Shown: in pieces, positions 1 through 38,409 of the stretch
Layout: each line of letters begins with the position of its first letter
Numbering within the stretch: position 1 is the stretch's first letter
IMG/VR virus record: IMGVR_UViG_3300037584_000567
Location: 1 to 38,409 of that record
From: a virus
Length of the DNA: 38,409 bases
Direction: 5' to 3' (one strand)
Made by a program: the position numbers and the translations under genes
Notes under the pieces: generated by a model
Told to the model about the DNA's origin: nothing
What the model saw: only the letters and a program-made list of their open reading frames with translations
Databases searched by the model: none

Positions 1-443
1 AGCAGAACAGCTATAATAGATAACATAGTGGAATTGTAAATGAGTTCTTTACGTTTGCGTATTTGTTGGTATACCTGTGCTTCACGTTTGCGTTGAATTG
101 ACCTTCTAATCTGTATTAGCTGTTTATAACCATCTGCACCAAGATGGTGCAATGAACCCCAGTAGAACATATGCTTTAGTTCCTTCTCCATCTCTTTAAT
201 TCTTTGTCTTGCAGCAAGTTCATCAAATGCTTCTGCTGTGCTTGACTTGGTGTAAGTAATCTTCTTGAATATAGATGGCTTACTTTCTTCTTGTGTTAAA
301 CAGAACTTTACATCTTCTACCGCAGAAGCCCATTTACCTAGCTGTGAGAATACTTCTTGAGCTTCTTTACCATAGTTTACTGCTGTCTTGATACCTTGAA
401 ATACTGCATTTGCTGTAGCTAAAGCTGTGATTGGGTCGATCAA
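1..443 (-). CDS. Partial copy of small C-terminal-anchored late protein (3' end cut by window edge)
   Basis: This is a second copy of the gene at 34765-35265, cut off by the window edge before its stop. About 147 codons are present and about six single-base differences separate the copies. Here the first codon is TTG (443-441), where the other copy has ATG, and it begins one base after the TAA of the upstream ejection gene. The middle is rich in charged residues (Lys, Arg, Glu) and probably helical. The part encoding the full C-terminal hydrophobic segment is only partly present. I do not recognise the family. Its position between ejection-protein and holin genes suggests a virion or lysis accessory role, which is inference. 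Confidence 0.7.
   Translation of the reverse strand, partial: MIDPITALATANAVFQGIKTAVNYGKEAQEVFSQLGKWASAVEDVKFCLTQEESKPSIFKKITYTKSSTAEAFDELAARQRIKEMEKELKHMFYWGSLHHLGADGYKQLIQIRRSIQRKREAQVYQQIRKRKELIYNSTMLSIIAVL
1..443. repeat. End redundancy, near-identical to 34823-35265
   Basis: Base 1 aligns with 34823 and base 442 with 35264 with no gaps and roughly six substitutions, for example near 79, 246, 395 and 419. Identity stops exactly at the start codon (CAA here, CAT at 35263-35265). Exact terminal repeats of a packaged genome should be identical, so the substitutions point to two population variants of one locus and not to a physical terminal repeat. Confidence 0.85.
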
Positions 444-444
444 C

Positions 445-2673
445 TTATAGTCCTTCTAGTACTTCTAATTGTCTTCTATCAAAACCTTCAACAGGTTGTT
501 CTTCAGTTTCTTCTGTAAACTTACGCACAACACCCTCTACATCTGGTAAAGTTTCTGGAGGTGAGTTAGCTAATAACCATGACTGTATAATCCTTGCTGA
601 TTCTTTTTTCTTATCTAATGAAGCTGTGTCTTTAGTAAGTAAAGCAGCATACAATTGAGGGTCAGTAACTGATTGTTGTAATAGTTGAGTAGCTTTATCA
701 AAAGTTAAATTAGCTAAAAGTCTTCTTGCATTTGCAGCAAAAAACTGAGACAAGACTAAACCAGAACCTAAATCTGACGAAAACCTAGAACCTGTTTTAG
801 CTCCAAATAAAGTCATTACTAAGTTAGCCACTGTTGCTACTTCATCTTCAAATAATCTAGCTACTTGCACATCTGGTTTCTTATTAATTAATAATAATTC
901 TTTGTTTAAAGTATTTATTCTATTTAGTTCATCATCAGTAAACTTTAAAGCCCTTGCTGTGCCTACATTATTTTTAAAATAATCATTAAGTTTATTAGCT
1001 GAAATTATATCTTGTCTAGCAATATCATCATAAGTTAAAGAATTATTTAAACCTAGTCTTACAAATTCTGATTTAATACTTTTTAATTCTTCATCAGAAA
1101 AATCTTTTACTAAATTTCTAGCGTCTTCAGGATTACCCAACACAGTCTGTACACTTCTTCCTGTTCTTGCTAACTTTCTTAATTGTTTTTCTGTTTCGTT
1201 AAAATCTCTAGCATAAAAACTTCTACTAGATGAAGCCTCTCTAATAGCATTTGAAACATTTTCAGAAGTAAAAGGTTTATCACCTGCTTTGTACACAGCA
1301 TTTTCAATAATTTTATATTGTCTATATTGTCGGTCAGCACTTGTTAAAATATTTCTAGAGTCTGGAGTTAAACTATTTTCAAGTGCTTTAGTTATTTCAG
1401 TTTCTGCGTTTTGTAAAAGACCTCTGTATTGTTTAGACCTTTCAGTTGGTGTTTTTTCTTCTCTAATTTTACCACGAATAACTGATCTAAATTCTAATAA
1501 ATCTTGACTATCCATTTCTTTAATTTTATCACTTTTTTTAATTTTACTTTTTAGTGAACTAAATTGACTATTAACAAAATCACTAATTGCTTTTCTTTCT
1601 TTACTTCCAGAAAGTATAGTTTTGTCTTGTATAGACTTTAACATTTTCTTTCGTAGATTTGTTACATCAATTCTTTGACCATGTGCTTGTTTATATAAAG
1701 GAGTAAAACTTTCATAACTTTTTTGCAACATAGTATCAATGTCATTTTTTTCTATTACTGTGCCAGGAGCAGTTACTTTTTGTATTACTGATTGTTGCCA
1801 ATCTAACAAACTTTTTTCTCCTTCTGCCATTTTTTTTAATTCTTCAATATTAGTTTCTTCTACTGCTTTTAATTCTTGATTTATTTTAGCTTGATCTTGA
1901 GCATCAAATTCATCAATTATTCTTTTTTCTTGAGCTATTAAAGTATCTTGCCCTGTTAATCTAGCTGGAGTAATTCCTTTTTTACCTGCTAAAACTTGTT
2001 CCGCAGCAGCTTCTGGGTCTACTGCTCTTTTTTGCATTTGTTTAGCAGCCCTTATTTCACCAGCTTCTTGTGAAAAAGGAACAATAGTTTCTAAAGTACT
2101 TTGCGCTCCTCTTTTCAATGTAGTTGGTAAATCAACAATAGCACCTCCTAACATACCTCCTCCAAAAGTAGCAAACTCTCTAGCTGTAGGATATTCCTCT
2201 GGTACAGCTTCTCTAGCTGCACCTGCTGCACCTGCTGCTGCTATCTCTCCAGCAGCTACTCTACCTGGCTGTGTTCTTATACTTTTAGATAAAGGTTCTA
2301 AAAAACGACCTACATACGGAAGTTCTTTTAAACCTCTTTGTGCTTGTGAAGATAACATACCTACAGTTTCTCCCATAACTTTTCTTCCTAAAGCAAAACC
2401 AGCTCCTATACCATATGGTAGTGATTTTCCAACCATTCTAACAGAACCAGATATTATATCTTTAGGTTCACCTTTATAGGTAAAACCAGAATCATACAAA
2501 AAGTCTTGTGCTGATTGTGGTAGTAATTCTTCTGCAATACCAGTATATAACTCTCTAGCAAGATGTGCTGATCTTTCTAGTCCTTGTTTAGCTGTTCCTG
2601 CTATACTAGAATCTTTTTCTGCATCTACAGAATCTACTTCTTCTAATATTTCTAATTGTCTTTTATCTAACAT
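445..2673 (-). CDS. Large internal virion / DNA-ejection protein, allele 1
   Basis: A 742-residue protein transcribed leftward as part of the late array. The N-terminal third has Gly/Ala-rich, weakly hydrophobic stretches (about residues 75-190), and the rest is long, charged and predicted helical. That is the usual look of podoviral internal core or ejection proteins, which enter the cell envelope with the DNA. No catalytic motif is visible. It occupies the same map position as the 610-residue gene at 35262-37094, but I see no convincing similarity between them. It starts 11 bases after the stop of the 439-residue gene and ends one base before the next start. The coding sequence is visibly more AT-rich than the tail genes. 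The ejection role is inferred from position and composition. Confidence 0.6.
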   Translation of the reverse strand: MLDKRQLEILEEVDSVDAEKDSSIAGTAKQGLERSAHLARELYTGIAEELLPQSAQDFLYDSGFTYKGEPKDIISGSVRMVGKSLPYGIGAGFALGRKVMGETVGMLSSQAQRGLKELPYVGRFLEPLSKSIRTQPGRVAAGEIAAAGAAGAAREAVPEEYPTAREFATFGGGMLGGAIVDLPTTLKRGAQSTLETIVPFSQEAGEIRAAKQMQKRAVDPEAAAEQVLAGKKGITPARLTGQDTLIAQEKRIIDEFDAQDQAKINQELKAVEETNIEELKKMAEGEKSLLDWQQSVIQKVTAPGTVIEKNDIDTMLQKSYESFTPLYKQAHGQRIDVTNLRKKMLKSIQDKTILSGSKERKAISDFVNSQFSSLKSKIKKSDKIKEMDSQDLLEFRSVIRGKIREEKTPTERSKQYRGLLQNAETEITKALENSLTPDSRNILTSADRQYRQYKIIENAVYKAGDKPFTSENVSNAIREASSSRSFYARDFNETEKQLRKLARTGRSVQTVLGNPEDARNLVKDFSDEELKSIKSEFVRLGLNNSLTYDDIARQDIISANKLNDYFKNNVGTARALKFTDDELNRINTLNKELLLINKKPDVQVARLFEDEVATVANLVMTLFGAKTGSRFSSDLGSGLVLSQFFAANARRLLANLTFDKATQLLQQSVTDPQLYAALLTKDTASLDKKKESARIIQSWLLANSPPETLPDVEGVVRKFTEETEEQPVEGFDRRQLEVLEGL

Positions 2674-2684
2674 TATGCTCTTTC

Positions 2685-4004
2685 TTAAAAAAAGTACATT
2701 CTATTAATTGGAGATATTTTATTCCATAATTCTTCTGGTTTTGCTCCTTTTTTCTTTGCATATTCCGCAAAAGATTTTTTAACGTCTTTTTTTAAATCTT
2801 TATATTGTAATGTAGTAGCTACGTTTCTTTTTTCTATACCCAATTTAGGTAAAAAAGAATTTATTGCTTCTAATTTAGACCTTGCTTCTACTCTAGTTTG
2901 TCTAGGATTATTAACATTATCTGCAATCTTTGCTAATCCGTTTCGTTTAGTAGTTAAATATGCGTGTATTTGTTCTATTTTTTCTATTGCATTTTCTTTA
3001 CTTTGTAAAAAAGATGGTTTTATATCAAGCATTTCTTCTATTTCTTGTCTTTCTTTATCTGCTTTAACATTCTCTCTTAATTTACTAGCAAGTTCTTGTG
3101 TAGCCATACCTAGTAACTGCCTCATTTCTCCTACACCTGGGTATGGTAATTTATCAGTAGCCTGACCAACAGTAATGTTTACAAAATTTTGATACCCTGA
3201 TAATATACCTGTTCCTTTTTCTACTCCTTGTAACATAGTTATACCAGACTCTTTAAATTTTTTATAGTAATCAGGTTCTGATGTACCACTTGCACCAAGT
3301 TCTGTTATAGTTTCTACTATAGGCTGTGAACCAATAGGCAACACTTTAGTAATACCAGTTCTAGTATTAATTTCTACCACTTGACCATTAACAGGGTCAT
3401 AATCCATTTTATAAAAACCATTAGTTAAATCAAAAGCTCGTTGAGGTGTTACCCCGCTTGTTATTAAAGTATGATAGGTTAAATCTTTTCCAGTTAAAGG
3501 TTTATCTGCAAATACTAAATCAGAATAATTACCTGTTTCTGTAGCTTTTTGTAAACTTTTAGGAGTATATTTATCTGTAGATATGCCTGTTAAAAAATCT
3601 TTCTTAACTTGTCTATTAGCTACTTTCTGTTTCTCTTCTAACATATCAGCTTGTTGTCTTAACCTTACTCCTACCATCTGTATATTAGGGTTAGGATTAT
3701 TATTTAATTTTCTAGCTACCTCTCTTAATCCCTCTGGTGTATTAGGGTCACCAACACCTAATACAGCATCTGTATAAGCTGTTTTTATCTCTTGCAACTG
3801 TTGAGCTTGTGCTTCTTCTGGTGTTTGTTGTCCAAATAAACGTCTAACACTACCTTGTAACTGCTCTCCACTTTGTGTAATACGCTGTGTTATGGCAGAC
3901 ATAGGTGACATAGCACCTCTACCTAGAGTGATAGGTTGTTGTAAAGCATTATTTTGTTGTGTTAATAAACTACTAAACAAACCTTCTGTTATTTCTTGTG
4001 CCAT
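2685..4004 (-). CDS. Internal virion protein, allele 1 of a mosaic gene
   Basis: A 439-residue helical protein with a clear AAGGAG ribosome site before its ATG. Its first roughly 90-100 residues are Gln-rich and contain the motif TPEEAQAQQLQEIKTAYTDA, which recurs almost unchanged in the gene running off the right end of the window (37106-38409). After about residue 100 the two proteins diverge completely, and their C-termini differ. The conserved N-terminus probably docks to a shared partner in the particle while the remainder is exchangeable. It lies between the 797- and 742-residue late proteins, the usual place of internal core genes. No enzyme motif was seen. The ejection-complex role is inferred from context. 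Confidence 0.6.
   Translation of the reverse strand: MAQEITEGLFSSLLTQQNNALQQPITLGRGAMSPMSAITQRITQSGEQLQGSVRRLFGQQTPEEAQAQQLQEIKTAYTDAVLGVGDPNTPEGLREVARKLNNNPNPNIQMVGVRLRQQADMLEEKQKVANRQVKKDFLTGISTDKYTPKSLQKATETGNYSDLVFADKPLTGKDLTYHTLITSGVTPQRAFDLTNGFYKMDYDPVNGQVVEINTRTGITKVLPIGSQPIVETITELGASGTSEPDYYKKFKESGITMLQGVEKGTGILSGYQNFVNITVGQATDKLPYPGVGEMRQLLGMATQELASKLRENVKADKERQEIEEMLDIKPSFLQSKENAIEKIEQIHAYLTTKRNGLAKIADNVNNPRQTRVEARSKLEAINSFLPKLGIEKRNVATTLQYKDLKKDVKKSFAEYAKKKGAKPEELWNKISPINRMYFF
3731..3889. repeat. Second end redundancy, matches 38251-38409
   Basis: Bases 3731-3889 align without gaps to the last 159 bases of the window with three mismatches (3757, 3758, 3762). Upstream of 3731 (downstream in the gene's own direction) similarity falls off quickly. 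The match continues to the last base of the window, so the right end would continue into sequence equivalent to 3890 onward. Together with the 1-443 match this closes the map into a circle. Confidence 0.85.
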
Positions 4005-4013
4005 GTTTACTCC

Positions 4014-6407
4014 TTATTCTGTAGCAGTTTTAGGTTGTAATATTTTTGCTAACTCTACTATTTGTTGTATCTGATTTGCGTTTACATTACCTTGTTGTGT
4101 AGGCAACCCAAACAGTCCTTTAGCACCAGATGTTAAACCTCTTAGTTTTTCTATTTCTGATAAAGCAACTAATTGATCATATTGTGACCTAGCACTTAAT
4201 CCAGATAGTTCTGGTCTTTGTTGTAGTGTAGCTGATATATCTCTACCAGTAGTTAAACCAGTTAGTGCTGCTTCATCTATCTTCTGCGCCCCTGTTAGTA
4301 AACCAGAACCTAAAGTAGCTTGTCTTTGTGCTTCTGTTAGCCCAAACTGTTGTGCTGCTAATGCTTCTTGTGATCTAGCAGTTTCTTGAGCAGATAGTAT
4401 AGACTCAGCTAATGGATTAACTCTGCGTTGACCTCCTACAGTTGGCATAGTCTGACCATAACCTAGCAAACCTCTCTGTGCTAGTGTACCTAACATTCTT
4501 TCTTGTTCTCTTTGTCTCTGTGGCTCAGTCAATGCTCTAGTAGCTGCTAATTGCTGTGCTGTAGCTTCTTCTCTAGTACCTGGTAATCCTTCAAACATTC
4601 CTCTAGCTGCATCAAGTTGTGCTGTTCTAAGAGGTTGATAATCAGCACCTACAGTAGCAGTAGCTCCTTCTGGTGCTACAGTTCCTGTTCCAAAACCAGT
4701 AGTAACTGTGTATGGTCTAAATACACTTTCATACTCTTTTTGTATATCTTCACCACGTTCTTCTAAAGAACTTTGTAAAGCTGATAAACCAGCATAATCT
4801 ATACCAGTTCCTATAATGTTTTCTAAAACACCTCCTGCTGTATCACCAAACACTTCTTTTAAGTCAATAAATTTACTAGCTTCTTCTACTACCTTTCCTA
4901 CTGCTTCTTTTCCTACAACACCTGCACCTGCTGCTTTTATAATATCATCTACTGCTTTTGTAGCACTCTTTGCATCAGTAATAGTTAAACCACCAGTAGT
5001 AGCATCAATACCTACTTCTCCGCCAGTTAATAAAGGTAAATCACTAGTTAAATCAGCAAATGTTTTTGATTGATCTAATGATGGAACACCTAATCCAGTA
5101 GTAACTCCTTCACCTATTCCTGCTAAAGAATCACCTAGACTACCAAACTGTGGCTCTACAAGAGAAGGAACAGCATCAGCTACTTGTGTAAAACCTCCAG
5201 GTGCAGGATATATTTCTTCAGTTCTTGATAAAAGATCAGTAGTAACTCCTTCACCTAGTCCTGATAAAGAATTACCTCTAGGTATGTTTAAAGTTTCTAC
5301 TGTGTCTGCTTCTAGTATATTATTATCAACTAAATAATCACCAAACTTACCTGATTGTAAAGCATCTACACCATAGGTTACACCATAAGCCATAGTGGCA
5401 GCAAGTAAAGCATCTTCTACATCTCTTCCTAGTGCTAAACTAGTACTTCCTGCTACCACAGCATTACCTACAGCAGTAGCTGCTGTTCCAGTTGCGTTAC
5501 CCCCAGTAATAAAACTTCCTATTCGTGGTGCATAAGCACCTCCTGCCAAAGTAGCAGCTACTGTAGCAAATGTTACTAAATTTTTATCAGAGGTATCTTG
5601 ATACAAAGGATAGAAAATAGGTTGATCTCCAACAAACTTAACATTTAAGTCTGCACCACCTTCTACACCTGAATACAGATTACCAAATGATGTAGACTCT
5701 TCACCTCCACTGCGTAATGTGCCACCACCTGCAAATACGTCTACTGTTTCTCCTGTTTTCTTATTGAACAACTCATCCATAGAACTAGGTAGAGTTGCTA
5801 TATACATCTTTTCTGTAGCTCCTTGACCTAGAGGTCTACCTGTATCTACTTCCTTAACAGTGCTAGGTTGTACTTCTATTCTTTTACCAACTCCCATTGC
5901 GGTAGTAGGTTCTTCACTGTAATAATATTTAAAATTACCAGTATTAGGATCAGCAATTCTTTCTACTTCTACATTTTGTTTAGTTGTATCTACACTTCTT
6001 TTACCTAAGTCATATATACTATCTACACCAGCTTTAGCAAACTCTTTAGCTTGTTCTTCTATAATATAGTCTAAATCACTAGGATTTACATAATCAAACC
6101 CTTTTGCTTCTAATACATTATATTGTGCCTTAAATTCATCTCTAAGATTATTAACTCTTTGTTCATAAGACGTAGTATCGTCTGTAACGCTTTCACGAGC
6201 CTGTGACTGCTCTCTTGTCTCTGTAAATAGGTTAGGGCTACTAACGTCTCCAGAGGGCTGTGGTGGGGCTGTGGTGGATTCTGGAGACGTAGCAGCTAAC
6301 CTCATTGCATCTTGTTCTTGTTGTGTTAATCTAGGAGCAACAGAAGGGTCTATGCCTTGTGCAAGTTGCTGTTCTTGAAACATTCTGTAAGCATCTAGGA
6401 TACTCAT
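4014..6407 (-). CDS. Large internal virion / structural protein
   Basis: A 797-residue late protein. Its N-terminal 100 residues are Gln/Ser/Thr-rich and low in complexity. Residues about 280-345 form an Ala/Gly-rich hydrophobic region that could insert in a membrane. The C-terminal 200 residues are Gln-, Ala- and Leu-rich and likely helical, with several LTEAQRQ-like stretches. It overlaps the preceding 78-residue gene by four bases (ATGA), so the two are probably co-translated. The order tail nozzle, small tail protein, large internal proteins matches T7-like late operons. I cannot assign it to a named family, and the internal virion role is inferred from position, size and composition. Confidence 0.6.
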   Translation of the reverse strand: MSILDAYRMFQEQQLAQGIDPSVAPRLTQQEQDAMRLAATSPESTTAPPQPSGDVSSPNLFTETREQSQARESVTDDTTSYEQRVNNLRDEFKAQYNVLEAKGFDYVNPSDLDYIIEEQAKEFAKAGVDSIYDLGKRSVDTTKQNVEVERIADPNTGNFKYYYSEEPTTAMGVGKRIEVQPSTVKEVDTGRPLGQGATEKMYIATLPSSMDELFNKKTGETVDVFAGGGTLRSGGEESTSFGNLYSGVEGGADLNVKFVGDQPIFYPLYQDTSDKNLVTFATVAATLAGGAYAPRIGSFITGGNATGTAATAVGNAVVAGSTSLALGRDVEDALLAATMAYGVTYGVDALQSGKFGDYLVDNNILEADTVETLNIPRGNSLSGLGEGVTTDLLSRTEEIYPAPGGFTQVADAVPSLVEPQFGSLGDSLAGIGEGVTTGLGVPSLDQSKTFADLTSDLPLLTGGEVGIDATTGGLTITDAKSATKAVDDIIKAAGAGVVGKEAVGKVVEEASKFIDLKEVFGDTAGGVLENIIGTGIDYAGLSALQSSLEERGEDIQKEYESVFRPYTVTTGFGTGTVAPEGATATVGADYQPLRTAQLDAARGMFEGLPGTREEATAQQLAATRALTEPQRQREQERMLGTLAQRGLLGYGQTMPTVGGQRRVNPLAESILSAQETARSQEALAAQQFGLTEAQRQATLGSGLLTGAQKIDEAALTGLTTGRDISATLQQRPELSGLSARSQYDQLVALSEIEKLRGLTSGAKGLFGLPTQQGNVNANQIQQIVELAKILQPKTATE

Positions 6408-6640
6408 GAGTATGACCCTCCCTCTATTGAACCACCAGATAATGTACCTGATAGTACAACATTTGTAATTGTTGCTGTGCCTGTCACCGCTGGGGAGGCA
6501 CTATTAGCTTTCGTCGCAACTGCTGTAGCAATATTATCAAATTCAGTATTAATTTCCGTTCCTTTAACGATTTTGTTTGGATCTCCACTGTTTAACGTAT
6601 CCTTTGCTGCGAAGTTAGTTGTTTTTGAATAATTACTCAT
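6404..6640 (-). CDS. Small conserved tail-associated protein
   Basis: A 78-residue protein that begins MSNYSKTTNFAAKD and contains KGTEINTEFDNIATAVATKA. I recognise this as a recurring small protein at the N-terminus of, or next to, tail fibre genes in marine podoviruses, usually of unknown function. Its last residues, SIEGGSYS, closely match the last residues of the 180-residue tail protein at 13211-13753. It overlaps both neighbours by one or four bases, so it is tightly coupled to the tail nozzle gene and the large internal protein gene. Confidence 0.65.
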   Translation of the reverse strand: MSNYSKTTNFAAKDTLNSGDPNKIVKGTEINTEFDNIATAVATKANSASPAVTGTATITNVVLSGTLSGGSIEGGSYS

Positions 6641-8256
6641 TATATAGTCCTTCCTAGAACTGAATAAATATCTATCTTTTGTATTGATAGAGGGTTACTA
6701 TCTATTGATGCGTTTACTCCTACTTGTAAAATAGTACCATTTCCTGATAATTGTGTACTAAGTTTGTCAATAAATACAGAAGCTGAATATTCTGCTACAT
6801 TGTATTCTGCTGTACCATACTCAGCAATGTTTCCTTGTTTTGTTTGTATATCAGCATTATTAAAACTGTTTTCATAATCAAAAGCCCATTTTAAAGCTAA
6901 TGTAGTATTAATAGCACCTATGACTGTTACATTAATCTTTTTAGGTATCTTAGTTACAGCAGGATTACCAAAGTCTAAATATGGTGATAAATAACTAAAT
7001 ACATAACTAGAACCACCATCAGTAAAGTTTTTATACTCTGCTATACCATTAGGTTGTCCTAACAGTAACCTGTTGTCATTTGTTACCGCTAATGATGATG
7101 GGTCTATACTATCCCATCTAGTTACTCTGTATGAACCATCAGGTAGTGTTGCTCTTACATCAAAACAAAATGTAAAACCTGAAGCTGGTAAAGTTAGTAA
7201 ATAAAATGCTTCTTTCTCATAGTATACACTTCTTATCTCATCTTTGCTCTCTACTGCTACAAGAGAAAGAAAGTTATCTCTTACATTCTTTGACAAGTCT
7301 CTTAGTGGTGCTGACTTCTCTTGTATGGTTCTACCTAGACTTCTTAGACCACTATCAGATAGAAATACTAAATCAGTACCTATAACTTGTACAGAGTCTC
7401 TTGCAATACAACCTGTACCTACTATCACATCATTTAATGATATATTACTTATATCATCTGCATTTTGATATAATACAATGTGATGTTCACAGAATATTAC
7501 TAGAAAGTTATTATGTGCAGCTAGTGCTGTTATCTTGTCACCACCAGGTACAACTTTCTCTAGGTTTAACTGTCCTGAACCTGAACCAGTAAATTCTGAT
7601 CCTTCTAATAATCTACTATGATATATTGTTAATGGATCATTTACTATATTAGCCATCCACATTCTACCAAAAGCTGATAATGCTACGTTTGGTGTAAAAG
7701 TAGTTGCACTATAACCAGAAGGAACACTACCTACATCTACTAATCTTTGAAACCCAAAGTCTCCTGTATGAGAATGACTACCTCCACCACCTGTAGGTAA
7801 CTTATGGTATACTAAAGTAGGATGTCCTTTCTGTACTGCATACATGTGTGGACTAAAATTAAGACCACTTTCATATTCTGCTTGTTTAAACTGCCAGTTG
7901 TTATCTGTTATAGTATATGTAAGAGTAGCACTACCATCAGTTGCATATACAGGCATAGCAGACATAGTGCCTTCACCTCTATACAACTTTTCATCACCAC
8001 CACTAATAATAGTATGTGATCCTGTAGCTGTATAATTATCAAACTCTACCATACACTCTGGTAGTGTTGATGTACCACCAGCAGTTGTCTGATACTCCCA
8101 ACCTCTTCTAGCAGCCATTCTACCAGACTTATCAATCACAGCATTGTCTGCTTCTAATGTAAATGACAAGTCAAGAGTTACACCAGAGTCTTGTGTGTTA
8201 ATACCAAAGAAGCCTGGTGATGTTATTGCTACTGGTTGTATAGGTTTGTTAGGCAT
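6640..8256 (-). CDS. Tail nozzle-type protein (T7 gp12-like position)
   Basis: A 538-residue beta-rich protein with many short Gly/Asp/Asn turns and few charged runs, as expected for a podoviral tail tube or nozzle protein. I chose the ATG at 8256 (MPNKPIQPV), which overlaps the previous TAA as TAATG, over a GTG 15 bases upstream. The N-terminal segment around SPGFFGINTQDSG and AARRGWEY is typical of marine podovirus tail tubular B or stabilisation-type proteins in my memory. The preceding 221-residue gene fits a head-tail adaptor, the same pair and order as gp11-gp12 in T7. The family call rests on context and general appearance. Confidence 0.65.
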   Translation of the reverse strand: MPNKPIQPVAITSPGFFGINTQDSGVTLDLSFTLEADNAVIDKSGRMAARRGWEYQTTAGGTSTLPECMVEFDNYTATGSHTIISGGDEKLYRGEGTMSAMPVYATDGSATLTYTITDNNWQFKQAEYESGLNFSPHMYAVQKGHPTLVYHKLPTGGGGSHSHTGDFGFQRLVDVGSVPSGYSATTFTPNVALSAFGRMWMANIVNDPLTIYHSRLLEGSEFTGSGSGQLNLEKVVPGGDKITALAAHNNFLVIFCEHHIVLYQNADDISNISLNDVIVGTGCIARDSVQVIGTDLVFLSDSGLRSLGRTIQEKSAPLRDLSKNVRDNFLSLVAVESKDEIRSVYYEKEAFYLLTLPASGFTFCFDVRATLPDGSYRVTRWDSIDPSSLAVTNDNRLLLGQPNGIAEYKNFTDGGSSYVFSYLSPYLDFGNPAVTKIPKKINVTVIGAINTTLALKWAFDYENSFNNADIQTKQGNIAEYGTAEYNVAEYSASVFIDKLSTQLSGNGTILQVGVNASIDSNPLSIQKIDIYSVLGRTI

Positions 8257-8921
8257 TATGAAGGATACCACACTGTTTCTTCATCAGGTCTTCTTGCAGC
8301 TTCTATAGCTATAGCATCTCCTAAAGCCTGTTTAGCTACTGCATACTGACTTGATACACTGATACCTCCGTCTTCACCACGTTCTTCTATTGCTTTAGCC
8401 CATGCTAAAGATGTAATTATATTTTTCTGTATAGCAGTAGTATCTGTATCATTTGTTAGTTCTTCTTCAGGTATAACTAAGTCAAACCTTATTATATAAT
8501 CACCATCAGGAATAGGGTATAAATCTATTTGTCCATCTCTATCAGGGTCTACACCATTAGGATTATAGTATAATGGCGCACCCTGTGTAGGTGTGTCAGT
8601 TAACAACAAACTTTGTATAAAGTATGTTGATGTTTGATAACGTAAAAATACATCTTCTGTATCATTGTGTGCAGAGATGATTCTAAACTTGTTTCTAGCA
8701 CCATCTAAGTTGTAGTTAAATGTGCCTTGTTGTGTCGTAAACGATACTGTACTTCTTAGTACATCCCAGTTCCATGCGTCTTCTGTTTCTCTTTTAGCGT
8801 CATTAACTAAAGCACCTATCAAAGAAGAATACCCATTCTGAGACACACTGGTTACTTGGGCTTCTCTGAGCCTAACCAGTACATCATTTACTAAATCTAA
8901 ATATGTAGTTGTAAGTGCCAT
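8256..8921 (-). CDS. Head-tail adaptor / tail tubular protein A-like
   Basis: A 221-residue protein starting MALTTTYLDLVNDVLVRL, with helices at both ends and a beta-rich middle containing YNPNGVDPDRDGQIDLYPIP. This pattern is usual for podoviral head-to-tail adaptors equivalent to T7 gp11, which sit under the portal and carry the nozzle. It is followed with a one-base overlap by the putative nozzle protein and is the first large gene after the run of small basic proteins. No enzymatic motif was seen. The assignment is moderately safe from length, order and overall sequence. Confidence 0.65.
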   Translation of the reverse strand: MALTTTYLDLVNDVLVRLREAQVTSVSQNGYSSLIGALVNDAKRETEDAWNWDVLRSTVSFTTQQGTFNYNLDGARNKFRIISAHNDTEDVFLRYQTSTYFIQSLLLTDTPTQGAPLYYNPNGVDPDRDGQIDLYPIPDGDYIIRFDLVIPEEELTNDTDTTAIQKNIITSLAWAKAIEERGEDGGISVSSQYAVAKQALGDAIAIEAARRPDEETVWYPS

Positions 8922-9176
8922 TTAGCAATCCCATTTTCTTAGTGCTTTATTAATCCTACTATTAGGATCATTAGCAGTTTTACTACCTGTTCTTTTCTTT
9001 TTCATTCCTTGCATCCTAGCACAGAAACTCTTACGCCTAGATGCTGCCTTGGGTGACTTCTTTGCTTTCTTTCTTGATACTGGTGGTTTTAAGTTAGCAC
9101 CTGTAGTTCTTTTAAAATACTTTCTACCAGCTTCATTAAGACCACCTTTAGGATTTTGATACTTTTTTTGAACCAT
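8922..9176 (-). CDS. Small basic Cys-containing phage protein (DUF6321-like)
   Basis: An 84-residue, very Lys/Arg-rich protein. I prefer the ATG at 9176 (MVQKKYQNPKGG) over one 15 bases upstream because an AAGGAAG ribosome site lies just before it. It carries NPKGGLNEAGRKYFKR, RRKSFCARM and a C-terminal NKALRKWDC. These conserved blocks recur in many marine phages and I believe belong to the DUF6321 family, function unknown. High positive charge suggests binding to DNA or packaging within the particle, which is speculation. It ends one base before the head-tail adaptor gene. Confidence 0.75.
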   Translation of the reverse strand: MVQKKYQNPKGGLNEAGRKYFKRTTGANLKPPVSRKKAKKSPKAASRRKSFCARMQGMKKKRTGSKTANDPNSRINKALRKWDC

Positions 9177-9435
9177 TTTTCTTCCTTGCAAATGTTCTTA
9201 CATTGGTAGGTTTACCACCTGTATTACCTGCTGCTCTCTTTCTTCTTACAGCAGACTTTCTTTGTGCTTCTGTCATACTCTTAGCTTTAGACCTAGGTAC
9301 ACATTTAGGATAAGCTCTCTTACTATCTTTAGTAGACTTACGACCACAAGCCTGAAACTTACCTTTCTTCTTAGGCGCTCCTATATCTACCCAGTCACCT
9401 TTCTTTCCTTTACCAAACCATTCTTTTAGTGACAT
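9148..9435 (-). CDS. Small basic conserved marine-phage protein
   Basis: A 95-residue basic protein starting MSLKEWFGKGKKGDWVDIG (ATG at 9435, with AGGAG nine bases upstream). A TTG nine bases earlier is less likely. It contains two Cys-bearing blocks, FQACGRKS and YPKCVPRSKA, then KSAVRRKRAAGNTGGKPTNV. I recognise this arrangement as a common small protein of marine phages beside the protein above; the function is unknown. The 3' end overlaps the start of the downstream gene by about 29 bases. The paired Cys could bind zinc, but no complete zinc motif is evident. Confidence 0.7.
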   Translation of the reverse strand: MSLKEWFGKGKKGDWVDIGAPKKKGKFQACGRKSTKDSKRAYPKCVPRSKAKSMTEAQRKSAVRRKRAAGNTGGKPTNVRTFARKKNGSKKVSKS

Positions 9436-9490
9436 AGTAAGCAACTCCTACAGGTATAACAACAATTATAAAAAACATAACTAAACCCAT
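9410..9490 (-). CDS. Possible 26-residue single-span membrane peptide
   Basis: An ATG at 9490 opens 26 codons ending at TAA 9410-9412. The peptide is almost entirely one hydrophobic helix (about residues 3-20, FFIIVVIPVGVAYY) followed by TKRMVW. It begins one base before the stop of the upstream 53-residue gene and overlaps the next gene in another frame. No strong ribosome site was seen. It could be a real tiny membrane peptide of the late operon or a chance reading frame. Confidence 0.3.
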   Translation of the reverse strand: MGLVMFFIIVVIPVGVAYYVTKRMVW

Positions 9491-9652
9491 TTATGCGTAA
9501 CCTCCACCTCTTTTTTTATACTCCCTTACTAACCAACCATTAGCATAAGCACTAGGATATACATCAAACTTACGTTTAGCTTCTGCTTTGACTCTGTTAT
9601 ACAGAGCCTTGTTAGTAGGTGTAGGAGACTTCTTAGACTTTTTTGCTGCCAC
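9491..9652 (-). CDS. 53-residue basic conserved phage protein, GTG start
   Basis: I place the start at GTG 9652 (VAAKKSKKSPTPTNKALYNR). A longer frame to 9751 would overlap the preceding gene heavily and adds hydrophobic residues that look like readthrough of the other frame. The C-terminal half, FDVYPSAYANGWLVREYKKR, is strongly conserved in marine phages in my memory; function unknown. It overlaps the previous gene by 20 bases. Strongly basic, like its four neighbours. Confidence 0.65.
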   Translation of the reverse strand: MAAKKSKKSPTPTNKALYNRVKAEAKRKFDVYPSAYANGWLVREYKKRGGGYA

Positions 9653-9818
9653 TTTTAGCCCTTTTTTGTGCTGTTTTAGAAAGTTCTTTAAGATGAAAAA
9701 GTTTTTTACTAGACTTGTTATGTGTTGCACCAGAATGTAATGTACCATCACTCATTTTGTGCATTTTGCCTTTATATTCTTTTCCATCTCTAAAATAGTG
9801 AGCTACTCCCTTAGCCAT
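9633..9818 (-). CDS. Small basic late protein, 61 residues
   Basis: ATG at 9818 overlaps the TAA of the preceding gene by one base (TAATG). The product begins MAKGVAHYFRDGKEYKG, is rich in Lys, His and Ser, and ends in AKSGSKKV. I do not recognise a family beyond its likeness to tiny basic proteins of marine podoviruses. Tight spacing indicates translation as one unit with the neighbouring small genes. Confidence 0.6.
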   Translation of the reverse strand: MAKGVAHYFRDGKEYKGKMHKMSDGTLHSGATHNKSSKKLFHLKELSKTAQKRAKSGSKKV

Positions 9819-9937
9819 TATGCTTTCCTCTTAGCTGGTTTTTTCATTGGCTTTTTAGCCATCATCTTCTTACCACCATAACTTTTATTCATGCCGTTTT
9901 TCATTGGTTTTTTCTTGCCTTTCATCATGCCGTACAT
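9818..9937 (-). CDS. 39-residue Met/Lys-rich basic peptide
   Basis: A short gene with a strong AAGGAG site placed correctly before ATG 9937. The product starts MYGMMKGKKKPMKNGMNK and continues as repeated KKPM blocks (about 40% Lys/Arg, many Met, one Gly-Gly). The repeated short motif suggests a nucleic-acid- or capsid-interior-binding peptide, but there is no family evidence. The ribosome site and perfect coupling to the next gene are the reasons to accept such a short gene. Confidence 0.6.
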   Translation of the reverse strand: MYGMMKGKKKPMKNGMNKSYGGKKMMAKKPMKKPAKRKA

Positions 9938-9947
9938 AGACTTCTCC

Positions 9948-10124
9948 TTAGCTTAGTTTTAAAATAATAGTAATAAGTATTAATACAATAGAACCAAAAC
10001 AACCAATTAATATAGTTTCTAGTCTTTTGATTTTAGAAAGTGTCTCAGCCCATCTTTCTGCACACACAGCTTCATGTGAAGTTAGTCGTATATCTAGTTC
10101 GTTTAGTAACTCTTCTGTCTTCAT
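9948..10124 (-). CDS. 58-residue single-span membrane protein
   Basis: ATG 10124 to TAA 9948. The first 33 residues are charged and helical (MKTEELLNELDIRLTSHEAV), with one Cys, followed by a hydrophobic span at about 37-56 (TILIGCFGSIVLILITIILK). The layout of a cytoplasmic coiled helix plus one C-terminal membrane span resembles small haemolysin XhlA-like or holin-accessory proteins of phages. It lies three bases after the stop of the previous gene. A lysis-accessory or particle-membrane role is possible but not shown. Confidence 0.65.
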   Translation of the reverse strand: MKTEELLNELDIRLTSHEAVCAERWAETLSKIKRLETILIGCFGSIVLILITIILKLS

Positions 10125-10127
10125 CGT

Positions 10128-10508
10128 TTAAACACCTCCTGCACTAGAACCACTTATATCAATCCATGTCTGATTATCTTCATCCCAGTTATATATACCG
10201 CCATCAGTAGGCATAGCAGATGGTGCTATCCATGTAGCATCGGCAGTAGACATAGACCAACTGTTATATGGTTTAGGAGGCATAAATAAGTCTTGATCTA
10301 CAAAGTAAGTATAACCTTTACCTGCATAGTTACCTCTCGTGTTTCCGTTGTAAGAAGTTTGTTTCCATGTTCCACCTAATACTTTCTCAAGGTGTGCTTG
10401 ACCAATGTATTCTTTTTCAACACCGTTAACATCAGCAGTATCTTTGTTTTCTACTACAGTAACTCTTAATACCTCGTTTGCACTATTTAACTCTGCAAAG
10501 TGTGCCAT
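10128..10508 (-). CDS. Conserved structural-type protein, 126 residues
   Basis: Begins MAHFAELNSANEVLRVTVVE and is rich in Trp, Tyr, Asn and Gly, with PKPYNSWSM and a C-terminal IYNWDEDNQTWIDI. I recognise this as a small protein found repeatedly in marine podoviruses and myoviruses near tail fibre genes, usually annotated only as hypothetical or virion protein. No catalytic residues are evident. The start has a TAGGAGCATAAA-type ribosome site. Its place beside the glycine-rich adhesin and the 88-residue protein suggests a tail role. Confidence 0.6.
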   Translation of the reverse strand: MAHFAELNSANEVLRVTVVENKDTADVNGVEKEYIGQAHLEKVLGGTWKQTSYNGNTRGNYAGKGYTYFVDQDLFMPPKPYNSWSMSTADATWIAPSAMPTDGGIYNWDEDNQTWIDISGSSAGGV

Positions 10509-10537
10509 CTTTTATGCTCCTATGTGTAATTCAATAA

Positions 10538-10804
10538 TCAATTTAATGCACCAGCAATCTTTCCTTGCATTTCTAGTATTTTATTTTCTTGGTCTTTTGT
10601 CCAAATAGTATTTATAGAATCTTCAAACTCTTGTGCTTTACGTTGTGCATCTTTAACTTCTTGCATAGAAGGGCATGGTCTATCGTCTTCCCATCTAGTA
10701 AATGTAGAATTACTTATTTCCCACTTAGCACCAGGTCTTAGTAACTCCATAGCACTATCAATTCCAGTAAGTCTATAAATTTTATCTTTTGGTTTTATTT
10801 CCAT
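10538..10804 (-). CDS. Small protein next to adhesin, possible fibre assembly factor
   Basis: An 88-residue protein starting MEIKPKDKIYRLTGIDSAME, with a Trp-rich middle (AKWEISNSTFTRWED) and a long helical C-terminal half (about residues 45-85). Directly downstream of the large adhesin gene, it holds the position where tail-fibre chaperones or assembly factors often lie. The helical tail and size fit that, but there is no motif to prove it. The start follows the adhesin stop by nine bases. Confidence 0.5.
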   Translation of the reverse strand: MEIKPKDKIYRLTGIDSAMELLRPGAKWEISNSTFTRWEDDRPCPSMQEVKDAQRKAQEFEDSINTIWTKDQENKILEMQGKIAGALN

Positions 10805-10812
10805 TTATACTC

Positions 10813-12450
10813 CTATGCGTTCATAGTTATTACAACAATTCCATCAGCTCCATTTCCACCATTTGTTCCTGATCCGCCTTTTCCAGCACCACCTCCACCA
10901 GAACCAGTAAAGGACGTTCCATTACTACCATTTCCAGTTACAGAACCATCTCCGCCCACAGAGGAACTTCCACCTGTTCCTGCTGAATCAGCTCCAAACG
11001 CACCGCCCCCTCCACCTGCTGAATAAACAACAGATGAACCAGTTATTGAAGATGCTGTTCCGTTACCTCCGTTTCCACCTGAATTTGTACCTGAAGCATC
11101 AGAACCCGCACTAGTAGAACCACCTCCACCGCCTCCACCATTTTGCCCACTATTAGCATCTCCTCCATCATTGCCTTGAGATGGAGTAGTTGAAGGCGTA
11201 TTTCCACTACCACCTACTCTTCCGTTAGATGCCCCTCCACCAGACCCTCCGTTTTTCCCATTTGCTCCTGCGGTTCCTCCAATTCCATAACCTCCTGCAC
11301 CACCTCCAGTAGAAGTAATTGTTGAAAACACAGAGTTATTTCCATCACCACCATAAGAACCACCACCAGTTCCTGTACCGCCTCCACCTACTGTAATTGT
11401 GTATTCTGTACCAGAAGTAACTGATAAAGATGTACCAGTTCTAAAACCTCCAGCACCACCTCCACCACCGCCACCGTTAGATGGTGTTCCTCCCCCTGAA
11501 CCACCTCCTGCAACTACTAAGTAATCTACAGAAGATACTCCAACGGGGCATTTCCATTTTGTTGTGCCTCTAAATATTAGTGGTGAACTTGTAGGTACTG
11601 TGTATTTGATAACTACAATTCCTGAACCACCTGCTTTTCCATCCTTAAAAGTTCCACTACCACCGCCACCTCCACCACCGCCTCCACCAGTGTTAGCTGT
11701 GCCTGCCGAACCCCCTGTACCATTACTACCTTGTGTTCCACTGCCTCCGCCACCAGAGCCACCAGATGCATTAATGTTATCTCCTGCACCACCACCACCA
11801 CCTGCGTATGTTACAGATGCACCAGTTATGGTAGATGCTTGACCGTTACCTCCACTTCCTGCGGCAAAAGGAGATGATGTAGCATCTCCTCCTACAGCAC
11901 TAGCACCACCGCCTCCACCTGCGGCATTTGTAACAGCAGAAGACCCTCCGTTTTTACCTTGAAAAGCAACAGCAGGCGCTCCATTACCACCATCTGATGA
12001 AAGATTAGGGGTGTTACCAGAGCCATTAGAGCCGTTACCGCCTCCACCACCTCCAGAGCCTCCGTTACGACCGTTTCCACCACCAGCACCACCGCCTCCA
12101 CCTGCTGTTGAGGTTATGGTAGAAAATACTGAATCATTACCATCAAAACCTGAAGTATTACTAGTAACATCTAAAGCAGTAGCACCTGCACCTACAGTAA
12201 TTGTATATTCTGTTCCTGCGGTAACAGCTAATGAAGTGCCTGTTCTAAATCCTCCAGCACCTGCTCCACCACCATTTTGATTTACTCCAGTACCGCCTCC
12301 ACCACCTCCTGCAACTACAAGATAATCAACACTTGTAACGCCAGTAGGGCAAGTCCAAACAGTATTACCTAAAAAACTTTCAATAACTACAACTCCACCT
12401 ACAGAGGCAACAGAAAAATTAGAAAATAATAATTGATGTATTCCAGTCAT
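10813..12450 (-). CDS. Glycine-rich tail adhesin, two tandem domains
   Basis: A 545-residue protein in which a very large share of residues is Gly, in runs such as GGGGGAGG separated by Asn, Ser and Ala. Two domains are visible. Each opens with a short non-repetitive beta segment (TCPTGVTSVDYLVVAGG near residue 35 and KCPVGVSSVDYLVVAGG near residue 300), each followed by long Gly-rich tracts with ITVGAG- or FSTITST-like elements. Gly-rich stretches of this kind form polyglycine-II helix bundles in the receptor-binding adhesin gp38 of phage S16. By analogy this is likely the distal receptor-binding tip. It overlaps the upstream gene by one base (TAATG). Tract lengths are probably variable between strains. 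Confidence 0.65.
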   Translation of the reverse strand: MTGIHQLLFSNFSVASVGGVVVIESFLGNTVWTCPTGVTSVDYLVVAGGGGGGTGVNQNGGGAGAGGFRTGTSLAVTAGTEYTITVGAGATALDVTSNTSGFDGNDSVFSTITSTAGGGGGAGGGNGRNGGSGGGGGGNGSNGSGNTPNLSSDGGNGAPAVAFQGKNGGSSAVTNAAGGGGGASAVGGDATSSPFAAGSGGNGQASTITGASVTYAGGGGGAGDNINASGGSGGGGSGTQGSNGTGGSAGTANTGGGGGGGGGGSGTFKDGKAGGSGIVVIKYTVPTSSPLIFRGTTKWKCPVGVSSVDYLVVAGGGSGGGTPSNGGGGGGGAGGFRTGTSLSVTSGTEYTITVGGGGTGTGGGSYGGDGNNSVFSTITSTGGGAGGYGIGGTAGANGKNGGSGGGASNGRVGGSGNTPSTTPSQGNDGGDANSGQNGGGGGGGSTSAGSDASGTNSGGNGGNGTASSITGSSVVYSAGGGGGAFGADSAGTGGSSSVGGDGSVTGNGSNGTSFTGSGGGGAGKGGSGTNGGNGADGIVVITMNA

Positions 12451-13214
12451 TATGAAATATTCCCAGTAAGTACAGCTAAGTCTGCTGAATAACTAAACAT
12501 GATACTAGCAACTCCATTTGCATCTAAGGTATGCAAAGCAGTTGCTGCTAAATCTCCTGCCTTGACTGCATTAACAGCAGTACAAGCTAATGATGCTGTA
12601 CATCCATTTACTGATATAACTGATACAATATCACCTACTGCAAATACTCCTGTAGGTACAGTTATAATTGCATTAGAAGCATTAACATTTATTTGATTAC
12701 CTGCATCTCCTATGGCTAATGTATAATTACCTGATATGTTTTGACTTACAGGTATATCTCTTAAATTACCATCTGCATCATTAACAACATCAAAAGTTTT
12801 GTTTGTTAGCGTAGCTGTACCTACCTCAGATACTAGTGTAGAATTAGCTCCTTTAGGCATCAACATTTCATTAGTAACTCCCTCACTATGAGGCTGAGAC
12901 ATTATTTTTTGACCATGTGAGTTACTTCTACAATTAAGTTGAACTGTTCCGTCAGTAGAACCACCGCCTTTTATTTCAAATATTTTAGTAGCAGGATCTA
13001 CTACTAAGTTACCTGATGTGTTTGTTAAATCTGCATTTAAGTTTAATGATGCTGGGTTTGTACCTACTTCTACAATATCGTTACTACTATTCTTTGTATA
13101 CAATCTTTTGTCAGCAGTATTAACTGCTAACTCTGCTCCTCCAACAGCACTAGTGATATCAGCGGTAGCTGGTACTCCTGATGAGTCTTTCTTTTTAGTT
13201 AAAATGGTTGTCAT
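12450..13214 (-). CDS. Tail fibre / tail structural protein
   Basis: A 254-residue protein starting MTTILTKKKDSSGVPATAD. It contains ELAVNTADKRLYTKNSSNDI and LTNKTFDVV, motifs that commonly occur in marine phage tail fibre proteins where short collagen-free beta repeats join the fibre to the particle. The C-terminal half is Ala/Val/Asn-rich beta sequence with no charge clusters. It overlaps the 180-residue tail gene by four bases and the adhesin gene by one, so the three form a translationally coupled fibre unit. The assignment is by sequence appearance and neighbours. Confidence 0.6.
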   Translation of the reverse strand: MTTILTKKKDSSGVPATADITSAVGGAELAVNTADKRLYTKNSSNDIVEVGTNPASLNLNADLTNTSGNLVVDPATKIFEIKGGGSTDGTVQLNCRSNSHGQKIMSQPHSEGVTNEMLMPKGANSTLVSEVGTATLTNKTFDVVNDADGNLRDIPVSQNISGNYTLAIGDAGNQINVNASNAIITVPTGVFAVGDIVSVISVNGCTASLACTAVNAVKAGDLAATALHTLDANGVASIMFSYSADLAVLTGNIS

Positions 13215-13753
13215 GAGTAAGTACCCCCTTCAATTGTACTTGATTCTGTTAGAACTGTGCTTCCTCCATCTTGCAGCACTCCTGTAAAGTTTGCCGTAGC
13301 AGCATCTAAAAAAGCTGTATCAGCATCATAACCTTGAACTGATACACCTATCATTGATTGTGTTAGTACATTACTAGCACTGTGTTGTAACACACCAGTA
13401 AAGTTTGCAGTAGCATCAGAATAACTAACACCTCCTCCTGTAACACCAGCAGAAGCTACTGATACACCAATATCAGCACTTGTTAGTACATTGCTACCAC
13501 TTTCTTGTAATATTCCTGTAAAGTTTGCTGTAGCATCAGAATAACTAATTGTAGATTGTGCTGGGACAAATTCTACATCAGTTGCACCTGAGTTTACTGC
13601 AAGTACAAAAGTAGCATTACCAGAAAAATCAGGTAAGAGTGATGCTCTAGCAGAAGCTACAGTAGTTGCACTTGTACCGCCCTCACTAATAGCTAAAGGT
13701 AGTTGCTCAAATGTAGCAGTACCTGCACCGCCTGTACCTCTAAAAAAAGCCAT
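13211..13753 (-). CDS. Repeat-containing tail protein with shared IEGGTYS end
   Basis: A 180-residue protein built around a 40-residue repeat present nearly three times, beginning at about residues 70, 110 and 149. The consensus core is YSDATANFTGVLQ followed by SNVLT and IGVSV. The N-terminus, MAFFRGTGGAGTATFEQLP, is typical of short fibre-linking proteins. The C-terminus, TIEGGTYS, matches the end of the 78-residue protein at 6404-6640. This is the first gene after a strong terminator, so it needs either readthrough or an unseen promoter. A role as a repeated spacer in the tail fibre is inferred. Confidence 0.6.
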   Translation of the reverse strand: MAFFRGTGGAGTATFEQLPLAISEGGTSATTVASARASLLPDFSGNATFVLAVNSGATDVEFVPAQSTISYSDATANFTGILQESGSNVLTSADIGVSVASAGVTGGGVSYSDATANFTGVLQHSASNVLTQSMIGVSVQGYDADTAFLDAATANFTGVLQDGGSTVLTESSTIEGGTYS

Positions 13754-13769
13754 AATTATTCCTTAACAT

Positions 13770-13790
13770 AAAAAACCCTCCGAAGAGGGC
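13770..13790 (-). terminator. Rho-independent terminator after capsid-region gene
   Basis: On the minus strand the RNA reads CCCTC, loop TTCG, GAGGG, then a run of six T. This is a compact GC stem with the stabilising UUCG tetraloop and U-tail. It lies immediately downstream of the 104-residue gene and upstream of the fibre genes. Confidence 0.85.
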
Positions 13791-13798
13791 TATAATGT

Positions 13799-14113
13799 TT
13801 ACCAGTTTGGTCTTCCAACAAGGGCTGTATATTCAGCAGTAGCTAAATCTATTGCACCACCTGTATTGTTATTTAGTTGAAATGTAACTTGATTTGCAGC
13901 AGTAACATTAGCTGTTAAATCTAAGTCTGCAACATCTACACTAGAAGCTACTCCTAATACCATATCACCTAATGCAACACCTGATACAGTTACGCCAGTA
14001 ACTTCTTCATTGCCATCTGCTATAGAACCAAAATTAAATGTATCTTTGATTGCCCATGTATCAGAAAAAGCTCCCTGAAACTGTCTGAGTTCTCCTCTTT
14101 TTACTGTAGCCAT
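13799..14113 (-). CDS. Small virion protein, possible capsid decoration or head fibre
   Basis: A 104-residue beta-rich protein starting MATVKRGELRQFQG, with repeated Thr/Val/Asn segments (LTANVTAANQVTFQLNNNTG) and ending in LVGRPNW. No catalytic motif. It lies directly after the major capsid gene and is bracketed by two terminators, so it is likely expressed strongly together with the capsid protein. That position and its small beta-rich nature fit a decoration protein or capsid-associated virion protein. Similar small proteins recur in marine podoviruses in my memory, with function unproven. Confidence 0.55.
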   Translation of the reverse strand: MATVKRGELRQFQGAFSDTWAIKDTFNFGSIADGNEEVTGVTVSGVALGDMVLGVASSVDVADLDLTANVTAANQVTFQLNNNTGGAIDLATAEYTALVGRPNW

Positions 14114-14130
14114 TATTCATCCTTATAAAG

Positions 14131-14158
14131 AAAAGGGTTGACTACTAGAGCCAACCCT
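14131..14158 (-). terminator. Hairpin terminator after major capsid gene
   Basis: On the minus strand a seven-base stem (AGGGTTG at 134-140 in the last three digits, pairing CAACCCT at 152-158) with an 11-base loop is followed by TTTTCTTT. It lies between the major capsid gene and the 104-residue gene. The U-tract is interrupted, so partial readthrough is likely, as with the T7 terminator after gene 10. Confidence 0.65.
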
Positions 14159-14168
14159 GTTGTTAAAA

Positions 14169-15095
14169 TTAAGCTGGGACAACAAGTGCAACAGCAGATT
14201 TATCTCTTAGCTCACCAGTACCATATAAGGTATCAGCAGTTAAGAGTGTACCTAAATGCTCTTGCTTGTATTGTGTTTGAACACGAACACCAAGTTGCTC
14301 AACTAATACTCCAAACTCAGGATGGAATAATAAACATACTCTAGCACCGCCAGAACCACTAGTTGTGTCTACATTGGTAGATACATATACTTTGATACCA
14401 TATATGTCACCAATCTGACCATTTCTAATAGTGTTAGCATTACCAGCTTCACCTGTAAATGCTTGCTCTGTGAATCGTGATAGACCCATCATTACGTTTC
14501 TAGCCACAGGCGGGATAACAAAGTTACGATTATCCATAGGAACATCTTGGTCATCAAGACGCTGTATGGCTCTTCTAAACCCTGCATCACTAATAGCACT
14601 TTCATTGTTACTACCAGCTACATAAAATGTAGAACCATCTGCTCCTAGGAAGCCTTTGTCATAAGCAGCAGAACCTCCTCCTGACTGAGCCTGTCTACCT
14701 AAAGATAATACATCTGTATCTACTCTAGTAGCTAACGCATAACCAGCATCATCTGTGTAGAAACGTCTTAGTGAACTCAATGCCTGTACTTCAGCAAAGT
14801 CTTCAATCAAGCGACTATACTCATAGTGTTGGTTAATTGTTACAGTTTTTTCTGAACCAGACTCTTGAATAAGAGTAACTTCTGTTTCAGCAGCCTTAGT
14901 TGAAGCTGAACCACGAGCAGGAGCAGGAAAGTGAACTACATCACCTTTCTTACCCTTCATGTTCATTGTTTTAATTAAGTTAGCAGCTACAAGATTCTTC
15001 TTGTAACCAGCGATAATTTCATCCGACCAAATCTCAGGTATAAAACCTGCGGTATTGACTTCTGATTGTACTACATGATTAGTACCTAAACCCAT
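14169..15095 (-). CDS. Major capsid protein
   Basis: A 308-residue protein starting MGLGTNHVVQSEVNTAGFIP. The sequence has the shape of HK97-fold coat proteins of podoviruses: an N-terminal segment with WSDEIIAGYKKNLV, a central HFPAPARGSAS extended loop, INQHYEYSRLIEDFAEVQA (the spine helix region), and a C-terminal PEFGVLVEQLGVRVQTQY. It follows the scaffold gene and is followed by a terminator, the usual podoviral arrangement. Expression probably comes both from the long late transcript and from the internal promoter at 16499-16527. Family and role are clear from sequence and context. Confidence 0.9.
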   Translation of the reverse strand: MGLGTNHVVQSEVNTAGFIPEIWSDEIIAGYKKNLVAANLIKTMNMKGKKGDVVHFPAPARGSASTKAAETEVTLIQESGSEKTVTINQHYEYSRLIEDFAEVQALSSLRRFYTDDAGYALATRVDTDVLSLGRQAQSGGGSAAYDKGFLGADGSTFYVAGSNNESAISDAGFRRAIQRLDDQDVPMDNRNFVIPPVARNVMMGLSRFTEQAFTGEAGNANTIRNGQIGDIYGIKVYVSTNVDTTSGSGGARVCLLFHPEFGVLVEQLGVRVQTQYKQEHLGTLLTADTLYGTGELRDKSAVALVVPA

Positions 15096-15118
15096 TTTAA
15101 AATTCCTTTTCTAAAATA

Positions 15119-15880
15119 TCATCCTCTGACTCTTCCTTCTCTGTGCGCTCTTACAATTTCTGGCAACATAGATTCGTACTTGTCAGGATCACTGTTAATA
15201 AGATTTCGTATATCAGAACGTCTAAAGATTTTCTTTGATGGTGCTTCTCCGCTACCGCTTGCTACAGTTGTAGTAGCACTCTTGATGTCTTGTGACCTAG
15301 CTTGTTTCTCCATCTCTACAGTTTTACTACCTACCTGTCTCTTTTCTTTCCATGTAGAAATAAGCTCGTCAGCAGCATCATAATCATACCTACGATCAGC
15401 CCTCATAAATAACTCTGCTCTTACTTTAGAATTATTTACCCAGTCCTGAAACCCTTGATCTTTTACTACATCAGTAAAGTCTGGATGTTTTTCTTTCAGT
15501 GACGAAAGAGCTTTAGACCTCTGCATCTCTTGGGTTAACTGTTCTGCTTGTCTAATCTTAGGGTGATTTTGTATTGCCTTGTCTACAGCCTGTTTAGGAT
15601 TAGCAAAAAAATCATCATCATTAGATTCTTCTGGTTCTGCTTGCTTTGTTTGTGGTTGACTTTGAACATAAGAATTAGCAACCCTACGAAGTTCTCCTAA
15701 CTCTGTACCTTGTCTGCCTATTAACTTCTCAGCTTGTTGGTGCATAGATATAACTTCTTGAAGAGTTTTCTCCTTATACTTCTCAGGAATCTCTACTTCT
15801 GTTTTAACTTCTTCAGCTTTTACTTCTTCTTGCTGTGGTTCTTCTTTCTTATCTTCTATTTCTTCTACAAATTCAGCCAC
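15119..15880 (-). CDS. Capsid scaffolding protein
   Basis: A 253-residue protein with a strongly acidic, Glu/Lys-rich N-terminal 35 residues (FVEEIEDKKEEPQQEEVKAE), a helical Gln-rich middle, and a basic C-terminal end (RAHREGRVRG). Acidic helical proteins directly upstream of the coat gene are scaffolds that guide procapsid assembly and leave or are degraded before DNA entry. The basic C-terminus would contact the coat protein, as in T7 gp9 and P22 gp8. A DDDFFANPKQAVDKAI block at about 90 is typical of marine podovirus scaffolds. The 23-base gap to the capsid gene indicates co-transcription. Confidence 0.85.
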   Translation of the reverse strand: MAEFVEEIEDKKEEPQQEEVKAEEVKTEVEIPEKYKEKTLQEVISMHQQAEKLIGRQGTELGELRRVANSYVQSQPQTKQAEPEESNDDDFFANPKQAVDKAIQNHPKIRQAEQLTQEMQRSKALSSLKEKHPDFTDVVKDQGFQDWVNNSKVRAELFMRADRRYDYDAADELISTWKEKRQVGSKTVEMEKQARSQDIKSATTTVASGSGEAPSKKIFRRSDIRNLINSDPDKYESMLPEIVRAHREGRVRG

Positions 15881-15933
15881 TATTACTCTCCTGTGTCAGT
15901 TGACATTTTAGGAAAGACACTTTGAATGGGGGT

Positions 15934-16197
15934 CTAACCTTGTCCCATACTACTATACTCTTGACCTATACCCACTTTTCTTTCATACTTCATATGACTC
16001 TCTCTACGTCTAACCCACGCATCTGATGCAGTGGGGAAGTCACCTGAACAACCATCTAGGTCTATTCTTGGTTTGCTGATTATGCGTTTAGCTTCAGCAT
16101 TACAAGATGGGCAGTTAGTTGTTTTTACTGAATCATCAATGTATTTCTCAAATACATAATTATTTTTACATTGAAACTCAAATATTCTTTTAGTCAT
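15934..16197 (-). CDS. FmdB-like zinc-ribbon protein
   Basis: An 87-residue protein starting MTKRIFEFQCKNNYVFEKY, then TNCPSCNAEAKRIISKPRIDLDG. The spacing and wording match the FmdB/CxxC zinc-ribbon family, common as small proteins next to portal and scaffold genes in marine phages. The first knuckle has only one Cys (QCKNNY), so zinc binding may be incomplete. The C-terminal half (DAWVRRRESHMKYERKVG) is shared with phage versions. Function unknown. It starts with a TAATG overlap with the 91-residue gene. Confidence 0.7.
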   Translation of the reverse strand: MTKRIFEFQCKNNYVFEKYIDDSVKTTNCPSCNAEAKRIISKPRIDLDGCSGDFPTASDAWVRRRESHMKYERKVGIGQEYSSMGQG

Positions 16198-16469
16198 TAT
16201 GTGTTCACATACATTAAGTCTTCATTAGGGTGTGCTTCTTCTTCACATAAATCTTCATATACCTTTTCAGACATATCTTTTAACCCTAACATATACTTTA
16301 GTATATCTACCTGTCCTTTAGCAAAATGAAAATCTTTACTAGTTTCACAGTTCTGAACACTGTTGTATTCATCATACATTTTTTGTAAATCTTCCATCAA
16401 GTCTTTCCAACCTGGTGAAGACATCATTGAAAAACGGTTATCATAGTAATTTAATATTTTTTTATCCAT
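16197..16469 (-). CDS. Hypothetical small late protein, 90 residues
   Basis: Starts either at ATG 16469 (MDKKILNYYDNRFSMM) or at GTG 16475. Neither has a clear ribosome site. The sequence is helical and acidic, with LMEDLQKMYDEYNSVQNCET and LGLKDMSEKVYEDLCEEEAH, and ends YVNT. Proteins of this kind lie between portal and scaffold genes in related marine podoviruses, but I know no function. It is the first gene after the promoter at 16499-16527. The element TGGCACG-N4-TTGCT at 16470-16485 covers its start region. Confidence 0.6.
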   Translation of the reverse strand: MDKKILNYYDNRFSMMSSPGWKDLMEDLQKMYDEYNSVQNCETSKDFHFAKGQVDILKYMLGLKDMSEKVYEDLCEEEAHPNEDLMYVNT

Positions 16470-16485
16470 TGGCACGTTTTTTGCT
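16470..16485 (+). promoter_or_regulatory. Isolated copy of TGGCAYG-N4-TTGCW motif
   Basis: The plus strand reads TGGCACG TTTT TTGCT, the full sigma54 consensus with GG-N10-GC spacing. It lies within the first transcribed bases below the late promoter at 16499-16527 and points toward the portal gene in antisense. It could be a chance match, an operator, or an antisense promoter. Confidence 0.35.
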
Positions 16486-16498
16486 TTATTATTGCGTG

Positions 16499-16527
16499 AT
16501 TATAGCACACTTTTTTGTAAAAGTCAA
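16499..16527 (-). promoter_or_regulatory. Late sigma70 promoter before scaffold/capsid genes
   Basis: On the minus strand: TTGACT (16527-16522), a 17-base spacer, then TATAAT (16504-16499), with TG one base before the -10 hexamer (extended -10). The -35 box overlaps the portal stop codon. It would give extra transcription of the 90-residue protein, zinc ribbon, scaffold and capsid genes ahead of the two terminators. Confidence 0.8.
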
Positions 16528-18497
16528 GTATTTCTTGAAGATTGTAGTTGTAATTCTGCAATTCTAGCTTTTGTGTCTATATCTTTCTCTTTTAAAGCCA
16601 CATTTGCTAGTTTTATACGTCTTTCAAACTCTTTTGAAGGGTCGTCTGCGTCTCCAAGGTACTTAGAAGCACTAGCAGCTATCTTAGCTTGTGTTTCTAC
16701 TGGTTTTAACTGTGTTTCTACCGCTTCACCTTGTGCTTTAGCCTGTTTTAGTTGTACATCAGCCTGTAAATCTGCTAATTCTAGCTGTGCTTTCTGTAAT
16801 TGTAGCTGTATAGCAGCTTGTTGTGACTGTGCTTCCTGTGGATTAGGTTGCATCATCTGCTGTAGCTGTTGTATTAGCTGTTCTCTGTTGTTTAAACTAG
16901 AGTTTTCTATGATTGCAGATAGAACTAATGGTACAATTGGTGATTCTGCACCTAGTGTTTTCAGTAAATTCATAAACTGCATCTGCTCATGCTCTCTAGC
17001 TATGATACCTAAATTACTAGAAGGAATAAAAATAAAGTCTTGTGCAGGATACTTCTCAGGTTCAAACTGCATAAACCTATGTGCAGACTTAGTTATGAAT
17101 GGAATTAAAAACTGCTCTTGAAAGTTTATTAATGTTCTCTTGTTTTTCTTTATGATTGATGATAATGCTACAGATAATCCTGCTCCTTCAGCAGTAGTCA
17201 TTGCTTGTAATGATGAACTATCTATTGTTCCTGTAGCCATTAGTAGCATATTCATAAAAGAAGTAGCAGTGTTGATGTTAGAGCCATCTACTGAACCTAT
17301 CTTGAATGGATATAGTATCTCTGCTGGATTACCATTAGTAAGGATAGTCTTACCAGGCTTTACTTCAAACCTAGCACCTCTAGGTAGTCTGGTAGCATCC
17401 ATAGCCATCATAGGTACTGTAGCTAGTGCTACGCTGTCAAGGTGTGAACGCACTTGAGCATCAATAGCCTTTTGCATATTGTAGCCCTTCTCAGCAATAC
17501 CACGACCCCAGAAACGATTAGGAACACTATCATTTTGAAAAGAAACAATAGGTCTATCTTTCATCATGTAAGGTGACTCTTCTGCTTTGAGTAAATACTG
17601 CTCATTAGCTATAACTACTATTCCTTCTACAAGGTCACTAAAGTCTGCTGCTTGAGTACCATACTCATCTGCTTGTTTGTTGAATACTTCTTCATACTTT
17701 TCTGAATCATCTTGATTCTCTATCATATACTTTGGTATGAGTCCATAGTATCTTAACAACTTAACTCTGTTCTCTTGATAGTCAGATACTTCTTGTGACG
17801 GTTCTAAATCAGTCTCTATAGCATACTGAGATAGGTCTGAGACTGTCTCATAGACTCCTGACTCCATTGCTGCTACTACAGAGTGGATAGATACCAATTC
17901 TTCAATAGCACAGCCTAGAGCCTCCTGTACGTTGCTTGCAGAAGGGTCTATCAAAAAGTTGTATGGTGTAACTGGTTTGAGTCCAACACAGAACCTCGTT
18001 TTTTCTTGTACTCCTACTGCTGTAATACCCATCTCTACTACTGGTTGCATAGCTGGTATTAGTTCTTTCTTTTCATATACAGTAATCTCACCAATACCGT
18101 TACCATAGATTGCAGATAGTAAAATAATATCAGAGATTGACTTTCTTACGTTACCTTTCTTAAAGTCTTCTATCATCTGACTACGAATCATCTGAATATC
18201 AATCTTTTGTGGATCAAAACCATCATCAGTAATATCAAAGAACTTCTCTCCTCTACCAAACACAGCTTCTTCTATTTCTGCTGTATGTGACTCTATCGCT
18301 TGTTGCAGTGCAGGAGTGATTATTCTGGCTCTTTCAGAATCTCTGGTTTTGTCTGCTGGGTCAAAGATACCTCTAAACAATCTTTCATACTCTTGCCACT
18401 TGTCCAGATAGTTTGTATCTCTGTGTACTTTCCATTGGTCACATTGACCTAGTACCCATGATACAAGAGGATTTACTGTTTTACTGTCATCATACAT
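16524..18497 (-). CDS. Portal protein
   Basis: A 657-residue protein starting MYDDSKTVNPLVSWVLGQCD. Portal features include the N-terminal LERLF-type segment (KWQEYERLFRGIFDPADK), RARIITPALQQAIESHTAEI at about 60-85, a central beta/helix region with FLIDPSASNVQEA, and a long Gln/Ala-rich helical C-terminus (about 560-650) as in podoviral portals that form a barrel. The portal is the dodecameric ring through which DNA is pumped by the terminase. It directly follows the large terminase gene. The length of about 650 is larger than T7 gp8 (536) and nearer to other marine podoviruses. Confidence 0.88.
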   Translation of the reverse strand: MYDDSKTVNPLVSWVLGQCDQWKVHRDTNYLDKWQEYERLFRGIFDPADKTRDSERARIITPALQQAIESHTAEIEEAVFGRGEKFFDITDDGFDPQKIDIQMIRSQMIEDFKKGNVRKSISDIILLSAIYGNGIGEITVYEKKELIPAMQPVVEMGITAVGVQEKTRFCVGLKPVTPYNFLIDPSASNVQEALGCAIEELVSIHSVVAAMESGVYETVSDLSQYAIETDLEPSQEVSDYQENRVKLLRYYGLIPKYMIENQDDSEKYEEVFNKQADEYGTQAADFSDLVEGIVVIANEQYLLKAEESPYMMKDRPIVSFQNDSVPNRFWGRGIAEKGYNMQKAIDAQVRSHLDSVALATVPMMAMDATRLPRGARFEVKPGKTILTNGNPAEILYPFKIGSVDGSNINTATSFMNMLLMATGTIDSSSLQAMTTAEGAGLSVALSSIIKKNKRTLINFQEQFLIPFITKSAHRFMQFEPEKYPAQDFIFIPSSNLGIIAREHEQMQFMNLLKTLGAESPIVPLVLSAIIENSSLNNREQLIQQLQQMMQPNPQEAQSQQAAIQLQLQKAQLELADLQADVQLKQAKAQGEAVETQLKPVETQAKIAASASKYLGDADDPSKEFERRIKLANVALKEKDIDTKARIAELQLQSSRNT

Positions 18498-18539
18498 ATT
18501 GTTTTCCTTTTAGGGGTGGTACACATAACGGTATACTAC

Positions 18540-19793
18540 TTAGTAGCCTGTTATCATGTCTAGTGGTTCATATTCTTCTTCTTCATAGTATGTAGTATAT
18601 TCTGGTATCTGTACCTGTGTGATATACGACAAAGCATCTATTAAATCATCATGCACCTGTGGGTTAGGAAACTGTAACAACTGATCTAAGAACTCTTTAT
18701 TCCATTCTCCTTTATTCAGAGTAATTTTACCATGCTCAAACCTACCCTGTAATGCCCATGTAATTCTATCAATCTTTTTCTTGTTTCCATGAGTTACATC
18801 TTCTACTCTGAAGTAGGTGTTGTATTGACGCATCATATCTGACAAGTAACCCATTACTGCATTTTTACCAATACCTTTTTCTATTCCTACACACAAAGGC
18901 TGAAAGTCTGTTACTGCTTGAAATATCTTAGAAGCAGTCTTCTTAATATCCCAACGACCATGTTCTATACTATGAACCCACCATCTATCTTCATCTACTT
19001 TTACTATTGCTATAGCGGTTTGGTCTAGTCTTTTCTTCCTAGCAGTGTTAGCATGAGCTACATCAGAGAATCCTGCAATATCACAAGCTATATACCATCT
19101 ACCTCTTTCTGGTTCTTGTTCATCATACTGTATCCAGTCTTCTTTGAATAAACCACCACTAGCAGCTTCAAAAGAAGCCATAAACTCTTGTCTGAAAGCA
19201 AAGCTAGACATTGACTTTCTAGCTGCTTCTATCTCTTTTGGGTCTAGTAAATCATTATCAAAAGAGTTAAAATGCCATGCTTTGAACTCTGAATCACCGC
19301 TATCGTTAGCGTAGTTGTATAAATCAAAGAAATGGTTTCTACCATAAGGTGTGCCTATAAACAACGCAGAGCCTTTCTGGTCAGCTAGAGCAGGTCTGAT
19401 AATAGTTTCCCATACCTCTGACTTCATAGAGCCATACTCGTCCATTACAACAAACTTTAGAGATACTCCACGCATTGTCTCTGGTCTATCTGCACCTTTC
19501 AATGATATTGTAGTACCATTGATGAGTTTAATCTGTAGATTATTAATATGACTAGAATCTACTACTGGGTGTCCTAACTCAAGAAGAGTAGACCACATTA
19601 CATCTCTAGCCTGTCCCTGAGTGTTGGCTATGTACCAGACATGACCTTTCTCAGTTTGAAGAGCATTAATAATTAATAACCATGCTGCTAGTCTGGATTT
19701 ACCAGTTCTTCTACCAGCTACTACTACTTTGAATCTAGTGGTATCATTCCATACCTTCTGTTGCCATGATAGTAACTTTACATCAAGCTCCAT
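18540..19793 (-). CDS. Terminase large subunit
   Basis: A 417-residue packaging motor. The ATPase domain has a Walker A motif AGRRTGKS at about residues 26-33 and a Walker B FVVMDEYGS with Asp118-Glu119. Residues 140-160 include ALFIGTPYGRNH, the coupling motif region. The C-terminal nuclease domain (from about 230) starts with YIACDIAGFSD, where Asp is a catalytic candidate, and includes a later DDLIDALSY. The protein pumps DNA into the procapsid and cuts concatemers. Its start overlaps the end of the putative small subunit gene by 11 bases. Confidence 0.93.
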   Translation of the reverse strand: MELDVKLLSWQQKVWNDTTRFKVVVAGRRTGKSRLAAWLLIINALQTEKGHVWYIANTQGQARDVMWSTLLELGHPVVDSSHINNLQIKLINGTTISLKGADRPETMRGVSLKFVVMDEYGSMKSEVWETIIRPALADQKGSALFIGTPYGRNHFFDLYNYANDSGDSEFKAWHFNSFDNDLLDPKEIEAARKSMSSFAFRQEFMASFEAASGGLFKEDWIQYDEQEPERGRWYIACDIAGFSDVAHANTARKKRLDQTAIAIVKVDEDRWWVHSIEHGRWDIKKTASKIFQAVTDFQPLCVGIEKGIGKNAVMGYLSDMMRQYNTYFRVEDVTHGNKKKIDRITWALQGRFEHGKITLNKGEWNKEFLDQLLQFPNPQVHDDLIDALSYITQVQIPEYTTYYEEEEYEPLDMITGY

Positions 19794-20259
19794 CAGAATC
19801 CTCTATTACTATAGGTTTTGGTTCTGCTGCTGATGATATGTTGATTGTTATTCCTTTGTTTAGTTGTTTGTCTTTTTCAAATATAGAAGTAGGTAATGCT
19901 CTATCCATTAGTAGCTTCAGTGCTGCCATCTGATGTGGGTGTTCATCAGTCATGGCTATGTCTATTGTTTTCTTGAGAACCCTGTCACCATTGGTAATGA
20001 GCATCCTAGCCATAAGTTCTCTAATCTTTTGTGTTTCTTCTCGTTTTGAGACAAGAGAACTCTTTTTTCTCTTTGTTTTGAGAGCAACATACTCCATTTC
20101 CTTCTTAGAGGGTCTACCAGGTCTTCTCTTTACTTTAGTGCCTACTGGTGTGAGAGTCTTGGCTTTAGTAGCGTATGTTCTTTTCTTCTCTTGTTCTATT
20201 GAGCTTTGAGTAGAGTCTTTTAACTCCTCCTCAATATTCTTAGAGTGTTCGATATCCAT
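19783..20259 (-). CDS. Putative terminase small subunit with AT-hook
   Basis: A 158-residue, highly charged protein and the first gene of the late array. Residues about 42-53 read KVKRRPGRPSKKE, a clear AT-hook (RGRP-like core with flanking basic residues) that binds narrow AT-rich minor grooves. A helical segment follows (EETQKIRELMARMLITNGDR and HQMAALKLLMDRALPTSIFE), and the C-terminal tail is acidic. Position immediately upstream of and overlapping the large terminase, size and DNA-binding character support a small terminase subunit that recognises the packaging site. There is no strict family signature visible, so the call is partly contextual. Confidence 0.65.
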   Translation of the reverse strand: MDIEHSKNIEEELKDSTQSSIEQEKKRTYATKAKTLTPVGTKVKRRPGRPSKKEMEYVALKTKRKKSSLVSKREETQKIRELMARMLITNGDRVLKKTIDIAMTDEHPHQMAALKLLMDRALPTSIFEKDKQLNKGITINISSAAEPKPIVIEDSDGA

Positions 20260-20404
20260 TGATTTCCTATACTCATTATATAGGTCAATATAGTTATAAT
20301 GTTCATAGTAATTTATAATAAGAATAATAAATGATTATTAATAATTAATTACTATGAAACTGAATGTCCAGTATGACTATATAGACTCTTTCTTCAAAAG
20401 CATA

Positions 20405-20433
20405 ATTCTAGCATATTTTTATTGATTTGTCAA
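20405..20433 (-). promoter_or_regulatory. Late-array sigma70 promoter
   Basis: Minus strand: TTGACA (20433-20428), 17-base spacer, TAGAAT (20410-20405), with TG one base upstream of the -10 (TGCTAGAAT). This is near consensus and extended -10. The leader to the terminase gene start at 20259 is about 140 bases. Confidence 0.8.
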
Positions 20434-20507
20434 CTACTTTTTTTAGTGTCGGTGTGGGTTCAGCATAAATACAACACTACAGCATACCCCCTCCCCCCAT
20501 ATCAATC

Positions 20508-20526
20508 AAGTTGGCATGATTCTTGC
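20508..20526 (+). repeat. 19-bp direct repeat, copy 1 (copy 2 at 20623-20641)
   Basis: AAGTTGGCATGATTCTTGC occurs exactly twice, 115 bases apart, in the control region. Each copy contains a TGGCAYG-N4-TTGC element. Exact repetition in non-coding DNA suggests a protein-binding site. Confidence 0.85.
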
Positions 20527-20527
20527 A
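20512..20527 (+). promoter_or_regulatory. Sigma54-like element A
   Basis: TGGCATG ATTC TTGCA: GG at 20513-20514 and GC at 20525-20526 separated by 10 bases. It differs from consensus TGGCACG-N4-TTGCW at one base. Direction rightward, toward the early genes. Confidence 0.6.
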
Positions 20528-20529
20528 TA

Positions 20530-20545
20530 AGCAATTTCTGTGCCA
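20530..20545 (-). promoter_or_regulatory. Sigma54-like element D (leftward)
   Basis: Minus strand reads TGGCACA GAAA TTGCT with GG-N10-GC spacing and one departure from consensus. It points to the late genes. With element B it forms an inverted pair (GCAATT-N4-TGCCA and TGGCA-N4-AATTGC) separated by 29 bases. Confidence 0.55.
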
Positions 20546-20574
20546 CAATAACCATTCAAGCAGCAGAGGTATTA

Positions 20575-20590
20575 TGGCATGATAATTGCT
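20575..20590 (+). promoter_or_regulatory. Sigma54-like element B
   Basis: TGGCATG ATAA TTGCT, GG-N10-GC spacing intact. Rightward, divergent from element D. Confidence 0.55.
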
Positions 20591-20626
20591 AGTGTCAACT
20601 AAAGTTTACAGTTGTAATTGTAAAGT

Positions 20627-20642
20627 TGGCATGATTCTTGCG
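20627..20642 (+). promoter_or_regulatory. Sigma54-like element C
   Basis: TGGCATG ATTC TTGCG, part of the second copy of the 19-bp repeat. The GG-N10-GC spacing is intact and the last W position is G. Rightward. Confidence 0.5.
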
Positions 20643-20655
20643 TGTGTTTCTATGT

Positions 20656-20692
20656 TGCACCACAACGTAGCATTATGCACAATCTTGGTGCA
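20656..20692. promoter_or_regulatory. NtrC-like binding sites (pair)
   Basis: 20676-20692 reads TGCACAATCTTGGTGCA, a dyad with TGCAC and GTGCA 7 bases apart. This is the spacing and almost the sequence of enterobacterial NtrC sites. 20656-20672 reads TGCACCACAACGTAGCA, a strong left half with a degenerate right half. The site starts are 20 bases apart, two helical turns. They lie about 110-160 bases upstream of leftward element D, the usual enhancer distance, and just downstream of element C. Confidence 0.45.
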
Positions 20693-20696
20693 TCTA

Positions 20697-20723
20697 ATAC
20701 TTTAGTATATTATACTTTAGTAT
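20697..20723. repeat. Tandem ATACTTTAGTAT repeat
   Basis: ATACTTTAGTAT occurs at 20697-20708 and 20712-20723, 15 bases apart. Each unit is near-palindromic. It could be a regulator or replication-protein site. Confidence 0.5.
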
Positions 20724-20802
20724 CAATCAGTTATCATAGTTTTAAACTATCAAATTAAAACAATTAATAGTTAAATAAAATACAATTAATTACATAAAAT
20801 GC

Positions 20803-20831
20803 TTGACATATAATTAGTGTATAATTATATT
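20803..20831 (+). promoter_or_regulatory. Early-array sigma70 promoter
   Basis: TTGACA (20803-20808), 17-base spacer, TATATT (20826-20831), followed by a strong GAGGAGGT ribosome site (20853-20860) six bases before the ATG at 20866. The spacing is canonical. An overlapping TATAAT at 20820-20825 is too close to the -35. Confidence 0.8.
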
Positions 20832-20865
20832 GTTAATACAGTATGTTTAAACGAGGAGGTATTAT

Positions 20866-21219
20866 ATGTTTAAAGTAGATTATTTTAATAAGAAAGTAAG
20901 AAATAATAAGAGACTAGCTGGACAATTAGCTGGTAAATATGAATTTTTTGGTAAACATAACAGATTTGCTATTGCGCCAGTACACACTAGATTTGATAAG
21001 GTAGATTGGTTCTGCTGGGATGCTGAAAAACTAGATAAATATCCACATCCTAGAACCCATCTCTACACTAAAGAAATAATCGGACAAAAAGATTCTTACA
21101 GAGAAGCAAGGGATTTTATTATCACTACCATTCAAAATGATCCTAAAGAAATTAAAGAAAGAAAAGAATTACTTTCTAGGATTGTATGTGAACACATAAT
21201 GACTAAAAGAATATATTAA
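20866..21219 (+). CDS. First early protein, unknown
   Basis: A 117-residue protein starting MFKVDYFNKKVRNNKRLAGQ, behind the strongest ribosome site in the window (GGAGGT) and right under the early promoter. It is basic at the N-terminus, with aromatic-rich HTRFDKVDWFCWDAEKLDKY in the middle and a helical C-terminus. It is probably the first protein made on infection and so a candidate for host takeover. No family recognised. Its 3' end is followed by a hairpin leader for the next gene. Confidence 0.7.
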   Translation: MFKVDYFNKKVRNNKRLAGQLAGKYEFFGKHNRFAIAPVHTRFDKVDWFCWDAEKLDKYPHPRTHLYTKEIIGQKDSYREARDFIITTIQNDPKEIKERKELLSRIVCEHIMTKRIY

Positions 21220-21236
21220 AAAGTAATTAATACATC

Positions 21237-21256
21237 GAGGATTCTTCGGAGTCCTC
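21237..21256 (+). ncRNA. Leader hairpin 1 (UUCG loop) between early genes
   Basis: GAGGATTC, loop TTCG, GAGTCCTC: an eight-pair stem with one G-U pair. It is not followed by a U-run, so termination is unlikely to be complete. It lies 36 bases before ATG 21292, and a similar leader precedes the next gene, so RNA processing or translation control is likelier. Confidence 0.6.
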
Positions 21257-21291
21257 TATTGTATTAATTTAACTTGAAAGGAACTAAACTA

Positions 21292-21918
21292 ATGATTAAA
21301 TATAACACTAGGGAAGAATGGCTCAATGGCGCTGTAAAGGAATTAGAGCCAGAATTAGTAAAGCAAAAAAAATTACTAGCTGGTAAATATCCACACTTCA
21401 ATAAACCTTTTCCATCGGTTAAGGTATCAGTAACACAACCCACTAGAGGTAAAGCAATTGGTACTTGCTGGAGCGATAAAGCAAGTAGCAAGGGGCACTT
21501 TGAGATATTCATAACCGCAAAAGAAGACAATCCAATGAGAGTTCTTGATATTCTCACTCACGAATTATGTCATGCTGTTGACGGTCTAATTAGTGGTCAT
21601 GGTACAGCGTTTAAACGTCTTGCTTATGCTGTTGGATTAACTGGTAAACCCACAGCTACAGAAGCTAGTGAAGAGTTTATAGAAAAATATAAACCTATTA
21701 TAGACTCAAAACTAGGTCAATATCCGCATGATAAAATGAAGCTAGAGAGTGGAACCAAAAAACAAAAGGCTAGATTAATTAAAGTTTCTTGCGTTGGTTG
21801 CGATAACAGTTATAGACAGACTCAAAAATATATAGACTTGTCAATTGATAAAAATTATCAGGTTTATGATAGAGACTTTGTTAGTATATGCCCTATCTGT
21901 AATAGTGACATGATATAA
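21292..21918 (+). CDS. SprT-like zinc metalloprotein
   Basis: A 208-residue protein. I use ATG 21292 (MIKYNTREEWLNG), just after CTTGAAAGGAACTAAACTA, rather than the TTG 18 bases upstream. Residues 90-94 are HELCH, followed by His103 in SGHG. Together these are the HExxH plus third His of SprT-like metallopeptidases. The C-terminal part has two CxxC pairs (CVGC and CPIC) that would form a zinc ribbon. SprT proteins cleave DNA-protein crosslinks or act near transcription in cells. Marine phages often carry small SprT-like proteins, with unproven function. A Zn-dependent role in degrading bound host proteins is plausible. Confidence 0.75.
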   Translation: MIKYNTREEWLNGAVKELEPELVKQKKLLAGKYPHFNKPFPSVKVSVTQPTRGKAIGTCWSDKASSKGHFEIFITAKEDNPMRVLDILTHELCHAVDGLISGHGTAFKRLAYAVGLTGKPTATEASEEFIEKYKPIIDSKLGQYPHDKMKLESGTKKQKARLIKVSCVGCDNSYRQTQKYIDLSIDKNYQVYDRDFVSICPICNSDMI

Positions 21919-21931
21919 TACTTGACATATC

Positions 21932-21954
21932 GAAGGCTCTCATATAGAGTCTTC
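21932..21954 (+). ncRNA. Leader hairpin 2, same layout as hairpin 1
   Basis: GAAGGCTCT, loop CATAT, AGAGTCTTC: nine pairs with one G-U. It stands 28 bases before the next ATG and, like hairpin 1, is followed by TATTRTRTTAA and CTTGAAAGGAA. A TTGACA just upstream (21922-21927) lacks a good -10. Confidence 0.6.
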
Positions 21955-21981
21955 TATTATGTTAACTTGAAAGGAAATAAA

Positions 21982-22218
21982 ATGGCATATCAATTTATAG
22001 CAACTACAAAAGAATGGCGTGATAAGGTAAACGGAAACAGTTATTTCTCATCCGTTGTTGAAGATTTAGAAGGTAATGTAGTTTTGAAGCTACCCTTTCA
22101 ATATGGTTATGGTTCTCAAAGCGAATACGAGATCGAAAAATCATTATCTGGTAAAATTAAATTTATCAAAATAAATGGCTGCAAGAAAAAAGAAGTTAAA
22201 CAACATGGAGGTAATTAA
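21982..22218 (+). CDS. Small early protein, 78 residues
   Basis: ATG 21982 (MAYQFIATTKEWRDKVNG) follows TTGAAAGGAAATAAA. Upstream in-frame codons to a TTG at 21922 run through the hairpin and are not likely coding. The product has an aromatic-rich start, a beta-like core (SYFSSVVEDLEGNVVLKLPF) and a Lys-rich C-terminus ending KKEVKQHGGN. No family recognised. It sits in the early run of small genes, which often interfere with host processes. Confidence 0.55.
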   Translation: MAYQFIATTKEWRDKVNGNSYFSSVVEDLEGNVVLKLPFQYGYGSQSEYEIEKSLSGKIKFIKINGCKKKEVKQHGGN

Positions 22219-22219
22219 A

Positions 22220-22303
22220 ATGAAATTAAATCATCATAAATACAAGCAGAATTTATATTTATTTATGTTGTTTTGTATTTTGTTTACTGGCGTTGTATTT
22301 TAA
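22220..22303 (+). CDS. 27-residue membrane peptide
   Basis: A strong GGAGGT stands 8 bases before ATG 22220. The peptide starts MKLNHHKYKQN and ends in a hydrophobic span (LYLFMLFCILFTGVVF). Stop TAA at 22301-22303, then the next ribosome site begins at once. The good ribosome site and tight packing support a real tiny early gene; function unknown. Confidence 0.5.
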   Translation: MKLNHHKYKQNLYLFMLFCILFTGVVF

Positions 22304-22321
22304 TTGAAAGGAGCAGAAACA

Positions 22322-22585
22322 ATGAATGAAATGACGGATTTAAACTATTACCAAAATATTCACTTTAAAGAGGGTAAAAGAACTTACATTCTTTGTTTGG
22401 TTATGGATTCAATGGTATATCGGCACATTGACCACAGCGACAACAACAGATTATACGGCAACATTTCAGCCGTAAAGCCTGAAAAATTAAAGAAAATATT
22501 TAAAATTAATACTAAAGAAGCAAAATTTTGTATTAAGAGGGCTAAAGACTATTTAAGCAGTAAAGGCTATAATAATTTTAATTAA
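22322..22585 (+). CDS. Small early protein, 87 residues
   Basis: ATG 22322 (MNEMTDLNYYQN) after TTGAAAGGAGCAGAAACA. Polar, with His/Asp-rich YRHIDHSDNNRLYGNI in the middle, and a basic helical C-terminus (KKIFKINTKEAKFCIKRAKD). No family recognised. The helical basic end could bind nucleic acid. Confidence 0.55.
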   Translation: MNEMTDLNYYQNIHFKEGKRTYILCLVMDSMVYRHIDHSDNNRLYGNISAVKPEKLKKIFKINTKEAKFCIKRAKDYLSSKGYNNFN

Positions 22586-22599
22586 AAGGAGTATAAACA

Positions 22600-22824
22600 A
22601 TGAGAAATAAAATAAAAGTAGTTTTAGATGTTACCAGCTTGTTTGTAGCATTTGCGGTTGTGATGTTTACTGCTGGTTCGATGTTTATTGGGATTGCTGA
22701 TTTTACGTTAAAAGACGTTATTATCGCTTGTGCTATAATATTCGGGATAGGGTGTTTAAACGTTTGGTTAATTATCCAACACGTTATTGAGTTTGTAAAA
22801 TTAAAAACAAAGGAGAATAAATAA
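22600..22824 (+). CDS. Two-span membrane protein
   Basis: A 74-residue protein with spans at about residues 10-32 (TSLFVAFAVVMFTAGSMFIG) and 38-62 (DVIIACAIIFGIGCLNVWLI), with a basic start and end (MRNKIKV, KLKTKENK). AAAGGAG stands before the ATG. Its stop overlaps the next ATG (TAATG). Early membrane proteins in lytic phages often exclude superinfection or block host transport; no family assigned. Confidence 0.65.
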   Translation: MRNKIKVVLDVTSLFVAFAVVMFTAGSMFIGIADFTLKDVIIACAIIFGIGCLNVWLIIQHVIEFVKLKTKENK

Positions 22825-23012
22825 TGAAGTGTTTATCTTGCGATTGTATCTTGGACAACCAGGAAGATAATATTATTGGTAGTAACACGAATGAAAGAGT
22901 CCAGCTATGCGTTAACTGTTTACCGTTGCCTGAATTAGATGATAATTTTGGGTACTCAAGTGGAGCAGAAGTGTTGGATATAAACGACAATATACGCTTA
23001 AGTGATACTTAA
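22824..23012 (+). CDS. Small double-CxxC zinc protein
   Basis: A 62-residue protein with CLSCDC at residues 3-8 and CVNC at about 29-32, a typical four-Cys zinc knuckle, followed by an acidic tail rich in Asp. Such small zinc proteins in phages commonly bind nucleic acid or host polymerase, but the function here is unknown. Coupled by a one-base overlap to the membrane protein. Confidence 0.65.
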   Translation: MKCLSCDCILDNQEDNIIGSNTNERVQLCVNCLPLPELDDNFGYSSGAEVLDINDNIRLSDT

Positions 23013-23129
23013 GTACTATATACATTTGCTTTAAAATATGTTATTACTATGTAATATATTATTATGTATTATTATGATTATTATTACTATGTATTATAAT
23101 GACTATATAGTCTCAATAATGAGGAATTT
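23013..23129. other. AT-rich non-coding block with repeats upstream of primase-helicase
   Basis: 117 bases, almost entirely A/T. TTATTACTATGTA occurs at 23041-23053 and again at 23081-23093, 40 bases apart, with ATTATTATG units between them. It ends in the perfect palindrome GACTATATAGTC (23101-23112). An easily melted tract directly before the replication genes is a candidate origin. No open frame. Confidence 0.5.
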
Positions 23130-24785
23130 ATGAAAACTAAAAGTAAATTTATTCGTAACTTGCCTTGCTCTCAGATCGTGGATTGCCCTGATTCTGGCAG
23201 CTCAAACGTAGGAGAGTATGAAAAGGAGGACGGTAGCAGTTATTATTTCTGTTATAAGTGTAATAAACCATTAAAGCATGATAAGAAGCCCGTAGAAGCT
23301 CACCAGAGCATTTCTACCGCAGAAGTGTTATCTATACACCCAAAAGCACAGAAAGACGCTAGTGAGCCTGTATTCAAGTCTCAGGGCATATCCGATAGAA
23401 ACATCAAACAAAGCACACTAGAGAAGTATGGTGTTAAAATTACTCAAAATGGGGAGCATTACTACCCGTATGGGAAAGATGTTTTCAAAATACGAGGTAA
23501 AAACAAAAACTTTAGATGGTCTGGTGTTGGTGATAAAAAACCTTTGTTTGGCATGGATGTTTATCCATCAGGTTGTGCAAAGATCATTACAGTTGTTGAG
23601 GGAGAGTTAGATTCACTCGCCGCAAGTCAGATGTTAAGTGCAGACTTACGTTTTCCAGTAGTATCAGTTCGTGATGGTTGTGCTAGTGCTGTTAAGTCTT
23701 GCAAGGATTCTTATGAATATTTATCATCCTTTACGCAAATTGTGTTTTGTTTTGATAATGATGATGTAGGACAAAAAGCACAACTTGAATGTGCAGAACT
23801 ATTCCCTAACAAAGCAAAAATGATGAAGATGAGAAAGGGTTACAAAGACGCTTGTGATTACTCTACAGACTCAGCGTTTAAACACTTTACAGAGGACTGG
23901 TGGGCAAGTCAAGTTTATATGCCAGACGGAATAGTTAAGGGTAAAGACTTAAAATCATTGGTGCTAGAGCCACTTCAAAAGTCTATTGCTATTTATCCCT
24001 ATGGAGGCTTAAATGATTTAACTGGTGGTATTCGCTCTAGTGAATTAGTTTGTATTACAGCTGGTTCTGGATTGGGAAAGAGTCAGTTTTTACGAGAAAT
24101 TGTATACAAGTTATTAAAAGCCACAGAAGAAAATATTGGTTTGATGTTTTTAGAAGAGTCTGTAAAGCGTACAGCATTAAGCATTATGAGTCTGGACGCT
24201 ATGAAACCATTACATCTCAACGAAACGGAAGCAACACAAGAAGAAAAACAAGTTGCTTTTGATGCTACTTTGGGAACTGGTAGGTTATTTTTGTTTGATT
24301 CTTTTGGCTCTACAAGCGTTGATAACATTATTAATCGTGTACGTTACATGGCAAAAGCACTAGACTGTAAATTTATCTTCCTTGATCATATAAGTATAGT
24401 AGTCTCAGACCAACAACAAGGAGATGAACGTAGGGCATTAGATGAAATAACTACAAAGTTAAGGATGCTTTGCCAGGAGTGTGATATTACTTTATTTGCA
24501 GTTTCACACTTGCGTAGACCTTCAGGCACAGGGCATGAAGAAGGAGCAGTGACAAGCCTATCCCAGCTTAGAGGCTCTGGTGCAATTGGTCAACTTAGTG
24601 ATATGGTGTTTGGTTTGGAAAGGCATAGTCAAGCTGACGATGTAACGGAAAGACACACTACAAGAGTAAGAGTAATAAAAAATAGATATTCAGGCTTGAC
24701 AGGGAAGGCGTGTGCATTGTACTATGATCGTAGCACTGGTCGTATGAATGAAGTATTTGAAGAAGATTTAGAGGAGCCTAAGTAA
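23130..24785 (+). CDS. T7-type primase-helicase
   Basis: A 551-residue protein. The N-terminal zinc region has PCSQIVDCPDSGSSN at about 12-26 and FCYKCNKP at about 41. Its first knuckle is unusual, with Ser where T7 gp4 has the second Cys. The TOPRIM primase core follows: VVEGELDSLAA and FCFDNDDVGQKA. The DnaB-type helicase has a Walker A TAGSGLGKSQ near 310 and a Walker B IFLDHISIVV near 410, then SHLRRPSGTGHEEGA. It unwinds DNA and makes primers at the fork. It is close to T7 gp4 in length (566). The upstream AT-rich block may be its start site. Confidence 0.93.
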   Translation: MKTKSKFIRNLPCSQIVDCPDSGSSNVGEYEKEDGSSYYFCYKCNKPLKHDKKPVEAHQSISTAEVLSIHPKAQKDASEPVFKSQGISDRNIKQSTLEKYGVKITQNGEHYYPYGKDVFKIRGKNKNFRWSGVGDKKPLFGMDVYPSGCAKIITVVEGELDSLAASQMLSADLRFPVVSVRDGCASAVKSCKDSYEYLSSFTQIVFCFDNDDVGQKAQLECAELFPNKAKMMKMRKGYKDACDYSTDSAFKHFTEDWWASQVYMPDGIVKGKDLKSLVLEPLQKSIAIYPYGGLNDLTGGIRSSELVCITAGSGLGKSQFLREIVYKLLKATEENIGLMFLEESVKRTALSIMSLDAMKPLHLNETEATQEEKQVAFDATLGTGRLFLFDSFGSTSVDNIINRVRYMAKALDCKFIFLDHISIVVSDQQQGDERRALDEITTKLRMLCQECDITLFAVSHLRRPSGTGHEEGAVTSLSQLRGSGAIGQLSDMVFGLERHSQADDVTERHTTRVRVIKNRYSGLTGKACALYYDRSTGRMNEVFEEDLEEPK

Positions 24786-25000
24786 TGGATAATAATATTG
24801 AAAAAGATGATTTATCTGAACCTGTTAGTTGGAAAGACTTTTTAGCGTTAGCTTCAATAGTCAGACAACAAGAGGAATTAATTAAAATTTGTTTTCATAA
24901 TAATGAGATTCTGAACAACCGACTTAAAAATATTGATGTAGATTTAGATGATTATGAACAACATGAAGAAAGTCTAAGAGAAATAGAAAGGAGCGTTTAA
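24785..25000 (+). CDS. Small coiled-coil protein
   Basis: A 71-residue acidic protein, with ATG overlapping the primase-helicase TAA by one base (TAATG). After a short start, residues about 20-68 form a probable coiled coil with EEL/NNEIL/NRL heptads. It could be an accessory of the helicase. No family assigned. It is followed by a GTTTAAAC palindrome and the next ATG. Confidence 0.55.
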   Translation: MDNNIEKDDLSEPVSWKDFLALASIVRQQEELIKICFHNNEILNNRLKNIDVDLDDYEQHEESLREIERSV

Positions 25001-25003
25001 ACG

Positions 25004-25189
25004 ATGAGCCACGAAGTCAATGAACAGTTAATCGAGAAAGTTTATCATGAGACACTTGAAATGAGTGTAGACGCATTTGCAGACGAGTTAATGAAACTTG
25101 GTTATACCTATGTTTTGAATGACTTAATTAAAAAGGTAGCTGCAAATAGATATGAAAATTTACCAGAAGGAGATCATAACAATGGATGA
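25004..25189 (+). CDS. Small helical protein, 61 residues
   Basis: ATG 25004, preceded by GAAAGGAGCGTTTAAACG. The product is helical and acidic, starting MSHEVNEQLIEKVYHETLEM, with few Cys or Gly. It overlaps the next start by eight bases. It is in the DNA replication unit, with unknown function. Confidence 0.5.
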   Translation: MSHEVNEQLIEKVYHETLEMSVDAFADELMKLGYTYVLNDLIKKVAANRYENLPEGDHNNG

Positions 25190-25427
25190 CTTTCAAATTA
25201 AAGTAGAATTATCAAAACTAGAAAATCAAATTCAGGAATTAGAAAACAAACAAAATGGAGTAAAATTTAATGTTGCTATTTTACAACAATCAATGGATAA
25301 ATTACAACAATCTCTTGAAAAGCTCCTTAAAACTCTTGCCAAAAACCTCGACTTGTGGTATGCTAATACCAATACTAACACAGAAAAGGACGAAGATGAG
25401 CAAACCGATAAGTCTAAGTGTCACTGA
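25182..25427 (+). CDS. Coiled-coil protein, 81 residues
   Basis: ATG 25182 behind GAAGGAGATCATAACA; an ATG ten codons earlier lacks a good ribosome site. Residues 1-50 form a long coiled coil (ENQIQELENKQNGVKFNVAI, then LQQSMDKLQQSLEKLLKTL). The last 30 residues are polar, with Asn/Thr repeats and DEDEQTDKSK. It might bridge replication proteins. No family. Confidence 0.55.
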   Translation: MDDFQIKVELSKLENQIQELENKQNGVKFNVAILQQSMDKLQQSLEKLLKTLAKNLDLWYANTNTNTEKDEDEQTDKSKCH

Positions 25428-25602
25428 AAATAATAATGGTGTTAAGACTTTTCATGTATTATTTGATGATGGCACAATAAAATCACGACTAGAGGGTCAT
25501 AATGATTGGACAACAGAGCAACCTTGTATTTCTGGACATAGAGACAACGATGGATCACCAAAAGATACATCTGGTGGTAACAAACGCAAACGGAATAATT
25601 AA
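25396..25602 (+). CDS. Small hydrophilic protein overlapping polymerase start
   Basis: 68 residues from ATG 25396 (MSKPISLSVTENNNGVKT), with GAAAAGGACGAAG before it. It has a beta-like region (FHVLFDDGTIKSRLEGHNDW) and a polar C-terminus ending in NKRKRNN. Its last 101 bases overlap the DNA polymerase start in another frame, and its first bases overlap the coiled-coil gene. No family recognised. Confidence 0.55.
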   Translation: MSKPISLSVTENNNGVKTFHVLFDDGTIKSRLEGHNDWTTEQPCISGHRDNDGSPKDTSGGNKRKRNN

Positions 25603-27145
25603 GTGCCACAGAGATCCACAAAGTCTAAAAAAAGAGATACAGGGAAAAATCTTAGTAGCTCACAACGGGATAGGGTTCGATTACCCAGTTCTAAACAGGG
25701 TATGGGGTCTAAGAATCAAGCTGCATCAGGTTTTAGACACTCTGGTGTTAAGCAGATTGCTGAACCCAATGAGGACAAAACACTCTCTTGCGTCTTGGGG
25801 AGAGGATCTAGGCTTCCCTAAAACAGAGTTCAACCAGTTCGATCAATACTCAGAAGAGATGAGACAATATTGTATAAATGATGTGAAGGTATTAGAGAGA
25901 GTTTATAATCAACTTATTATGGAGAAAAAGAAACATGGATTTGATGAAACAAGTATACGACTCGAACATGAAGTTTGTGCAATTGTCAGCAAGCAAGTCA
26001 GCAGAGGCTTTAAGCTCAATGTCGAAGGCTGCGAAAGACTATGTGGAGTTCTGTCAGGACGAATGGAAGAAATATGTGAAGGATTACAAAAGTCCTTTCA
26101 GCCAATTGTTCACCAACGAGTCTCAGAAAAAACAGGAAAGCCGTTAAAGGATTATATTGAAGAATTTAATCCAGCATCAAGACAGCAGATATCTAAGAGG
26201 TTACAAGCAGTTGGATGGAAGCCAAAGAAGTTTACAGAGAAAGGTTCAGTCATTGTCGATGAATCGGTTTTACGAGGAGTTGATATTCCAGAAGCAAAAC
26301 TCATCTGTGAATATTTACTCTTACAGAAAAGGCTCTCTCAAGTTACCTCTTGGATTGAAGCTGTATCAGACAAACACAGGGTTCATGGTAAGGTCATTAC
26401 CAATGGAGCAGTAACAGGAAGAATGACACACCACAGTCCTAATCTAGCACAAATACCATCAGTAAACGCAGAATATGGCTCAGAATGTCGTGAGCAATGG
26501 GTTGTTGACCCTAGCTACAAGCTGGTAGGTATCGATGCTAGTGGCTTAGAGCTACGGATGTTAGCTCACTACATGAATGATGAAGAATACACAAGGGAGG
26601 TAGTTGATGGAGACATACACACTAAGAACCAATTAGCAGCAGGGCTTGACACAAGAGCCAAAGCAAAGACTTTTATTTATGCTTTCTTATATGGTGCAGG
26701 TGCTAAAAAAATAGGTAGTATCACAGGCACAAATGGTGCATCTATTATAAAGAAGTTTATGAAGAACGTACCAGCCCTTGCAGAACTGAAAGAGAAGATA
26801 ACTGTGAACTTAGAAAAGAAGGGAACACTACCAGGCTTGGATGGTAGACGGTTATTTATACGTTCAGAACACGCAGCACTAAATACTTTATTGCAAGGTG
26901 CTGGTGCTATCGTGATGAAGAAGGCTCTTGTGATATTTAATAAGTATATTAAGTTGTATGAACTAGATGCACACTTTGTAGCAAACGTGCATGATGAATG
27001 GCAGTTAGAAGTAAAAGAAGAAGATGCGGAACTTGTTGGTCAGTTAGGAGTCAGATCAATAGTTAACGCAGGTAGAGCATTGAAGTTAAACTGTCCTTTG
27101 GATGGTGAGTATAAGGTAGGTAATAACTGGAAAGAAACACACTAA
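25502..27145 (+). CDS. Family A DNA polymerase (T7-like) with 3'-5' exonuclease
   Basis: 547 residues. The exonuclease domain begins at once with VFLDIETT (Asp12, Glu14), then AHNGIGFDYPVL and YCINDVKVLE. The polymerase domain has motif A GIDASGLELRMLAHYM at about 345, motif B RAKAKTFIYAFLYGAG at about 385-400, and motif C NVHDEWQLEV at about 496. The position equivalent to E. coli Phe762 / T7 Tyr526 is Tyr, a variant associated with fast lytic marine phages. It is shorter than T7 gp5 (704), with no visible thioredoxin-binding loop, so its processivity partner may differ. ATG 25502 is behind GAGGGTCATA. Confidence 0.94.
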   Translation: MIGQQSNLVFLDIETTMDHQKIHLVVTNANGIIKCHRDPQSLKKEIQGKILVAHNGIGFDYPVLNRVWGLRIKLHQVLDTLVLSRLLNPMRTKHSLASWGEDLGFPKTEFNQFDQYSEEMRQYCINDVKVLERVYNQLIMEKKKHGFDETSIRLEHEVCAIVSKQVSRGFKLNVEGCERLCGVLSGRMEEICEGLQKSFQPIVHQRVSEKTGKPLKDYIEEFNPASRQQISKRLQAVGWKPKKFTEKGSVIVDESVLRGVDIPEAKLICEYLLLQKRLSQVTSWIEAVSDKHRVHGKVITNGAVTGRMTHHSPNLAQIPSVNAEYGSECREQWVVDPSYKLVGIDASGLELRMLAHYMNDEEYTREVVDGDIHTKNQLAAGLDTRAKAKTFIYAFLYGAGAKKIGSITGTNGASIIKKFMKNVPALAELKEKITVNLEKKGTLPGLDGRRLFIRSEHAALNTLLQGAGAIVMKKALVIFNKYIKLYELDAHFVANVHDEWQLEVKEEDAELVGQLGVRSIVNAGRALKLNCPLDGEYKVGNNWKETH

Positions 27146-27154
27146 GGAGAATCT

Positions 27155-27562
27155 ATGGAACCCAGAAAGTCAATTAAGTTACAAACTAAGGTTATGTGGG
27201 CTTTTCATAACAAGACAAACGACTTGTCAGAAAAGTATCAGATAGACTTATGTGAATTATCTGAAGGGGCTGTGAAAGCATTACAAGATGAATTAGGAGT
27301 TACAGCTAAGAACAAAGAAGATAAAGGTAACTTTATTACTTGTCGTAGTGTTAGACCCTTGAACATTGTAGACCTTGAAGGAAGTTCATTACAAGATGTT
27401 GCAATTGGTAATGGTTCTAGTGGTGTAGCCATTGTATCTTCCTATGATTGGAAGAGTAAGATGGGTAAAGGTACATCACCAACATTAAAGAAAATGGTAA
27501 TAAATGATTTACAGGTGTATGCAGGTGATGTTGAAGACGGTGGTGATGGGGATGTGTTGTAG
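27155..27562 (+). CDS. Single-stranded DNA-binding protein (T7 gp2.5-like)
   Basis: A 135-residue protein 9 bases after the polymerase, behind AAGGAGAATCT. The N-terminal half has WAFHNKTNDLSEKYQIDLCE and ITCRSVRPLNI. A conserved block with IGNGSSGVAIVSSYDWKS follows, then an acidic C-terminal tail (DVEDGGDGDVL). An OB-like body plus an acidic tail that contacts the polymerase or helicase is the layout of phage single-strand binding proteins. It sits between the polymerase and the exonuclease. The acidic tail and gene order make the call fairly safe. Confidence 0.8.
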   Translation: MEPRKSIKLQTKVMWAFHNKTNDLSEKYQIDLCELSEGAVKALQDELGVTAKNKEDKGNFITCRSVRPLNIVDLEGSSLQDVAIGNGSSGVAIVSSYDWKSKMGKGTSPTLKKMVINDLQVYAGDVEDGGDGDVL

Positions 27563-28242
27563 TGATTGCTCTAGTTGATGGCGATATTCTTACTTACAGA
27601 GTAGGCTTTGGTTGTGAGGACTCTAGTGAGAGTATCGCTGTCGCTAAACTAGCGGAGTATTTAGAAGACCTTGTGTTTATTCATGCAAACTGTGAAAAGG
27701 CACAAGGTTATCTAACTGGCAGAGGAAACTATAGAGATGATATAGCAGTAACAAAAACATACAAAGGACATAGAATAGGGATAGCAAAGCCAAAGCATTT
27801 TAACCTTATGCGTGAATACATGGAAAAAGCATGGGGCTTTGAAATGCAAGAAGGACAAGAAGCAGATGATGCCATAGGCATAGAAGCATATAGACTAGAA
27901 CCTAGAGATTATGTTATTTGTTCAATTGATAAAGACTTAGATAACTTGAGAGGTTGGCATTACAACTTTCACAGAAATGAAATGTATAATGTTACAGAAG
28001 AAGAAGCTATTAAGAACTTTTATAAACAGTTGTTAACAGGTGACAGAACAGACAATATACCAGGCATTAAGGGTATTGGAAGCAAGAAGGCTGATAAGAT
28101 ACTTGATGGATTAGAAGAGGAAGAAGACTTATACAGAGTAGTATTAGAAGAGTATAAATATAATCGTGACTACTTATTAGAACAAGGAAGACTATTATGG
28201 ATACGGAGAAAAAAGGAAGAACTCTGGATGCTACCAGAGTAA
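27562..28242 (+). CDS. 5'-3' exonuclease (FEN/T7 gp6-type)
   Basis: 226 residues, GTG start overlapping the SSB stop (TAGTG). It begins IALVDGDILTYRVG (Asp6, Asp8 metal ligands). QEADDAIGIEA and CSIDKDLDNL follow with further acidic ligands. Then GDRTDNIPGIKGIGSKKADK is the helix-hairpin-helix/H2TH DNA-binding loop of FEN-type nucleases. The enzyme would remove RNA primers and degrade host DNA to nucleotides, feeding the ribonucleotide reductase and polymerase. Its 3' end overlaps the next gene by 46 bases. Confidence 0.88.
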   Translation: MIALVDGDILTYRVGFGCEDSSESIAVAKLAEYLEDLVFIHANCEKAQGYLTGRGNYRDDIAVTKTYKGHRIGIAKPKHFNLMREYMEKAWGFEMQEGQEADDAIGIEAYRLEPRDYVICSIDKDLDNLRGWHYNFHRNEMYNVTEEEAIKNFYKQLLTGDRTDNIPGIKGIGSKKADKILDGLEEEEDLYRVVLEEYKYNRDYLLEQGRLLWIRRKKEELWMLPE

Positions 28243-28535
28243 CTCTAGTACATTGGAAAGACGCAGTAGCAGATGTTGGATGGGATGATAATATTAAGTC
28301 AGAGTTACATGATTGTACTAGTATAGGTTTTATTATTGATGAAACTAAAGACGCTTTGACTCTAGCAAATACTGTATCACAAGACCAGAGTAATTGTAGG
28401 ATAAACATACCTAAGAAGTGGATACTAAAGCGGAAGGATATTAAACTTGAAGACAAGCAGCAGAAAAGGAAAAGGTCGAAGCCTACAACAATGGGTAAGA
28501 GACTTGATAATAGAGAAGTTCAAGTTAACCAGTGA
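28197..28535 (+). CDS. Conserved marine-phage hypothetical
   Basis: 112 residues from ATG 28197. Central block DNIKSELHDCTSIGFIIDET, then DALTLANTVSQDQSNCRINI and PKKWILKR. I recall similar short proteins with a GxxIDET/NxRIxIPKxWI pattern downstream of exonuclease genes in many phages, but I know no function. The last 20 residues are basic and lie in the overlap with the next gene. The 46-base 5' overlap with the exonuclease and 89-base 3' overlap are large, so the gene is coupled in translation. Confidence 0.6.
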   Translation: MDTEKKGRTLDATRVTLVHWKDAVADVGWDDNIKSELHDCTSIGFIIDETKDALTLANTVSQDQSNCRINIPKKWILKRKDIKLEDKQQKRKRSKPTTMGKRLDNREVQVNQ

Positions 28536-28791
28536 TGATGTACGTTCAACATCTATGGGTTGTGGCGGTGAAGATATACAGCTATCACCAGTTGCTAGGA
28601 AGAAGCTGAATGTTTCTATTGAATGCAAAAGTAGGGCTAGGGTTGCTGTATACGGCTTCTATGAACAAGCTACAGTTAACTGTCCTAGTGGTGCAGAACC
28701 AGTTGTTGTGGTTAAGCAAAATAGATGTAGTCCTTTATGTGTGGTTGCTGCTGAACATTATTTTGAACTATTAAGAAAGGCTAACTCTTGA
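28447..28791 (+). CDS. PD-(D/E)XK-type nuclease, putative Holliday resolvase
   Basis: 114 residues from TTG 28447 (KTSSRKGKGRSLQQWVRD) with AAGGA seven bases before it. The motifs are GCGGEDIQLSP near residue 40 and SIECKSRARVAVYG near 58. Together they give E-D...(I)ECK, the metal-binding core of small PD-(D/E)XK endonucleases. In T7, gene 3 endonuclease I resolves branched DNA before packaging, and this gene lies in the matching module. A FYEQA helix after the ECK also suits the fold. Exact family unproven. Confidence 0.6.
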   Translation: MKTSSRKGKGRSLQQWVRDLIIEKFKLTSDDVRSTSMGCGGEDIQLSPVARKKLNVSIECKSRARVAVYGFYEQATVNCPSGAEPVVVVKQNRCSPLCVVAAEHYFELLRKANS

Positions 28792-29561
28792 AAGCTCATC
28801 AAAAAAAAAGAAGAGAGGAAATAGCTGAGTTAGAAAGCAAAAACCTCTTAGATTTTTATTGGAATGATATAGATACAGACATAAAAAAAGCAGTGGTTAA
28901 ACCAGTATCCTTAAAAGATGCTAAAAAAATTATAGAGCAGTATGAATGGTTAGGATGCTTATCTGCTATAAATAAGTATCAGTTTGGGATTTTCTTTGAT
29001 GGTGTTTGTGCTGGGGTTGTTGTTTATGGGACTGACTACATAGAAAATTTAGGCAAATGGGATAAGTATGGATACACAGGAAAAATAATTTTATTAAATA
29101 GAGGAGCTTGTGTTCATTGGGCACATCCTCATTCCGCTAGTAAATTAATAAGCACTTCTATAAAAATGTTACCAGATAAATATAAAGTAATAACAGCAAC
29201 TGTAGATGATCTTGCAGGAGAGATAGGGACTATATATCAAGCTTGTAATTTCCACTACATAGGTTCTATGAGAGACTCTAACCCTAATGTTAAAAGTAAA
29301 AAAGGAGATAGATGTGGATGGTTAATTAACAACAAGCTGTATGGAGCCAGAGCTATTAGACAAAAATACGGAACAACACAATTAGAAATAATAAAAAAAC
29401 ATCATCCAGATGTCAAAAAGGTAAAACAAAACAGTAAAAAAAGATACTTTTATTTTAAAGGAACAAAAAAAGAAAAAAGAGAATTATTTAGGTCAATAAA
29501 ACATTTAGTAAAACCATACCCAAAAAGAAAGGAAACTCTTGAAACATTTAATTATACCTGA
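28788..29561 (+). CDS. Mom-like adenine-modification protein (GNAT fold)
   Basis: A 257-residue protein from TTG 28788 (overlap TTGA with the nuclease). The middle has LLNRGACVHWAHPHSASKLI, then GEIGTIYQACNFHYIGSM, and a C-terminal RYFYFKGTKKEKRELF and VKPYPKRKE. These blocks match my recollection of Mom-family proteins and related GNAT-fold phage enzymes. Mu Mom converts adenine to N6-methylcarbamoyl-adenine, which hides phage DNA from restriction nucleases. The gene has more A-runs than its neighbours, possibly a sign of separate origin. It follows a nuclease gene and precedes a metallophosphoesterase. The reaction here is inferred, not shown. Confidence 0.6.
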   Translation: MKAHQKKRREEIAELESKNLLDFYWNDIDTDIKKAVVKPVSLKDAKKIIEQYEWLGCLSAINKYQFGIFFDGVCAGVVVYGTDYIENLGKWDKYGYTGKIILLNRGACVHWAHPHSASKLISTSIKMLPDKYKVITATVDDLAGEIGTIYQACNFHYIGSMRDSNPNVKSKKGDRCGWLINNKLYGARAIRQKYGTTQLEIIKKHHPDVKKVKQNSKKRYFYFKGTKKEKRELFRSIKHLVKPYPKRKETLETFNYT

Positions 29562-30300
29562 TACACAAGTTAAACCTGGAGTTGAACTAGGTTATCTTGA
29601 ATGGATTGGAAAATATATAGTTGATAAAAAACCTGATGTTATCGTACAGATTGGTGACTTTGCTGATATGCCATCACTATCTTCTTTTGATATAGGTAAG
29701 AAGTCGTTTGAAGGTAGAAGATACAAAGATGATATAGAAGCTGCCAAAGAAGGTATGAACATTTTACTTAACCCGATGAGGGAATATAATGAAAAACGAA
29801 AGAAACAAAAACTCAAGCAATATAGACCCAGAATGGTTCTCACACTTGGCAACCACGAACAAAGAATTGACAGAGCAGTCGAAGGAGACTCTAAACTCGA
29901 CGGCACTATTGGTACAGATGATCTCAGATACTCAGAGGCTGGTTGGGAGGTGTTTAGTTTCCTTGATACTGTTAGCATTGACGGGATTGTATATAGTCAT
30001 TACCTTGTAAGTGGTGTTATGGGTAGACCTATTGGTACTGCTTCCGCTATGGTTAACAAGACTCACCAGAGTTGTGTAGTAGGTCACCAGCAAGGTAGAC
30101 AAGTAGCCTATGGCAAAAGAGCAGATGGTTCTATTATCACTTGTATCATAGCTGGTTCTTGTTACTTACACAATGAGGACTATATGAGTATACAGGGTAA
30201 TACTCACTGGAGAGGTATCGTGGTGTTACATGACGTACATGACGGTCAGTTTGATGAGATGTTTGTTAGTTTAAAATACTTGAGGAAGAAATATGGATAA
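29539..30300 (+). CDS. Calcineurin-like metallophosphoesterase
   Basis: 253 residues from TTG 29539 behind AAAGGAAACTC, overlapping the Mom-like gene by 23 bases. The motifs are IPDTQ at about 7 (DxQ replaces the usual DxH), QIGDFAD near 38, LGNHEQR near 106, a later SHYLVSG, and VGHQQGRQ near 180. This is the two-metal phosphoesterase core. The substrate is unknown; phage versions may remove phosphate from nucleotides or RNA ends. It lies in the nucleotide-metabolism stretch before the DUF3310 and reductase genes. Confidence 0.85.
   Translation: MKHLIIPDTQVKPGVELGYLEWIGKYIVDKKPDVIVQIGDFADMPSLSSFDIGKKSFEGRRYKDDIEAAKEGMNILLNPMREYNEKRKKQKLKQYRPRMVLTLGNHEQRIDRAVEGDSKLDGTIGTDDLRYSEAGWEVFSFLDTVSIDGIVYSHYLVSGVMGRPIGTASAMVNKTHQSCVVGHQQGRQVAYGKRADGSIITCIIAGSCYLHNEDYMSIQGNTHWRGIVVLHDVHDGQFDEMFVSLKYLRKKYG
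29789..30010 (+). CDS. Possible nested tail-anchored protein inside metallophosphoesterase gene
   Basis: A 73-residue frame in another phase within the phosphoesterase gene. ATG 29789 has GAGGGAATATA before it. The product has a polar helical body and a clean C-terminal hydrophobic span at about 53-73 (RCLVSLILLALTGLYIVITL). A well-placed ribosome site and a terminal membrane anchor are more than expected from a shadow frame, but the outer gene constrains the sequence. Treat as a hypothesis. Confidence 0.25.
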   Translation: MKNERNKNSSNIDPEWFSHLATTNKELTEQSKETLNSTALLVQMISDTQRLVGRCLVSLILLALTGLYIVITL

Positions 30301-30637
30301 TTTTATGCAAAAGAACAATAGAGAAGATGATAAGACAGTAGGAGATTATGTACAAAGAGCTGATCCTCTTTATGATCTAAATCTCTATGAGAATACAACT
30401 AACGACAAAGTTAATCATCCACCACACTATAACAAAGGCACTATAGAAACATATGATTACATAGTTGATACACTAGGTAAGTTTGAAGCTATTAGTTATT
30501 GTCAAGGTAACATCATCAAGTATATGACTAGAATGTGGCACAAGGGTAAACCATTAGAAGATGCTGAGAAAGCTGAATGGTATTTAAAGTCTATGATAGA
30601 TTTATTAAAAGAAACAAAAGGGAAGAATTGGGGGTAA
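30293..30637 (+). CDS. DUF3310 protein (T7 gp1.7 nucleotide kinase-like family)
   Basis: A 114-residue protein whose C-terminal 70 residues contain KVNHPPHYNKGTIETYDYI, then YCQGNIIKYMTRMWHKGKP and EDAEKAEWYLKSMI. This is the DUF3310 signature, shared with T7 gp1.7, which has nucleotide kinase activity on dTMP/dGMP. The N-terminal 45 residues are polar and less conserved. It overlaps the phosphoesterase by eight bases. A role in deoxynucleotide supply for replication suits its place before the reductase. Confidence 0.8.
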   Translation: MDNFMQKNNREDDKTVGDYVQRADPLYDLNLYENTTNDKVNHPPHYNKGTIETYDYIVDTLGKFEAISYCQGNIIKYMTRMWHKGKPLEDAEKAEWYLKSMIDLLKETKGKNWG

Positions 30638-30638
30638 T

Positions 30639-30797
30639 ATGGCATTGACATTAAATGATATATGTGATAGACTTAAAAACCTTGACGAAGTTTCGTTGCT
30701 TGAAGTATTAGATATAGCATCTGAGGACATAGTAGATAGATTTAACGATAGAATAGAAGATAAAGCGGATTTATTAGAAGAGGAGTTAAAAGATTGA
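30639..30797 (+). CDS. 52-residue conserved acidic helical protein
   Basis: ATG 30639, one base after the DUF3310 stop, behind GGGGGTAAT. The product, MALTLNDICDRLKNLDEVSL then LEVLDIASEDIVDRFNDRI, is an acidic two-helix protein. I recognise near-identical small proteins beside ribonucleotide reductase or nucleotide genes in marine podoviruses; function unknown. The stop overlaps the TTG of the reductase. Confidence 0.7.
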   Translation: MALTLNDICDRLKNLDEVSLLEVLDIASEDIVDRFNDRIEDKADLLEEELKD

Positions 30798-32683
30798 ATA
30801 CATACAGTCAGTTTATAGCAAAGAGTCGTTATGCAAGATACTTAGAAGACCAACAAAGAAGAGAAGATTGGAGTGAGTCTGTTCAAAGATATATGGACTT
30901 TATGGTTAATCATCTAGAAGCAGAGCATGGTCATATAGTAGAAACACCAACAAAACTAAAAGTACAAGAAGCAATAGAGAAGTTAGAAGTTATGCCATCT
31001 ATGAGGGCTATTATGACTGCTGGTAAGGCACTAGATAGAGACAATACTGCTGGGTATAATTGTTCTTATCTTCCTATTGATGATGTTAAGGCATTTGATG
31101 AAGCTATGTATATTCTTCTCTGTGGAACAGGTGTAGGGTTCTCTGTAGAGCATAAGTACGTTGAGAAGCTACCAGAAGTCCCTGAGAAGCTATTTGAGTC
31201 TGAGACTAACATAGTAGTAGCTGATAGCAAAGAAGGCTGGGCAAAGGCTCTTAGACAGCTTATAGCCCTATTGTATAGTGGTGAAGTACCTAAGTATGAC
31301 TTATCTAAAGTTAGACCATCAGGAGCTAGGTTAAAAACCTTTGGTGGTAGAGCATCAGGATCAGAACCATTGAATCAATTGTTTCAGTTCACTATCTACA
31401 AGTTTAAACAGGCTGCTGGTAGGAAGTTATCATCTATTGATTGTCACGATATACTATGTAAGATTGGTGAAGTAGTAGTTGTAGGTGGTGTTAGAAGGTC
31501 AGCTATGATATCACTATCAGACTTAGAAGATGATAAGATGAGAGCCTGTAAGTCTGGTGCCTGGTGGGAATACAATCCACAGAGAGCATTGGCTAACAAC
31601 TCTGCTATGTACGATGAGAAGCCTGATATGAGCCAGTTTATGAAGGAATGGTCTAGCTTGTATGAGAGTAAGTCAGGTGAGCGTGGTATCTTCAGTAGAG
31701 CAGCATCAAAGAGACAAGCTGATAAGAATGGTAGAAGAGATATTAACTATGACTTTGGTACAAACCCTTGTAGTGAGATTATACTTAGACCATACCAGTT
31801 CTGTAATCTAACTGAGGTGGTAGTCAGAGCAGAAGACACACCAGCTGATATAGCAGACAAAGTAGAGATAGCAACAATACTAGGTACATGGCAGTCTACA
31901 CTTACTAAGTTTCCATACTTGCGTAAGGTATGGCAGAAGAACACAGAAGAAGAAAGACTGCTAGGAGTGTCATTAACAGGCATTCTGGATAACAAAGTAA
32001 TGGGAGATGTAAATGATGGAGCAAGAAGAATCTTACGAGAACTCAAACAAGTGGCTGTTGAAACAAACGCTAACTTATCTACTCTTCTCGGAATCCCTCA
32101 ATCGACTGCTATTACTTGTGTCAAGCCTAGTGGTACTGTGTCTCAGCTTGTTGATTCTGCCAGTGGTATTCATCCTAGACACTCTAGTTATTATATTCGC
32201 AGGGTGCGTGGTGATAAAAAAGACCCTCTTTCCCAGTTCTTAAAAGACCAAGGAGTTCATACTGAAGACTGTGTTATGAAGCCTGATTCTACTGTTGTAT
32301 TCTCATTCCCAATAGAAGCTCCTGAAGGTGCTACAGTTAGAGATGATTTAACAGCTATAGACCATCTTGAGTTGTGGATGATGTATCAGAAGGAGTGGTG
32401 TGAGCATAAGCCATCTGTGACCATAAGCGTCAAGGAAGAGGAATGGATGGAAGTAGGGGCATGGGTATGGAAGAACTTTGATGACATATCAGGTATATCA
32501 TTCCTACCTTATGATGGTGGCTCTTATAGACAAGCTCCATATGAAGAGTGTACAAAAGAAGAGTATGTTAAGCTACTAGGTAACACTCCTCCAAAGATAA
32601 AATGGAATGAGTTAGTAGAAGTAGATGATAATGTTAAAGGAGTACAAGAGTTAGCTTGTTCTTCAGGAAGCTGCGAGGTTTAA
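30794..32683 (+). CDS. Ribonucleotide reductase, monomeric class II-like (cobalamin type)
   Basis: 629 residues from TTG 30794 (overlap TTGA). It resembles the monomeric adenosylcobalamin-dependent triphosphate reductase of Lactobacillus. NTAGYNCSYLP carries a first redox Cys at about 90. CGTGVGFSVE follows; then NPCSEI (thiyl-radical Cys and catalytic Glu) with QFCNL (second redox Cys) near 325-340; then VKPSGTVSQLVDSASGIHPR. The C-terminus, ELACSSGSCEV, is a CxxxxC shuttle pair. It makes deoxynucleotides with no partner subunit. Related cyanophage enzymes have been argued to be class I, so the cofactor should be tested. Confidence 0.9.
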   Translation: MNTYSQFIAKSRYARYLEDQQRREDWSESVQRYMDFMVNHLEAEHGHIVETPTKLKVQEAIEKLEVMPSMRAIMTAGKALDRDNTAGYNCSYLPIDDVKAFDEAMYILLCGTGVGFSVEHKYVEKLPEVPEKLFESETNIVVADSKEGWAKALRQLIALLYSGEVPKYDLSKVRPSGARLKTFGGRASGSEPLNQLFQFTIYKFKQAAGRKLSSIDCHDILCKIGEVVVVGGVRRSAMISLSDLEDDKMRACKSGAWWEYNPQRALANNSAMYDEKPDMSQFMKEWSSLYESKSGERGIFSRAASKRQADKNGRRDINYDFGTNPCSEIILRPYQFCNLTEVVVRAEDTPADIADKVEIATILGTWQSTLTKFPYLRKVWQKNTEEERLLGVSLTGILDNKVMGDVNDGARRILRELKQVAVETNANLSTLLGIPQSTAITCVKPSGTVSQLVDSASGIHPRHSSYYIRRVRGDKKDPLSQFLKDQGVHTEDCVMKPDSTVVFSFPIEAPEGATVRDDLTAIDHLELWMMYQKEWCEHKPSVTISVKEEEWMEVGAWVWKNFDDISGISFLPYDGGSYRQAPYEECTKEEYVKLLGNTPPKIKWNELVEVDDNVKGVQELACSSGSCEV

Positions 32684-32684
32684 T

Positions 32685-32816
32685 ATGTGGGAGATTACAC
32701 CAATATCAGGAGTAATGGTAGGAGTAGAGTATCAACATGATGCTAATGATTATAAGTATTTAGTTATAGACTTTTTTCTTGTGAGGTTTACTTTTCATTA
32801 TGATGCTAGTGAATAA
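32685..32816 (+). CDS. 43-residue hypothetical between reductase and cytochrome
   Basis: ATG 32685 opens two bases after the reductase stop; the protein is MWEITPISGVMVGVEYQHDA then NDYKYLVIDFFLVRFTFHY. Mostly beta-like and aromatic-rich. Its end overlaps the cytochrome start by 17 bases. No family recognised, though short MWEI/VIDLFLIRI-type proteins occur elsewhere in phages in my memory. Confidence 0.5.
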   Translation: MWEITPISGVMVGVEYQHDANDYKYLVIDFFLVRFTFHYDASE

Positions 32817-33114
32817 AATGATAATACTATTGATAGCACTATTATTTAATCCTGTATTTGCAGGTGATATAAAACTAGGTGAAGCAAAGTTTAATAAGAA
32901 CTGTAAGCAGTGTCATGGACCAGCAGGTATGGGTCTAGCTAGTTATCCAAAGGTGTCTGGTAATGATATTGCTTACACTATAGATAGACTAAAAAACTAT
33001 AGAGCAGGTATTGAAATAGGACCAAACTCATCTTTAATGATAATGATGGCTAGACCTTTATCTGATGTAGATATTGAAAACTTAGCAGCTTACTTAAAGG
33101 AAGCAAAGAGGTAA
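32800..33114 (+). CDS. Secreted c-type cytochrome (c553/c4-like)
   Basis: 104 residues. Residues 1-21 are a signal peptide (basic Lys6, core MIILLIALLFNPVFA, cleavage likely after Ala21). C35-K-Q-C38-H39 is a single haem c site. The remainder, with YPKVSGNDIAYTIDRLKNYRA and RPLSDVDIENLAAYL, matches class I cytochromes c. The second axial ligand is one of Met80, Met82 or Met83. The mature protein is about 83 residues and would work in the periplasm after host Ccm-dependent haem attachment. It would carry electrons to or from a host oxidase or dehydrogenase. I know of few lytic podoviruses with this gene. It sits right after the ribonucleotide reductase. Confidence 0.88.
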   Translation: MMLVNKMIILLIALLFNPVFAGDIKLGEAKFNKNCKQCHGPAGMGLASYPKVSGNDIAYTIDRLKNYRAGIEIGPNSSLMIMMARPLSDVDIENLAAYLKEAKR

Positions 33115-33161
33115 TGCTTAACGATTTATTACACGTTTACGTTCTTATGGAGGTATAAAGT

Positions 33162-33356
33162 ATGATTATGGGTATATTAAATATTATCAAACATGGTGTA
33201 CTTATACTGTATGTAAGTTTTATTGTTAGTTTAATTCTAATAGGTGCGGTTGGAGAGTTTGTAGTAGAAGATAAGAGAGGATTACAGGAGTTTTTAGTAG
33301 TAGCTGCTATATTCACTCCAATCTACCTTGCTTTCTTGTGGGGTAAAAATGAGTAA
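33162..33356 (+). CDS. Two-span small membrane protein
   Basis: 64 residues behind GGAGGTATAAAGT. Spans at about 12-32 (VLILYVSFIVSLILIGAVGE) and 44-60 (EFLVVAAIFTPIYLAFLW). A short charged loop holds EDKRG and the protein ends in GKNE. No family recognised. It neighbours the secreted cytochrome and another membrane protein, so envelope action is likely. Confidence 0.65.
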   Translation: MIMGILNIIKHGVLILYVSFIVSLILIGAVGEFVVEDKRGLQEFLVVAAIFTPIYLAFLWGKNE

Positions 33357-33594
33357 TATTCTTATATTTATATTAGGATGTAGTGTTAGTTATTTATTAT
33401 TATACCAAGGCAGAGAAGAAATACATGATTTATGGAAGGTAGCTTACAAAATAGGCAAAGATGATGGTACTTCTGTAGCCAAGGCACAGTATGAATGGAC
33501 AGAAGAAAGACTTAGTGAAGAGTGTATGTTGTTACACTTTGAGAAAGATGAGAAGCGTAGAAGTAACCTAGGATTAAAAGGGCTAGGTCAATGA
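33349..33594 (+). CDS. Single-span membrane protein
   Basis: 81 residues from ATG 33349 (MSNILIFILGCSVSYLLLYQ) with GTGGGGTAAAA before it; a TTG seven codons upstream has no ribosome site. One N-terminal span at about 3-18, including a lipobox-like LGCS whose Cys may be lipidated. The rest is charged and helical. Function unknown. Its stop overlaps the next ATG (ATGA). Confidence 0.6.
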   Translation: MSNILIFILGCSVSYLLLYQGREEIHDLWKVAYKIGKDDGTSVAKAQYEWTEERLSEECMLLHFEKDEKRRSNLGLKGLGQ

Positions 33595-33752
33595 CAATAG
33601 TTGAATCACCTTGTATTGGTATTTGTGAACTACAAGACAATGTTTGTATTGGCTGTAATAGAACAGTTGAACAAATTACCAATTGGGAAACTATGAGTCA
33701 CGAAGAAAAAGAAAAGGTAATAAATTCTTTATCTAGTACGACCATACAGTAG
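33591..33752 (+). CDS. DUF1289 protein
   Basis: 53 residues from ATG 33591. The motif SPCIGICELQDNVCIGCNRT holds Cys8, Cys12, Cys19 and Cys22, then TNWETMSHEEKEKVINSL. This is the DUF1289 signature of small proteobacterial proteins, probably metal-binding. In bacteria it is widespread and of unknown function. A host-derived DUF1289 gene together with a cytochrome suggests an accessory cassette taken from a proteobacterium. The last 20 bases overlap the end of the endolysin gene on the other strand. Confidence 0.8.
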   Translation: MTIVESPCIGICELQDNVCIGCNRTVEQITNWETMSHEEKEKVINSLSSTTIQ

Positions 33753-34122
33753 GTCTAGGTCTAAAAGTAGAGTTTTCAGATGTATCTAAGTGAATGAACC
33801 TACCACTGCCTTTCTGTTGCACTCCTATGCCAGTAAAACCAAGCTCAAAAGCTAGTGACATAAGCTGGTAAGCGTCACCTCTACTTACCTTTACATCAGC
33901 AGCTAAACCATCATGGTGAACACCTGGAGTCTTTTTCTTTAGTTCTATAGGGTGTGTTCTTGCTCTGTATCCACTTGTAATCACCATAGGTTGACCATAG
34001 TATTCTCTTAGTTGATTCATCTTATTGATAAACTCTTGATCCATGTTACACTCACCAGTAGCACTACACTTAAACTCATTTTCACTAAAATACTTACCCC
34101 AGTCTATAATATACTTTTTCAT
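33733..34122 (-). CDS. Peptidase M15 family endolysin
   Basis: 129 residues. HHDGLAAD (His69, Asp76) and FIHLD (His111) are the zinc-binding HxxGxAxD and HxD parts of the M15 D-Ala-D-Ala carboxypeptidase/endopeptidase family. The upstream TSGYRARTHPIELKK is the usual substrate-side motif. The enzyme cuts peptide crosslinks of peptidoglycan for lysis and lacks a signal peptide, so it needs the holin next door. It is the final gene of the late array, ends two bases before 33732 and overlaps the converging DUF1289 gene. Confidence 0.88.
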   Translation of the reverse strand: MKKYIIDWGKYFSENEFKCSATGECNMDQEFINKMNQLREYYGQPMVITSGYRARTHPIELKKKTPGVHHDGLAADVKVSRGDAYQLMSLAFELGFTGIGVQQKGSGRFIHLDTSENSTFRPRPTVWSY

Positions 34123-34123
34123 A

Positions 34124-34567
34124 TTAGTCCTTTTTGTCCATTAAATCTGTTAGTTCTTTTGTTTTATCTTTGCTACTAAGACTACTACCAAAGTAGTATC
34201 CTAAAACCATAGTTACTGCTGATGATAACGTACCTAGTACATATATCAATATATCTTTAGACTGTGGATCTACTTCTACAAATATAATTACAAGAAATAA
34301 ACCAAACGCTAGTATTACTGTACCTAGTGCTAGTATAGGAGTAACAATCTTGTTTAGCATTGGGGCAAACTCACTGTTTGCTATCTTCATCTCTCTTTCA
34401 CGAGCAGACTGTTTATCTTGCATCTCTGATTCTAACTTAGCTAGTTCACCTTTTTGCTCCATATCTCTAAGTTCTTTCATAGCTTTAGCACGAGCAGTAG
34501 GGTCAGGTATAACCCTATCTAAAACTTTCTCTGCTACAGGAAGCAGACCAGTAAGTAGTTGTAACAT
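34124..34567 (-). CDS. Holin, GTA/3TM-type
   Basis: 147 residues behind AAGGAGAATAG. N-terminal 65 residues form a charged coiled region (MKELRDMEQKGELAKLESEM). Two clear spans follow at about 73-96 (IVTPILALGTVILAFGLFLV) and 100-122 (ILIYVLGTLSSAVTMVLGYY), then FGSSLSSKDKT. The order amphipathic helix, two to three spans, basic tail matches the 3TM holin family known from gene transfer agents. It lies one base upstream of the endolysin start and would release it through the membrane. Confidence 0.78.
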   Translation of the reverse strand: MLQLLTGLLPVAEKVLDRVIPDPTARAKAMKELRDMEQKGELAKLESEMQDKQSAREREMKIANSEFAPMLNKIVTPILALGTVILAFGLFLVIIFVEVDPQSKDILIYVLGTLSSAVTMVLGYYFGSSLSSKDKTKELTDLMDKKD

Positions 34568-34576
34568 CTATTCTCC

Positions 34577-34768
34577 TTATGTTGTATAATATTTCTTCTT
34601 TATTTTACAGCCATTCTCAGTCTCTACTTCAAACCAGTTAAACCCTTTATACTCATTAGCACACCAATAAATACACAATCCTCTTTCCATTCGTTGTAGC
34701 CTACAGTAGTATTGTTCTCTTTGTGGTATTATAGTTACTAACATAGTAGATAGTAGTATTTCTATCAT
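34577..34768 (-). CDS. Small late protein, 63 residues
   Basis: Starts with a short hydrophobic segment (MIEILLSTMLVTIIPQRE). The rest is Cys- and Trp-containing (YYCRLQRMERGLCIYWCANE) with a basic C-terminus. The hydrophobic N-terminal and position before the holin suggest a membrane-linked lysis accessory, perhaps a spanin or holin regulator. The ATGA overlap with the upstream gene shows translational coupling. No family. Confidence 0.5.
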   Translation of the reverse strand: MIEILLSTMLVTIIPQREQYYCRLQRMERGLCIYWCANEYKGFNWFEVETENGCKIKKKYYTT

Positions 34769-35265
34769 TGTACTCCCTTTATTGAGTCAATTAAGAACTG
34801 CACCATCCACCATCCAGCCATAAGCAGAACAGCTATAATAGATAACATAGTGGAATTGTAAATGAGTTCTTTACGTTTGCGTATTTGTTGGTATACCTGA
34901 GCTTCTCGTTTGCGTTGAATTGACCTTCTAATCTGTATTAGCTGTTTATAACCATCTGCACCAAGATGGTGCAATGAACCCCAGTAGAACATATGCTTTA
35001 GTTCTTTCTCCATCTCTTTAATTCTTTGTCTTGCAGCAAGTTCATCAAATGCTTCTGCTGTGCTTGACTTAGTGTAAGTAATCTTCTTGAATATAGATGG
35101 CTTACTTTCTTCTTGTGTTAAACAGAACTTTACATCTTCTACCGCAGAAGCCCATTTACCTAGCTGTGAGAATACTTCTTGAGCTTCTTTACCATAGTTT
35201 ACTGCTGTCTTGATACCCTGAAATACTGCATTTGCTGTAGCCAAAGCTGTGATTGGGTCGATCAT
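34765..35265 (-). CDS. Late protein with C-terminal membrane span
   Basis: 166 residues from ATG 35265 (MIDPITALATANAVFQGIKT). The middle is basic and helical (RQRIKEMEKELKHMFYWGSL). A single span lies near the C-terminus at about 137-160 (TMLSIIAVLLMAGWWMVQFL). Upstream it overlaps the 610-residue ejection gene (ATGA). The gene is repeated at 1-443 as a 98% identical copy with TTG start. The family is not one I know. A role in the ejection apparatus or lysis is possible. Confidence 0.6.
   Translation of the reverse strand: MIDPITALATANAVFQGIKTAVNYGKEAQEVFSQLGKWASAVEDVKFCLTQEESKPSIFKKITYTKSSTAEAFDELAARQRIKEMEKELKHMFYWGSLHHLGADGYKQLIQIRRSIQRKREAQVYQQIRKRKELIYNSTMLSIIAVLLMAGWWMVQFLIDSIKGVQ
34823..35265. 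repeat. Copy 2 of end redundancy (see 1-443)
   Basis: Complete flanking partner of bases 1-443, with the same gene intact. The flanking genes differ on the right side (35266 onward versus 444 onward). Confidence 0.85.
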
Positions 35266-37094
35266 TGTCCTGTCATCATTCCTTCTCTAACTCCTTGATT
35301 ACTTCTTTCTCTTTCCATAGCAGGAGCAGTTATTAAACTTCCTTTAATATAAGGTAAATCTCCTTTTAATGTTTTTCCTAATTTTTTAAAAAATGGACTT
35401 CTTGATCTTAATAAAAAATCTAAGGCTTCTTGTCCTGTTTCAGAATATATACCAGTTCCTATAGCAATGCCTCCTATTGTTAAAGTTGGCTCAACAAAAC
35501 CAGCAGTTCCTGTACCAATTGTAGCTAATCTTCTTATATTTTGTTCAGACATACTTAACGCTTCTCTACCACCATAAAACGTACCCTCTTCGCCTAAGGC
35601 TTCTGCACCAGCTTCAGCAATAGTTTGACCAGGTATTTTACCTAATCCAAAATTTACTTTATCTCTTGAATTATCTCCTGCTCTAATTGCTTTTAAATAA
35701 GCATTAGGAGTAAATGTTCCTAATTTTGAATTTATATCAGACGCTGCTACTTTCATAGCATGAAGTTGTCCATAACCAGAATCTATTTTTGCTAATTGTT
35801 TTCCTAAATCTCCATTTTGACTGTAAAAATTTTTCTTTAATGTTTTTCTAACACTTTCTAAGGCAAAAGCCTCATCTAATGTTTCAGGATTTTTAAATAA
35901 TTTTATTATTTTAGCTCTTAAACCAGAGTCCATTCTTTTAAAATCTTCTCCTGATATTTCTAAAGTTCCTTTAGGTTTACCAGCCATAAAATCAAATTCT
36001 TTAAAATTAGTGTATATTTCATCATCTATGTAATCTTGTACTGTTTTTCTTGCTTTAGGTGTTCTTAAACCTGCTTCATTTAAAGAATCTAACACTTCTT
36101 TTGTTATTTTAGTACCATTTAATGAAAATTTTGTTCCTTTTAATGTTTGATTATATGCCTCATCTAATTGTTTAGCAGCATAATTTAAAGCTGGTCTACC
36201 TATAACTTTTGTTTTTGGTATTTCATTTCTAAAAGGTATTGGCAATGTATCTAATGCTTTGTTAATCAATCCTTCATTAAACTTATATAAAACTTTTTGT
36301 TGTTGATTTTCAATTTGTTTTCCTATTATTGGTAAAAATTTAGCAAATTCTTCTATATTTTTTACAGCCCCTCCAAAAGTTTGTCCTGTAGTGGGTCTAA
36401 CACCTAGATTACGCATTAATTTTTCTGCTTCAGATACTACAGGATCTAACACTTTTCCTGTTCCTGTAACTACAGCTTCTCCTGCTAAACCAGTTAAAGT
36501 ACCTCCAGCAACTAGTTTACCTTTTTCATAAACAAAATCTATTTGATTTTTTTCATCAGTTACTGGAGTTCCTAATCCTTGTGTTGCTCCTACTACCATT
36601 GATTTAACAAATTTAGGAGCTTTTTCAACAAGTTCAACTGTTTTAAGTGCTGTTACAAAACTAGTAGGGTTAAGTATATTAAAAAAAGTTCTATCAAAAT
36701 CATATCCTTTTTCACCACTTTCTAATCTTCTTGCTTGATAAGCATTTTCTTCATCTGCTATTGTTTCATTTAATCTTTTAGATTCGTTTTCTAACCATTT
36801 ACTAACTTGATTAGGACTTAAACCAAATCCTGACGCTATTTTTGATAAGGTATAAGGCAATAATTGGGCGTAAGCATCTATAGGATCTTTTAAACCTTTT
36901 ACTGTTCCACTAGGAATATACTTTTCTCCAAAAGGTTTTACATCAAAACCAGAAAGACCAGTAAAATCTTCAGGGGCTTCTTCAACATCAGAAACACCTT
37001 TTGATCTTAATTCAGAAGCAATTTGATCTATTTCTTCTTCTGATAATTTGTTAGGAGTTCTAATTTTTTTACCATCTATTATGTATGTAGGCAT
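35262..37094 (-). CDS. Internal virion / ejection protein, allele 2
   Basis: 610 residues in the map position of the 742-residue protein at 445-2673, with no visible sequence relation. The N-terminus, MPTYIIDGKKIRTPNKLSEE, is a short domain often seen at the start of phage internal or tail proteins. Residues about 165-215 are Gly/Thr-rich and weakly hydrophobic. Residues 520-560 include another Gly-rich stretch (GFVEPTLTIGGIAIGTGIYS). Long charged helices lie between. This supports the same class (ejection protein) but a different origin. AT-rich coding compared with tail genes. Confidence 0.55.
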   Translation of the reverse strand: MPTYIIDGKKIRTPNKLSEEEIDQIASELRSKGVSDVEEAPEDFTGLSGFDVKPFGEKYIPSGTVKGLKDPIDAYAQLLPYTLSKIASGFGLSPNQVSKWLENESKRLNETIADEENAYQARRLESGEKGYDFDRTFFNILNPTSFVTALKTVELVEKAPKFVKSMVVGATQGLGTPVTDEKNQIDFVYEKGKLVAGGTLTGLAGEAVVTGTGKVLDPVVSEAEKLMRNLGVRPTTGQTFGGAVKNIEEFAKFLPIIGKQIENQQQKVLYKFNEGLINKALDTLPIPFRNEIPKTKVIGRPALNYAAKQLDEAYNQTLKGTKFSLNGTKITKEVLDSLNEAGLRTPKARKTVQDYIDDEIYTNFKEFDFMAGKPKGTLEISGEDFKRMDSGLRAKIIKLFKNPETLDEAFALESVRKTLKKNFYSQNGDLGKQLAKIDSGYGQLHAMKVAASDINSKLGTFTPNAYLKAIRAGDNSRDKVNFGLGKIPGQTIAEAGAEALGEEGTFYGGREALSMSEQNIRRLATIGTGTAGFVEPTLTIGGIAIGTGIYSETGQEALDFLLRSRSPFFKKLGKTLKGDLPYIKGSLITAPAMERERSNQGVREGMMTGQ

Positions 37095-37105
37095 TATTAA
37101 TTCCT

Positions 37106-38409
37106 TTAATTTTCAACAATTGTGTATGATGTGCCTTTAGTTGTAAAACCTATCTCTTCATTATAGTATTTATATAATTTAAATAAGTCATCATCTTCTT
37201 TAATATTTACTCTAAATATATCAATATTTTTATTATAATTATTTTTTAATGTTTTAAAAAGCCTAGATAATATTTTTTCTCTTCCTAAAGAAGATAAAGA
37301 TAATTTATTACCTTTTACTTCACGCATAAAATTTAATTCTTCATTAGAGTCATTACCTCCTAATAATTTCATACTTTGTAATACATTATCTGCTGTTAAA
37401 GACTGTATAAATTCTGTATTTGCTATTTTTAACTTTTCTTCTTCTGACACAAATGCTTGATTTTTTATTTTTGCTATTTGTTGTTTTATTTCTGCAAAAG
37501 TACCACTAAAAGGAGTACCATCAATTTTTTTTCCTTGTGAATCTTTAAATGTATTTCCTTGCGCATCTTTATTTTTAAGTAGTAGAACCGCTTTTCTAAC
37601 ACTATCAATAACTGATGTTCCATTATTTAAAACTTTTTCTACAGTCTCAGCACTCTTAGTTAAAAATTCTTTTTTAAATGGATTTTCTTCATCTTTAGTA
37701 GGAGGATGCATTTTTTCATACTCTTCAACAAATATTTTTTGATCTTCAGTAGCATTTCCTTTGCGTATATTAAATCTAGCTTCTATGTATGCTTCTTTAT
37801 TAAATTTTTTATCTTTTGGGTTAACTTTATACACTAATTTATCTACTGTTTTATACCATTTATCAGGATTATTAGGATTTTGTAATACTGCTTTTCTTAC
37901 TTCTCCTATACTTTCCATTGTGTGTTTACCACCTTTAATTAAATTATTTAAAAATATTATAGGATCTCTAGCATTTTGATAGGCTTCTGTTTCAGATTTT
38001 TTAGTTTCAAAAGCATTAATTATTTCTTTTTCTGTTACTTCACCTTTTTGTTTAGCAGTTTGTAATTCTTCATAAGTTTTATAAAATTTACCACCAATAA
38101 ATAAATTTTGCTGTATTTCAGGAGGAAGTTTTGTTTCCCTGCTTTTATTTGCAATTCTTACCCTTTCAGCTTCTTTAATTAAGTTATGACCTACTAACTG
38201 AATATTAGGATTAGGGTTATCAATTAATTTAGTGCCTGCTGCTATTAGTCCCTCTGGTGTATTAGGGTCACCAACATTTAACACAGCATCTGTATAAGCT
38301 GTTTTTATCTCTTGCAACTGTTGAGCTTGTGCTTCTTCTGGTGTTTGTTGTCCAAATAAACGTCTAACACTACCTTGTAACTGCTCTCCACTTTGTGTAA
38401 TACGCTGTG
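37106..38409 (-). CDS. Internal virion protein, allele 2 (5' end beyond window)
   Basis: The frame is open to the right edge. The conserved part, SVRRLFGQQTPEEAQAQQLQ, continues past a TTG that could be mistaken for a start, so the real start lies beyond the window. The first residues seen match the 439-residue protein at 2685-4004. After about the IQMVG/IQLVG segment the two diverge and have different C-termini (this one ends TKGTSYTIVEN). Lys/Asn-rich helical sequence of at least 433 residues. Function inferred as for the allele-1 partner. Confidence 0.65.
   Translation of the reverse strand, partial: QRITQSGEQLQGSVRRLFGQQTPEEAQAQQLQEIKTAYTDAVLNVGDPNTPEGLIAAGTKLIDNPNPNIQLVGHNLIKEAERVRIANKSRETKLPPEIQQNLFIGGKFYKTYEELQTAKQKGEVTEKEIINAFETKKSETEAYQNARDPIIFLNNLIKGGKHTMESIGEVRKAVLQNPNNPDKWYKTVDKLVYKVNPKDKKFNKEAYIEARFNIRKGNATEDQKIFVEEYEKMHPPTKDEENPFKKEFLTKSAETVEKVLNNGTSVIDSVRKAVLLLKNKDAQGNTFKDSQGKKIDGTPFSGTFAEIKQQIAKIKNQAFVSEEEKLKIANTEFIQSLTADNVLQSMKLLGGNDSNEELNFMREVKGNKLSLSSLGREKILSRLFKTLKNNYNKNIDIFRVNIKEDDDLFKLYKYYNEEIGFTTKGTSYTIVEN
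38251..38409. repeat. Copy 2 of second end redundancy (see 3731-3889)
   Basis: The final 159 bases match 3731-3889 except for three bases, and the match continues to the end of the window. This is the anchor by which the right end joins back to the sequence after 3889. Confidence 0.85.

Follow-up and report, generated by a model that had tools for sequence, protein, structure and literature searches.

A predicted secreted cytochrome c gene in marine phages whose cellular relatives adjoin a putative sugar dehydrogenase gene

The cytochrome locus and its phage genome

The window, i.e., the whole 38,409-nt stretch analysed here, is a 38.4-kb virus record that carries genes for a terminase, a P22/SU10-type portal, a family A DNA polymerase, a primase-helicase, a class II ribonucleotide reductase (RNR) and an endolysin. 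A short cytochrome c gene lies between the RNR and endolysin genes (Table 1). The portal is distantly like those of HMO-2011-type phages. The closest named relatives of the DNA polymerase are found in the Pelagibacter phages HTVC103P/104P (52%), and the RNR is closest to those of Lentibacter and Roseobacter phages (67-68%). As to the host, the polymerase would point to Pelagibacter phages and the RNR to Roseobacter-group phages.

Table 1. Features of the window that bear on the cytochrome gene
Feature	Position	Strand	Basis or remark
Portal protein	16524..18497	-	Pfam, PHROGs; phage identity
Terminase large subunit	18540..19793	-	Pfam, PHROGs; phage identity
Family A DNA polymerase	25502..27145	+	Pfam, PHROGs
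Class II (B12-dependent) RNR, nrdJ	30794..32683	+	PHROG 367, E 2e-190; left anchor
43-aa ORF, conserved immediate left neighbour	32685..32816	+	Present in L123-L125 and L127, all without the cytochrome
Cytochrome c gene (104 aa), an auxiliary gene carried on a cassette	32800..33114	+	ORF, Pfam, PDB match, AlphaFold
Predicted signal peptide, residues 1-21	32800..32862	+	Read from the sequence
Single-gene insertion, 352 bp	32808..33159		Occupied/empty site alignment with syntenic relatives L124, L125
Haem attachment motif CKQCH, residues 35-39	32902..32916	+	Sequence and alignment
NSSLMIM, signature of the subfamily, containing Met80 as the presumed distal haem ligand	33025..33045; Met80 33037-33039	+	Alignment
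64-aa ORF of membrane type, conserved, directly to the right of the cytochrome	33162..33356	+	Adjoins the empty site in L124, L125
79-aa conserved small protein	33355..33594	+	Comparison with relatives
Endolysin (peptidase M15), start of convergent late module	33733..34122	-	PF08291, PHROG 894

The cytochrome ORF is uninterrupted by stop codons over exactly the interval given in Table 1. Its product, MMLVNKMIILLIALLFNPVFA followed by GDIKLGEAKFNKNCKQCHGPAGMG..., has a hydrophobic signal peptide, a single CXXCH motif close to the mature N-terminus and a Met-containing loop, NSSLMIMMA. Read by eye from the sequence and the alignment, signal peptide cleavage would occur after residue 21, between VFA and GD, and the homologues keep this boundary as FA followed by GD or GN. 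Met7 (32818) is an alternative start, and several homologues begin at or near its equivalent. An alignment of 40 phage and bacterial cytochromes has 31 invariant columns; Cys35, Cys38 and His39 are invariant in all 40. So is Met80, which aligns with the Met in the LMAPHA segment of PDB 8yts and is, by this position, the presumed ligand.

The protein matches the Pfam families Cytochrom_C (PF00034; E 5e-10, 41 bits against a cut-off of 21.3) and Cytochrome_CBB3 (E 1e-8). The closest solved chain is 8yts, the cytochrome c546/556 of Thioalkalivibrio paradoxus (E 8e-22 by sequence, 48% identity by Foldseek). An AlphaFold model of moderate confidence (mean pLDDT 79, pTM 0.69) aligns by VIA-align with 8yts (Z 9.9) and 1cno (Z 9.8) over 78 residues; its matches to 8yts, 1cno and 2zzs, at Z 9-10, place it in the cytochrome c fold, that of c4/c5/c552-type carriers according to the model alignment. 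The net charge at pH 7.5 is about +2.4, and most phage copies are mildly basic. The first-pass annotation had considered the signal peptide, the CKQCH site and the class I cytochrome residues to be intact, and ORF, Pfam, the 8yts match and the model agree in this. They confirm an intact class I monohaem cytochrome c gene, whose product is predicted to be secreted and loaded with haem.

Comparison with relatives showed how the gene sits in the phage genome. In L124 and L125, the RNRs are respectively 90% and 88% identical to that of the window and the neighbouring genes are the same, but the cytochrome is missing; the alignment shows a single clean 352-bp gap. The occupied arrangement with the same junctions recurs, as far as the contigs reach, in L001, L002, L023 and L105, which bear different IMG sample numbers. 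An assembly join, which the earlier reading had named as the result that would overturn it, is excluded for practical purposes because the junctions recur in independent contigs and the relatives have the exact empty site. Cellular DNA can indeed occur in virome surveys (PMC3877843), but the same junctions in four other contigs, the phage genes on both sides, the exact empty site and the absence of an adjoining dehydrogenase gene (see below) leave to a chimera or to cellular contamination a negligible probability. The gene is therefore phage-borne, as had been proposed: it lies between conserved phage genes and recurs in other viral contigs.

Several other features of the window were noticed. 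A 24-nt imperfect direct repeat (79%; 32732-32755 and 32795-32818) lies at the left-hand boundary of the cassette; it is perhaps due to chance and too weak to be called an insertion footprint. A scan for promoters and terminators returned no more than in shuffled sequences. Positions 33591-33752 encode a 53-aa DUF1289 protein (PF06945, E 3e-17), a member of a cellular family with conserved Cys; this ORF is also present in L124 and L125 and unmatched in L123. Two putative virion proteins at opposite ends of the record (37106-38317 and 2685-4004) have a 62-residue stretch in common (61% identity), a partial duplication or domain exchange, whereas the adjoining genes (35262-37094 and 445-2673) are dissimilar.

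Distribution of the gene among viruses

Two scans of IMG/VR found the cytochrome in 27 further contigs, most of them with 66-99% identity to the window protein and two (L120, L121) with 50-65%. Together with the 31 invariant columns, this recurrence goes far beyond chance. They fall into about five phage genome contexts. In the window type the gene follows nrdJ, and in a podovirus-like type it follows the NrdA and NrdB genes and precedes a long convergent gene. A third type has it with the genes for a Gly-rich protein and IscA; a fourth, of 144 kb, has the order IscU, IscA, cytochrome, nuclease and deformylase; and in L021 it is found with T4-like neck and sheath genes. The slot is thus just after an RNR gene in two podovirus types and beside iscA (and iscU) elsewhere. 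A terminase was found on the 38-, 103- and 144-kb cytochrome-bearing records.

Among the RNR relatives the gene is mostly missing. Among the nrdJ matches listed, which leave out the cytochrome-bearing L001 and L002, 57 loci extend 1 kb or more downstream and none of these carries it; among the nrdB loci fetched 8 have it against 55 (at least 1 kb downstream) without it. It was absent record-wide from all 20 relatives searched whole. The cytochrome gene is, in consequence, accessory and patchy among close relatives. This agrees with the accessory slot previously proposed, where the neighbours are kept and the cytochrome is missing in close relatives. The search in relatives that had been suggested as a check had two outcomes, the 27 further viral contigs and the empty site of L124 and L125.

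Because the cytochrome is patchy among RNR relatives, the RNR adjacency is a shared slot and not a shared pathway. A role as electron donor for RNR was also rejected on the ground that the cytochrome has a secretion signal and RNR is cytoplasmic; furthermore, the RNR neighbourhood is not retained in other phage types.

The gene was not found by tblastn with three phage versions against the 50,697 phages of INPHARED, where the window protein gave, up to E 10, a single spurious match (E 6). It was likewise unmatched in PHROGs, and the viral structures of BFVD gave nothing under E 2.6. These results, together with the patchiness among close relatives, bear out the earlier remark that such a cytochrome lies outside the standard podoviral gene set.

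Other genes of the cytochrome-bearing phages were noticed. The 144-kb contig and its relatives (L116, L117, L119) contain a segment (L117:8851-10309) encoding a small Cys-containing secreted-type protein, an IscU-type scaffold, an IscA-type carrier and the cytochrome c, possibly a module for Fe-S and respiration upkeep. In IscA-type phages, a multi-helix membrane-like protein of ~319 aa without a Pfam match is encoded near the cytochrome (L120:11321-12280, minus strand; also L121 and L016). Very Gly-rich repeat proteins, probable tail fibres, are encoded by phages that have the cytochrome in common but otherwise differ (L118:6875-9670, L016:3230-5938, window 10813-12450).

Cellular relatives, acquisition and selection

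Among marine alpha- and gammaproteobacteria, a genome scan revealed 51 close cellular homologues of the monohaem type. A gene for a glucose/sorbosone dehydrogenase (GSDH) is present in the locus of all 48 homologues with downstream sequence, and this gene (~434 aa) is the next one on the same strand in 47 of the 50 loci with a called cytochrome ORF, at a median gap of 24 nt; the remaining three contigs stop at or near the cytochrome. The scan queried short cytochrome peptides only, in two patterns, so that the choice of query cannot have produced the pairing. In the same scan, GSDH was found beside none of the 29 diheme or more distant relatives.

The neighbour was identified as PF07995 GSDH in the five cases sampled (E 4e-45 or better). 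It has a signal-like N-terminus, is related to the solved aldose/glucose dehydrogenases 3a9g, 2ism and 2g8s and to Acinetobacter sGDH (1c9u), and keeps the HNG and GHRN motifs in 45 of 45 sequences; it is predicted to be a periplasmic PQQ-type enzyme. GSDH was present in all 16 cellular genomes checked.

The phage proteins resemble these GSDH-upstream cytochromes in subfamily (about 50-73% identity), signal peptide, CXXCH and the NSxLMIM loop. The loop occurs in 24/24 phage copies, in 48/50 GSDH-linked cellular cytochromes and in 0/18 diheme relatives, its frequency among cellular matches being somewhat inflated, as one of the two scan patterns came from the loop. By these sequence features, the phage cytochromes belong to the GSDH-linked monohaem subfamily. 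They differ from the bacterial ones in that most form a clade of their own, in the motif (CKQCH in the phage, mostly CGNCH or CINCH in bacteria) and in lacking the dehydrogenase. The two-gene cytochrome c-GSDH operon is not found in the phage, GSDH not being downstream: no PF07995 protein was found on 13 cytochrome-bearing phage records, nor any GSDH relative in the viral contigs. Because the phages have no GSDH, the link to this enzyme is an inherited context and not one shown in the phage.

A tree built on the mature domain, whose 85 columns limit its resolution, has the phage rows nested among cellular rows. The main phage clade comprises 20-21 sequences (support 100/98). The L021 cytochrome is placed among alphaproteobacterial plankton rows (L025-L033) and those of L120 and L121 beside L053, L067 and L070, of which two bear the label Pelagibacterales. 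The AU test rejects one common origin for every phage copy (p-AU 0.0022), but does not reject a tree in which L021 or L120 by itself joins the main clade (p 0.13 and 0.16). Since a grouping of all the phage rows is thus rejected, the tree points to at least two acquisitions by phages, that of the main clade and at least one separate. Phylogeny had been proposed as a way to find the host donor; it shows cellular sisters of the phage copies.

The phage cytochrome is under purifying selection: in the main phage group, the median dN/dS is 0.107 and the maximum 0.31 over 94 usable pairs (Nei-Gojobori, 79 codons). A passenger gene captured by chance from host DNA, without benefit to the phage, could be patchy among close relatives as this one is, but the dN/dS of about 0.1, a 20-21-sequence clade that spans several genome types and the repeated acquisition make such an origin very improbable. 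The gene is host-derived and metabolic, belongs to a true phage genome, is accessory and is maintained by selection, and it can be called an auxiliary metabolic gene.

A possible carrier for host sugar oxidation

GSDH is the likely electron donor of the phage cytochrome, rather than, or besides, the bc1 complex, because its cellular relatives are the dedicated upstream neighbours of GSDH. We consider it somewhat probable that the auxiliary gene feeds the terminal oxidase during infection as an acceptor of electrons from the host GSDH. In this model, for which we infer partner, expression and host as well as haem loading, donor, acceptor, timing and benefit, marine phages would have taken the gene from Pseudomonadota, most likely from alphaproteobacterial plankton. 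The cytochrome would be exported to the periplasm, receive its haem from the host cytochrome c maturation system, accept electrons from the PQQ-dependent aldose (glucose/sorbosone-type) dehydrogenase of the host and hand them to the host cytochrome c oxidase. Sugar oxidation and the proton-motive force could thereby be kept running while host protein synthesis fails. The cytochrome may be a limiting or short-lived part of the sugar-oxidation chain; the phage would bring the carrier and rely on the host for the dehydrogenase. For this branch of GSDH, we know of no experimental identification of the electron acceptor. Among the cellular relatives, at least one (L035) is labelled as HIMB59/AEGEAN-169, plankton described as sugar-oriented (PMC10308909); such relatives suit the GSDH proposal and are no proof of the host.

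The main rival is a generic respiratory carrier that would replace or supplement the soluble host carrier linking the bc1 complex to cytochrome c oxidase, GSDH having no special part in it. The fold of c4/c5/c552-type carriers and a structural match to 8smr, a cytochrome of a bc1-cbb3 supercomplex, speak for it, as do the phages without GSDH and the Fe-S assembly genes flanking the cytochrome in two phage types, which suggest upkeep of the whole chain; these iscA/iscU neighbours fit a general respiratory upkeep equally well, and the carrier may have been repurposed after transfer. The bulk charges give no support to a complementarity between phage cytochrome and GSDH, both being basic (about +6 to +14 at pH 7.5 for the GSDH of alphaproteobacterial plankton relatives). 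However, the cellular relatives are tied in 48/48 cases to GSDH and not to bc1 or oxidase genes, every one of the 24 phage copies has kept the NSxLMIM loop, and it would be a coincidence that several phage lineages picked this particular cytochrome, so that we regard the generic carrier as unlikely. An electron sink or decoy, which would divert electrons or block host partners to protect against oxidative stress or to shut down competing respiration instead of feeding the oxidase, is more improbable still: carriage without the enzyme would permit it, but purifying selection has strictly preserved the haem ligands and the presumed docking loop, as in a working carrier, and no peroxidase-type feature was seen in the phage protein. 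We thus retain the GSDH-linked carrier as the preferred reading. The respiratory role previously put forward is consistent with the evidence, and the generic carrier to the oxidase is refined, the relatives being GSDH-linked and GSDH the likely donor.

A broader proposal, on which we would lean slightly to the side of doubt, is that "carrier without enzyme" is a strategy at which several marine phage lineages, unrelated to one another, arrived by convergence: they would encode the dedicated GSDH cytochrome, in some lineages with iscU and iscA, and so take over a direct electron route from sugar to oxygen in abundant heterotrophs of the ocean. If true, this would be a counterpart, in respiration, of the photosynthesis genes of cyanophages. 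It is mainly from photosynthesis that phages are known to manipulate host energy. Here, phages that probably infect marine heterotrophs have a soluble respiratory cytochrome whose partner enzyme can be identified, and infection could in this concrete way sustain both respiration and the oxidation of sugar in the ocean.

Phage-supplied small soluble electron carriers are known from the cyanophage auxiliary genes for plastocyanin (petE) and ferredoxin (petF). The cases are alike in supplying a small carrier and not a large enzyme complex, whereas the proteins are unrelated and the hosts photosynthetic there, as against a haem carrier and a presumed heterotroph here. Phages also carry soxD and soxC, and SoxD is a cytochrome-type auxiliary protein of a host oxidation pathway (PMC8190135), in this respect like the window gene. 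SoxD is, however, part of a sulfur-oxidising enzyme and has CxxCHG with a second motif, CMxxC (PMC8190135); the window protein has CKQCHG only, and a SoxD identity was rejected for the lack of the second motif. The "viral cbb3-type cytochrome c oxidase" reads of marine viral fractions (PMC3474794) are respiratory too, but represent an oxidase subunit assigned from environmental virome reads, whereas the window gene encodes a soluble carrier and lies within a phage genome. Haem precursor synthesis (vAlaS) is known to occur in phages (PMC11480375), and cytochrome carriers were not observed in the phages of an oxygen-minimum-zone survey (PMC8115048). We found no description of a phage soluble cytochrome c, or of its link to GSDH, in the open-licence literature; electron-carrier auxiliary genes being already known in phages, it is the GSDH-linked cytochrome c that appears to be new. 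As for the T. paradoxus cytochrome, we know of no partner for it, and it has HTALMAPHA where the phage protein has the NSxLMIM loop.
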